Source: Ectocarpus siliculosus
Lineage: Eukaryota > Sar > Phaeophyceae > Ectocarpales > Ectocarpaceae
DNA length: 64,000 nucleotides
Reading direction: 5' to 3'
NCBI GenBank assembly: GCA_000310025.1
Contig: FN649727.1
Span: forward strand, 5,425,593 to 5,489,592
Numbering within the stretch: the first letter of the stretch is position 1; each line of letters starts with the position of its first letter. Position numbers and translations under genes: made by a program. Of the stretch, positions 1 to 64,000 are shown piece after piece. The notes under the pieces were generated by a model. That model was not told the DNA's origin and searched no databases. It worked only from the letters and a program-made list of their open reading frames with translations.

Positions 1-3000
1 CCCCCCCCCCCCCCCCCCCCCCCGTCCGGCTCCCCTTGTCGCAGGACCGGCCCTTTGCTTTGACACACGATCCGCCCGCCCCAGTCCTGCCGCCTTCCGT
101 GCGTATTTACAAGGGGAATGTGCCTGTAGTGTCCTCTCTTTTCTACGCGTCTGTCGGCCTTGTTCCCCCCCCGTTTCTTCTGGAAGGCAACCTGAGGACA
201 GGGGGCGGGGGGCGGGGGGGGAATCGTTTTCGAGAGAACCAGATCAACCGTCGTCGTGAGTGGTAATGCATGTAAGGGATCGAACAAAGCCGACGTTGTG
301 TTGTTACCGTCAGAGCGGGCGGTGAGACGGGATGGGATGGGTCGCTGATAAGAGCTGTTAACGTCAGAGCGGACAGTGGGATGGGATGGGGTGGGTCGCT
401 CGTAAGAAAGAGCTGTAGAGTGCACTTGGCGTGTAATGGCAACGTGGGCTTCTTCCTTATCTCCGTACGACGAGCAACGACGACAAGTTCGTGGGAAAAA
501 GAAAAAAAAATGGGTGTACTGCACCCCCCCCAGTTTATCGGACAAAAATTGGTACTCGAAATGCTTAATGCTTCGAGGAGACAACTCGTGAGACGGCCGA
601 ATCACCCAAAATCTCATTCCGACACCTGGACAAAACACAGCGAAGGCCCATGCACAGCATCAACATCAACTGCTGCTACGAACTTTCTTTTTCGGCCATG
701 TCTTCAGCCCAAACATCGGCGCGTCGCGCAAGGCTTCTTCAAACGGTTACCACATTTTGACAATATCCCGGTGGAAATACCCACGGACATTTACCTATTG
801 TCTATTTTTATCACATTCCACCCATGTTTATCCGAATGTACCCTTGTTTGTCCAGTTCCGGGCCTCGAGAATCAAGCCCCACAAAATACACACGTCACCG
901 CACGGCAGAAATTTTCGAGGTCCAGAAAGTGGACAAAAGTGGGTACGATACGTTTCGGAAGTTATGTCTCGGACGAAAGTGGGAGGTTGGAAAAGGAGGA
1001 GACGGCGGCGGGTTATGCCCACTGGAATTTTTTCGGGCAAAATAGGGCACACAACCCTGTTGTGTGTCCTTGTGGGCCTTCCGCCGTGGTGATGAGCCTG
1101 GAGACAAAAAAGCGCAAAAAAAAAATCGTAAAAGTTGGGCTGTGCATGGGCGCCCTCGCCATTGCTCTCCGGGCATCAGAGTGAGGTCTTGAGTGGCTCG
1201 GTCCTCTCACGTGTGGTCTCGGCGAAGCAAGCTTTTGAGTAGGCCCAATCTCGTCCAAGAAAACGGGTGGGCAACCCACTTTTTTACTTTTGTCTACTTC
1301 CCCAAACGTTTTGTGGCAGTGACAGCGGTGTGCTATTTCCGTTGTGGTGAATGGTATGTGCACATCGGAGATAGGTCCGCCACCTTTTTTTTTTTTTTCT
1401 ATGTGCTACGACTGCTGCTGTCTGTTGCTGCTTACCATGTTATGTCGGCGTTCAAGTTCAGTGAGAGCTGTTTGATTGAAATCGACAAACAGAAGTGTCC
1501 ACTTCATCACAGCACACAGAAAAAGTACAGGTACAGCAGTACAGCAGCCGTGGGGGCGATGTTGCGTTTTTACACACGCCTCGGCGTTTCCCCTCTTTCT
1601 TGCTAATATAGCCGCGTTTGTCGGAATCTAACATTTCGCCGCGGTGTACTTGTACTTTGAACGATATATGCGGTTGGTGACGTGGCATATGACGCCCCCC
1701 TGTGGACCGATGTTCAAAGCTCGATTTCCACACAGCAGAGTGACACGGGCGGTCCCGAAAATGGCGGCGTTGGGACCGTTGTGTCAAAGAGGTTTCCAAA
1801 GAGTTAGTTAATAGTTTCATGTATGCGTTCTCTTCGTCGTGATTAAATCGAGGTTTGAAAATCGGTCCAGGGGATGTGGAATCGTATGTCACCAACGGAT
1901 GGTACAGCAATACATACTTCGCCGCAGTTTCCAGCTTTGTGTACGTACTTCATGTACTTCATATGCATAGCTCGTCGACTAGCCTGCTGTGGTACCGCTG
2001 TATGCTATGTGTATGTTCTTTCTTGCTTGTCGTACGAAATGCGCGCGAAGGCTGGCTGCAGCACTACATACTGCTGTACCGCCGCCGCTGTTAACATGTT
2101 CACCGTCGCATGGATCGCGGAGAGTTGGGCACAAGGCGACAGCAATAGTGCTTACCAAAAGCATGTGTTTGGTTGCGCATACTGTCCGCACGGGGGCCGA
2201 GGAGTTGGGAACATGGATCGGAGAAATAGGAGCGCACCTGGGTGCGACAAATACAAAAGCACGCGTTGCCTGAAACGATCGCGCGGGGGTGCCCAAACTG
2301 CTCGATTACGTTAGCGGGACAGAGGACTACCCGGCTGCCAACGACCGCGCCCATATTCGTGTACGCAAAAGACTAGAAGGGTACAGACACGAACACAAAC
2401 AGCCCTCTGTTACGTCGACGGCTGTCATCAACAGGGTCGATGCCAACATGCTATTGTAACAATGAACAAACAAGGAGGACTACTGTACAGCAGGTCGGTT
2501 GCACCCACCGTTTCTGTTTCAGGTTCGGGAAGCAGTGTGCGAACACCTGTCGAGCGTTTCGGAGACGAGGCCTACGCGGTGTAATTCCACGCACACACAC
2601 CCCGCCGCAGGGCAACAGCGCCGTGCGGAGGTGATCGAGCAACCTTCCGACGCACGGGTGGTTGCTGGTTGGCTAGGATGGAGTTGTTTACTGCGGGCAC
2701 AGGAGAGAGCCGCGGAATATATATCGCGCACACACATGTGCCATTTCTTGGAATATATGTCACTCAAGCTGCCGTGCTCTCCGAGACAAAGAAACGAACA
2801 CGCACATTAGTCACAGAGCACTGCCGTATGTGCAGTTGCTGACAAAAAAACTGCGTTGGTTGGATAAGGGGTACTGCTGTATGATGGTGGAGTGTGGGAC
2901 GCAAACTCACGCGTCACAAGCGCGCTTGTGGGCGAGCCGCTTGGGAAACAAAGGTTGGGCATAAAGGGGTGTAGGTGTGTGTGACATGTCCGAACGTATA

Positions 3001-6000
3001 TACTATTGTAGAGCCTCTACCAGCAGCAGCACGACCTGAACTGAATACACCTGCCTATGTCTGCTAGAAGAGTTGCACTGCTGTGTTCCACAGCAGTGCT
3101 TTCACGAGCATCTTGTTGACATTTTGCGACGTCTGTTACCGGCGAATGACCTCGAGCACCCGCCTCTCCTTCTGTGTCAAAATCTACCGCGCCCAACGCG
3201 CAGAGATCCGTCTCCCTGTCTCCACCGGAGATATGTAAAAGAAGGGAGTATTTACATGTACTTTACCCCCAGCCAGAAATAAATCACACGGTCAACAACC
3301 AACAACCGAGCATGGGGGAGGTGACGTACGCGCCGTCGTCCACCCGTGTAACAACACGGGGAATCAATCGCAACACAGCATGTGAGAGGCGGCCGGTAGT
3401 ACAATACAACTTGTTCCAAAACAGCAAGGCATTGCATATATACATAAGTGGAAGCCGCAGCTGGTTCGCTGACGGTTTGATGCTTCCGCCCAAGGCTTGG
3501 GTTGCTGATTGGTTGGAGCGTCCAGTTGAGCTGCGCTGGCCGCTGCTGCTGTTGCCAGTTGGCAACCAGTGAGTCAACGGAGGAGGTCCGCCGACCTCAG
3601 TCAAGCACGCTTTTCCGGGCGTTCGTCTTGCGAAACAACCAAGCCGAGTAGGCGACGATGTGCTTGCTCGTTGTGTAGAGACTATGGGGATGAAAAAAAT
3701 GTGTCTGTAAATATCTAAGGGTTCACGTGGCGAGGAAGAGAAAGTAACATGAGCAACGCCTTCCAACATTCGCTCCCGCCCGAAGCGTCTAGCGCACACT
3801 TACCTACCACGCCAAAGGAAAGACACCATGGCGGTCGAGGAGAAGGCGATGCATCCAAAACTTTGTAAAAAAAGTCAACAAATCGGGCCCTTGTAGTAAG
3901 TAATTCGAGCTGGTTCGATATCATGCGAGTGATCGATCAGTCCAGTACCCATGCGCAAACCCCAATCCCCTCGACCACGCACGGCGTGAGACGACGAGAA
4001 GAGCCAAGCCCACCTTCAGCAGAACCCCTCCCAGCTGCCTTGGAGAGGTGGACCGTCCTATTTCCACGTCTATTCTCTCCGGTCGACGCCACAGGTCACA
4101 CGTCGTCGCTGTGTGCCAGGAAAGGGCGAAACGCGGCGTAACCTCCCGGTTTCCGTGATCGGCTCTTTGCTGCTGGAACAACAGCACCAGTATTTGACAG
4201 CTCTGACACATATCCATCATGCATCCTCTCCCTCTTCCGTCTTGCGTCGGGCTGTGGGTGTGGGTTTCGCTCGTGTGTGAGAAAGGACGATGCCCATCAT
4301 CACTACATTTGTTTTCTCTTCTCGATCCCGGCTAAAGCTTCTCGCCGTGACGCGTGACGCCTATCCATACCTTCATTACCCGTCAATGTAGCTACACTGC
4401 TGTCCATACAACTAAATGCATACCGCAGGGTTTTCGGTTTTTTGAGCGATGCCGTGACGCCGCCGTGACCACATGTCATATTCCACGTAGCAAGCAGGCA
4501 AGGTTGGGCGCACCAATCACAACCACGGTCTGATAAACCAGAGAATCCCTAACATCAGCCAGTAGGTAGCATGCCGGACAAACAAGATCGATCAAGAAAC
4601 AGATCGATACACAAGAGCCTACCCCGCTCCACACTCTCTTGCTCGACACAAAAAAACAGGAAAAAAAATAGAAACGACCGTTGACCAAATGTCGTTCAAT
4701 TTTTGACACCGATTCGTGAGACGTGAGACGAGACGCGATCCTTACCGTGTTTTATTGGTTTTCTACACATGTAAGCACCACGAGGCACCATGATCCAAGC
4801 ACACACCATAAGCGAACCGCACAGACACCTACTGAGTACACATAGGCGACCATTTTGCATAGGTTAGGTTTTGTTGATTGTGGAGAGTGGAGAGACGGCA
4901 CTCTCTCCCCCTTCCCCCTCGGCATTTTTGCGAGGGGTTGTTGGCTCGATGATGGTGGTGCATGCGCCGCCGCGTTGTTTCGATATTGAACGGTGTGGGC
5001 AATATGTATCGCGGTTACACACTCGTATAGATAGATACATAACGCAGATTTTTTTTCAATCTCAGTCGAGTCTCCTCTCCAGACTTTCGTTGCATTGCCG
5101 GCAGCAGAGGCGAGCAGAATGTCGCCGTCATAATTGGCTTTTGCTCTATTTTGGACTACAAGATCGTCTCATAAAATCAAACATTACGACGCTATTTGAC
5201 AGCAGCTACAACCTGCAACAGACGCGACCCATTCAAACAGTAGTACGAAGTATTTTGTTGCTCTGGTGTCGCACTTGAGAGCAATCTTGCTTGCCTAATG
5301 CACCCAACAACAACGTTTTTCGAGATCGTCTCCTCAGTCTTCAGTCGCCAACAAACAGCAACCAACGATATATATTGCCGAGTGCTGTTTATCACTACTT
5401 TACACCAGCATCGACGTCAAGCCGGGTACTGTAGAAGTCGCCACCGTCGTGGCCATTGTCATCATCGTTGTCGATGCCGTCCCAGATCAGTCGAGTCCGC
5501 GTGTACAACAGCAGCACCTCGAAGACGCGTACATCGAGGGTCCTTCGAAGAAGCTCGCATCGGTTTAGCGCCAACCGTTGGTGACGCCCGCGATGGCCTT
5601 CGTAGGTCTGGCCCCCTCACGAGCATCGCGAGATCCCACAGTTGTTGTTCAAGCGCCTTTATCACCAGAGGGGGGGGGAAGACGCCATTGTGAAAGAGAA
5701 ATGTCGGTCAGGTGAGTAGATACTTCGGTCGGGGGGGGGGGGGTGACCTTGATTTGTTCTCGTTGACCTTGATTTGTTCTCTGCCGGTTTCTTCAGCGCT
5801 AAACATGAACAACCCCTTGGTCTGTCGCTGGGGTTCGCGCCTATCCGTTGGCCTTCATCAAGGTAGCGCCTGTCTTGGACCGCATCAAAGGACACAAGGC
5901 AACTAACTTTCCGAACAACGAATTGCTCCCTCTTTGCCGTACTTGCGGTACAAATCAGAGAAAAACACGAAATACCTCGTCTCATGCTCTTACACGGCAC

Positions 6001-6498
6001 TTGCCGACCGGTACAGCCCACCTTAATGTCCACGTTCCAACTGGCCTCGACAAGCCTAGGGCCCGCCACAGCCTCCCAGAATTTCCGAGGCCCTGCCCCC
6101 GAGTCTAGGCAGCACAACCTCCCACGACCAGGAGACGACAGTCCCGTCTCATCGCCGTTGCCTCTCCGGAGGCGATGAGGGTTGTTTTTCTGCCTCGTTG
6201 AGACCGTTGTTCTCCGCTGAAAGCGACTTTTATCGCTCTCTGTTGCTGCTCTCCTCCCAACGGCGCGAGGCGTATTTTGCCATGGCTGGCGATGGCGGCC
6301 CCACGCGTCGGCAGCGTTTTCTAGAAGTGGAACGAGCCGATCTCGCAGTACTCTGGGTTTGGAGGGAAAAAATGATTTGTTTTTTCGATCACACGAGTGT
6401 TTGGTTGATGGTGGACGAAGGGGGCCAAGTCCCGAGCGGTATGTAATCGGATGCGTTGGTGTAAAACCGTGGAGCGGACGCACAATCATGGCCTATTT
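1..6498. other. Left-end region without a recognisable gene
   Basis: I read both strands and found no frame with a known domain, a biased protein-like composition, or a chain of exons with matching splice phases. The longest frames (plus 381-1184, minus 5662-6489) are basic, Arg/Ser/Pro-rich and look like chance frames. The window opens with a 23-base poly-C run. The stretch next to the coiled-coil gene (about 5600-6498) may be its 3' UTR, because that gene stops at 6499 and reads leftwards. A perfect hairpin at 3075-3099 and recurrent CTGCTGTA/TACAGCAG words are the only structured signals noted. Confidence 0.6.
3075..3099. repeat. Perfect 11-bp inverted repeat, 3-base loop
   Basis: The arms gcactgctgtg and cacagcagtgc are exact reverse complements separated by ttc. 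The core word (ctgctgt/acagcag) recurs around 1530, 2080, 2490, 2870 and 11700-11745, so it may be a piece of a small dispersed repeat. No terminal repeats or target-site duplication were found to prove that. Confidence 0.6.
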
Positions 6499-6670
6499 TT
6501 AGCCTCGAACGAAGACATGGACTGGATTATTATTCGTGTCTGCTTTCCGGTTGCGAAGGGGGGCGGGTTGGGCCAGGTATTTAGGGTTAGGGTTCGCTAG
6601 AAGCAGCTCGTGAGCCCACAGCTCTAAAAAAGGTAGTGACTCTCTAATCTGTGTTAACTCTTGCAGCATT
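6499..6670 (-). CDS. Last exon of the coiled-coil gene
   Basis: Acceptor ...cttgtag, with one base completing an Arg codon left by the donor at 6733, then MLQELTQIRESLPFLELWAH and about 37 more residues to TAA at 6501-6499. On the minus strand the exon carries AACCCTAACCCTAAA, a telomere-like word read as NPNPK. Phase agreement supports the join; transcript support is needed. Confidence 0.65.
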
Positions 6671-9600
6671 CTACAAGTTTGCAAAGGATGCTACAATTGA
6701 AATAGTTTCGGCGGTGGTCCAAAGTGTTTTACCTGGCAGCTCTCGCTTTTTCCGCAGTAGTTGACAAGGGACCAGTGGTCAAGGAAGAAATTCCATCTTG
6801 TCCCTCCTCGGCGTTTCGCGCGCTCTTGCGCCTCGCGCCACGCAGGCATCCGCCACCACCAGCACCGCCGCCCCCACCACCACATGTCCAACCGTTCACC
6901 CTGACTCGTCGCCCTTGTCGGGTCTTCTCTACATTGCCACGGTCCTTCTCGACGGCAGCAGCACGGTGCGATTCCTGCACTCGCAAGAAGGTCAAGACCG
7001 CACGCCTCAGCCGCCCCCGAGCGGCGTCCTCCAGGCAAACACGGAACTGCTCGCGTTCGGCCGGCGTAATCGGGACCGGATGGTACGACCTGCCGTGGGT
7101 CTCGCGGTAGTCGGCCTCGACGCACCGCAGGAGACGCTCGCCGACGGCATAGAGCTCCTCCCCGACCGCTGCCCGTAAGGATAGCACCAGTCGAGGGAGG
7201 TCTGGGTTCGCGGGCCAGCCGCTGCCACCAGGGCCCGAGACGGGATTGGAAGCACCGCTGATGCTAGACTTGCTGGCAGCTGGTTTGCTCGAAGCAGTGC
7301 TGAGCGACGTGGTGGATCGTCTACCTGGAGAAGGATAACCGTCAACGAAAAGGGAGCTACACCTTGGTGTGCGCTGGTCTTGGTTGCTTGGTCGTTTGTG
7401 TGAAGCAGTCACCGGGGTCGAAGGAATCGAGCTAACATCGAGTGGTGCCGGTGTGTTTCCGTTGCTTGCCATCGTATCGTTGACGCCATCGGTGTGAGCG
7501 TCTCTTCTGTTGTCTCTTGACCGGTCATTGCTCGCCGCGACAGAGGGCAGCGCATCGAGATGTGCCCCGCCTCCTTCGTCCTCTGTCGACGCCACGACAA
7601 ACCCCTTGTCTTCGTCTATACCTGCCGTGTGCATCCCTCCCTGCGCACCCCTCCCGCCCGAAGTAGTGGTTGACAGAGCACAAAGATCAGTCGTGCTGTC
7701 GGCTGTTGGCGGTCCAAAACCATCTCGTGACCGTGCTAGGGCATCTCCTTGTTGTTGTGCCAGCCCCTGCCTGTGTCCTGCGCATGTCTCGGAAACAACT
7801 CTTCGGCCTTCTTGTGGACCAAGGGAGGCGATGTCCTCTTCGGTTGATGGGACAACGGGGAACACTCGTCCAGCATCAACCCAGCAAGAAAAGGTCTGCG
7901 CAAGACGGTCGCGCCGATTCCGTTCCAAGACTTTGAGCACGCGTGCCGCGCCTAGGCGGATGCAGCGGCCCCTAGCCGACGACGCCGTGCTTTTGGCGGC
8001 GCCTAGAGCAGTGCGCGCGACTTCCAGTTCAGCTGTGCGCTGCTTGATCTGTTCCGCCAGGGCTTCCGCCGTTGCCCTGATGTACGTTTGGCGCAAACAA
8101 CAAGGGGAAGGGTTCAGCAAACTCGTGGAAAGTTGGTCATTACCCATGGCGTCGAAGGACTTCAATGATAGAGGAACATACGCTAGACGGAGCAGTCTTG
8201 CGATACGCCGGGTGACGTTCATCGGCAAGAACGTACCCTTCAAGGCAGACCCTTGCAATGTTTAGCAAACGTTTACATTTCTCTCCCAAGAACGCCACAC
8301 GTCGATAGCAACGCCTGTCTAATTATTGACATCCAGGAGCCCGGGACTAAGTTTTGAGTTGAAAGCATGCGCTAGACTCGCAAATTACATCTGGTTGTCT
8401 TGCTACCAGTTTTGAGTACAACAAAATCTGTTTCATAGAAGGATACTAGCTTACAGGTGTTGATTGTGCTCAGCCTCGGCGCATCGGGCGTTCTCGTCAG
8501 CAGCCAACAACAGCTCCCTGGCTCCAGCTAGCTCTTTCTCCGCTTCCACCCTCCGGGCCTTCTTTGCCACGGCCGTACACCCGCCCTGCGCGACCCTTGC
8601 CCAGCCCCAAAAGCACCACCGCACCACAAGGGCGGAGGCGTCACCGCCTGGTTTCTCCTCTTCCGCGGCAGCGCCCGCAATGACCATACCTTGATGACGT
8701 CGCCAACAGGCCTTGACAGTCAACCGGGATACGGTCTCCCGAGAGTCTCGAAGAGCGTCAAGGCCGCGTCGGGCGTTCCTGCACCGGGTCTCTGCCCCCT
8801 GTACGTCTGCCTCTAGGGATGCGACTTCGGAGGCGTGCTCCTCTTGTTGACGGGTTTGCTAGATGATCCGGTCGGCCGCGGGAACGCGGGAGGGGCGAAG
8901 AAGGGCGGGGAGAGACGGTGACCTCATGCGAAGCTTAAGCTTGTTCCAGTGTGGCGGAGAGCGACGACAAGAACAGCACTTCGGTTCGGAGCACAGGCTA
9001 TACCTCTACCAAGACGCGAGGAAAGCGACACGTTGCACGGGATAGCAAATATGCTACGCTGCCGAAACAACAGTCGTACCTTTTTCAGGTGGATGTCGTT
9101 CGTGACCCGAACTACCAAGGCTCGTAAGGCCGTGGCCAGCGAGCGATGCCTTGCTAGGTACAACGCGTGAAGGAGGCGACGTGCTGCTTGCTTCTTTCTC
9201 AACTGGTGGAGCTTGATACCGAGTATTGCTGAATCCTGAGCAAGCCTACGAAGCCGCAAGTAGCAAACATTCGGCGTTGCAGCGGCAGAAGTGCATCACG
9301 CAAAATGGGGGCCTGGGAAGATCAAGCTCAGCACCATCGCATAGGGCACGCACCCCGACGGCGCAGGTAAGTTAAAGCTAACCTGGTAGGCATTTTGTTG
9401 GGGCTCGATCTCTGATGGAACCACATGTTGGCCGTAAAGTGAAAGACCATCAGTCAGCACATGTGGCCATCACCTGCCGTACAACACCTGAGTGGCGACT
9501 CTACACATGCTGGAATTTTACTCGCCTGTCACGTTGCTCCCGTAGTTGCGCCGAATCACGGCGGACTTCGGCGAGAGCATTGTCCTGGCGATCGACGGCA

Positions 9601-10439
9601 TCCGCCAAGCGCCGTGAGCCGGCGACAGTCTTGATCCTCTCGTTCTCGAGCTCTCGCCTCAGCCCCGCATTTTCTTCCGAAAGCTCCGCGAGGGAGCCCT
9701 GGACGGTGAGAAGGCGATGCCGCGCATTGTCGACGTCTCGCTGGAAACCCTGAATCGATGTGCAGAGGTGGCGTGGAGCACAGACGGGGCAAATGATGGA
9801 CTGCTTGTTATGGGGGTAGGCTATTAGGTCTAGATATTTCGAACAAGCGTATGTGCGCCTGTGGTGGACCTCGGCACGGTACAGGAGGGGGAAAAGGCAT
9901 GCCCGAGAGACTGCTGACCCCTACTATGTAGCTCTTTGATGCTGTTCCCACATAGAGGCATTGGGACATGTCACGTATATCTTCAAGACGAGCAACCCAA
10001 GGTGAGGCATACCATAGCAAGAGCAGGCCCACGCGCACCAATCGGGTGCAGCTCGCTTCAAAAATGTGATGCACTCAAATACTCTAAGAAAATCGTGCAG
10101 CAAAGGTGCAGCACTTGTGAGCAAAACTCCGACAGAACACGAATAAGATTCAAAGCAATCACGATTGTGATAAAAGAATATCACCTGGTTGATCGCCGAT
10201 TCCCTGCCCACCGCCTCTTGAGCTTCGGCAGCAGCTCTTTGTGCTCGTCTGGCCTGTTCGTCCCTAGCAGCTACCTTGTCGCGCAGTCGCATGACTTCGG
10301 CCACCGCTGCTGGATCGGCTCTCTCGACCACTTGCGGTGGACTCGAGCGTATGGATTGAGCCTCCGATTCTAGCTGAAATATTCGCTCCCTTGCTATCCA
10401 GACCTCGTTGGCAGACGTAATGAGCTGCGTGACGGGGGG

Positions 10440-10479
<40 letters not shown>

Positions 10480-11914
10480 GAGACGAGGGGGAGGGGGGGG
10501 GGGAGAGAGACAGATAGACAGAGAGACAGACAACCAGACAGAAAAAATATGGGGAGCGTCGTTGTCGATGTTGGATGTGTGGACGCATGTAGGGCAGCGG
10601 CGCAAGAGTCTGGCTAGAAGTCGAAGCTATCATGAGAGTAAACGGTTTTTAATAACACCCTGAAATGAACGTGTGCTTATTTCTATCACAGGGTCGGGGG
10701 GGGGAGGGGCATGTCACGTGTCAACCAACAGGCAATAGCCCTGAGCGCAGGCAGATGTTGGTCCACATTTTACCGCCAATATTACTAGTCTAGACTTTCA
10801 GTGGCAGACACATGTAGGGTAGCTTGTCCCTGTACAATAACGACACGTCGATTGTATTGTGAGTGCCATGAGAAACTGCACTATGTAGCTACAATATTTT
10901 TGTTTTGTTCTCTTCACGGCACTGCTGTGCACACACAACCATAAACAAACAACGATAAAACGAATAAAAGCGAAAAACCAACAAACACTACCCCCAAGAC
11001 CGGGCCGCGATTTCCAAGTCAAGGCCATATATTGTTGCGTCTACATATTAGTGTCTTACCTGCTCTTGGAGGAACTCCGCCTGTTGGATGGCGTCGGCTT
11101 TCTCTCCTTCCGCGCGAAGTATGTGCTCTTTCCATTTCGCCTTTACGTACAACGGAACAAGCAAGCAAGTGCGATTCAGTGGGTTCAACGTTTTCAGAGC
11201 GGGAAGGGAAATGTGGGGCCCTTGAGGTAATCTGTAGACATGCATATCAAAATTCTTGCCAACAGTTTGGCACCTCTTGGGTCCCCATCCTGTACCGGTC
11301 GAAGGGGAGTGCAATAGGTACGTCCGGTGGGTAAAGCCGCACCGATTGTAGGGAGAAAAACGCAAAGAGGGCAGAAAAAAAGTCATTAATTCGTTGTGAT
11401 ACTTGTAATAATAAGGTATAGGTTCTACGGTAGACTGCAGTACTACACATGACAAAGCCTTGCCGAAAAACCAACCTTTTCTTCCACAAGGCGTCGTTGT
11501 GCATCTTGTTGCATGCACTCGAGATCGTCCTGGAACTTCTCTCGAAGTGCTTGCGATTCTGCCAGAGAATCCTTCATCTGTGGCATGTATCGACGTTTAC
11601 GGGGAGCCAGGGCACACACGACAGCGAGCGGAAGGGTACCGGAAGTTTGTATTGCCCTTGTGCAGCAGGTCGATGATTTTGGCAGGTTTTGCTTGTAGTG
11701 TACTGCTGCACATAGTCTACAGCAGTATTGATCTACAGCAGTATTGAAGTGGGGTGCATATTTCGGTAGATCCAGCTTGAACAAACTGCTGGGCTGTATA
11801 TATACAGTTAGAGGTGCTCACCTGGGCCTCGAGTTCTCTTTCCATCCGACGGAGCTTTGTAGAAGGAGATGCATAGTTCCCCACAGCTGACACACAGTCA
11901 GCCGTAAGAGACAT
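6499..11914 (-). CDS. Large coiled-coil protein with Trp-rich helical repeats, function unknown (9 exons)
   Basis: Exons, in reading order: 11914-11822, 11577-11476, 11140-11060, 10424-10185, 9749-9526, 9245-9080, 8858-8455, 8076-6733, 6670-6499. All phases match and give 941 residues ending in TAA. Residues 1 to about 470 are heptad-rich, Glu/Arg/Ala/Leu/Gln-rich coiled coil. Inside it are short helical units with aromatic residues, such as RLLHALYLARHRSL, VVRWCFWGWARVAQ and AQTFSCWVDAGRV, resembling Sfi1/centrin-binding-like repeats. Residues about 500-640 are Ser/Thr/Pro-rich and probably disordered. A helical block (LRAAVGEELYAVGERLLRCV) follows, then a Gly-rich tract. Intron 5 appears to be GC-AG. 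The gene is head-to-head with the CFAP47 gene, which suggests a basal-body or axoneme role (inference). No catalytic domain is visible. Gene existence is well supported; function is not. Confidence 0.8.
10445..10477. repeat. (AG)n microsatellite
   Basis: Uninterrupted AG dinucleotides, followed by G-rich and GACA-rich sequence to about 10531. It lies in intron 3 of the coiled-coil gene, just upstream of the exon at 10424 in reading direction. Confidence 0.9.
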
Positions 11915-12144
11915 CACTCAGCACGACGAGCACGAACCTAGAGAGGAATGTCCATCGGATCTTGTCGGGGGGGGAGGGCACACCTTTGTCCCCGGGTTTC
12001 CATCACAAAATTATGGTTCACAGAGAAACGGTGAATCGATTCAATTTTTTTCCGACTTCATGCGTCGATCTACGTCGATGCGCCAATGGCTTTTCCGTGC
12101 CAGTGGCCTGGTATACCACGATAGGGCGCAGGGAGCTTAGGGCG
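11915..12144. promoter_or_regulatory. Divergent promoter between coiled-coil gene and CFAP47 gene
   Basis: Only 230 bp separate the inferred start codons of the leftward coiled-coil gene (ATG ending at 11914) and the rightward CFAP47-like gene (ATG 12145). An in-frame upstream ATG at 12013 would cut this to 98 bp. Both 5' UTRs and the core promoters must fit here, or the UTRs overlap. No TATA box or other motif was confidently identified. The short spacing suggests co-regulation of two flagellum-associated genes, which is inference. Confidence 0.5.
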
Positions 12145-15100
12145 ATGACGGTAGATGTTAAGCAGCGAAATTCCCTAGCTGGTGAACATGACGATCCCTC
12201 GAAAATACGCAAATATTTAGAGTCGGGGCTCGCCGGCCCTGCCGAAGGGTCGGCTGGGGCACTACTGGGCGACAGCGGCATACCCATTGCAATGGCACTA
12301 TCCCAGACCAACCGCGGCATCGCCGTCACCCCACCAGAGGTGTGTGTCAAGAGGCTGGATACCCACCAAGGGAGATGGGAGGGGGGGTTGGCCGTCGTGT
12401 CGCTCAATTACCGCTCCCTTCTGAGTTGAACACGTCGTCGCTGGATCCGCGTACCTTGCTCCTGTAGTCCCGAATTCCCACCGCAGCACTTGTGGAGACG
12501 CAAGACATCAACTCGAATGGCGATCATGCAGACCAGTTGGACGCACCATTGTACTCTCGGTACCTCAAGGAAGTTGCAATCGAAAGTGTGAGAGAGGGTT
12601 CTCTCGCCTATCCACCAGAGCTCTTCCTCGTGTCTTCTTCTGCGGCACCACATGATGAGCAGGTTGTGTTCGAAGACGTTCGGGCAGGCCTTTTGTTCGT
12701 GCTCACCTTCTCTGTCCAAAACACGTGCGGAGAGACACGCCGTCTGCACGTCATCCCGCCGCGCACACCCGCTTTCAGCCTCAACTACGAGCCCGTCGGC
12801 GGACTCGCGCCGGGACTTGATGTTCGAGCCGAGGTAGAGTTTCAACTGCCTGATGACGATGAGGTCGATGATCTCGACGTTCCATTTTCTCCGGGAGAAA
12901 TGCGAGAGTATGTGGACACATTTGTCATCATATCGGGAAAGGATAAGGTGAGGAGGATCGATATCTGCCGTACAGTAGTGCCGGACCATACCAACCTGTT
13001 TTTTTTTGTTGGCACACGGCTACATTTTCACTAAACATGTAGTCGCCAGCGCAGTCTAAGCCTATGTGCAAGATCTCCTCAATTTAGTCTAGTCTTTGTA
13101 CGATGACAATGGTTGTGCTACAGCAGCAGACAGACCGTGATATTCAGAGAGCCCCGAACGAAGCTCAACATTGAGAAATGAAGCAATGGAACCAAGAAAC
13201 ATAACGAAATTCGGGCTTAGAGAAGAAGCTAGTGTTTGCTTAGGACTGGCCGTCTCAGAGCAAACAGCAAAATGGCAGTGTACGACGACGTCAACAGCGG
13301 TCAATGCAGTGCTATTTAGCAGACAACAGACGCGAACTTCATGGAATTCTACGTCGTAGTGTCTTGGATTCGAAATGGTCATCGTGATACCAGTCGAACA
13401 ACTCGATTATTACGTTTAGTTTACGTTCGCAATTTCATGTCTCTGTTTGATTCGTGAACCGGGAACGCAAAAATGACAACCTCTTCAACATAGACCCGCC
13501 CTGAATCATACTCTCGCACTCCCACGTGCTTAACACATGCCTTCGAACAACCAGGTTGAGGTGCCGTTGCTGGCCCGCCGGCCAACTCCAGCCGTGGTCC
13601 ACAGCCGCACGATGGAGTTTGGCACCGTGTGCGACGAAAAAAAGGCGTTCGGTTCCGTGTCGTTGATAAATAAGGGAAGCCGAAAGGCCAACTTTTCCAT
13701 TACGTGGGACAAAACGTTGCCCCTTATCTTCAGCCCTTCGGAGGTTAGTGCCTGCCACAACAGCTAAGGCGAAGGATATGTTCCCGGGTCAGTAGGCTAA
13801 GGTTGCTTAAGCACTGGATTGGGTTGCAGTGTAGCGTATCAAACCACAGGACGAGGTGAAATAGGGTAGGTCAACAAACGTAACACAATATTTTGCGTTT
13901 GGGGACGGCTAGGTGAGAGTTGGGGCAATTCCAACTTTTATCTTTTGCCCCGGACACTTGAACCCCCCGGACACTTGAACCCCGGAACCGGTTCCGTCAA
14001 GACCGAATGCCTCCAGGCTACCATCTGTTTTCCGGCAACATACTTTCCGCCATTGAACGGCATCCAGGGAATTTTGGACGAAGGGCGAGGCTACCGCGAC
14101 GCGGAAGACGGCTCAGGCGAGGTGACCCCCGGACAGGCTCGGGAGGGTAGCGTCGCACGCCTAGAGGTAACACTACATGAAGGCATTCGGTAAGCATTCT
14201 ACCCGTTGGTCCATGTTGTGCGTGCGCGTACTTTCACGCGTTCTGAATGTTTAGTCGCTCTCCTAATGAAGAGCACCGGAATGGAAGAGTCGGGTTGTAT
14301 CTTCAACAGGGTACGAGTGATTTGCGCGGATCAAGCCGTATCGGTACCAACCGCGCTGCGGCGGCATGGAAGGAAGAGGGATGAGCTAAAGTTAGCGTGA
14401 GTTCGTTGGTAGGTTGTGCGCACTCTTCAAAACCCTTCCCGTAGCTAGATCGATAGTCAAGTTGCACATGAACATGACAACCTAACGACCCTGTTTAATG
14501 CGGCATTTAGGTATACCTTCGGTTTCATCCAAGTCATTGCACCCCCCATCGTACAGTTCGAATTACCTCCTGTTACAGTTGAACACAGACGGTTCTGCTT
14601 CAACTGTACTTCAAAGTACTTCATGTCTCGGGGAAAATGAGGGTCTTTTGCCCCCACTGTCGTTCGAAGTCCTTCACATCAGAATCTGAACCCTTTTGGT
14701 TCCCTTCCACCACTTCGGTCCATGCAAGGGTTTGTCGATGTGGTAAACTCCAAGTGTATCCACGTCCATGGTGACAACAAACGGAATAGACTGCTTATGA
14801 GATTGGTTTCACTGCTCAATTCCCCCTCCCGCCGCTCCGTAAACATAGGTGGCCTTTGATGCTACCAAGTGGAGCATTACGGAGCCGTTTCGGGCTCTTG
14901 CAACCGTTGTTGTGCCGGGGCAGGAAGACGGCGTGATCGACCTCAGCGCTGTTGTTTGTACCCAAAAACTCAAGCTTTTGGACGGAGGTGAGGTCAAGTC
15001 GTGGAGCAGGGCAGGGTAGGCCAAGGGTGGGAATTATAACGGAACGTGTGGCGTAGGACAATGGGGCGGGAGGGAAAGAAACGTGGCAGCGTACCGAAGG

Positions 15101-18100
15101 GGGAGTGCGAACGTATGAAAAACTGAGAGAACGAAACAGGCGGGCGTAAGAGGGTTGTTTTTGTCAGTCTTAACGTAAGGGAGAACATGCCTGGGTTGTA
15201 GTTAGGTTTAGAAATAAGGCCAGACCCATGGGTTGGTCCAGGGTCAGGGTTGACAAAAGCGCTAGGTTGAGGGCTTAGGGTTCTGCGGGATTACGGGGGG
15301 CTACGTTGGGATTGGGGGAGGATTTGCCATAGGGTGAGGATTGGCTTAGTGTTAGGACAATAGAAGGATAAGAGCAAGACAGAGAGTAGGGCAGGGTGTG
15401 GACAGATGGGAGGGAGAAGAGGCTTACCTTAAGCGGTAGGCTTCAAAATTTCACCCCAGGCAGAAGATATGACGAAGATGTCAAGGTCGGGGTAAACTCC
15501 CGAGCCCACAGCAGTAGCATGCCCAAGCGGAAGTATGTCCTTAACGTGTTTACCGGAACAGCGCCGTACGGCTGTGCCGGTACTCTTCGTCCCTAGCGAG
15601 TGACCACCGGCATCACCTCCGGCACCTCGCCCTTCATTATCCGCAAACGAATGCAGTCGGACCTTCTGCGTCGGAGCTAACTTCGGCGGAGTTTGGCACG
15701 CTCCACTACGGCTGCCAGAGCGAGATAACGTCCGTGCTGTTTAACGACGGGCCGGAGGCCGCGCCCTTCATGGTTACCGTGGAGCTGGAGGGCGGCCACC
15801 GAGGGAGCGGAGGGGCGGGAGAGCACGGCGGTGGCGGCGGCAAAGAGAAGCTTCCGTTCGAGGTTAGTGGCCACCGAGAGGAGCGCTTTCAGAGGATAGA
15901 GAGGGGGTAAACGATTGATACTGGAAACGTTTGGTATGTTCATGTTGTAAAAGGGGTACCCTAGGGAAAGTTGTTCGAAGGCAGGTGCCACAGGCGCAGC
16001 TCTATGCTGGACACGGGGTGCCAAAGAGAAAGTTGTTCGAGAGTGGGTCTCACAGGCACACCTCTCGGAGTGTGTCGTGTTCGCTCCATCTGCGTGTTGG
16101 GGTCGCGCTGCCGCCCCCTGTGGCTCGAACCAACCACGGATCCTCACAAAGCGCTATTGACGGCGTGCGATTTCAAATGCAGTACCGGGAACCTGAAGGT
16201 GATCTCGGCTGGTGTGGAACACAACGAACTAAATAGGTTTACAACATTGCCATTGGGCTAGATTACTATTTTCTTTCTATACTGAGCTCCTGGCACCCAA
16301 GGTAGGAACCTTTGTGTACGACCACATACGCTATGGGCGTGTTCAAAACCTTCTCCGTGAGCTGGAGGCCGTTCGCGAGCAACCGCACTACCAATACACC
16401 CATAGCTATGATGAGTCGAAACCAACCACCGGTCGTAATATTTTCGGCGCTTTTCTGCCTCTCGTTCACTGTCACGATGCGGTTTGCGGCTCGCTATTGC
16501 TTCGTTCCCACCAGGTTGAGCCGCGCGACGGGACGCTACCCCCGTACGGCCGGCAAAAGGTGGTGGTTCGCTTTATGCCGAGCCTACCGCCGCGACTAAG
16601 CGGGTTCAAGGGGGAAGGGTGCGAGCAGGAGCCTCTCCCATCGGTGTTCAAAGGTCAGTGACAGAGCTGTGTCCGAGTGTACATGTGTGTGAGAGGGGCG
16701 GGGGGGAGGAGGAGAAGGACGCAAGGGTCAGCCTGAGATCTCAGCTCATCGTTTATTTTTTCCTTGCTTTGATCGCAAGTTTTTTCCTCCTTCCGGTTAA
16801 TCTCGACTAGCACGATTCCTTTATTTGCGGTTGATACATTCTCTCTTTCTCTCTCTTTCATGAAACTAAGACCCTTCCCTTCTACACCCTCGTTTGCGTC
16901 GCTTGCCACCACGCCACACAGTCCAGGCGTCGATTGGTGTTGAAAAGAGAAAATAACTGCCTTTGATCACTGATCCATAGTCATATGTGCAGCCGTTCTC
17001 GACAAGGGATCTCCATGGCTGTAATGGAGGCGTGCCTGTCGGCTAGAACCATCGCCTTACTCGTGGTCTCCACAGATAACCGTGACGCGACGCCGGTTGA
17101 TGTCCGTGAGAAAGAAAGGAAATGACCTTGACGCTAAGCTTTTTTCGGACGCCACGCAACGCCTCGCCAGGAAAACTCCTGTACGAGAACGCCGAGAAGA
17201 AGGGGGACGCGGTGTCTCTTGCCCTCATGGGCAGGGGTGTGCTGCCCACGGTGAAGGTGACTCAGAGGGTGGTGAGGTTCGGCGCTTGCCCTTGCTACGA
17301 CAGGCGCGACGTGGTGGTGGGGATCAACAACACCGGAGAATTGCCTATCAGGTGGGCTATCCGGGATGAAAATCTTACGACGTGTGCAAGAATATGTATG
17401 TGTTGTTGGAAACTCTTCCTGCAAGTAGTCTAGAATGCTCTACACATGCTCACAACATTTCTCCCACACTCGAACGGTAGGACTAGTTGTATTTGTGTTT
17501 GTTCAAACGGAAATAGGTGAAATACACACAAAGTAGATCAGGTACTATTTTCCTCACGTATATTCTCTCATGAAAAAAGTCACCGACAATTGTTACTGTT
17601 TCAATGCACGCCGCTTTGTCTATATGTAGCCTCAATTTTCTCCCCTTAGACTGAACGGCGGCAATCACTTCATCATCTCCCTCTCAAAGCCTCCAGAAAC
17701 ACTACACGCAATGGAACGGATGCTCTACAATTTACGATGGTTGGACATGGTCAGCAGGTCCTCAGCTTGCCTGGTTTTCTCGCGCCTTCACTCCTCTAGA
17801 GTGTATCTGGACGCTCAAGGGTGGTTAGTCTCCTGACCCCTAACGCCAGCTTAAGCATTTATTTCTATTTCATTCTCAATATATGGCTTCTCCTCGTGTT
17901 TCGTTCTATGCCGGCCGGGCCGGGTTGACCGCGGGCGGGCGGGCTGGGGGGGGGGCTGGTACGACTCTCTCAGGTTCAGTATCTCGAAGGTGCCACATTT
18001 TTCGTGCACGCCGTCCAAAGGGCTCCTGCAACCCATGCAGAGTCAGAACGTGGTGAGTGGGTGTGCTAAAAGAAACATGCCGGCATCTTTGCTTTTTTGC

Positions 18101-20865
18101 TGTTGCATTTGTCGGGCACGGAATGCGGTAGCAATGAAGAGCAAATGGCTACACTTTCGCTGGATACGCGCCTGCAATGTACGTGTTTGAGTCATACGTC
18201 TAGGAAGAGTGCATGCGATGCCTGTAGGGGGTTCCGCGCCTAGGTGTTCCCCCATTGGTGGCGTACAATATAACCGTAGTTCGGCGTGGAAACTGATTGA
18301 TTTTGGGATTTATTTGCAAGTCTTACCCTTCACGCCTCTGCGAGTTGCAACGAGGTGTCGTTCTTTGGACACGGCAACGGTTTGTCGTCGGTGCGTTCTG
18401 CGCACCAACGCCTTTGAAAGTCCTTCCCTTATACAAACGCCTCCATCGCTCTTTTCCGTCATTTTGTCGTCGGTCGGATCCTTGGCCAACTTCTTCGCCC
18501 ACGAAGGGCGTAGCGTTTTACTTTTTGCTCTGGATCTGTGGCAACAAATATCCCAGTTCTCTTCGTCTCACCCAATCATTCGTACGTTGTTCCTTTTTTT
18601 ATCAGGTGTTGACGTTCTGCCCGACACAACTGGGACACTTTCGCGGCGTCCTGAAGCTTTCCCTCGGGAGCGACATACTCGTTGTCCCCATTAGGGTGGT
18701 CGGAGAAGCATCCACCGTGGGCCCAAAGCAGCCCAGGTGCTGGTAGTACGGTCGCGTCTGTTGTGTGTCGACTAGGTCGATCACCTTGCCGTCGACAATG
18801 AAACCGTTGCAATAATACAACTCGCTCTACTCACGCATGTGTCATCTAGCCTCTTGTGTCTGTGGGCAGATCGGATAGAGCCTCTTGTGTCTGTGGGCAG
18901 ATCGGATAGAGCACCCGGCATGTCCGCCTACCACAAAATTAACAAATGAGCTTCCCCCGCTCATATTTGTTACCCTGCCAACAGCCAGTGCCTGACCAAC
19001 CAGCACACAGAGTGGAGAAAAAAACTACCCTACAACAGCATGCCACCTGTGCCCCCGACTCAGCCAGCCGCCCGCGTCTCCTGTACATACGCGTCCAAGC
19101 ATTTCTGCCGAAGATCTCACCCCCCCCCTCTTGGCCACATGTAAAACTACAACGGCAAATAAACCAGACCTGGAGGAATCGACAAGCTCCCCGCGGACTT
19201 TAAGCCCAGGTTCAACTTCGTCTTGTCCGAGAGTGCTTCTGGGATCCGTCGGGCGGCAGAGGGGAAGGGGGGGTGGCTCCGGCCGAAACCATTCGAAACC
19301 GTTAACGTGCTGGGAACTAATAGGTGTGTGGCGGCCGGCGACTAAACACGTTTCTAGGCCGCAGATGATGTTTTGCTTGAGTTTTTAGAGTGTCTTTCCC
19401 CGAAAGTCTGTAACCGGGGGGGGGGGATGGGTGGCCCGCGGCGGGGGGGGGGAGGGCTTGAGAGTTGCGAATTTCGTGTTTTTTACAGTGGTGTCTTCGT
19501 CGACCCTGATGGATATTTTCACACGATTCCAACTAACGCCCCTGAACCGATGCATCTCCATTGTGGTACTGGGTGCGACACCCAACGTGGAATACTTGCA
19601 ACAGCTGGGACTGCTCGACGCACACGGTTGGGAGTGTGGGCGGAGTGGACAAGGCATTCAAAAAGCTGACCTACTCGCTTCAGGCAAGTCAATTGAGACC
19701 ACAATAGAAAGATCCGAGGCTCTGCTCTATTCGTGCTCTCGCCCTTGCATTGCCAACCAAGCAAACATTGGTCCTCTACATGTATCTATCACCCCCGCTA
19801 CGGCTCTCATTGCGTTGTTTCACGAACGCCCTTTGGTGCTCCGAAACTCCTCCAAAACCGAGGCATTATTCCCCACGCTACCTGCTATGCACGTCTCCCG
19901 CCCCTCTCTTGTTGTATTTGTACTGCCACGCCCTGGGCACTGGTGCAAAGTTTGCTATCCAAACCAGACCCGCAAGCAAGGCAACAGGTCCAACGGATGG
20001 ATACCTGCCGTCCTACAACCCGGTGTCGCAACAACTGCTCCTCCTCTCGAATACTACACACGCACGGTCATGTTTGCATCCGGCACCCACAGAAGCGCCC
20101 CTTGCAAGAAAAATCGAACTCCTGGTTCTCTCCCGCCCCGTTCCCGATCGTATCTTCGTGGGTGTGATGCAGGATCTGGCACGACGCGAGCAATCGCGGC
20201 GAGACTCGGACGCGTGGATCACAGCCCAGCGATTGAAGCGTGCGAAGATCGCGGAGGAGAGGGAGGTCATCAGGATGGCGGAGGCGCAGGGCAAGGACTG
20301 GAGGGATCCGGAGAACGGTGTGGAGATGGGCATGGGCAGGCAAGGAGGGATTTATAGTATGGTTGTTCGGTAGACCGAAGGTAGAGTCGGCAGAGGAAGT
20401 CGGGAGGGGGGGTTGGGCGCACGTCTAGAAAGGGCAGGGAGAGGGGGGAACAGAGAGAGAAGTCGGAAGAATAGAGGGCGGGGGGAGACTTGATGGTTCG
20501 TGGGGCGCATGGTACGCAATAGCCACGATTGGTCGACCAGATATTCACTTCTTAAACGGCGTTTCAACAGGGAGGGGGGGCACCCATAGTTTATTAGTAG
20601 CAGCAAACAACCCAATTCTAGGCTAAAATGTACCAGATACAGCAGACGTATGCGGCCACCGTTCGGTGTGTGTGTAGCACCAGGCGCGACCTATTGCTTA
20701 AAACTGCTCGTCTTTTGATCTGCTCGACGATGGGAACCCAAAAACTGAAGGTGGATGAAGAGCGAGGAGCCGATCCCGAAGCTTCCCCCCGCCCAAAACG
20801 AGCCGTTGTTTTTACATGTGCCACTGGATGGGCAGGGGAAAGGTGATGGCGCGGCAGACGTTAAG
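12145..20865 (+). CDS. CFAP47-like gene, N-terminal exon block
   Basis: Exons: 12145-12339, 12468-12947, 13555-13743, 14002-14166, 14849-14987, 15657-15862, 16302-16653, 17111-17351, 17974-18052, 18606-18736, 19168-19323, a segment about 20109-20339, and 20751-20865. Most junction phases match. The first ASH domain (VVFEDVRAGLLFVLTFSVQN) opens exon 2. FGTLHYGCQSEITSVLFNDG marks the second, and VVRFGACPCYDRRDVVVGIN another. Less certain points are the acceptors of the exons at 14002, 16302 and 17111, and whether an extra exon lies between 19323 and 20173. The segment around 20173-20339 is a charged helix (LARREQSRRDSDAWITAQRL), as expected of the linker in this family. Its donor at 20340 appears to be GC. 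Confidence 0.75.
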
Positions 20866-23800
20866 GTAAGGCACCGGCCGTTCTTTTGTAGCTAAGCAGA
20901 TCTCTATCGTGTAAAGGTCGTTTGGAGAAGCAGGTGTCTTGAGCGGTTGCTCGTTGCTGATTAGACCGCTCCCCAACATCACATGACAACCGGGCGTACA
21001 CCTGGCTGAAGGCATGACGAACGTCACAAACAAACGTACACTGTTGATTTTGAAGCACAACCTTTAGGTTGTTTGCGGTTCGTCTATACTACGTTGCTGC
21101 GGCGGCGGATGCATCGCTCATGACCTACCTATCTATATGCACAGGCTTGCACGGGGGTTCGTTTGTCATATGCATAGGTCTTTGCACTGTTGCTTCGGAT
21201 GGGTTCATCGCTGACATCCATCCTGCATTAAGTACGACAACACCCTGAATGTGATTGTGGACCCCAGGCGGACATCAACAAGCTCATCACGAGGAAATTC
21301 AAACAGAAGCCGGCCACACAGGCGGATATGAGGGACTGCGCAGCCGTTCTTGGACGGGATCAGCTGGCAAAAGTTAGTTCTGAACCTCAGGAGGACAGCG
21401 GCTCACAATGACACCATTTATGAACCTCCATCTATTCCCCCTCAATAAGTAGCACCTTCCCTTCCCCTACCTTCCTAATCGGTCGGAAGCGTGCCCATAG
21501 CTAAAAGCTGAAGGAAACTCCGTCGGACCCCCCCCCCCCCCTCCCCCCTGGCCTCTGCTGTTGCACTGTAGTCTTGAGGTCGATCCTGGATTTCGAAGAG
21601 TTGAATTAGGGCCTTGGTTAGGCGACAGGACGGTTCTCCTGGTATGCTCGATCTTGCCATGACCAATATGGCCGACTTACCCCCCACCTTCCCGCTCCTT
21701 TTCCCGCAGGTGGACCTTCATTTCCGGACGCTAGACTTCGGGCAGGTGACGGTAGGTTCATCCAACGTGCGCAACCTCGCGGTCACCAACAACCTGCCAC
21801 AGGCTATCCTCGCCGCTCTCGTCGGGCTCGAGGGCCAGTCGGAGTTAGCCGGGACCGGGCCGCCGGCGCAGGTGGTGCCCGCGGGCGCGACGGCGGGGTT
21901 CGATGTACACTTCAAGTGTTACACGGAGCAGGTACATAGTCTAACATGAAACAACTGTCCGGAGAACTGATCAATTTGTTCGTGACAGCACATACTCTCT
22001 TGATGTGGTCTAAGAGGGGCATGTTTTCAAGTACCGGGAGAAGAGAAACCTATGGAACATCTCATGCGTGGGGCACGGCGTATGTTTCTGGTATCACGCC
22101 TGCGCCCCGCCCACATATTGACTGTCTTTGGCAAATTCCTCGTGATGTTTCGGTTTCATTCTCTACCAGTGCTCCCTGTTTGAATGCAAATCTGGATCCA
22201 AGCCTTCTCAGCTTCATTATGTACGTGTGAATAATGGAAAGGGATGAGAAAATGGCCGCACGCATGCATACACCCTGTTGTTCTACTCAGTGAACGAACA
22301 GCGCATGCCGAAACCAAACCACACCACAACTTGTTGTGTTTCGTGTGGTGTCGTGCTGCTTCGGGAATACCACTCTCGTTTCGGTAGGTGTACCGGAAGG
22401 CGCTCAAGATGTGCATCAACAATGGAGCGGTGCACCAGTTCAATCTTCTCGCGCACACGGTCCCAGTTAGTGTCGAACTTGACAGAGACGAAGTGGAGAT
22501 GAAGGTACACAATGCAGAAATTGTGTCCTTTTGTGAGGACGTGGGGAGGGAATCGTCTACTCGTTTATCGAGCATGAATGGCCGTGGTCAGAGGTCCTCG
22601 CAGGCTTGCTTTGCCGACGAGGCAGGTCAAGGCATTCGGGGCGGGTGAACTGTTGCATCCTTTACCATGAGGACGGCACAAAACACAACCCACCACACGC
22701 AAAATACCATGCGGCGAGAGCATTGACACCGGGTCAAGCTGACGACAGGAAACTGAAGTCGTTGTTGTTGTGTCACTCTGGAACGTTCCATCTTGCGTCT
22801 TGATGCTGCCACGGTGAGTCCCACCCCCCGATCTACCATCTGATCTTAGGAATACGAGTATACGTGTTGATCTAAAAAGCATAGGTAGGCCATACTTCAC
22901 TCACGTGGTGTGTACAATCTCCCACTCCCTGTGACCATGCAGTTCCCAGTGGAAAGCCTGGAGGCGACCCTTCGGCATCCCCTCACCCTGACCAACGAAG
23001 GAAACGCGACGGCCTCCTTCGCGTGGACAACCCGGGGAGCGTTCAACGTATCCCCGGAGAAGGGAACCATCGACCCCAAGGGAGCGCAAGACGCCGAAGT
23101 GGTGTGGACCCCTCAGCCCGGCTGCAAAACTTCGGAAACCTTGGTTCTCAAGGTGATGGTCTAATTTGTTTCTTCGTGACTAGTTGGTAGCACCTTACGA
23201 GAACAATGGTGGTACATACTACCGATGTGCATCACTTTCGGCTTGCCACTAAAGAAGGAACTTCTCCTCACAGATGAATTTTGCTGTGTGGCGCTGGAAC
23301 GGAGGTCTGAAGTTAGACCGTCACGTCGGAAAACTCTGCCCGAGGCGGTTTGTAGATGGGATGACAAGCGCCAACGGGGATGCCTGTATCCCTGTTGCGG
23401 TCACTCTTTTTTTGCTCGGGAAACGGTGCGTGGAAGTGGGACGCCTGAAAAACCTCGGAATGGCTCGGGTTTCTTCAAGAGACCATATTATTCTAGGCTT
23501 TCGAAACCAGTGGTAGTCGTCATCATATGGTGCATGGTGAGTACGGTTTTCTGGTCTTCCACGTGTGGCTATTGAATCGGAACAATACCAAAGCAGTTGG
23601 AAACCCTCGGTTCAGAAATACATCCTGGCGACCAACACGCACTTTAACCTGACGAAAAAGCCAACAGCAACAGCAACAACAAACCAACCACCACATCAAC
23701 AACGACAACAACAACAACAACAACAGGTGGAAGGGGGGCAGGACAAAGGCCTACAGGTGTCCGGAAAGCTGCCCGAGACTCGATGTCGCTTCGTTCCATT

Positions 23801-26800
23801 GGGCACGACAGCGCGCGGCGGCAATTCAAATGCCGCTACGACCACCGGTACCGCCAGTGCCACAGCCGCCGGTGACAACAAGGGCATGTCTGTTCTCGAC
23901 TTCGGGCGCGCTTCTGTCGGGGTGGAGGTAGTGCGGACGGTTATGCTGCAGAACACTGGCAAATCTCCGGCGGTGTTTTTTGCCAGCACCGCCGAGCTCA
24001 AGCTGGTGAGGGCATGAGTGCGTCGGGTACCTAGTTTTCGCTGGTGGTTAGGGTAAGGGTTGAGTTAACCCTGCTTGGACTTACACTCGCAGTGTTGTCA
24101 GTTGATGCCAGTTCGAAGCGCCGCCGCCACCACCACCACCACCACCACCACCACCACCACCACCACCACCACAACCCTTTTCGCAACAACGAATTACGCC
24201 GCTCTCCCCACGCGTCATAGGTCGGGATCGGCGTAGAGCCTACCCGCGGGCTGATCCAACCGAAGCAATCTTGCGCGATGACGGTGGTGCTACGGGCGCC
24301 GAGAGAGTTGCGCCTAGACGGAGTGACCCTTTCGGCCGACATCAGGGGGGGCAAGGCTGCTAAGGTGTGGACGGGGGCCGTGTCGCTCAGCGTTCCGTCG
24401 CTTCCACCAGCGTAGGTGTTCTGCGAGGAGTTTCGTGGTCTTAGTGATTGATCACCACGGCGTGTTGGATGCTGTGCCGGCCGACATCTAGAAACAAGCA
24501 CGTCATGTAATAGGCGTTCGAGAGGCGAAGAAACAGATATCGGAGTTTGCCGTCCCTTTGTTGGTCGGGAATCTCATCGTCGGCTTTTTTGACCACCCAA
24601 TCCCATCACCCCGCAAGCACGAAACATCCTTTTCATATTTTGACCAAGTGTTTCCCTGGGAACCTTCCGTTCCCGGGCGTTCGGTTGTGGCTTCGCCCAA
24701 AATCTTGCCGCATTCTTTAATCATGCGATAAAAATGGTAACTTGTTGTGAGCTGAGAGTCATAGAAGGCCCTGTCCCGCCCCCGCCGCATCGTACCACAC
24801 CCCGCCCCAACTCACCAAACACCAGATACCTCTTGTGGGAAACGCGAGGACTCCAGAAATTTTCCTGTCCCAAGGCGCTTTCGATTTCGGGAGTTTGACG
24901 GCGGGGGGTTGCGAGCCGCTCGAGGTCACCCTGGTCAATCGAGGGTCCATTCCGGCCTCCCTGCAGCTAGACCTGTCCCAGCATGAGGAATTCCACTTGG
25001 AGAGGAAGAAGGAAGTGTTGCCCAATCAGGTGGCGGGAGGGGCTCGTGGGGGTGCCACCGCCCCCGCCAGCGAAGTTGGTGAGGGTGCAGACGACCTTCA
25101 GCAGGGCGGGGGTCATGGCAGCAACGAAAGGTTCGTTGTTGGTCGGTGAAATTCATGGGTTGCTCCGTCGGGGCGGGAAGGGGCATCCCGTCGAGTCTGT
25201 CATGGTGACTTGGGTCACTTTCAGTGAACAGGTCGGTGTGGCATGATGCCGCACATATCGTGTAGGTGACGTTATTTTTCTTGCCGGGAGGTTGTTAACT
25301 ACTTTACGGGCCCGCGCACTCCTTTGCACCGCGAGCGTTATCGTTGCGGGCTCTTCATCTCTGCGCACAAGCAACAAACATTCCATGTTGTCTTGCTCGC
25401 CCATACGTAGAGACTACACTACCGGGTAAAACAAAATCTGGCCGTCTTTTGTACCACCCTTCCTGCCGTTCGCCTTGCTTTGTCGCTCACACCTCCCTCT
25501 CTTGCTTGTAGTGGCCGCCATACCTTCCTCTCTTCTCTGATCCTCCGCGTGCCTCACCACACCCCCATGGCCTCAACTTCAATGGCCACCGCCACCACTT
25601 CCACCCGGATTCAGGGAAGTGTCGGGAATCGAAGACATCGACACTTTCGACGGAGATTCGCACAGCACAGGCCAGTCACCAGCCGCTGGCATGCGTGGAG
25701 GCTTGAACGCCCTCCCTCGGCAGTGGAAGCTACTGGTGAGCTGCCGTGCGCGATAGAGCAACGATAGCGTAGGTGCAACAGGTGTGCGCTGCTGGTCGTT
25801 TTTCTTCTCTGGGACCCCCAAACCATGTGCCGGTTGCACACAACCGAGCGAGCCCCTTGCCCGTCTCGCAAGAAGCACGATGTCAATGGACCCAAAAGAC
25901 CAGTTTCGAAGAGGAGGGGTCCAGGAAACAGCAGAGAAACAACTGTACCACCGTTTTTTCCCCCCACATGAGTGTGTGTATCCATCCTACGAACCCGCCT
26001 ACCGTGTTGCTCCGACCATCTTTGCTCGGCCCGAAAAGGTGGCCGCCGGCGACACCTTGAGCTTCAACCTGGTGTTTCGTCCCCTACGGTTTGGGGACCA
26101 CGCCTTTTCGTTTCCTTTGTCGCTGGAAGGCGTTTCATCCGACGGGGCTAAACATCTCCGCGTCCCCGTCTCCGCCGTGGGACTGAGGCCGACCCTCACT
26201 TTCGTCAGCACCGAGGTGGACTTCGGGCGCAAGGTCGTCAGCCGGGACCCGTGCGCCCTCAAGCAGTACCAGGGGGAGTTCATCTTCAGGAACGCCTCGG
26301 ACAAGGCGAGTTATCCTTGTCGTCGTCGTCGTCGTCGTTGTTTTGTTGTTGTTGGTAGGGGTGTAAGGGTATAGGCGTGATGAAGTACGGTAGGGTGGGT
26401 TGGGGCGGGCGACGCCTCTTCCGTCACCGGAAAACGGCGCCGCTCCTTCCCGTAGGCAGGCACCCTCAGCCCATCACGGCGGCAGATTTTCACTTTTCCC
26501 CGGTTTTCGCGAAGAGTTTTCTCGCCCAAACCGAGACCCACCCCCGACCTATAACCACCCCGTTAACACACGCTCAGGGTCTGTGCTGGGTCATGGACGA
26601 CGCCTACCTCAAAGAGCCAGGACCCAGGGCCGAAGGCGTCGCCGAGAACGACAACAACACCGGGGTTTCCACACCCCCGTCCCCTTCTGCCGACGCCGCG
26701 GCGGCTGCCAGTTCCGGCCCCGTGACACCGGTGCTGTACGTGAGCCCCACCAGCGGGCAGCTCAGCCCCGGGGAGGAGTCCCGCGTACGGTTGACCTTCA

Positions 26801-29800
26801 CTCCGAACAGGGCCGGGGTGCTGACCTTCACCCTGCCGGTCTGGCTGGCTAGGGTACCGGAGAGGGGGACGCGGCCGTACCTCACGCTGTGTGTCAAGGT
26901 GACAGGTTGGCGCGCGTGTGTGTGTGGATGTGTGGATGTGTGTTTTCGTAATTTGCATCGACCGCGCTAACCGGGTGACCAACGAAGACTTCAGTCCTGT
27001 AGCGGGAAAAAAACACGAACACTTTGTAAAATGTTTCACGCCGAGCAAGCCCTTCGGCTCAGTTTAAAACTTCCGCCACATGTCACAATCAGACGATCGG
27101 GGAAAGACTGCGGCAGTTCGTGTCGCAGAGGCCCGAGGCGAAACACGTGATCACCTCTTATGTCGCAAGGACTCTCTTCGGAAGAGATCATACGTGTGTG
27201 TTGACTGGTATCGGCCACACATTCCAGCAGACTAAGGAAGAGTGAGCCATAAAAACAGAAAATATGCCAATCCATTGTAGCGGGACAAACAAGGCGACAG
27301 ATTTCTAGTCAGCAAGCTCTCCCGACAGGGGAGGCGAGGAGGAGACTGAACGACAGGGAAGGCCAAATTGTCCGTATTCAGTGTGTGTGTTTGTGTGTGA
27401 GACGAAACGACGAGGGTGACGACCACGATAGACAAATACCGTGTCACGTCTGCGAGAAAACCGTGTGGTCCCAGTTCGCTAACTATGTTTGGAAGAGGAA
27501 TCTCAGCATTCTCTGCGCCTCGTTTGGAACTGCTTACTTATCGGGAACTTCGTTTTCATCGCCCATCTTGTTTGGGGTGTCGGCGCGTGTACTATGTTAT
27601 CACGCTCGCGGGCTCTTGTCGAGAGCGTGTTGCACAAAGGAGTGACTCAAGTTCCTTGATTATTAGAGAGTAACAGATGTGAGCAAGAAGAGGCAAAGCC
27701 TGCTGCACGAAGTCTGTCTATCATATCCATATCTATCTCATCTGCGTAACCCCCTCGGAGATCTCGGGGACTTGTATCCTGCCGGGTACACACGCAAACA
27801 CATCTACTATCCTTGCATAACCTACTACTAACCTTCTGTAACGAGGAGCTACGATCCGGGGTCACACGGATAAACTCCTCCGCGGTGCAATCCTTCAGGT
27901 TTACCACGAAAATGGTTCAGCAATTAGCTTTCTCTCGCCAACAATGAGGTCCAATTTAGTATACCAACGGCCTTCTGAAAAGTAGTGTGATCAACGGCTT
28001 CGAGAAATTCTTCACACCACGAGGATGCCATTGAATGTTTGGTTTGGCTGTAGATATTGTTCTGTACCGCATAGGAGGTCATACTTTTCTTACATGGGAT
28101 TTTCTGAATGGGTAAACTGAAGAAACAATCGTTCTTGTTGGTTCAATAACGCAATGCATCTAAAGATAGGAATGGACTGTTCGGAAATGCCTTCGATACA
28201 CGTAGTAGACAACAAAACGCTCTGACGCAACTCGTCCTCCCCCCCCTCACGCCTTCCCTAACCCCTTATGACCAGGCTTTCGGTGTGTTCCCGTGCTTGA
28301 CGTTTACGCACTCCCCGGTGGAACTCCCGGTCGTGCCGCTGTCGGTGACGTCCCGGGCGGTGTTTATGGTCGAGAACAATGGGTTCAGCGACATGGAGGT
28401 GTCTTACCGGCTGCCGCAGCACTGCCCGGTGGATATCGCGGTGTCGTTTCCCGAGGGGCGTCAGGTGAAGCACGTTTGTTCTTGCTACGGTATTCGCCGT
28501 TACTCTGGTGTTGTTGTTTCGGGGTCGTGTGCATTTGTGAAGGACAAGGTGGAGGATTTTGTGCCTACTGTAGCAGCGTGAGGAGGAAGTTCAACACTGT
28601 GCCAGCACCCGCCGAATTTTCATGTTAGATTTCAACGCCAAGAACCCAGAACTGCCCGACTTCTACCCCTTCCCCGCGCGCCGTTGAATGCGCTTTCGCA
28701 TGTGCAACCACAACAGCTCGGTGCGGGAGTAGAGCAGATCCCCGTGGAGCTGAGCTTTCGCTCAACGAAACCCGTGAGCTTCAGCTGCATGTTGGACGTC
28801 TTTGATGCCGACGGCGGGCACTACCCCTTGCCAATCAGGGGCTGCGCGGATAACTGCCTGCTGACGAACTTTCCCTTCGTCGACGCGTACCGGCATCGGT
28901 AAGAGAGAGGGTGAGGGTGGCGAAACGGGAGGGAGGGAAGGAAAGGGGTGAGGGAGGGATAAAGAGAGGGGGGAGACAGTGGAGCTGGGTCACCCAGGCC
29001 AATCAGGTTTTCATGTGTCAACAACATTGAGCGAGCACTACTACCACCACCACCACCACCACTAGCGCAATGAACTTAGGATACTGGCGTGGGGTGGGGT
29101 GAAATGACGTGGTATGCTTCTGCACCGCACGGTTAAGAGGTGCGCTTGAGTGACTTAGTTCCTTACCTCCCCTCCTCCAGACATATTCGTGTCAGGGAAT
29201 ATCGCACGAACATTCATGAAGGCGCCAACGCGCGGGAGGCGGAAGCCGAATATATGCAGCGTAGCCGTGCCGTCTAGATAGACATTGTCTCCTGAACATT
29301 CCAGTACAAAATGATCTGCAAGAATGACCTATAATAGTGTCCATATTCAGATGAGCGTTGTATTGTCGGGTTCATCGTTCTTTCTCCTTTGGCCCTCAGA
29401 CGCAACGACGTTTGAATTACGGTAGGTGAAGCCCCTAACACATTGGGTTCCTCATGATGCATGGCTCCCCCCAACATGCACTCCATGCCCCTCTCTCCCT
29501 CCGTCCGCCCGCTTCTCCTTGTCTCTGCTGCGTTCTCCGCCTCCTTCCCTCCGCCTCTCCGGGCATAAATCTGCCTGTCCCCCTTCTCCGTCTCTTTCGC
29601 CCCCCGTCTCTCTCCCTCCCCCTCTCTTCCCTCTGCCCCCTCCTATTGTTCTGTCCGTACCATCCATATGTTTCCTGATGACGGCAGTTTTAACTTCTGG
29701 GCCAAGGACGGCAAAGCGGTGATGTTCATGACCGAGACCCAGATCAAGGCCCAGGAAGCCAAAGACTTCAAGGAGCGCCAGGCCAAGAGGGCCAGAGCGA

Positions 29801-32800
29801 AAGTGTGTGCGGGTTGGGTGTACTGTGGATGTTGCCGTTGTGGCCGTGGCCGTGGTGGTGGTGGTGGTGGTGGCGGTGATGGTCACGGTGGTGGTTGTGC
29901 TGGTCGTGTGGTGGTGGTAGTTGTTATTATTGTCTGGCTCTTCTTACGCAATATTGGTGTCAAGGCGTAGCCTAGACAAGTGTTTTACCAAGCAACGAAG
30001 GCGCAGGCCGCCTGCTGTGATTGGGCGAGTATCCTGTGCAGGGTCGACAAAGATTGAGGGCGTCGGTGGTGTTTTTTCCACCAGCCCCCGCCTTCCTCAA
30101 CCCACCCCCGCCCAATTCCCTCCCCCTTCTCTGTCGTTCAGGCAAAGCAGAACGCGTCGTCGGCCAATCCGCAGCAACAAGGCAGCAACCTATCCGCCCT
30201 TGGGCAATCCACTGGCTCCCTTCCCGTAACAGCTGGCAATAAGGTCGACCAACGCCCTGATGGCAACGGCGGCAACGTCGGAGCGGGAGGCGCAACAGGT
30301 GCTGGCGGCGCAGGAGGAGGCGATGACGGGGTTGACGCGGGAATTGACCTGTCGGAAGAGGGCTACAGGGCGGGGGCTGACGAGGCCGGGGCGCGGGTGC
30401 TGTGCGCCTGGCTCAACGCCAACGTAGCCACAACCTTTATCGAGGTAGAACTATGTAGTTGGTAACCATGAACCCACTTAAACACGGCATGACCCGACAA
30501 GTGAAATGGGAAAGTGCGTAAACATGTACCTGTGTCTCGAGGACCCTCGGCGAAATCAAATCCTCTGGGCAAAGGTGCCCGTCACGATAAACTACGACCG
30601 CCGCCGCCGCCACCGCCACCGCCTTCCCAACTAGTCCACCCCCCCCCCGTCCCTGCTCCCACTGATCAACCCAGAGCCCAACCTCCCGCCGGCCGTCGAA
30701 ACCCATCTCATGTGTCTCGTTTCTGACGTTCAGGAGTTCCCGAGAAGCATTTGCGAAGCCCACGGCCGCCCCGCGCTAGAAGCCATCGAAACCATGAGCG
30801 GGAAACGGGTGCCAGGGCAAGTGTGGCGCAGGCTGCGCCCCGTCACTTCGGGCGGCAAGAACGGCGACGGTAGGGGCGGGGGCAGCGGAGGAGGCATTGG
30901 AAGGGCCGACGATCGAGTGGCGGCGTTGATGGACCAGTACCGGCAGATGCTGAGATTTCTGGGAGAGAAGGGGTGCCTACTGAACTCTGTGCGCCCGGAG
31001 GTGGGTACCGGTGGGGCTTGGGGGGGGAGGGGGGGCGGGGGCGGGGTACTTGCGTGACTGAGTCCCCCTTCGCCCACCCGATTAGCGTGATAAGCTTTCC
31101 CAACAGAGGTCGGAATAATCTTGGCTCTTGTCCTCGGAAGTCATATGGCTGCAAGGTGTCAGAATTGCTCAATCGATTACTTCGACGCCCACCAAACACT
31201 GAGTAACATTGGGCTGCCTTGGCATAGCCGGTAGAAAGGCCAACCAATACCCCGGCTTGTAGATGCTTGAACAGAGAGCTATTGATCCGAACTGGTCTAC
31301 CGTGTCATCGAAAACATACGAATTTGTGGTGAAAGGCATCAAGAATGAAGCGTAGGAGGTACAATCAAACGGTGTCTCTCAAAATTTCCTACAGTATGAA
31401 CACCAAGGAACCAGACACAGAAGAAAATAAACGACTTTAGGGAAGGATATGGTTATGCGGGAACCAACATGAACGAAACAAAGCATGTCCCTGAATCAAG
31501 GTGAAAAACAGTGACAAAGAACGTCACGATATACCACGATCTCACCAGGAACTGCTCGATCGCGCCGACTACGCCCGCGAGAGAGCTTCCTCCGCTGCAG
31601 CACACGCACACGGAGGCGCACCGAGATTCCTTGCCCCCGCCAAGGCCACCACTACCGCAGAACGCAGGAGCAGCAACAACCGCAACGATGACAGGGAGAG
31701 CGACGACGACGAGGACAGCGACGGCGACGAGTGGGTTCAGATTTCGAGGGAGGCGTGGTCGATGGTCATGTACCAGGTACGATGAGGGGGACAGAGATAG
31801 AGGGAGTGTTTGCAAGAGACCATGTGAGAGAGGAGACACCGAGCACGTGAGGTTGATTGTACCCTACCCCGACCGCAAACCTTCCTCTTGTCAGGCGAAC
31901 CATCATCTGACTCTGGCACTGACCCTAACCTCGCCGTCGTCCCTAGCCCTAGCCTTGACCTCTTCCTTCCGCTGCCGCTCCTTACCCTGACCGCCTCACG
32001 CCGTACAACATAAAACAACAAAATCCAGTGCATCCGCACGTTCATGCTAGCCAGAGTTACGCCGCGCGCCCTCTCTGCCCTCCCGGGGGTGTTCATAGTC
32101 CTGCCGACGAAAAAATCGGCGGGTCGGAAAGGGGCAGGTGGGGGCGGCAAGGTGGAGACGGACCCGGAGCTGTCGGGGTCAAACGTGCTCAGCGTGGGGG
32201 AAGGGGTACTGCTGAAGTGGATGTCTTACCACCTGGAGCAGGCAAACAGGGTAAGATATGTGAAGCGCCTGGTAAGTCACAGACGAAGCGATGGGCAAGA
32301 CGACCGCTAAAGCGGTCGACACAACATGGTAGATAATCGAGCAGATACATACCGTAGGCCAGCACGTGTGTGACAGGGAGAAAAAGAGAGGTGGGGAGGG
32401 CACGTGAAAGTCATGGGAGAGGATAGGCGAAAAGGATAGGTCGATACATGTTGGACTCTACGGCACGCAAACAGCGTGAGCGCTTCCGGAGCGTTTGAGG
32501 GCGTTGAGGATTGCCAGCTACTGTAGTGCTGGGCTGAACGACGGTGGCATGGTGTCGTTGACGACGTGGTGCAATGAATGATGTCCTTCCCTCCCTCGAC
32601 GACCCATAACACCCTGGCTTGGCGCGTCGACTTCTCGTCCCAACTGTTTTTTACTGCTTTTATTTTTACGGCGGCTGTACGTTACGCCAGACGTGCATGC
32701 CCAAGCGCGTGTCGACCTTCTCCGCCGATCTGGCAGACGGCTCGATACTGTGCCAGGCGGTTGCGAGCCACGTCCCGCACTTTACCGTCAAGGGAGGGCC

Positions 32801-35800
32801 TCTCCACGGTTTCATCCCAGTACATTCCACGGGTAAGAAATTGAGTATCGCAGGCCGATGTCGTGCTTTTAGCGCAACGTTGACCATGTGACGCAGTCGC
32901 TTACGCTCCCTCACCGTGCTGGACACCTATGGGACACTCCCTCGCTCACCGCATCTGCCCTCGATGACTTCCGGCTGTTGAGTTGCAGATTTCCTTCTTA
33001 TATGCGACCAAATGTATCAATATTACCCCATTCTTGATTCTTCGGAGGCTGCACTTTTACAGCAATACCCGGACCCTGCTTTGGTCTCTTTGAGAGTATG
33101 CAACTAACGTAAAAGAAACGTTCTAGAAAGGTTCTGTTTTTCTTACAGTGTTGGAAACAAGGTGGCCACAACAGCGATTGTTTGAGTCAACTGACCCTTC
33201 TCTGTCTAGACTTCTAACCGATCAACAAAATAATAAAAGGTGAACTGAGCGACCTGTCCAACCGCGAGCTGAACGCATCCAAGCTACTGACGGCGATGGG
33301 CAAGCTCAAGGTGGACTACGGTCTAGGAGTGGAGGACATCTTGGACCTATCCGACCGCGATGGCGTGCTATTGGCGTTGCACCTTTTCCAGGTGTGAGAG
33401 AAACCAGTTTACATCCCATCCTCTCTTTTCCGAGCAGATGCAAACATACCTGGGGCGTGAAAAGCGACGTGCCCTTAACAATTCATGCGGAGTATGTAGA
33501 TCAGACCAACTCCAAAGCCTGAAGAGAGTTGATATTTTTTCTGTTGAATTGAAATCTCTGCCGACTCTCTTCAGAGCTACGTCTTGTGCAACTCCTACGT
33601 GTAAACAGTCCCTGCCCCAGCTGGTGCCGAGGACGGAGGTGGAGTTCCGAGCGAACCTCGGGAGCGTGGTTTCGAAGAGTATCGAGCTCAAGAACCCCTC
33701 GTCCAAGTCTATCAAGTATGACGTGACTCTGGAGGGCTCCACGGACTTCCGTGCTAACGGAAAAGAGGTGAAGAGGGGGGTGACTCCACGCTACGCTAAA
33801 ATCACTTTCCTCGGTCTATGACCCTGGCTGGAGATGAATTTTTTTTTCTGTTTCACCTTGGTAGCTGTGACGATACGAGGCACCGCACGTGGTGTCTTCA
33901 GTCGTATTCCACGAGAGATCGGAGACAACGCGCCCCCCTCCGCTCCTTGACTCTCCGTTAAAACCACGCCAACAATAGGAGGGCTGAATCGAATGAAAAC
34001 ATCGTTGATTATGGCGGACAAGGAAACATCCGTGCTTTTGGCTGCGCTCGAACCGAGCTCGCACCCACCCAAATCCCGGCAACCCTCTGGCCATGTATAA
34101 CTTCAAGCGCAGGTTCACCTGGAGCCAGGCAAGGAGGCCGAGTTCACTGTGGAGCTGCTACCTAGGTTCAGCTCCCCCGTGGAGGCCAGGCTGACGTTCT
34201 GGGCGGCGCGAAACAAGGGGGGCATGGCGCCCGCTTCCAACATGGTGTTCGCACTCAAGTAAGGGGTTGGTCTAAGAAAGCAGGACAACTTGAAAAAAGA
34301 GGAATGTGTGTCTGTTCCGAAGATCGATTCTACGGATTGGTTCCAATGGGATCTGTGTGGGTTCGTTAACGTTCTAACATCACGTGAGGGAGGCAGGGCT
34401 GTCGTGCCTCTATGCTGATGTTGCGGTACCGGCGGTACTTGTGTGTTGTGTCTGTGGGACGGCGGACATCGATCGTACCAGTGCCGAATGCCGCGATCGA
34501 TTCTAGCTGGACGGGTGATATGTATATCACAGATTTGCTGTTGTCGAAGAACGTCGTAAGTACATGGGGGGTCGCAGAGGTTGTTTAGCTGGAGGGGTTG
34601 TTCTCGTGAGCATTTGGTAGCCACCGCTTCTGCTTCAAGTTTGTTTGACTCAAAAACACGCTGGCGCGTGTGGTTAACATTCGCTTGGTTCGATCGCAGG
34701 AAGAACGGGCACGAAAGCCCTAGGTCAAGTTAGCCATATGCATTGGTAGGTCACTCGTAACAACAATATTGCACGATCTACATGCGGGCGAGTGTAGGCA
34801 AGTCTCTCTCGCGCGTGGTTACTCTTCGTTGCTGCTCGTGGACACGGTTGCAATATCCAGGTGCCGTCCAACACCAAAGAACGAAACCCTAACAATATTG
34901 TTATTCTGGCAGGGTTAACCGCCAAACTGGAACCGGCCTCTAACCAATCCTGCCTCTATCTGGTTCATTGAGAACGGTATCGCCCTCCTCCCTACGCGTC
35001 TCTTCTGTTGACTCGACTGTCATCTCTCCACGCCAGGTCTAAGGTGGAGAGCGTGAAAGCCATCAGCGTGTCAAACGTGGAGGGTACCTGCTACGAACCT
35101 CAGGTCTGTGCACTTGAAAATTGCCGGCGGACAAACGCCCTCCCCACATCCGTGGCACGCATGCCTACTCAAAACATCTGAACCCCTTTCCCTGACCAAA
35201 CAATTTTCGCAAAGCCCAACCCCTCACTCCCCGCCATCAACTCTCGACGTGAAATCTGGCAAACACGTACTGAACGCCCATAATTGGACGTGTTTCTGCT
35301 AGGAGAGCAAATAGCGTTCCGTACGAAACCAAGGGGTCTAGGCTCAAATCACAACGTCAAGCAACCACGAAAACTTGCAAACACGTACCCAACCACCTAC
35401 TCACGCATCCCCGCCGTTCCTCCAGACGGTAACCCTGCAGGTTTCAAATCCGTTCGAGGCATCGGCCAGAAACGCCTCCGACGGCCGTTTCACGGTCTCC
35501 CTGAAGCAGTCCATGATTTCCGAGCACCCCACCGTGGCGGGCCTTACCCTGCCGGGCCTGGGCCGCAGGGCTTCCGCCGCCGCCGTCGCCGCCGCCCGTC
35601 GCCGTTCTTCGTCGGTGCTGCTGTCCTCGGTCCCGTCAAAGAGCGTCACTTCGGCTGGCGGTGGTGGTGGTAGTGGTGTGTCGGCACCGCCGAAGACGTC
35701 GAGAGAAGGCGGTGCCGGTGCCAGGAAGGGGAAAGATGGCGGCGGCGGTGCCAGTACTCCAGCGGGGGCATTGGAAGACAAGAGGGTAGGAAGTTGGAAC

Positions 35801-38800
35801 TCCTGGAAATGCGTTTTAGCCAGATGCTGGAACAAAATATGTTGTTCCGTAGGACTCGCCGACCTTTCTTTGTGACAGCATCACCAGTACCTTGGGTCTT
35901 GAAGAAACATGTCCCGAAAGAGAAAGGCCGAACTAACCCCTCCCAAATGAGATGAAATTGGTTCAAGAGTCTCCGCTACACTCGGCCTACCAGGACGACA
36001 ACTCACCGCCATTCCATGAAATCAAACACGACCATAACGGCGATAGCACACAATTGCTGAAACGATCCAACACCGGGGAAGAAATGTATTCCGCCTCACT
36101 TTCAGTTCTTGCCTAGCGGATCAGCCGACCGAACAGACGAACACGACCAGTATTCACCCGTAGCGTTAACTCCCCCCCCTACCCCCCTCTGCCCGATGCT
36201 ACTTTTTGACTGTTCGTGCCGCTCGTATGCGGGAAAACAAAACTGAATCCTAGGTAAGAGATGAAGTGGAGGCCGCGCTCAAGTTCCCGTTCTACACGGA
36301 TCAGGAGTCGGTCAGTATCTCGGCGGGAGCCACGGCCAGCGTGTCTCTGATGCTGCTCCCCTTCTCGCCCGGAGAGTATAAGTGAGATAATGAGACGGGG
36401 CAGGACGAGGACTTAGCGCAGGTCTTATCGCGCACCGTTTGAAAGATGGCCAATAGCGAGACAGAGAGACTAATAGAACCAAGGAGCATATCTCTGTGTG
36501 CCGGACTGGTACTCGCGTGGCCAGTGGCATAGGCTGGGACGGCAGGGGAGGTTGAGTTGGCGGCGACAAGGGATGGGGCGGGTACAGAGTGGCGTTCTTG
36601 GTTACCTACCGCCGAATGAACACTCCTGGTTTTGTCATTACGATGGGCACGAAACCGTCCAGAGGTACGGGAGAAATCGGGGAGTATTTGATGTTTCGTG
36701 AGCGATGCCAGCGCGCCTTCTTTTCACACGATAAGCTCCTGCTCGATCGAGGGGTACCTTATTCTGTCGATCGTGCGATACGATTGCTTGTACGCTGTGA
36801 TGTATGGACACGGACGGTAACCCACGGCGACTATCAACTCAGCCACCAGAGTGATCTGATGTTTTGTTGCACTTCGGAAGGCGAGGAAGATTTCAAAAAG
36901 ATTTGCCCAAAAAGGTGTCCACCCTGCCCAGGCCATGCTATACCCTGACAAGACCGCGCACATGGATACAGCGCTTTACGACACCACAACCTGGTCTCCA
37001 CTCTGTTGCTATTCCCCTTCCTCAAAAGGTGCACGATAATGTTCTGGAACGAACGGCTTGGGGAATTCGCCCAAGAAGTGAGGGCGTCCGTGAAGTTGCC
37101 TTTACCGGCGGCCGACCTTCCGCTGCGCGTTACTGCGAAGGACAGCAGCGGCGGCGGAGAGGCTGTCCAGCGGGAGCTCCTCCTGCCAAGCAAGAACCCA
37201 GCTCTACAAAACGCCCTGCTGGGAGTCCTGCTCGAAAGGTAGATCATTAGACTCCGTGCTCTGCGTAGTTTGGGTCCTAGTGCTATGCTTAAACGTCGTT
37301 GATGTCTAATTCTGGCTATTTCTGGTTCTTCTCGCATTTATGGAGTACTCCAGGTTCACTTCATAGCACCAGAGATCCCCATGTTATCGAACGGGACAAC
37401 ATTGGAACAGCTTTAGGGCACGTGCCACGAATTTGATACCAATTTCCTCGAAAGATGCTCCTTGCGGAACCCCCCTGCTTTTTTCAGTCCCCCCCCCCCC
37501 CCCCCCCGATGGTTTGCTATCGGGGTTGGGTTTTCGTCGCTTGGCAACGACGTTGTAAAACAAGCCACCCCCCCGGTGTGTGCCATCGGGGTTGGGTTTT
37601 CGTCGCTTGGCAGCGATCTTGTAAAACAAGCCGATCACTCCGTGAGCTCAGAAACCAGGTTACCGCTTTTGTTTTGCCTTTTTTTTTTTTTGCGGTAACC
37701 ATGAATGGTGGTCGAGTAGATTATGTTGTGCGAGGTCGAGAAAACTCACTCCGTGCAAGGGGGATGATCACACCACGTTGTGTTAAAATGGTCAAGCATC
37801 CTCGAGGCAGTTGCACAGAGCTTACATCTGTCTCTGGAAGTGAACGCACCAGAAAATAAATTAAGTCATACGCAGCTGTCATCCGTACGCANNNNNNNNN
37901 NNNNNNNNNNNNNNNNNNNNNNNNNNNNNNNNNNNNNNNNNNNNNNNNNNNNNNNNNNNNNNNNNNNNNNNNNNNNNNNNNNNNNNNNNNNTCAGCCCTA
38001 CGTATGAAGGACAAAAACACCCAACCCATTCTTCCTTGACAACTATACAGGGATACTTACATGTTCTTCCCCTTTCCCTGCCCCCCTCGTCTCAAAGGTT
38101 CCAAAGCGACCGAAAGACTCGCGCCCGCCAGGCCATGATTTCCATTTGCTCCGACCAGGACCAATCTAGCAAAGCTGCCGCTGCCGCAGCGACCGACGAG
38201 ACTGCTAAGCACATCTACGCCATAGAGGTGGACTCTCCCTTTTACCAGCTCTCGAAGGAATCCGTCGCGCTGGTGGCCGAGGCGTTGGGCGGCGGCGGCG
38301 GCAGCGGTGGTAGCGGCGGCGGCGGTGTTGGTGGCGGAAACAACGGGGGCATGACCGCTCGAAACACTGCCCGGAGTGGCATGAGCGGCCTTGCTAACGG
38401 AAACGGCTCCGGAGGTGCCGGCAACAACAAGCGCCGAGACATACCAAAGAAACCCGAGCTTCTGTCGCCGGGAGGGGGGCGCAGCAGCGCCACCGGTGGC
38501 GATCTTTTTAACGAGGCGGCGGCAGCGGCGACGGGCGGGGGACCGCCACCGCCGCTCCCCGAAACAAACGCGGCGCTGGTGAACTTTTTCCCGCGGGCCG
38601 CGGGGACGTACCCGTGCCGGGTGCTGGTGAAGAGGAGGACCAGGCACCTCGTGGACATTCGGTGCATCGACGTCACGGCGGTGGTGGACGCCCCAAGAAA
38701 CGCCACGGCGCTGGTGTTCCGCGCGCCGGCCGGGCAAAAGATAACCCAGGAGGTGCGAAACGTCAGGGGGCGTGGGCAGACTGACACTTCGCGCCTGGCG

Positions 38801-41800
38801 TATGCATGCGTCCCTCACTTTTGGCGGCTGGCTGAGGGACTGAGGGAGTCCGTAGTTTGGTGGTTTATGTGACGACGAAAGGATAATTATGCACGGCTGG
38901 CGCAGAGGAATGGCAAACTTTGTTGGCGATAGGAGGGAACCGTAAACGAAGCAGTGCGAGAGCGAATGATCGGGAAAAAGATAGGAAACACGCGTTACAA
39001 GGTTCAAGAACCGTGTCTTGGTGTGACCACTGGCGCGGGGGGGGGGGAGAGACGAGGAAATGCGCGTGTAGCGAACTGTCACAGAATTATCATCTCGCAG
39101 GTTGACTCAGTCTAGATGGGGAGGAGAAGAGGGAGTAGCTCTACAAGACCGTTCGCGTTACATGGTGAGGAGCTTTGTTGGTTTTGTGTGTTCCTTCTGA
39201 CTGCCGCCGGGGAGACAGGCTGGTCGAGCCCCGAAGCATACACGTTGTTCGTCAGATGGGCTGACCCACTAGACCACCCGGTCAGGCTCTACAACAACTG
39301 CTTGCATTTAATCACACGAGAAGTTATCGTCTTGTCCCGTCATTCGTCTTCTTCAAGGGGTTTGCATAGCGTGTACTACCCTCTCCCACAACAACTTTCT
39401 CCCTATCTTTCCCCGAAACAGATTCCGATCCACAACAATGGGGACGTGGCCTGGACGCTCAACGCCGGTCCTCGGCAGCCTCCCTTTGGCGGGCCGAATC
39501 AGCTCACCGTGCCCGCGCGCGGGAAGGTACGCCAACAACCCTGTTTCGTTTCTGAATTCCATGGTGTGTTGTCTTCGCTATGTCACCGCCCCCTTGCAAT
39601 ACACTGACTGTACTTGGTCTTGTGCGTGTGGTCGGTTTTGCAAGGCTCGCGGATGATATAACGATCATTATATCCAGCCTATCCTGCTGTAGGCATTTTC
39701 TCTGTGCTCACCAGAAGAGTATAGAGTGGTAGGATCTTGAAGGAGGCCAGGTTGGCTCGTTTTATTTCCCATGTAAACGCGGGTGTTCCCGAATATGTAT
39801 TTCCATGGACGCGCGCGGGCTGAGAACGGCATGTGTTACATGTAGCTGCAGTCATCACCCAATATGTATCCGTTGCATCGTGACTACGGTGAAACCAACA
39901 ACAACACCAGCACCAGCACCAACACCAACACCAAACTCTCACCCGTCCGTGTTTGCTCCTCCACCGATATCAACCAGGCTTCTTACCCTCTGACATTCAG
40001 CCCTGTGCGGGCAACAGACCAAGACTTTGTGTCCAAGCTGGTGCTGGCAGATCTCAAGGACAAAGGCAAGCCTGTCAAGTTCGACTTTGATCTCAGGGGT
40101 ACCGCGGAGGAGCCCCTGGCGGAGGGCCACCGAGTGGTGAGGTGCTCCGCGAGGGAGAGAGTGGAGCAGGTTTTCCAGCTGAAAAATGTCACAGGAAAAG
40201 GTGAGGAAGGGAAATTATCCTGTTTGTATTGCTCGTCTAAGATAAAGAGGTCAAAATCGGCTTCCGAAAGGTGGCTGGACACGGCGAGGGAAAAAAATGT
40301 GTTTCTACGTTTCGTCTGTGGAATATATTTACATTTTAGGAGAAGAGGAGAGAGATGAAGAGAAAATCCGGGTGCTCGTCTCAGTACTCCGAGAGAAGGA
40401 TGCGCGTTCGGGTATTTAATTGGTGGAGACTTAACAACAAGTATTGGGGAGCGACCACACCGTCACTTGGAAGCCTTCGTCGTGCGCTCCTACGGTATTT
40501 GTTTCCCACAAACGTGACGAAATTGGACATTGATGCCTGGCACACACGAAGAACCCGTTCGCAGAAAAACGAACGAACGCAATTGTACTATGGCCATGTG
40601 CGGTGAAGGTTCCGACAAGATTCAAGATTGTGAAGCATGCGTCGAAAACCTGTCTGAAGTAACATATAATGTCTGTGGGAGTTCTCAGTCCATATCCTTA
40701 TGAAGCGGCTTGGTTCCGCCGAGGTACACAAGAACAGATACCTCAGCCAACTGGAACCCATCGACAACCATCTTCCCGGAACCTTCCTCCTCAAGTGGGC
40801 AAACCGTCAGCCCCCTCTGTCGTCCCCGAATCCTAAACGACCGTTGTTCTCAAAAGACATGGAGTTTGCGGTCGACAGCGACCTCCCCGGTGTTAGCGGC
40901 AGCCCAGGACTGACAGTGCCGGCCAAGCAGGAGGAGGAGTACTCGCTGTCCATTTGCCCCCCCTTCGGAGGCGTTTTCACGGGATCGCTCACGTTCACGG
41001 CGCCCGGCGGGATCGTTGTTTGGTACACGGTTGAGGTGACCACGAACAAAACAGTGCCCTCGCATAGTACTTAGCTGATCATAGTGCAATGACGGGCTGG
41101 TGGTTGGAGTACAACATCAACAACCGGATATGTCGGGTATGTGTGTTATTATGCCGTATGCCTTCGTCATAATACCGTAGGCTCACTGTCATCTCTTGTG
41201 GTTGACGAACAATCGTCATCTCAAAAATTGAACACGGACGACGATCCTAAACCCGCCATTTCGGTATCGTGTACTATGAGTCAATATTGCTGAGAAAAGA
41301 AAAATTGGCTCCAACTTGTCAATCAATCGCTTTTGACGCTATTTGCGCGAAATCACGCGGACAAGTTTCCTCCGCAGCGACCGCACCTTCCTTCCCATCC
41401 CGTGTTCTCAACGGATCGCCCGCTCATGGTTTCACCTCTCCTCCGACGTGAATAGGTCCAAGCGTCTAATCCCATGGAAGAGGACAAAGTGGCCATCAGC
41501 ACCGTACTAAGGCAGGCGGTTAGCGTCGAGATTTCCTTGTCCAACCCCCTGAATGAGGAGCTGCAGTTCATGGTTTCCCTTCAGGCAAGAGAAACGGATG
41601 GGACCCCACACCAGCCACAGCTTCGTTTCCGGACACATCAGGACTCTCTGTTGCTACGCATGCAGATCGTTCAAATCAGAGACACGGGCTGTACGGCGCT
41701 TCTCGTCGATTTTTTTAAAATCAAAGCGTCTCGAACGAGCACCAATGCAAACAAGAAGTCGATTTCGCCTGTTGCTTCCGGCACGAACAGAGGGTAACAG

Positions 41801-44800
41801 AACTATTGTGTACTACCATCCCACCGAGACAGGCGGATGACTGTGTGTGAGAACAGATAGTAAGAAACAACGAGGAGATGAGCTCCCCCTGCATGGTCGA
41901 CTTACCCAGGCGGACGACAAATGAGAACCATTCCCCAAAACCCCACTCCTCATCGCGCGCATATCTTCCCGAAAAGGGTGAGGGCCTCCTGGGAGATGCC
42001 ACCTTCACCCTCGACCCCCTCGCAAGCGCCACCTACACGCTCTACTACTCCCCCTTGCGGGTCCAATCTCACTCCGGAAGCGTTACCTTTTCCGCGGAGG
42101 CAGTTGGGCAGTTCTGGTATCGCCTGGAGCTGCGCGCGGACCCTTGCCCCCCAGTCAGGTGTGTGTCGACGCGAACCTGCAGTAGTCTCATTCCTAGTTA
42201 TCATCAACCCATGTTTTCTTGGCAGCCCGGTTGTTGGAACTCCTAACGTGTCGCTTTGACGTCGAGAGCGTCTCGATTCTCTTTGTACGGGCGTTTTGAT
42301 GCCCTCTTTACATCGATCTGTTCATGTTACCGGCTTCCAGGGTTAGTATCACTGGTCAGCTCGGGGCTTGCTCGTTTGGCACCCCGTAGTTCGCTCTTTT
42401 GGTTTGTTGGTGCTTGGTTTTGGAGTGACGGGAGGCACGTTTTATATATTGTCCCCTGACTTATGTAAGGTATGGCAACCACACTGAGAGGGAACCCTAA
42501 CCCTGTACATGTACAACGTGTTCGAGATGCCGTGTTTCTGCGTGAAGCAACACGGCGAGGATATGGTTGACCCTGAGTCATCTCATGCGCACGGTATATC
42601 TTAGTATCAATAACGATAAGCTGTAGCGTAACAGTACTTGCCGCCAACTAAGGCTTTCCGGGAAAACAAACATACAGCAGATCCTTACAATGCCTGATTG
42701 ACTGCCTTCCCACGGTATCCTGGTTCCGCCGATTGGTGGTGGGCTATCTCCTAGTCCGTTTTTTTGTCTTCTTCGTTTGCAGAAAATGACAAAGGGCGTG
42801 GCATGACTGGCCGTGGGACGACGGGGGTTGCGTCTTAGAGAGCGCAGCCATAATTAATCAGGCCATCCCACTTCTTGCATTTCGCTCGCTCTTTGGTTGT
42901 GGCCGCCGCCGCGTTTTTGTCACACGTTTCCAACAAACAAGGTTGGACGAGATTTCGTGCCCGGTGGGTGCTAGCCGCGGCGTTTTCGTGAGCATCGACA
43001 ACCCCGTCGGCAGAGACATCGTGCTGGCCGCCAAGGTGATTGATTCACTCACAGGTTGTGTGTGATGTGATGTTGGTGATTGGCTGTTTCGGGGTCCTGT
43101 TTGGTTTGACAAGTCTTGAAAGATGGCTCGCTTTGAGGCTTCTTTACCATCGGGGAGTCGTGCATGGCCTGACCGATCTGTGTTGGCATGGACTACACGT
43201 CGAAACTTTCGCTTTCCTTTCCAGGAGCTGATGAGGTTGGACAAAATATTCGCGACCCCAGGTGGCACAGAATCAATGACACAATCAACCACGACGCTCA
43301 TGTTGGTCCTTTAAAAGTCTTTGGATTTGTTCACAATCTTAGAATGAAGTATGCAATATGGTGCCTCGAAAAGTGCGGAGAGATGTTTGGTGATCCTCGT
43401 CGAAGCGCCCCCTTCTTTCATCCCACAAAGAACAACGTCAACCCACGTTACTGCTGTGGTAATGCAACTTATACGGTTACCGCACGATGCGAGTAGACTT
43501 TCGATTCCCTGCTGTCCTTTTCAAAGAGTTTTTTTCTCACACTCACATAATCAGAAATACTCGGGAAGACACGCGACTGTCAGCAGGAAGTAAACTGTAC
43601 TCGAGTTGCAGGGTTTTTTCCGTCGAAAAACGAAAAGTGGAGAAGTGAGCCAAACACCAACAACCTGACCCCCGCGCCGGTTCATGTGTTTTCTTGCGCA
43701 ATCTTCGCTTGCACGTGCGTGCGCTTAACAGACTTCGAACAATCGGAACTTTTCGGTCGAGCCCCCGCAAATCGCTATTGCCCCCTATGGAACGGCTTCA
43801 TTTGAGGTAAAAGAAACTTCGTAGGCACTTCCAGGGTGTGTAGGGACTTGGGGTAGTTCTAACGATTGCACCTCAAAAAGTAGCAATGATGAATGGTTCA
43901 TCGATTTAGCAGCAGACAACGATCCAGCGAAGTAGACTAGGGTGTCGGCTGATCTTCGAACCTTTCCGTGAGAATTGAGACGGCCAGCATCCCCAACTAG
44001 CGGGCCGAGCAAACTAGCTGAAACCATCGTCAGGTGCTTGTCGAGCTCTCTCTTCCTCCCTCCCTCCCTCTCGGTCAATGGTGAGATATGGTTCGCTCTG
44101 AAAATATGTTGGGCCAATGGTTGGATGACAAAGACAACAGGTAGGCTCCCCCTGTCTCCTCCCCTGCTCCTCTGCTCAAAGGTGGTGTACACCCCTTCGT
44201 CTCTCGGAACATTTGAGACCGGCGATGTTATTCTGGCCCACGCGGACCTGGGAGACTGGGTGTTCCAAGCTACGGGCGTCGGCGAGATGCCCGGGGTCAT
44301 GGAGGAACACCGCACGGTTGCTACGGTCGGGACCACCACGAGCACAATGTTCCCATTCAGGTTGGTGACCCGTGGCCTAATTCTGTGTGTTGTAGTTTTA
44401 CATAAATGCACGAATCAGTATACTTTCAAGTGGAGCAAGAATAGGAGCGCTACGACCCCCCCTTGTTTGTCTGCCTCTCTGCACAGCGTTGAACTTCGTA
44501 GCCTTTTTTAAAGAGGGGGGGGGTCAACGGGTACTCTTTGGGTTACAGCGCTACCACGATATTCGACGAAGGTTGAAGGGCCAGCATGAAGGGTTATTGA
44601 GATAATATGCTATTAATAGTGAAAGACTGACAAGAGCGCCCTCTACCTCTTCCCCGGTCTGACTCCTTCACAAACCAATTAATAATAACAACAACAATCC
44701 AGAAATCCATTCCCGGAGCCAATACTGCTGACGGTGGTGCTCAAGCTATCCGGAGAGCAGCTACCTGGCCAGATTGCTGAGGAAGGGGAGGATTCTGGCG

Positions 44801-47800
44801 GCGTTGGGACCAGCGGGGCAACAGACGACGACGACAGCAGCAGAGGCGCAGGAAAGGAGAGCGACCGCAGCGGTAGCAGCGATGGTGGTCGCCGGGGGGT
44901 TAAGGGGGGGTCGCGGGCAGGGGGCCGAGTCCCGTTCGTGCTGTTGCTCAAGAGGGCGATGGATCTCGTGCTTCAGCCCTTCCAGGCGCTACAGGTGAGT
45001 TTAGGTTGACTAACATTCCCTCGTATTGACGTTGTATCACATGCCTAGCGCTCGGAAATGACATGAGCAGGCGTGGCATGTCTTATCTCGTACCAGTATT
45101 TGGGCACTGTAAGTTTGGTTGATGGTACAACGTTCGGCTGATGTAAAGGTATTGCTTCTACTTACGGGTGAGCCAAGACATTTGACCTTGCAATGGTAAA
45201 ATGTTCTGTAGCACGTGCCTGATCTATGTTTCCGGCCCTCGAATAAAAGCTCACACACCTTTCTTCTAACAACACATTTGTTTCGACTCTCCTTACATAT
45301 AGACGGCATGGTGGAGATATCCCAAGGTCGAGGTAGCTTTGGCCCGCTTCTGAGAGCATGCACGTTTTTATCCGTTGACGTGTTGGAAATGAGAGAGGGT
45401 TCACAACGACAGTTCGCAGAGCGGTCGGTGCGAATGGGGGTTCTCCCGCTCATGTCAGCAAGTGGCATATTGAAGACCATTGCGCTCCCGAAGTTGACCT
45501 GTCTTGGGTTGCTTCGAAGGATTGGTCTTCCTACACTTTTAGTGTGTACGCATGGATCCTACGCTTCCAAGATACCTCGCATCCACATATATAGTTGAAC
45601 CTGTTTGTTTCAATTTCCGCCCATCTTCGTGTAGAGCTCCTGTCTCTTGGGGGGCGGGGGGAGGGAGAAGGTCCTCCGCAAATCAATAGAATGATATGAT
45701 ATCCGGAATAACCGATAATCATCTTGTATGCAAGGCGTTCTCTTGTACCGTTTGGGTGGTGTTTCCCTCCCGAAACTCATGAAAAGAAGAGAATAACGTG
45801 TGGCGGATTCTGCTCTTCCAGATTCCTCTGAGCTTCTCGCCGGAGGTGATCGTAGAGGAGAGGGCGTGCGTGGAAATACGAGGCCAGCTCGGGGGGCGAT
45901 CGCTGACATGGGTTTTCCCGGTCGTGGGGGGCGGCGAAGCCCCGGGTGGGTTGAAGGTGTTCTCCATCTCCTGCCCGGCAAAATCGAGCACGCGAGAAGA
46001 CTTTGAGGTAACTCTTTGCGGACAGGGTTATTAATATCTTGCTGAGTAGATACCTGGACAGGTCTCCGGTGCAAACGGTGGTTGCCTTGCCAAGTTCGTC
46101 GTTGTTGTATTGGGCGTGGAAGTTGGATACTGAAAAAATAGTGCTTGGTGCTACTTCGACAACGTATTTCGCTGCCATTCGAACCTCAGAGAGATAATCA
46201 ACACTTTCAAGTCTGCCGAACGTTGTCTTACCCACGCCAAGCTGATACCCGCCCCCTCAGAGCCTAGTATACCTGAATTGTGACCGTGTTCTTCGCTTCT
46301 CTGTCAAATTATACCTCCGGAATACCACCCTCGACATTCAACAGCAACCTTCAAACTGATTGGAAAGACAGACGAAGGACGCCAAACTTTGCAGCGTGTT
46401 CCGGTCGCCATTTTCGGACTTGCAACTACCGGCCGTCATGCCTCACCTCACCCCCCCCTCTCTCTCCAAGGTCGAGCTTGTGGGGCTGGCCGGAGTACAG
46501 GAGGACGAGGAGTTCCAGTTCGAGGTGGCGTTACCGGAGGATGCCACGTTGAAAAGGCAAGCAAGACGAGGAAATACGTTTTGTCACACCTAACACGGTG
46601 CGAAGGTTGTTTTTTGTTGACCAAGCGTCAGAGTCCCACGTATCACGTACGGCGAGGGCCAGGCTAATTTTGCTGCGCTGTGGTTCGGTTTGTACGCAGC
46701 CAGGATGCAGAGCACATGACGATTCGAGACGTACTTTTCCTGCATGGCGTCTCGCAGTAGTCTCGCTCTAATCGCCGTACCGCCACCATTGCTGCTGCGT
46801 TGCTTGTGTTCCAGGATGTTGGATAGGGCCCTGAGCGTAGTACCCGTCACGACAAAGCTTTCGGACCCTCGGCAACCTCTCAAGTTTCAGGTGCGATAAA
46901 AGGGGGGTTGCCCTGTAAATAAAATCGAACGCTGATGCAGTCAAACGAACAAGTGCGGAAATACCGAATCCCTCGGGCAACTTTTAATAGTTAAGGACGA
47001 GCTGGACGCCGATACCATATGGTGCACCAAGTTTTGTCGGGTGTGTTTGATGAACGTTAATCTAGACACCTACCAGATTCGACATAACGAGCAAACGCCG
47101 TGAATCCTTCAGAAGTTCCGCAAAGTGTCGAATACTGTACCGAATTTTGCAGATGCTCCCAACATGACGTCCTTGCAGGCGGCAATAACACCGTGATTCA
47201 ACTGGCATCCCTCGCGGTCCACCGTATTCATTCTGCTTTACCTAAGCCATGGCGGTGGCCCCATCGACCATTTGCGAGCCCTTCTTCGCTACTGTTCCTT
47301 GCAAGGGCTCAGCTACCGGCACTAAAAGATACTGTATTTACGGTTGTGGAGCGTTTCTCCAGGATGCGAATCCTATGAAACCCCACGTTCGCCGTGAAGG
47401 TTACCTTCCAACAAGATGCACGCGAGCGCGGGCGGCTAAACATCGTAACATGCTTTCCCTGTGTTACACCCCTGAGGACGTCTCGTGCTGACTCTGAGCC
47501 TATGTTAACGTCAAACGAGCATTCAAAAGCCCTACGCCGGAGAAAATGAACCACTCGCCCAAGAGACAATCGACAGATTGACGCTTGCACGTCGAAGCCA
47601 CGGTTTTGGCATCGATGTCACCGCCGCGAAAATGACTATTCTCTCCCGCTGCGTGTCCTTCCGAAACCGTGACACTTCGCACAGGTGTCTCTCGAGCCCC
47701 TGAAACCTTTCCGCACAATTGTGGAGGTCATCGTCAAGCGCAAGACAGGCGGCGGCCGGTGGCGCTACGAGGTGAAGGTGGAAGCCACCGACGCTCCTCC

Positions 47801-49293
47801 AGACGACACCATCTCTCTCAGGGCCTCAGTCGGCGGGGTCTCGTCTGCTGTGTTTAGGCTCTGCAACCGCTACCTGGGATACGCCCCCTTCCAGGTGAGC
47901 GAAGTTCGTGTCACCACCGCCAGCTCGTATATATAATGAGCGTGCTTGGAGGCGCAGATAATTCTTTGTCATCTGGTTTTGCTTCATTTTACATACGCTA
48001 CCATCACCTAGAATCACTTACTCAATGCCGAACAATCTCCTTCTCGTGAAGGTGACGTCGATGTGGGGTCATGCGTTCAAACAGGTTCCATGCCTCTCTC
48101 CCGGTTCCCAACCCACGACTGTGGTGTTTGCTGTGGCACAACTGTAGTAGTCGTCTTGGTTCTGCCAAAATGCTACAGTTAGGTGCACGGAGCGCATATG
48201 AGTAAAACACACCTATCGATTTCTACGGGCGAGACATCAAGAACCGGCGGAATCAGGTTAGGAAAGACCGCATGTCTCTTCGTCCGATCAATAGAGGATG
48301 ACCCAACAACACCACGTTGGCTTGGATCTGTTCGTTCTCGCATATGTGCTCGACGTTTAGGCGTTCTTCACGGCAGACAGCGCTCTTAGCCTGTCCGTTG
48401 AGCCCACCGATGGCGTCCTCACGCCGTTCGGCACGGACGGAACCCCCGTGACCGTAACATACGCCCCCACACAGTATGCGCCCAACCAGAAGGGCCGCCT
48501 CATTGTCGAGACGGAGGATATAAGGTGGGCAAAGGACACGGTGGCGAGACGTGACTAGGGAGAGGGAAACAAGTTTCAATCTCGGGTAGACTACCGTAAC
48601 ATATGCCTGCGTTCTACCGTGCTTTCACCCACCTGCCGTCTGTGCAAGGGGAAAGAAAATGCTCGTAGCCCTTGTTCTTAGCCATAGCAAAACATCGTAC
48701 CCCAAAAGAGTAGACTACAAAAAATAACACCAAGAAAGGAAGGCAGGAATTCCCACTCCAACGATAAATCAGAGTAGTTCTTGTAGTTGCATCAACCTCC
48801 TAGGAAAGCAAGCAGCGATTCGAGAAAGGAACAACTATGACAAAAGCTAGCCGATTCGACAACGACACATATCAACATCCCGGTGTCATTCGAAACAGCC
48901 CTATGGGCCCCGCCTCGCCAAGCGTTCTCCTCAACTTTTTGCTTTCTCATTCGAACCAGATGGAGCTACGCGGTCACCGGAGACTTCCCAGGGTTTAGAC
49001 CCCCAAGTGGCATATCTTCTAAGGTGGACTCAGGGTCACACGCCGGGTCTCGAAAAAAGCTCACCGGCAGCACAAGAGCAGGCGGTGGTTGGGGAAAGTC
49101 TCGTTCCGCTGCGGTTCGTACGCCAGGCGGGGAGAGTGCAGCAACAGGGAGTTCTTGGAATGGCGGTGGCGTTGGCGATGGCGTTGAGATGGACGGTATA
49201 GTGGGCAATGGTTCTGGTGTCTTCAACAGAGACCGGGGTGGGGAAGCGTTGTCTAGGCTCCAATCCCCCGCAGCAGGTTCAGAGTTTTTTTGA
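12145..49293 (+). CDS. CFAP47-like cilia- and flagella-associated protein (about 54 exons, about 3,600 aa)
   Basis: The spliced product is a chain of ASH/MSP-like beta-sandwich domains (recurring units such as LDFGQVTVGSSNVRNLAVTN and TRRDVxFxIxN-type strands) with one calponin-homology domain near residue 2100. That architecture, and the order of conserved blocks, is diagnostic of CFAP47. HYDIN has ASH repeats but no comparable central CH domain. Animal CFAP47 is about 3,200 residues; the extra length here is mostly Gly/Ser/Ala-rich insertions in loops. CFAP47 acts in the axoneme of motile cilia, with roles reported for sperm flagella. Here it would serve swimming spores or gametes. Start: ATG 12145 opens a phase-0 exon (MTVDVKQRNSL); an in-frame ATG at 12013 is an alternative. 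Stop: TGA 49291-49293. Assembly gap 37892-37991 falls in an intron and no exon is lost, because phases on both sides agree. Four introns look GC-AG. Confidence 0.9.
18850..18911. repeat. 31-bp tandem duplication
   Basis: Two exact copies of a 31-base unit (18850-18880 and 18881-18911, beginning cctcttgtgtctgtgggc) lie in the intron after the exon ending at 18736. Identity suggests a recent duplication. Confidence 0.9.
21268..31776 (+). CDS. CFAP47-like gene, middle ASH-repeat exon block
   Basis: Exons: 21268-21372, 21710-21931, 22388-22504, 22943-23152, 23727-24005, 24221-24364, 24826-25029, about 25616-25735, 25925-26305, 26578-26898, 28276-28464, 28717-28898, 29688-29802, 30142-30444, 30734-31000, 31549-31776. 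Nearly all junctions keep frame. ASH units begin at VDLHFRTLDFGQ, at IFLSQGAFDFGSLTAGG and at LTFVSTEVDFGRK. The block LIT-RKFK-to-DCAAVL (21268 exon) and the block EFPRSICEAHG...LNSVRPE (30734 exon) are family landmarks. The exon at 30142 codes a low-complexity Gly/Asn/Ala linker. The 1.38-kb intron 26899-28275 holds no gene that I can see. The donor at 26306 is GC. Confidence 0.82.
24122..24172. repeat. (CAC/ACC)n trinucleotide microsatellite
   Basis: An uninterrupted CCA/CAC run of about 17 units in the intron between the exons ending at 24005 and starting at 24221. Related GGT-rich tracts occur in introns at about 29853-29930 and 29040-29062. Confidence 0.9.
32029..33767 (+). CDS. CFAP47-like gene, calponin-homology domain exons
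   Basis: Exons 32029-32250, 32691-32832, 33240-33391, 33609-33767. The CH domain starts around NVLSVGEGVLLKWMSYHLEQ (helix 1 with the LLxW core) and continues with FSADLADGSILCQAVASHVP (the DG-I-L signature helix). It closes with MGKLKVDYGLGVEDILDLSD and GVLLALHLFQ. The next exon resumes ASH sequence (SLPQLVPRTEVEFRANLGSV). CH domains bind actin or microtubules; in axonemal proteins a tubulin contact is the likely role. The domain is split by three introns with consistent phases (0, 1, 0). This domain, placed between ASH arrays, is the main reason for the CFAP47 call. Confidence 0.88.
34113..49293 (+). CDS. CFAP47-like gene, C-terminal ASH-repeat exon block
   Basis: Exons: 34113-34258, 35037-35103, 35426-35785, 36254-36381, 37029-37238, 38098-38752, 39422-39526, 39978-40200, 40857-41035, 41456-41584, 41977-42158, 42942-43035, 43732-43806, 44182-44360, 44703-44994, 45822-46007, 46471-46556, 46815-46890, 47685-47894, 48361-48524, 48960-49293. 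All junction phases agree. Landmarks include IMFWNERLGEFAQEVRASVK, IPIHNNGDVAWTLNAGPRQP, GQFWYRLELRADP, WVFQATGVGEMPG, and near the end RWSYAVTGDFPGFRPPS. Exons 35426, 38098 and 44703 carry Gly/Ser/Ala-rich loops not expected in animal homologues. The last exon ends in a Gly-rich tail and TGA. Donors at 41585 and 46557 are GC. Confidence 0.85.
37516..37632. repeat. Two 51-bp direct repeats, 66 bp apart
   Basis: The segments 37516-37566 and 37582-37632 share almost all bases (core atcggggttgggttttcgtc), differ at a few positions, and are separated by a C-rich spacer. They lie in a CFAP47 intron, upstream of the assembly gap. Confidence 0.85.
37892..37991. other. Assembly gap (100 N)
   Basis: Exactly 100 unknown bases, the usual placeholder for a gap of unknown length. 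It sits in the intron between CFAP47 exons 37029-37238 (ending in phase 2) and 38098-38752 (starting with one base that completes the codon), so no coding exon needs to be missing. Confidence 0.97.
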
Positions 49294-50800
49294 GGCAGGG
49301 GAGGGGGGGGGGCGACTATACGGGGCGGTGGAAGAGACGCCCTAAAGTATTGCAGCGATTGCTATTAGTACACGTGGCACGCCGTGTGGCGTCGCTGGAT
49401 GTATGCATATTTATTTTAAGGTGGAAGTATTGCCGGGGTAACGTGGATTTGTGCGGATGGCAAAACGTGTGAAACGAATTGTTTCATCCCATTGTAACCC
49501 CAACTGCACCCACGAAGACTCCAGCTAGAGCTCTTCGAGAATCGGGCGACTTGTGTATCAACGACTCTCGATACCCAAGATGCCACTCGGTTGCATTTCC
49601 AAAACAACTTGTTCAGGGCGGAGAGATCGTTCGATATATTTCGGAGGAGTCCGAGTAGCGCGGTTTATGCCCTACTCTTTACGCCGTTCGCGTTCGCGGT
49701 TATTTTCGCTCGATGTACGTGTCTTTTGTTCTGAAGAGGGAGCAAACACATCTACTCCAACAGGCATCAGAAGTAGCTTCCCTCCGCGAAAGCGATGGAG
49801 GAGACGAAGATCAGCGCTGACCAAAACGTTGTCAGCAGAAAGAGGCCGTCTAATAACGCCACATTTCCACGGAGCGCCCACGTGCGAGCGTGGTATCTGG
49901 GGGTTCTTTTAGATCAAGATGTTAACTTTGACCCTTCACCGCTCGAAACAGGCACCCCCGCCTCACTTTTCTTCTTCGCGGCGTCAACGACAAAAGTCCT
50001 TCCAACCCGACCCCATTGTCGCGGGATCGAGGGTCGACCTTTGAGGCCGGAAAGCCAGCAACCACGGCCAACAACGTTGTTTTCGCGACGCTGTTGATAC
50101 CGCTCACGAAGCCGAGCAAACCGTTCTGAAAGTAACCACTCGTACAAACGTGTATCCCTACAAATGTTCGAGTGTTCCCGCGTACACCAAGGGCCACAGC
50201 AGCAAGGCCGCATCAGCGCAAAAGCACTATGAGACCGGACCCCGCACCCCGTACCATGCAAGCTCAACCACACTGCGTAGCTGCTCGATCATACTCCACT
50301 TCGTATTGCCAAAATTATGCTTTGACGCTGGCTCACTTTATTCTCGACAAATGAAAACAAGACGCAGACAAAGGTCGAACATATTATAGGCATGCGGACG
50401 TGAACCGCGCTCACGTTTAAAAATCTCTCAATCTCCAAACAATATTTCGTCTCATTCGTATCTCTCTCTCTCGGTCAATCTCCAAGGTCTTGTCGCAGTG
50501 TTAGCACATCGTGACTGCTCTCAAGCCAAGGGGGTAGCGACTGCTGAACCGTCCTCACGTTCAACACTGAAGATAAACACCGCAAGAAAATGAGATAACG
50601 GAGGGGGCATGCAGGAGACTCATCTCTGTCTACACTAACGCCCCCCTCTCCGTTCCCCCCCCAGCCCAATCCTTGATTCGAAGGAAGACCGAGACGAAAA
50701 AGAGCAAGAGGAAACTGAGCATGTATACCGTGCCAAAAGTCTGCCGTGCCTAGTATCGTACCAACATTCTGCATGAGCTAATCGATGTGCCTTCTGTGCC
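49294..50800. other. Convergent intergenic region
   Basis: This lies between the 3' ends of the CFAP47-like gene (plus) and the plastid-protein gene (minus). I saw no frame with recognisable protein character on either strand. It presumably holds the two 3' UTRs, since brown-algal 3' UTRs tend to be long. No clear polyadenylation signal was assigned. Confidence 0.6.
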
Positions 50801-53746
50801 TCATTTCGGGTCGACGAAAACGTCACCGCCGCGCTCGCTAACGATCAAGCCATTTCGCTTCATTTCCTCCAGCTCACTGACGAGCACCAGCTCGAACTTT
50901 CCCGTGTCCTTGTGCTTGACTGGAACATATCTTCGTTTTTTTCAGTAGGGATTCACGTTGAAGGCACCGGCGTACAAATTGAAAATCGACCGGAGCGACC
51001 GCCGCGATTGTTTCGCCGCCGAATCGGGAGCAGAAAGAACGAACCAAAACGACGGCGGTATGTCGGTTGCATGCGAAAGGACAATAGGCAGCACAACGAT
51101 CGCGTGGGGTAAAAATCCTTTTCGACGGCGGAGTGAAAGCGAGCGAACGCGGGGGTTTGTCATGACAAGTCGTAAACAGCAGTACTCATCGGAAGTGTGG
51201 TGACGTGTTACCTGCTGAATGGGCCGAACTCTCCAGACTGCCCGTTGACGAAAGTTTTAGTTGCGATTTCTTCGTCGTTCTTGGTCTTGTTCTCCACTGT
51301 TCTGAGTAATCGGGAGGATACCCGGCGGCAGCGCGACACACACAAGGGCATCAAGGTATAGGCTCGACACCCACAGGGACGACACTAAAACACAGGTGTT
51401 GGCCCTCCACCTTGCTGCTTGATCGAACGAAAATGCAAGTGAAGCTCATGTCACCGTAGGCCAAACGGGGCCTATATTCTGTTTCTCGAGCAACAAGCTA
51501 CATCTGTGTGTCGCTTGGACGGTAACAAGGAATCTAGAGAAATTATCGGAACTTGGGGTATTCACCCCAAGGTAACGACCGACACAACAGAGCCTTCACA
51601 AGGCACCAATGCATTCGCGCTCACTGGCTAGCGTAAGCCGGCGCCATCAGGACGGGTCGGGGGCATCAGGACGGGTCGTCGAAGCACAACAAAGGGGCCG
51701 CTCGTCTGCTGGGGCGTGCCTTAGATTCGAGGGCTCCGTAGGATGACACTTTCGGTGCACCCACCTTCTCTTTAGTGTCGCCATCAACTCGCTCTCCGGC
51801 TCTTCCTTTACCGGAGCTTTTGTCGAAACGCTAGCCACCTGGGTATTACGGATGTATCCAAATTAGTGTTTCTTCGTTGGAAAAATAGGGTGGGGGACAC
51901 GGCTGGGGAATCCGTGCAAAGTCCCGTTTATCTCCGGCATCAAACAGATCCCACCGACTGAATCACCAACCAACGGGTGGAGCGAAGCACCTTGATATCA
52001 GCGGCATTTGCAATTTTTCAAAAGCAGCGACTCTCGTGTTCCTCCTCCTGCTCCCCTCCCCCTGTACCCACCCACCTCCTCCGTAGTATCGCCAACTCCG
52101 AACTTGATACAGGCTCCGTTTAGGCCCCTCTGAAGGCAAACCTGCATAAATCGCACACGCCCGCGCGAGACAGAGATAGTCAACGACAAGAGAGGGAGGG
52201 AGGGAGGGGGAGAGAGAGGAAGATATATATATATATATAAATAGAGAGAGAATATTCGTCAACAATTGCATAGCTTTCAGCGCAGTAGTCAAGAACGCAA
52301 CCTGCACGAACGGCCCAGGAATTAGAGCAGGTGTGTATGTCGCTGGAAATTCCAAAAACCAAGAGAAACGTACGCGTAGTGCTGACTCAAGAAGGGGGAA
52401 AACTTGATGGTAAGTCTCGCCGCCACATGCATTCGCTTATCAAACAGCCACTATTCTGAAACCATGAGGTGAGATGCGGTACAGTGCTTGGGGCGCCGCG
52501 GTTGACCTCTCCATAGGCCTCCTTTCCGGGACTAGAAGAGCAACAACTTAGAGTTGCCTGTGGTTTCGCTTGCAGCCAACTTCTGCTCAGCAGCAGTCCA
52601 TTGGGTTCCAGCCGAGGGCCGTGCATCACGCGATTGTACATGTCAGCACAAGCGCACGTTTCTAAAGATCTAGACGAGATGAGACCGACCAACAACGCTA
52701 TTACATTGTCCCTGCACATCGAGAACATCAATCGCTACAATTCGAGAGTGAACTGGTTCCCTGGAAATTCGTGGACAGATGTGAGACTGACTCTTCTTGA
52801 CTCTTGAGGCTTTGTGCGTATGGTTTAAGATGTGCATGCAACAGGATGCTAACCTCATCTTTCTTGAACTTTTCCAGCGGTGGATCAGCCAGGGTCGCGA
52901 GCGGTAGCGCAAGAGCAGTCACACCCCCGATCAATCCACTGATGATTTTTTGTCGCGACTCTGGCCCCCCGCCTAGCTGTTCCTTCGGACTGATTGCGCA
53001 AGGAACACAGCAGCAGCAGTCAGCCAACGCAAACTTAAATTTTGGCGTGCTACAGATCTTTCGCTCTGCTGTGCCCGAAAGCAACTTTGTTGGTATCTAC
53101 TTGCGCTATGTAACGATATCTGGGCCGTCGTCTAGGCAGTGTTTGTTGCATTTTCCCTTTGAGTATCCTTTTGGGTATCCAGCAACTTAAGCGCGGGTAG
53201 TGGACAGCACCGTCATATCTGACATGCGCGAACAAGGCGACGCTACAAGTAAACCTCACAATCCTGCGGTACACCAGATCGTGTGTGACGCCTAATACCA
53301 CCCCCGTCACGAACTTGAATGTCAGTCGGGACGGGAAAACGCGTGTACGTCTGACGATTTCTTTAGAGCCCGCTATCGTTTGTGTAGTTGTGATACAGAG
53401 TACCGCCATGAGAAAAGATCAGCACCAGTAGACTGCAGGAGTCGCTGTGAAGCAAGCGAGCGAAGACAATATCACGGGGGGTGATATCTTACAAAATAGC
53501 AGTGTATTGCGCATGATTTACGTTTCAGGTTCCAGCAGCAGTAATATTACATAGTCCAGCTACATCAGAGAGGGCTATATACTTGCAACCTATGCATGGG
53601 ACAAGGTTGATATTCATGACTCACGTTCGTGGCGACCCAGAGCTCATTCGGAGATTGCATCTACACGAGCCGGTCGTCGTAAAGCCGGTAACGGGCGTGA
53701 CATGATGCAGCAGTAGCAGCAGGGACGCCAGCATCAACCGCGTCAT
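50801..53746 (-). CDS. Plastid-targeted, probably thylakoid-lumen protein of unknown function (5 exons, 183 aa)
   Basis: Exons in reading order: 53746-53625, 52989-52854, 51838-51765, 51301-51212, 50930-50801. All phases match (2, 0, 2, 2), with an ATG start and a TGA stop. Residues 1-21 are an ER signal (MTRLMLASLLLLLHHVTPVT) with G21-F22 at the predicted cleavage, like the heterokont ASAFAP-type motif where the Phe directs import into complex plastids. A Ser/Arg-rich transit stretch follows. A second hydrophobic segment, about residues 56-75 (IISGLIGGVTALALPLATLA), precedes DPP and looks like a lumenal signal cleaved after A75. The mature part, about 108 residues, is charged and soluble (VKHKDTGKFELVLVSELEEM). 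I do not recognise the family. It could be a small extrinsic photosystem subunit, but nothing in the sequence proves that. Confidence 0.78.
52225..52240. repeat. (TA)n microsatellite
   Basis: Short TA run within purine-rich sequence (gagaggaagatatata...), in the intron between exons 52989-52854 and 51838-51765 of the plastid-protein gene. Confidence 0.8.
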
Positions 53747-54258
53747 GTTTCCGTTCAAAATATATCTACTACAAATGCAAACAAGGCCGTGTCTCCACAG
53801 CTTGATCTTCTCCTAGCTGCAGCGCGTGGTGGGAAAGGAAGCAGAACACAGCAGAACAGAGCAAGAGAGGTGGGTGAAGCGTCGCCTGCGGCAGCACACC
53901 GTGTGATCTGGAGGCTCCGCGGAATATCTTGGACGACGAGCCCTCCCCCTCGTCAGAGTTTTGAAATTTGGCACAACCACGCAGCCATCATCTGAGAGCT
54001 GTGGCAGTGTTGGTGTTGAGTGCAGAAGAAGCAGGGTCTGTGCGTGTTCTGGTGCGGGAAGCGAACGGAGGGAAACAAGGGATCGAGTGAAACCTAACGG
54101 TGAAAACACGTCGCAGGCATACAGTGTAAACACCCGCTGTCGGCGCGGCTTCAGGTGGACGCGGGTCGGTGGACGACGCGACAAATCTGGGGACCACCAA
54201 CACCCAAGGAGGGCACGTGTAATAACACATAAGAGAGAGGGAGCAGGACACACACGTG
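53747..54258. promoter_or_regulatory. Divergent promoter between plastid-protein and AP-endonuclease genes
   Basis: 512 bp separate the start codon of the leftward plastid-protein gene (53746) and that of the rightward AP endonuclease (54259). No frame in between looks coding. Both core promoters and 5' UTRs should be here; I could not assign specific elements. Confidence 0.5.
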
Positions 54259-57200
54259 ATGAGCGCGTCTCAGGAAGAGTCACAGGGGATGACCACCGCT
54301 GCGGAGGAGAGCCAAGACACCCCTGGGGACTCCTTCGATGATACGCAAGAGTTGAAGGAGCAGGAGGAGGAGGAGGAGGGCGGCGGCAAGAAGAAGAAAG
54401 GCAAGAAGAAGAAGGCGGAGTTGCCGATCTTCACCAAGAGGGATCCTATCGATCGTGTCCCCTTCCCATCCACGGGGACGACCTTCACCGTGCTGTCCTG
54501 GAACGTGAATGGCGTCCGAGCGACCGCCAAGAAAGGCCTGGAGCCGCTGAGGCGTATGGTGGAGAAAGAGATGCCCGATATCGTCTGTTTGCAGGTTTGG
54601 AGAGTGTAATTTTTCAGGCGATTTTCTGCGAGAGTGCGGCACGGTCGGCCGCGCATGACATGTTTCCGCACGCTCTCGGGATTGCTCCACTTTCAATTTG
54701 GTTTGATGTAAGGTGGGTGTCTCTCTCTCTGTGGGAAGTGATGATGTGAACCCATTCCAAAAGGTACTTTCCAGCATTCCATGGCTTGGCGTGAATACGA
54801 TTCCCGTCGTGGAGAAAATGGGCGTCGAAAGTCGTCACAGCAGCAGTTGGGGGGGGGGGGGGGGGGGGGGGNNNNNNNNNNNNNNNNNNNNNNNNNNNNN
54901 NNNNNNNNNNNNNNNNNNNNNNNNNNNNNNNNNNNNNNNNNNNNNNNNNNNNNNNNNNNNNNNNNNNNNNNCTTTTTTTGTGGGAAGTGAGGATGGGACC
55001 CCTTTCCAAAAGGTCTTTTCCCCCTTTCCAGGGCTGGGGGGAAATGGGTTTTCCTTGGGGGAAAAAAGGGGGTCCAAATGTGCTTCAACGTCCTTTTGGG
55101 GGGGGTGGGGGGGGGGGGGTGATGTTATTAGCCATCATGTGCATATCCATACGCAGTTCACACATTTTGGAGGGCCCCAAACCTACCGTAACTAGGGCAG
55201 AGTGCGTAACACATATGTACGGGGGCCGGACTACAGTAGAATCCCCAAGCCATCCCTACTGAAAGGGATTCAACAACTTTTCGAGTGTCGTCAAGTGCAG
55301 ACCTTGCCTGCTGACCGAATGTCCCAAACCATCGCGAACAACATCAATCAGGAGACCAAGATCCAGGAAAAGGACGTCGAAGCATTGAGGGCACAAGATA
55401 TTCTCCCCGGCTACGCTTCGGAGTGGAGCTGCTCCCGGACGAAGTTGGGCTACTCGGGCACCGCGGTTTTCTTCACCAAGCAGTCCGACCCATGGAAGGG
55501 GGACGGGGGTGGAATAGACGCAACGGGCAACGGGTTACCATCCGATGAGCCGGTGAATCTTAATCCTCTGCCCAACCTCTCGCACAAACTGCCTCACGCG
55601 TCCCTTGCCGGGGTGGCGCGCTGCCGTTCCTGCCAATACCTATCTACTTCACTTTCACAACCGCACACGAGCCCCTTGTTAGCGGTACCCTGCGTTGTTC
55701 TTTCTGCCCGTATCCGTTAACCCTCTTTGATCTTCTGTAGTGGCTTTGGTGTGTGTCAAGCCAACGGAATCTGATAATCGTTGCCGCTGACCTTCGCTCT
55801 AGTGGCCGGCCTGCTACACGTCTTGCTGTGCCGGGCATTGAACGGATTCGCTCATTTTGTTTGTTCACCTCGGCGCAGGCGAGGAAGAAGCTCAAGCAAG
55901 GAAAAATTTCCACGTTCTTCTCCCCGAAGCCTAGCAAGAAGTCGGCGAAGGGGTCAGCGCCGGAAAGTGAGACACCGACACGCGCCCCTGCGGCAGAACC
56001 GGCAACATCCGCGGCAGCATCGACGAATTCCGCGGATTCTTTGCCCGGGGGCCGCAGCGGATTCAAGGTGCTGTCGGTTCGGTTCGGCATCGGGGGTGAC
56101 TCGAAGCACAACAACGAGGGCCGGTCGATCACCGTCGAGTACGAGAAGGTGCAAGAGAGAGGAAACGAGAAGAGAGTTTGGCGGTGAAGGAAGGGATAAG
56201 GGGCGGAAGGCTTTGGAACACGCCTTGGACCGCCGGCTTCAGCGCAGCGGTAGATTCTCGCCAGAGAGTGGACCGGCAGGCCTGAAGGGGGTGTGTGTGT
56301 TCATGTTGCTTGTGTGTCTTTGCTTGGATTAGTCGGCTGCTGCGTTGGTGTGCAATGATGAAGGATGCGCGGTTTGTGGGAGGACGGGTGGGAACGGTGC
56401 ACCGCTGGTTTCAACGCCAGTATTTCTGTTGAGTTGCTGATCGGCCGGCGATCGGTTACGGCATGGGTGATTTTTGAGCTGAGAATAAGTTGTTACCGAT
56501 CACATAACGCAATGTGTGTGGCACCCTCTTACGGCCTGACTCCAACCACGGCCAGCACCTGCACTCTTCCTCACTCCCCACCTCCCGTTCGTTCCTTGCA
56601 TGCCGATTGAACGACATGCGACGCCACACGCGGCGCGCACGAACAGTTCTTCGTGGTGACTGTGTACGTGCCCAACTCGGGAGAAAAGCTGGTGCGCCTT
56701 GATTACCGCACCAAGGAGTGGGACGTGGCTCTGAAGGCCTACGTGGAATCTCTGGAGGCGCAAGGGAAGCCGGTAGTGCTCAACGGTGACCTCAACGTCG
56801 CCCATTTGTGAGTATGCTCCCTTCATGCGGCCTCTGTTGCTTTTGCTGTGGTGGCGTAGGTCTTGTGTCGGTGTTTATGGTGTTGACATAGGTTCCTCGT
56901 CTGCTGTCGTTTTGGCGGCTGTTGATGGAATTGGCGACAAACAACCACGTGTGGGAGTAAACCTTCAGCGAGCGGGTGCTTCCGCCCGCACAACAAAGCG
57001 CACGGATCAATGACCCCTCTACTGTTTTGCGAGGTATCCTCTCGGTCGGCTATTCCTACAATGCACCTTAGTATCTCCTTCAACATAGCGATGCTCGTCC
57101 CCCTCCCCGCCATTGGCGCGCAGAGACCTCGACATCTACAACAGAGGCGCGAAGCACTTGCCGAAAAACGCCGCCACGACCAAGGAGGAGCGGGATTCGT

Positions 57201-57976
57201 TCGACTCGTGGGTGAACGGGGGAAAGGTTTCGGACGCGTTCCGACGGTTACACCCGGACGCCGAAGGGGCGTACACCTACTGGAGCGTTCGAACCGGCGC
57301 GGTGAGTCGCGCGCGCACTACTTTGCGGCCGCGGTTGCCGTTGCTGGTGATGGTGATGGTGGTTCGTGTGCATGTTGTTCAATTTTGTTGTTGCCGTCTG
57401 AAGGGCCACTTCGTGGTTCTTTGTATAGTTCGTTCCAGGAGTAGTTGTTGATGCTTCAAGAATCTCTCGCATTACTGCTGTTCACACATGGTGCGTACAT
57501 TTACCTTGATGGCGACGGGCGCGTCTTGTTTGTTGCGAGGGATGTGCCTTTCAACGCCCCCGACACGAAGAAGTCACAAATCGCAGTCTCGTCCGCCCGC
57601 CTTGACTTGGTCAAGCCGGTACGACTCTCTCGTATACCCCGCGAAACGGTCCCTACCCACCCACAGTCCGTGCCTTGATTGTGTTGCACACTAAATAATT
57701 GGCCTTTTCGTTCTCGTCTCCTCTTTTTTTCAGCGACCCGTCAATAGGGGGCTCCGACTGGACTACTTCGTGTGCTCTAATGCCGTTTTCGAGGATGGGG
57801 CGGCCGGGGGGGGGCAGGCGAAAGCGACGGCAAGGCGGGCGAAAGGCAGCGCGCCCAAGGGGAAGGGGGCGACGGGCGCGAAGGGGATGGTGGTGCACGA
57901 CTGCTTCATGCTGGACGAGGCGACCGTGGGCGTAAGCGACCACTGCCCCATCGGAATCACGCTTCGCTCGACGTGA
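54259..57976 (+). CDS. AP endonuclease, APE1/ExoIII (EEP) family, with an internal PIP-box insertion (6 exons, 462 aa)
   Basis: Exons 54259-54594, 55352-55552, 55879-56148, 56647-56807, 57124-57301, 57734-57976; phases 0,0,0,2,0. The enzyme cuts DNA 5' to abasic sites in base-excision repair. Catalytic set, with human APE1 equivalents: N82 in SWNVNG (N68), E113 in LQETK (E96), Y276 in YVPNSG (Y171), D317/N319 in NGDLNVAH (D210/N212), D392 in LRLDYF (D283), D451/H452 in SDHCPI (D308/H309). All are present, so activity is expected. The N-terminus is acidic, then has a Lys cluster (residues 44-52), a likely nuclear signal. Between FFTKQ and VLSVRFGIG, where relatives have a few residues, about 90 are inserted. 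They include QGKISTFF (Q186-F193), a match to the PCNA-binding PIP consensus. A second, basic loop lies before the last catalytic pair. The start follows from the first ATG in the open frame. Confidence 0.92.
54842..55115. other. Assembly gap (100 N at 54872-54971) in AP-endonuclease intron 1 with near-duplicate flanks
   Basis: The left flank ends in a G run of about 23 bases before the Ns. The sequence right of the gap (from about 54976) repeats the left flank (from about 54730) in the same order: gggaagtga...ccaaaaggt...ttcca...ctggg. The right copy has many substitutions towards G and homopolymer stretches, and it also ends in a G run near 55110. This looks like one locus represented twice, the second time from poor read tails. 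Confidence 0.7.
55897..55920 (+). other. PIP-box motif QGKISTFF inside AP endonuclease
   Basis: Eight codons at the start of exon 3 match QxxIxxFF, flanked by basic residues (KKLK before, SPKPSKK after), as in strong PCNA ligands. The motif lies in a predicted disordered insertion of the nuclease core and not at a terminus. Confidence 0.75.
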
Positions 57977-60418
57977 AGACACCATAAATGACGCAGTGTC
58001 TACTGTGCGTGTATGAGTCGCGCTCCGTCCAAAATTCGTGCAACATCTGGTAGAGTGGAGGCGAGCACAACGGATCGGACCGTCCAGCAACGCGATTTGG
58101 TAGCGCTGCCGGTCGTTCAGAGGAGAAGAGGAGCAGAGATGCTGCACCTGTTCGTCGTTGGGTATCGAAACGCTACAGTAGGGAGTCCGTGGTTGGCTGT
58201 CTAACCTCTGTGTGTTGAAATAAGCTACGCCGCCGGGTGCAGTTGATGTCCTCATTGAACGACGCCTCAGCAGTTGGATGAAAGGCTGCCTGTACGCAGA
58301 GTTACTGCTACAATCTATGCCGGCGTGGATAGACGAGGGAGGAGATATACGAACACTCCGCCAAGGCTGCGTTTGTGGAGGACCCATGGACTAAAACGCA
58401 TTCCAGCGGTTTGGTACCGCGAATATCGACATTATTTGCTGGTCGAGTCCCTAGCGCAGGCGATGCTTTCTACCGACACAACGCAGTCATAGAGCCGACG
58501 ATGGAACAGGACGGGGAGAACTAAACACGAGGATACTGATAACGATGTAGATTGAGGCCCACTAAAATCACCATCGTTGATCCGTTGATCCGCCTACCTG
58601 TAGTCCATGGGACTGCTTGAACTTGTGTTGATTTTTCATCGAAGTCGCCTTTAGGCTGAGATATCGAATTCCTGACTTTTGGAGTCTCATGAAATTTCAC
58701 GCGAATCGTTGCACGAGTCCAGAGGCTACGAAACGCTCTCGACATGTATATACGCAGCAGCACCAGCCTCGCGAGCAAGTCGAATTGGAAAAAAATGACT
58801 CTTCGTTTCGGAGATAGACGTGTGTACTCGCTTGGAATTCTCGGTTACGCGTCGTGTCACGGGTTGCTATCGGTCTCTCTCATGAGTCCGCGCTTTCGCG
58901 TTGCGCGCGGCCTTTTCGCTACGGGCGAAAAGACCTTGGTTTGCGTGTCATGGATAAACGTACACGCACCGCGAACAGTTGAAGTCGGGTCGAAAAAAAA
59001 AAAAACTGGAGTGCACCACGGGGGCACCGATCTGTTGCGTACGGGCCGACTTCATTGCGGCGGGCCGACTTCATTGCAGCGGGCCGTCGGGCAACAGTCC
59101 GATCCCTACAATCGACCATTGGATATTTGCACCATTCTCAACGACTCCAATCGTATCTGCTCTTCTTGTGTTGCAACTTTGTCACCGCACGTAAAAAACT
59201 CGACAGAATCGACATTAAGCCTTTCGGGTTTCAGTTTCTGTTGCGAAAAAACAAGTGGTCACAAAATATTTTGAAGACACTTTCTTTGGGACAACGTATT
59301 TATTGGTACCACAACTCGCAGCGGGCGAACAGACGAGGCGAGGCCAGGGCTGACCCCAGGCAAAAATAGACTGCGGTATTACACGGCTCAAACAACCACA
59401 AAGGCGCACAGTCCTACTTAAAATACATATATCGCAAATCCTTCTATAATACCACGAGCTTGCTAGTGTCGAGGTGGTGGTGCTCGAAGAGGGTCTTGTG
59501 TCACACCCTACCCCGCACCCCCAACCTGCAAGAACGAAGGGAAAATACATGAGCAAAAGGGAACGAACTCGGAAGGACAGAAGGATTGCAGAACACCGAG
59601 TGGACCCCGTCCCCCCCGAGTTCAGCATACAGAACGACTTGCCCTGCGCTATTTAACATCCACAAAACAAGTACAGCATATGCACAGAATACCGCGAAAG
59701 AGCACCAAATCTTTGAGCCACGAATTGGCAAAGGCAACACAAGTCAGTGCTGGGGGAAAAACACCACAATAGCTACAGGTTTCATCACGATAGAACGCAA
59801 CAGGTTGAAGGACATCGCTCCATCACGTTGTCGTCGTCGTCCACCCTTCGTATTTAGTCCACGGTGCGCTCCGCCATGCCGTAAAGTACCTCGTATCCCG
59901 GGTCTATGCCTGCCCCATGAAGCCCTTCCCCGCAAGACATGATGAAAGTTGTACCAGATGTTCAAGAGGAGAGAAATTTTGCTAAGGCTGGGATGGGCTC
60001 TTCGCGCTCTCGCAAGAGCTATGCAGCCAACTTCTCTCCGTCGTCCCATCCTGACACACACCGGTCACATGAACCCCACCTTCTCTGAGACTTGCACTTG
60101 CTGTGCCTCAGTTTGGCTCAGGGTGCTATCGTATCCCGAAACAGCGAAACAGCGATCAAGGTGATCGAGGTGCTCGGCATTCAACATTTATCCATCCACT
60201 TCACGAACAGCTCCAACTACTGCTGTGCCGAGCAATCTTACTCTTTATTCATCAATACATCCCTCTCCCCCTACCAGTATGTTGAAACTCCGTGCGCTCC
60301 AGCCTTTGTGCACGCCACACCACCAAGCACCACGGCTATCACTTTTGACCCTCGTATACACGCCCGCCTCTCGCCTGCGTGTCTTTCTCCTCACCGTGAC
60401 CCGTCCCTCAACTCCTCC
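57977..60418. other. Convergent intergenic region
   Basis: This lies between the 3' ends of the AP endonuclease (plus) and UXS (minus) genes. No frame on either strand shows a known domain or exon chain. It contains a 19-bp tandem duplication (59042-59060 and 59061-59079, unit cgggccgacttcattgc plus two bases). It probably contains both 3' UTRs. Confidence 0.55.
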
Positions 60419-61939
60419 CTAGGGTGATCGGAGTTGCCTCGGAGGGTCGGGATCGGCGAAGTTCCTCGGTTTGGAGGCGTCCGGACCCGTGGGGATGATC
60501 TCCCCCGTCTTTTTCAGTTCCCCGCGGAAGTATTTTATTGTCTCGACGAGACCCTGCCGACGGTGGGTGCCAATCGGGTAGGTGAATTTAGATGGCCAAC
60601 CATGGAGACGGGGGGGGGTAGCGGGGCCAAAAGCGACAAGTGCCCCATTTTGTAGTCTGGTCTGTGTGGGGACAACCGCCAGATATTTACCCAAGTTGTG
60701 TGTATTTCATACCTGGTAAGTATACAAGCGTACATGTAGTTGGGCGTCAATGCCTCGTCACGAGATTGCCCCCGCCTCACACCCCCGTCACACGCTGCGG
60801 CCACGCGTGATGGCGGGTACCCCCAACACGGTTTCGAGGTTGTCATGAGCCGGTGGGTACTGACCCCGACCGAAGCACACTCAAGACACAACGAGGCACG
60901 TAGCTTTGGTGATGGCAGTGGCCTGTCGGCGAATACAAAATCAGGGCCGACACGGCGACAGTTTCGAAAACGGACTTACGTCTTTCACGGCCACGGTCGG
61001 CTCCCATCCCAGCTCCTTCTTGGCAAGAGTTATGTCGGGCTTTCTCTTGTTGGGGTCATCCTTCGTCCCGTCCATGAAGATGATCTTGCTCGTGCTCTCC
61101 GTCGACGACTTGATCAACTGCAGGAGACCCGGATGGGGAGGGCGTTTCAACCGATTCTTGTCGGGGTTCAGAGTTCGGGGTGGTGGTGATAAACTCATGA
61201 GAACGGGATGCAAGCTACTACCGAAGACGTCAAAGCTTGTTGCCTCGGTGCAGTTCTAGGAAAGCGGCACGTGGTTTTCAGGCCACCTGATCTGGACGCT
61301 TGTACGGGGCGTATATTCAACTACATTGCATGCTCTGTTTGGGGGAAGCCGACGATAGTGCTGCTGTGCTCGTGTGCGTATGTTTGTTTTCGTCTTATCT
61401 ACTCTGGGTGCCAGTCTACGCCTTTCGGCATATGATGTTTGACGCACCAGCCGAGGTCACAAATCACAAAGGTGAACAATGTTCTTTTCCCGCCGTTTTC
61501 TCCCGTGCCGTGCTTGCCTGCAACCCTTTACGCAGCGTTCAGCACTGTACTTCCCTCAGTTCTGTTTACTCGCGACTATGCGTTCTCGCCTGAATTGCGA
61601 TTGTTGTCACTCCTGAGAGATTTGAACCCGCAACCTAGAGACCCGTGGACACCACGACAGTAATGATAATGCGATCAGAGTAGGGACCTGAGCGGGAACC
61701 AGACAAGCTCCGCTTATGGTCAGACAATTTTTTCAGTAAAACGATGCATAACAAAAACACAATACACACTGCCACCACCATCCAACAGCAGAAAATTCCA
61801 ACCTCAGCGAAATCCTTGACGGTGTATTCATCCGGGTTCCCGATGTTCACCGGCCCAGAGTAATTATTGTTCATGAGCGCGATCAGGCCCCGCACGAGGT
61901 CATCGACGTACTGGAACGATCGGGTCTGCGAGCCGTCAC
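60419..61939 (-). CDS. UDP-glucuronate decarboxylase (UDP-xylose synthase), C-terminal exons only
   Basis: Exons in reading order: 61939-61803, 61117-60980, 60553-60419; phases agree and the frame ends in TAG. The enzyme is an NAD-dependent short-chain dehydrogenase/epimerase converting UDP-glucuronate to UDP-xylose for cell-wall and sulfated-polysaccharide synthesis. The sequence shows the family's C-terminal signatures: GDGSQTRSFQYVDDLVRGL, then NIGNPDEYTVKDFAE, then DDPNKRKPDITLAKKELGWE and GLVETIKYFRGEL. A roughly 30-residue Pro-rich tail follows, longer than in most relatives. The first exon here begins with two bases of a split Gly codon, so earlier exons (Rossmann GxxGxxG and YxxxK) lie beyond the right edge at 64000. 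None is visible between 61940 and 64000, which implies a long intron holding the LINE. Confidence 0.88.
61610..61650 (-). repeat. tRNA-like B-box, possible SINE fragment
   Basis: On the minus strand, ggttgcgggttcaaatctc matches the T-arm/B-box of tRNAs (GGTTCAANNC). No full cloverleaf could be drawn, so it is not called as a tRNA gene. It sits in an intron of the UXS gene and may be part of a tRNA-derived SINE. Confidence 0.35.
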
Positions 61940-62021
61940 CTGCATCGAAATCGACAAACGAACGCGAGGGCGGAACACGAGGAAAACGGGCGTGGGCGTG
62001 GGCGTGGCGGGAGGCGGGGGC

Positions 62022-62127
62022 GTACTCTTTCTGTTTTGCATGCCCTAGCGGTTAGACCATGTCGCGGGGGCGGGGGGGGGGGGCGTACTCTTATGCTTTG
62101 CATGCCTTAGCGGTTAGACCATTGACC
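62022..62127 (-). repeat. Tandem repeat unit at the 3' end of the LINE
   Basis: Two copies of a unit reading gcgtactctt...gcatgcc(c/t)tagcggttagacca on the plus strand (about 62025-62062 and 62088-62126), separated by a G-rich tract. One copy overlaps the end of the LINE reading frame. The word tagcggttaga resembles a tRNA A-box. It may be the LINE tail or an adjacent tRNA-derived repeat. Confidence 0.5.
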
Positions 62128-63650
62128 ACGCGTCCTCGAGAGGACGGAGCATTGTTCCCACAGGACCGATCACCGATGGCCAATCGTTCCTTCCTACTTT
62201 GCCAAAGGTGGCTCAAAAATGTCTTCCCTAGTTTGTCTATCCTACCGATGTCACTTCCCGCCTTTTCAAACCACTTTCTACTCCCCAGTACCGCTACCGT
62301 CCTCTCCTCTCTATTCCATGCCTCAAACATCTCCCTGTACGTCCCTTGTATTCTTCCCAGCTCAGTCATGTACACTTCCCTCTCCTTTTCGTACCACGGA
62401 CATTCCGCGACTACATGAACACTGTCTTCGCATTCGAAGCCGCAATCGCATTTGAACTTGTCGTCTTCGTCGTCTACCGTCCTATGTCTTCGTCGACGTT
62501 CGCGAAGGCCTATGTCCCCGGTCCTGAATTTGACCTTGAGCTTTGTCCCTGCATCCATTGGTCCATGTAGGTAATCCTTGAACCCTATTCCTTCTTTCAA
62601 CATTCCGTACACTTCTAGACCCTCCTTATCCTTGGATTCTTTCCTTAGATTCTGTTCTTCTCTGTCGGCAAAAGCAACAGATATCTTCTTCTTGAACCCC
62701 TGTAGACCCTCCGTTTCCAGCGTTTCATCTTCGTCGATGTCCAATCCCTTCCATACGTCCTCTACAACCTTGACCCATTCCGTGGGTTGTCTACCCCTCT
62801 TTTTGTTTGCCCACTTCGCCTCCCATACTATTCTCGGCAACCTCTCCTCTCCCATCCCGCACATGCGATACTGCCATGTCAGCTTCCTTACGTCTCTTCG
62901 ATACTGCCATGTCAGCTTCCTTACGTCTCTTCCCGACCGTAGGGATTGGATCCCCAATTCTGCCCTGACTGCTGCATTACTTGTGCGCTTGGAGCATCCT
63001 AGGATGATTTTCGCTGCTTTCATCTGCGCCGCCTCGAGTTCTTTCACTACCTTCTTATTTCCTTCCCATACTTCTCCGGCGTACTCTAGCGGCGGTACGA
63101 TTACGCTCTTCAAAACCGTCAGTTTGATGCGTGTATCAAGGTGCCGGTTTGCGAGTATTGGGTGCAGCTTCCCTGCTCGTGCTTTGCCCTTTTCCGCTAC
63201 CTTGGACATGTGTGCATTCCACGAGCAATCTTTTGCGATCTCTACTCCGAGGTATGTGTACTGGTCCACTACTGCAATCTCCTCGATCCCCCACTTCCAT
63301 CTATGTTCTACTGGTTCCTCCCTGCCCTCGTTGCATACCATGACGGCACTCTTCGCAACGTTGGCAGACAATCTCCACTTATCAGTAAACTTCTTCACCG
63401 CGTCAATTTGCAGTTGCAGTCCCTCAGGGGTGTCCGACATACCAACAAAGTCATCCGCAAACAGCATTCCTGACACCGAAGTTTCCGTGTCCCCTACTTT
63501 TACTCCCTTCCGGACTGCCTCTACGACTTCCAACAGATCGTTGATGAACACCTGGAACAATGTTGGGGACAGCGTGCAACCTTGTGGGACCCCTTGCTCA
63601 ATGTCGAAGAATTTAGACAGTTCTCCGTCTAGCATGACCATGACGCGGGG
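62091..63650 (-). mobile_element. 5'-truncated LINE (non-LTR retrotransposon) with an open reverse-transcriptase frame
   Basis: A minus-strand frame of more than 500 codons. Reading 5' to 3' it has GVPQGCTLSPTLFQVFINDL (RT palm, motif B region), MLFADDFVGM (catalytic FADD box, a Y/F-x-DD variant), the thumb region (YLGVEIAKDCSWNAHMSKVA), and a C-terminal zinc-knuckle-like cluster CDCGFECEDSVHVVAECPWY. The N-terminal endonuclease and the first RT motifs are absent: recognisable homology begins abruptly near 63650 beside a G-rich tract. This is typical of incomplete LINE reverse transcription. The frame has no stop over its length, so the copy is fairly young. The clade (I, Jockey or R1-like) cannot be settled by eye. 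It lies in the sense orientation, apparently in a UXS intron. Confidence 0.85.
62866..62931 (-). repeat. 33-bp in-frame tandem duplication in the LINE
   Basis: Units 62866-62898 and 62899-62931 are identical. In the minus-strand reading frame they give RRDVRKLTWQY twice in tandem. The length is a multiple of three, so the frame is kept. Confidence 0.9.
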
Positions 63651-63664
63651 GCGGGGGGGGGGGG

Positions 63665-64000
63665 ATAAGAGGTCTTCGGTAGACCATAGCGCATGATCGG
63701 GGGGATTGCGGTCATGTATTCCAGCTGCTTCACGACTTAAATACATGAACCCGTTGACGATGCCAGAATCGGTCTTTGCAGCAACCACTCCACCCGTTCG
63801 TTGGGTTTCATAGCCACCGCAAGACTATATCTCTCACAAACAAAAAAATAAGATACCTGTAGATGCTCATGGAACGGCGGTGCCCCGAACGGGACAACCT
63901 GAGATTCATCGCTTTGTAGTCTAAAGACACAACCGGGCGAGCTCTCCCACCCCCCTTCTTCACTGAAGAGCGTCTCTCATGATATCCAAACTCATCCAAT
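63665..64000. other. Right-edge sequence, no gene identified
   Basis: Between the LINE's truncated 5' end and the window end I see no UXS-like exon or other recognisable coding sequence. It is presumably still UXS intron or another repeat. Confidence 0.45.

Follow-up and report, generated by a model that had tools for sequence, protein, structure and literature searches.

Introduction

Reviews distinguish APE2 from APE1 through its PCNA-binding PIP box and its Zf-GRF zinc finger, and in the excerpts used here the human APE2 PIP box occupies residues 390-397, between the catalytic domain and the Zf-GRF, although one passage of the second review places it N-terminally (PMC9900424, PMC12723232). 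Elsewhere, excerpts on PCNA partners describe three hydrophobic PIP residues entering a pocket of PCNA that adjoins the connector loop, report that basic flanks raise PCNA affinity, and note that the majority of proteins binding PCNA are disordered, wholly or in some region (PMC7225939). Internal PIP boxes are described for Pol eta; in the part of that source which treats them they do not bind PCNA in vitro, and matter for PCNA monoubiquitination and stimulation (PMC6116012). In plant BER, PCNA is linked to gap filling with Pol delta/epsilon (long-patch) and, via Pol beta and XRCC1, to the short-patch route, and APE1 is named among the BER factors that interact with PCNA (excerpts of PMC6728418).

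Here we describe an AP endonuclease gene in a 64-kb stretch of DNA (the window), which lies within contig C2 of a genome of intron-containing genes (189.5 Mb in 492 contigs) that was searched as a whole. An initial annotation of the window had placed the known PIP boxes of AP endonucleases at the C-terminus of APE2, which the review excerpts bear out apart from the one N-terminal passage, and with which the APE2 gene of this genome agrees. The window gene carries its candidate PIP box inside the catalytic core of an enzyme of the APE1 type.

Results

Gene model and enzyme class

The gene spans 54259-57976 on the forward strand and was modelled as six exons separated by five GT-AG introns, with a frame that is open throughout and encodes 462 residues, the C-terminus following directly on the core (Table 1). 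A seventh exon at ~57540-57620, within the last intron, was set aside, as the core alignment does not need one. Intron 1 contains a stretch at 54700-55085 (gtgggaagtgatgatgtgaacccattccaaaaggt...) which is repeated in degraded form beyond a 100-base N gap, along with long G runs; the repeat around the gap looks like a low-quality duplicate from assembly.

Table 1 Features of the AP endonuclease gene, in window coordinates
Feature	Position	Strand	Description	Basis
Exon 1	54259..54594	+	N-terminus acidic and rich in Lys (KKKKGKKKK); the first catalytic strands (SWNVNGVRA) follow, as far as VCLQ	gene model, alignments
Exon 2	55352..55552	+	core from ETKIQ, plus 24-residue insert tail QSDPWK...PSDEP	gene model, alignments
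Insert, first part	55481..55552	+	aa 156-179, 24 residues, exon 2 end	gene model
Intron 2	55553..55878	+	326 bp, GT-AG, phase 0; within inserted loop	gene model
Exon 3	55879..56148	+	borders ...cgcag/GCG and AAG/gtgcaa; phase 0 both sides	gene model
Insert, second part	55879..56067	+	aa 180-242, 63 residues, Ser/Ala/Pro/Lys-rich	gene model
Candidate PIP box QGKISTFF	55897..55920	+	aa 186-193	gene model, six-frame scan, shuffles
AG of possible alternative in-frame 3' splice site	55928..55929	+	exon start 55930, PIP removed	acceptor inspection
Exon 3 remainder	56068..56148	+	core strands (27 codons)	alignments
Exon 4	56647..56807	+	ends GDLNVAH	gene model, alignments
Exon 5	57124..57301	+		gene model, alignments
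Exon 6	57734..57976	+	RLDYF..., ends with stop	gene model, alignments
Second, shorter insert	57791..57889 (end counted by hand)	+	Gly/Ala/Lys-rich, exon 6 (...GAKGM)	protein vs alignments

The 462-residue model matched Exo_endo_phos (PF03372) at 70.5 bits, against a curated cut-off of 24.5, and the NCBIfam model xth (TIGR00633) at 215.3 bits, against 99.05 (E 1e-63). Its best PDB match was 8ka3, named as a chloroplastic AP endonuclease (E 2.8e-58), followed by many APE1 chains at E about 1e-49 to 1e-52; we take 8ka3 to be the Arabidopsis enzyme and the APE1 chains to be human. A chain named endonuclease 2 (7n3z) matched at E only 1.7e-4, and 6wcd, possibly an APE2 too, at 5.6e-20. WNVxG (as SWNVNG), LQETK, YVPN, GDLN, RLDYF and SDH, which we take to be the catalytic motifs, are all in the model and aligned to 8ka3. 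Against the two hallmarks of APE2, Pfam gave no Zf-GRF match in the protein up to E 1, and its only general PIP match falls between core strands, not C-terminal to the catalytic domain. The predicted product is an APE1-type AP endonuclease with an intact core, the APE1/ExoIII assignment of the initial annotation being upheld by both profiles and by the alignments to 8ka3 and the APE1 chains, and its Lys-rich N-terminus suggests that it is probably nuclear. Genome-wide there were 92 matches to Exo_endo_phos, some within very long open frames, and some of these are perhaps retrotransposon endonucleases.

The inserted loop

The core alignment stops after GYSGTAVF, at a gap of 1 to 5 residues in the relatives against 87 to 91 in the window protein (four alignments shown). 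The insert itself comprises 87 residues (aa 156-242), flanked by FFTK and VLSV, and its reported position between two core strands is where the PDB alignments break. The segment of roughly 90 residues previously attributed to exon 3 was near the mark in size; its anatomy is different, as exon 2 contributes its last 24 codons and exon 3 only the first 63 of its 90, so that the insert is itself interrupted by intron 2. The last 27 codons of exon 3 encode core strands and skipping the exon would therefore damage the enzyme, which makes exon skipping, once put forward as a refutation, the wrong test.

By composition the insert is a disorder-type loop, with 70 of its 87 residues disorder-promoting; it has a net charge of +4, basic clusters (RKKLK and KPSKK), and SP and TPTR sites. 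A 68-residue piece matched only itself in the genome, and the 33 residues around the PIP motif matched no PDB chain. The second low-complexity insert, in exon 6, lies close to the C-terminal catalytic motif; on the codon scale described below, 30 codons from it have an in-frame score of 0.518.

A search with the core alignment returned 8 viral loci and at least 593 confirmed relatives in genome contigs. The homologue set was made up of the 8 viral loci and the best 80 of the others, and these 88 are prokaryote or virus loci with no eukaryotes among them, a set that is no test of conservation. Neither the whole protein nor its C-terminal 107 residues recovered a relative with the insert among viral contigs. 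Measured from GYSG to EGR, the region is 114 residues long in the window protein, compared with 25-30 in the 82 of 88 homologues that could be measured by pattern (26 in 75 of these 82). The large insert was absent from 86 of the 88 (82 by pattern; L044, L074, L091 and L107 by eye), the other two, L047 and L048, being unmeasurable. In the same genome, this length is 52 in APE2 and 36 (with a predicted splice) in a paralogue with a SAP domain, which has an apparent intron in the same loop, in a different phase. Judging by that intron and these two lengths, this loop accommodates introns and varies in size.

PIP motifs and PCNA in the same genome

As yardsticks we used other repair genes of this genome. 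A gene which we take to be FEN1-like from its motifs (L036; XPG_I 2.3e-16) reads QKRMDSFFSVIPNPNAGAKK across one predicted 187-bp intron and so yields the motif QKRMDSFF, followed by Pro and Lys. The APE2 gene (L018; G000:C26:5433500-5440500, minus strand) has the catalytic exons, a GRF zinc finger (PF06839, E 2.9e-11) and, after the catalytic domain, QEKLAKYF at 2990-3013 of the locus; it thus keeps its usual PCNA motif. RQSKLAFGPA, considered earlier as a degenerate PIP box of APE2, was dropped once the six-frame scan gave this proper motif. The APE1-like paralogue (L017; G000:C15:902500-909500, minus strand) has an N-terminal SAP domain (1.1e-7), as does plant ARP, with no large insert and no PIP match in six frames.

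The genome also encodes PCNA (PCNA_N 2.0e-46), with exons reading HVSL and LMDIDSEHLGIP, which we take to resemble the PIP pocket and connector loop of human PCNA. A second, divergent PCNA_N match (3.9e-9; L020/L040, G000:C16:4452931-4453278) lies in a 355-residue open frame and could be of viral origin.

The six-frame scan found no convincing PIP box in the partial loci of a ligase (L038), XPG/EXO1-like nucleases (L035/L037), MutS (L129-L130) and UDG (L131-L132); these negatives are weak, as such a scan misses motifs split by an intron, the FEN1 one included. One match apiece turned up in L038 and L036, within open frames of 15 and 31 residues, respectively; both look like chance. In L035 (G000:C2:6829500-6837500; XPG_I 8.3e-17), presumably an EXO1-like nuclease gene, there is a PIP-like stretch without Gln, GNNLTKYWGAPLPSKK. 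Pol X thumb domains are present in the genome; the XRCC1_N profile matched nothing in it, nor did it match the controls, so that this negative is no evidence of absence.

Motif strength and chance expectation

QGKISTFF fits Qxx-Psi-xx-aromatic-aromatic exactly, lies 30 residues from one end of the insert and 49 from the other, and sits in a stretch of 27 residues with a net charge of +7. The computed coordinates, pattern and flank charge substantiate the exact QxxIxxFF with basic flanks reported by the initial annotation, and the motif and its placement are confirmed as real in the DNA. The disordered surroundings and basic flanks of a PIP client are likewise there, as judged by composition only. 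In PIP degrons, which CRL4-Cdt2 recognises, residues 5 and 6 are TD and position +4 is basic; QGKISTFF, with S and T there and P at +4, does not fit this rule.

When the insert was shuffled, the general PIP pattern (Q..[ILMV]..[FY][FY]) arose in 16 of 200,000 sequences, the strict form in 13 and a very loose form in 1,111; shuffles of the whole protein gave 240, 60 and 9,915 of 40,000, respectively. A chance origin of QGKISTFF is unlikely. Scanned in all six frames, the window contains two instances of the general pattern, QGKISTFF and one at 667, the latter (QLLLRTFF) inside a 166-residue open frame. It also occurs in two of the 88 prokaryote and virus homologues (L043 and L115), which we take as chance matches; that of L115, QKPLSVFY, lies, by its letters, in a core strand adjoining the same loop.

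Codon scores were trained on 1,053 codons (the window gene, L017, L018, L036 and L039) with the introns of the window gene as background. The exon-3 part of the insert scores 0.087 bits per codon in frame and 0.094 in the +2 frame, higher in frame than all 982 overlapping 63-codon blocks of the gene's own introns (maximum -0.023). The exon-2 tail reaches 0.209 with its other frames negative, and the core part of exon 3 reaches 0.827. The coding signal of the exon-3 insert part is thus modest to weak.

Taken together, these data bear on the reading that the insert is neutral low-complexity sequence exonised from an intron, whose fit to the PIP pattern is fortuitous and which binds nothing. The position of intron 2 within the insert, the weak coding signal, the chance matches among the homologues and the exon-6 insert, which implies that this protein gathers such sequences anyway, are all to be expected if it were so. 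Set against them are the scarcity of the strict consensus in the insert shuffles, the basic flanks, and the resemblance of QGKISTFF to QKRMDSFF of the FEN1-like gene, and we consider this reading unlikely, if a serious contender.

Splicing of exon 3

The modelled acceptor of exon 3 has 15 pyrimidines in 21 positions and, like all five modelled acceptors, ends in CAG. Among further in-frame AGs, those giving starts at 55888, 55891 and 55897 keep the PIP motif and those at 55939, 55942, 55951 and 55972 would drop it; an upstream start at 55741 would add 46 residues (third-position GC 0.50) with the PIP motif still kept, and was rejected. The site at 55930 is in frame with 17 of 21 pyrimidines, and its use would remove no more than a 17-residue segment, PIP motif included. 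The site at 56068 has 9 of 21; as the acceptors modelled for exons 2 and 4 are equally pyrimidine-poor (9 and 10 of 21), tract strength alone does not exclude it.

It is these downstream in-frame sites, above all 55930, rather than exon skipping, that threaten the PIP reading. If 55930 (or 56068) were the main 3' site, the motif would be untranslated, or translated only in part of the transcripts, and its Phe-Phe-Ser-Pro codons would be nothing but a pyrimidine tract, one that is richer at 55930 than at the modelled start. Both sites, however, end in AAG, and third-position GC across 55879-55929 is 0.76, whereas first and second positions have 0.29 and 0.41, albeit over 17 codons only, which together make this reading decidedly unlikely. 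The PIP-bearing splice form is the better model, and an isoform without the motif is possible.

Discussion

The best reading of the locus, which we hold to be slightly better than an even call, is that of a nuclear APE1 tethered to PCNA by a PIP box in a flexible internal loop. It draws on the in-frame gene model, the PDB matches, the rarity of the motif in shuffles and the presence of a PCNA gene, and equally on the disorder-type insert, the basic flanks and the greater length of the same loop in the genome's APE2 (52 vs. 26 residues). The FEN1-like QKRMDSFF and the APE2 QEKLAKYF point the same way, as they display the same grammar in proteins known elsewhere as PCNA clients. Against the tether count the weak coding signal of the exon-3 insert part, the acceptors beyond the motif, the pattern matches in two homologues, the tendency of the protein to gather low-complexity inserts, and the want of a convincing PIP box in the partial ligase, XPG/EXO1-like, MutS and UDG loci. 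The wider claim, that this lineage has made a PCNA client not only of APE2 but of the APE1-type enzyme too, by means of a tether grown inside its catalytic domain, we advance tentatively, at somewhat less than even confidence.

Mechanistically, the loop would act as a flexible tether, its linkers of 30 and 49 residues giving the motif enough reach to contact the clamp with the core engaged on DNA. QGKISTFF would dock in the PIP pocket under the interdomain loop of PCNA, leaving the catalytic domain able to engage and cut AP sites close to the loaded clamp; in long-patch or post-replicative repair, Pol delta/epsilon, FEN1 and ligase could then take over the nick. Such a setting seems likelier to us than short-patch repair. 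The initial annotation had the loop coupling short-patch repair to the clamp, a claim that we do not retain, as nothing in the locus is specific to short-patch repair and the excerpted plant review gives PCNA roles in both routes (PMC6728418). The tether would have arisen independently of the APE2 PIP box, probably via coding sequence growing into the ends of the loop intron.

Two further readings concern what the insert might do instead. According to the excerpts at hand, the PIP, RIR and MIP classes overlap, with multiple hubs reported as partners for many of these motifs (PMC7145657, PMC7225939). There is accordingly a slim chance that the motif binds another genome-maintenance hub, such as the Rev1 C-terminal domain or Mlh1, instead of or besides PCNA. 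The full QxxIxxFF with its Gln favours PCNA, and a Rev1 motif should be disfavoured by the Pro at +2 from FF. It is hardly credible that the insert serves chiefly for nuclear localisation or phospho-regulation: RKKLK, KPSKK and the S/T-P sites could be so construed, but the N-terminus already has a Lys-rich run and QxxIxxFF would be left unexplained.

If the tether is real, AP-site incision would be directed by the clamp, and the incision step of BER would be hard-wired to it in one lineage. It would also follow that ExoIII-type enzymes acquired recruitment by the clamp on two occasions, each at its own site in the fold, and the locus would be a clear-cut example of how a binding motif emerges in a loop insert of a catalytic fold. 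The protein is a natural construct for asking how clamp-tethering affects APE1 activity.

Among the literature matches listed, in a search that most subscription journals lay outside, there was no APE1-type enzyme with an internal PIP box; as far as the literature searched goes, the elements are known, and their arrangement, a predicted PIP box within an APE1-type catalytic domain, appears to be undescribed. With plant ARP (8ka3) and animal APE1 the window protein has the catalytic core and the order of motifs in common, and differs from them by the 87-residue insert with its PIP motif after the GYSG strand. With APE2/Apn2 it shares an ExoIII-fold nuclease and a PIP box, and the same loop is also longer in this genome's APE2; the APE2 PIP box, however, follows the catalytic domain and is accompanied by a Zf-GRF (PMC9900424), as also in this genome, whereas the window protein has no Zf-GRF and its motif is inside the core. 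FEN1 and other PIP clients use the same motif grammar, as in QKRMDSFF of this genome's FEN1-like gene, but the FEN1 box is in a C-terminal tail and that of the window enzyme within the catalytic domain. Pol eta, as excerpted, likewise has internal PIP boxes, in a different enzyme (PMC6116012).
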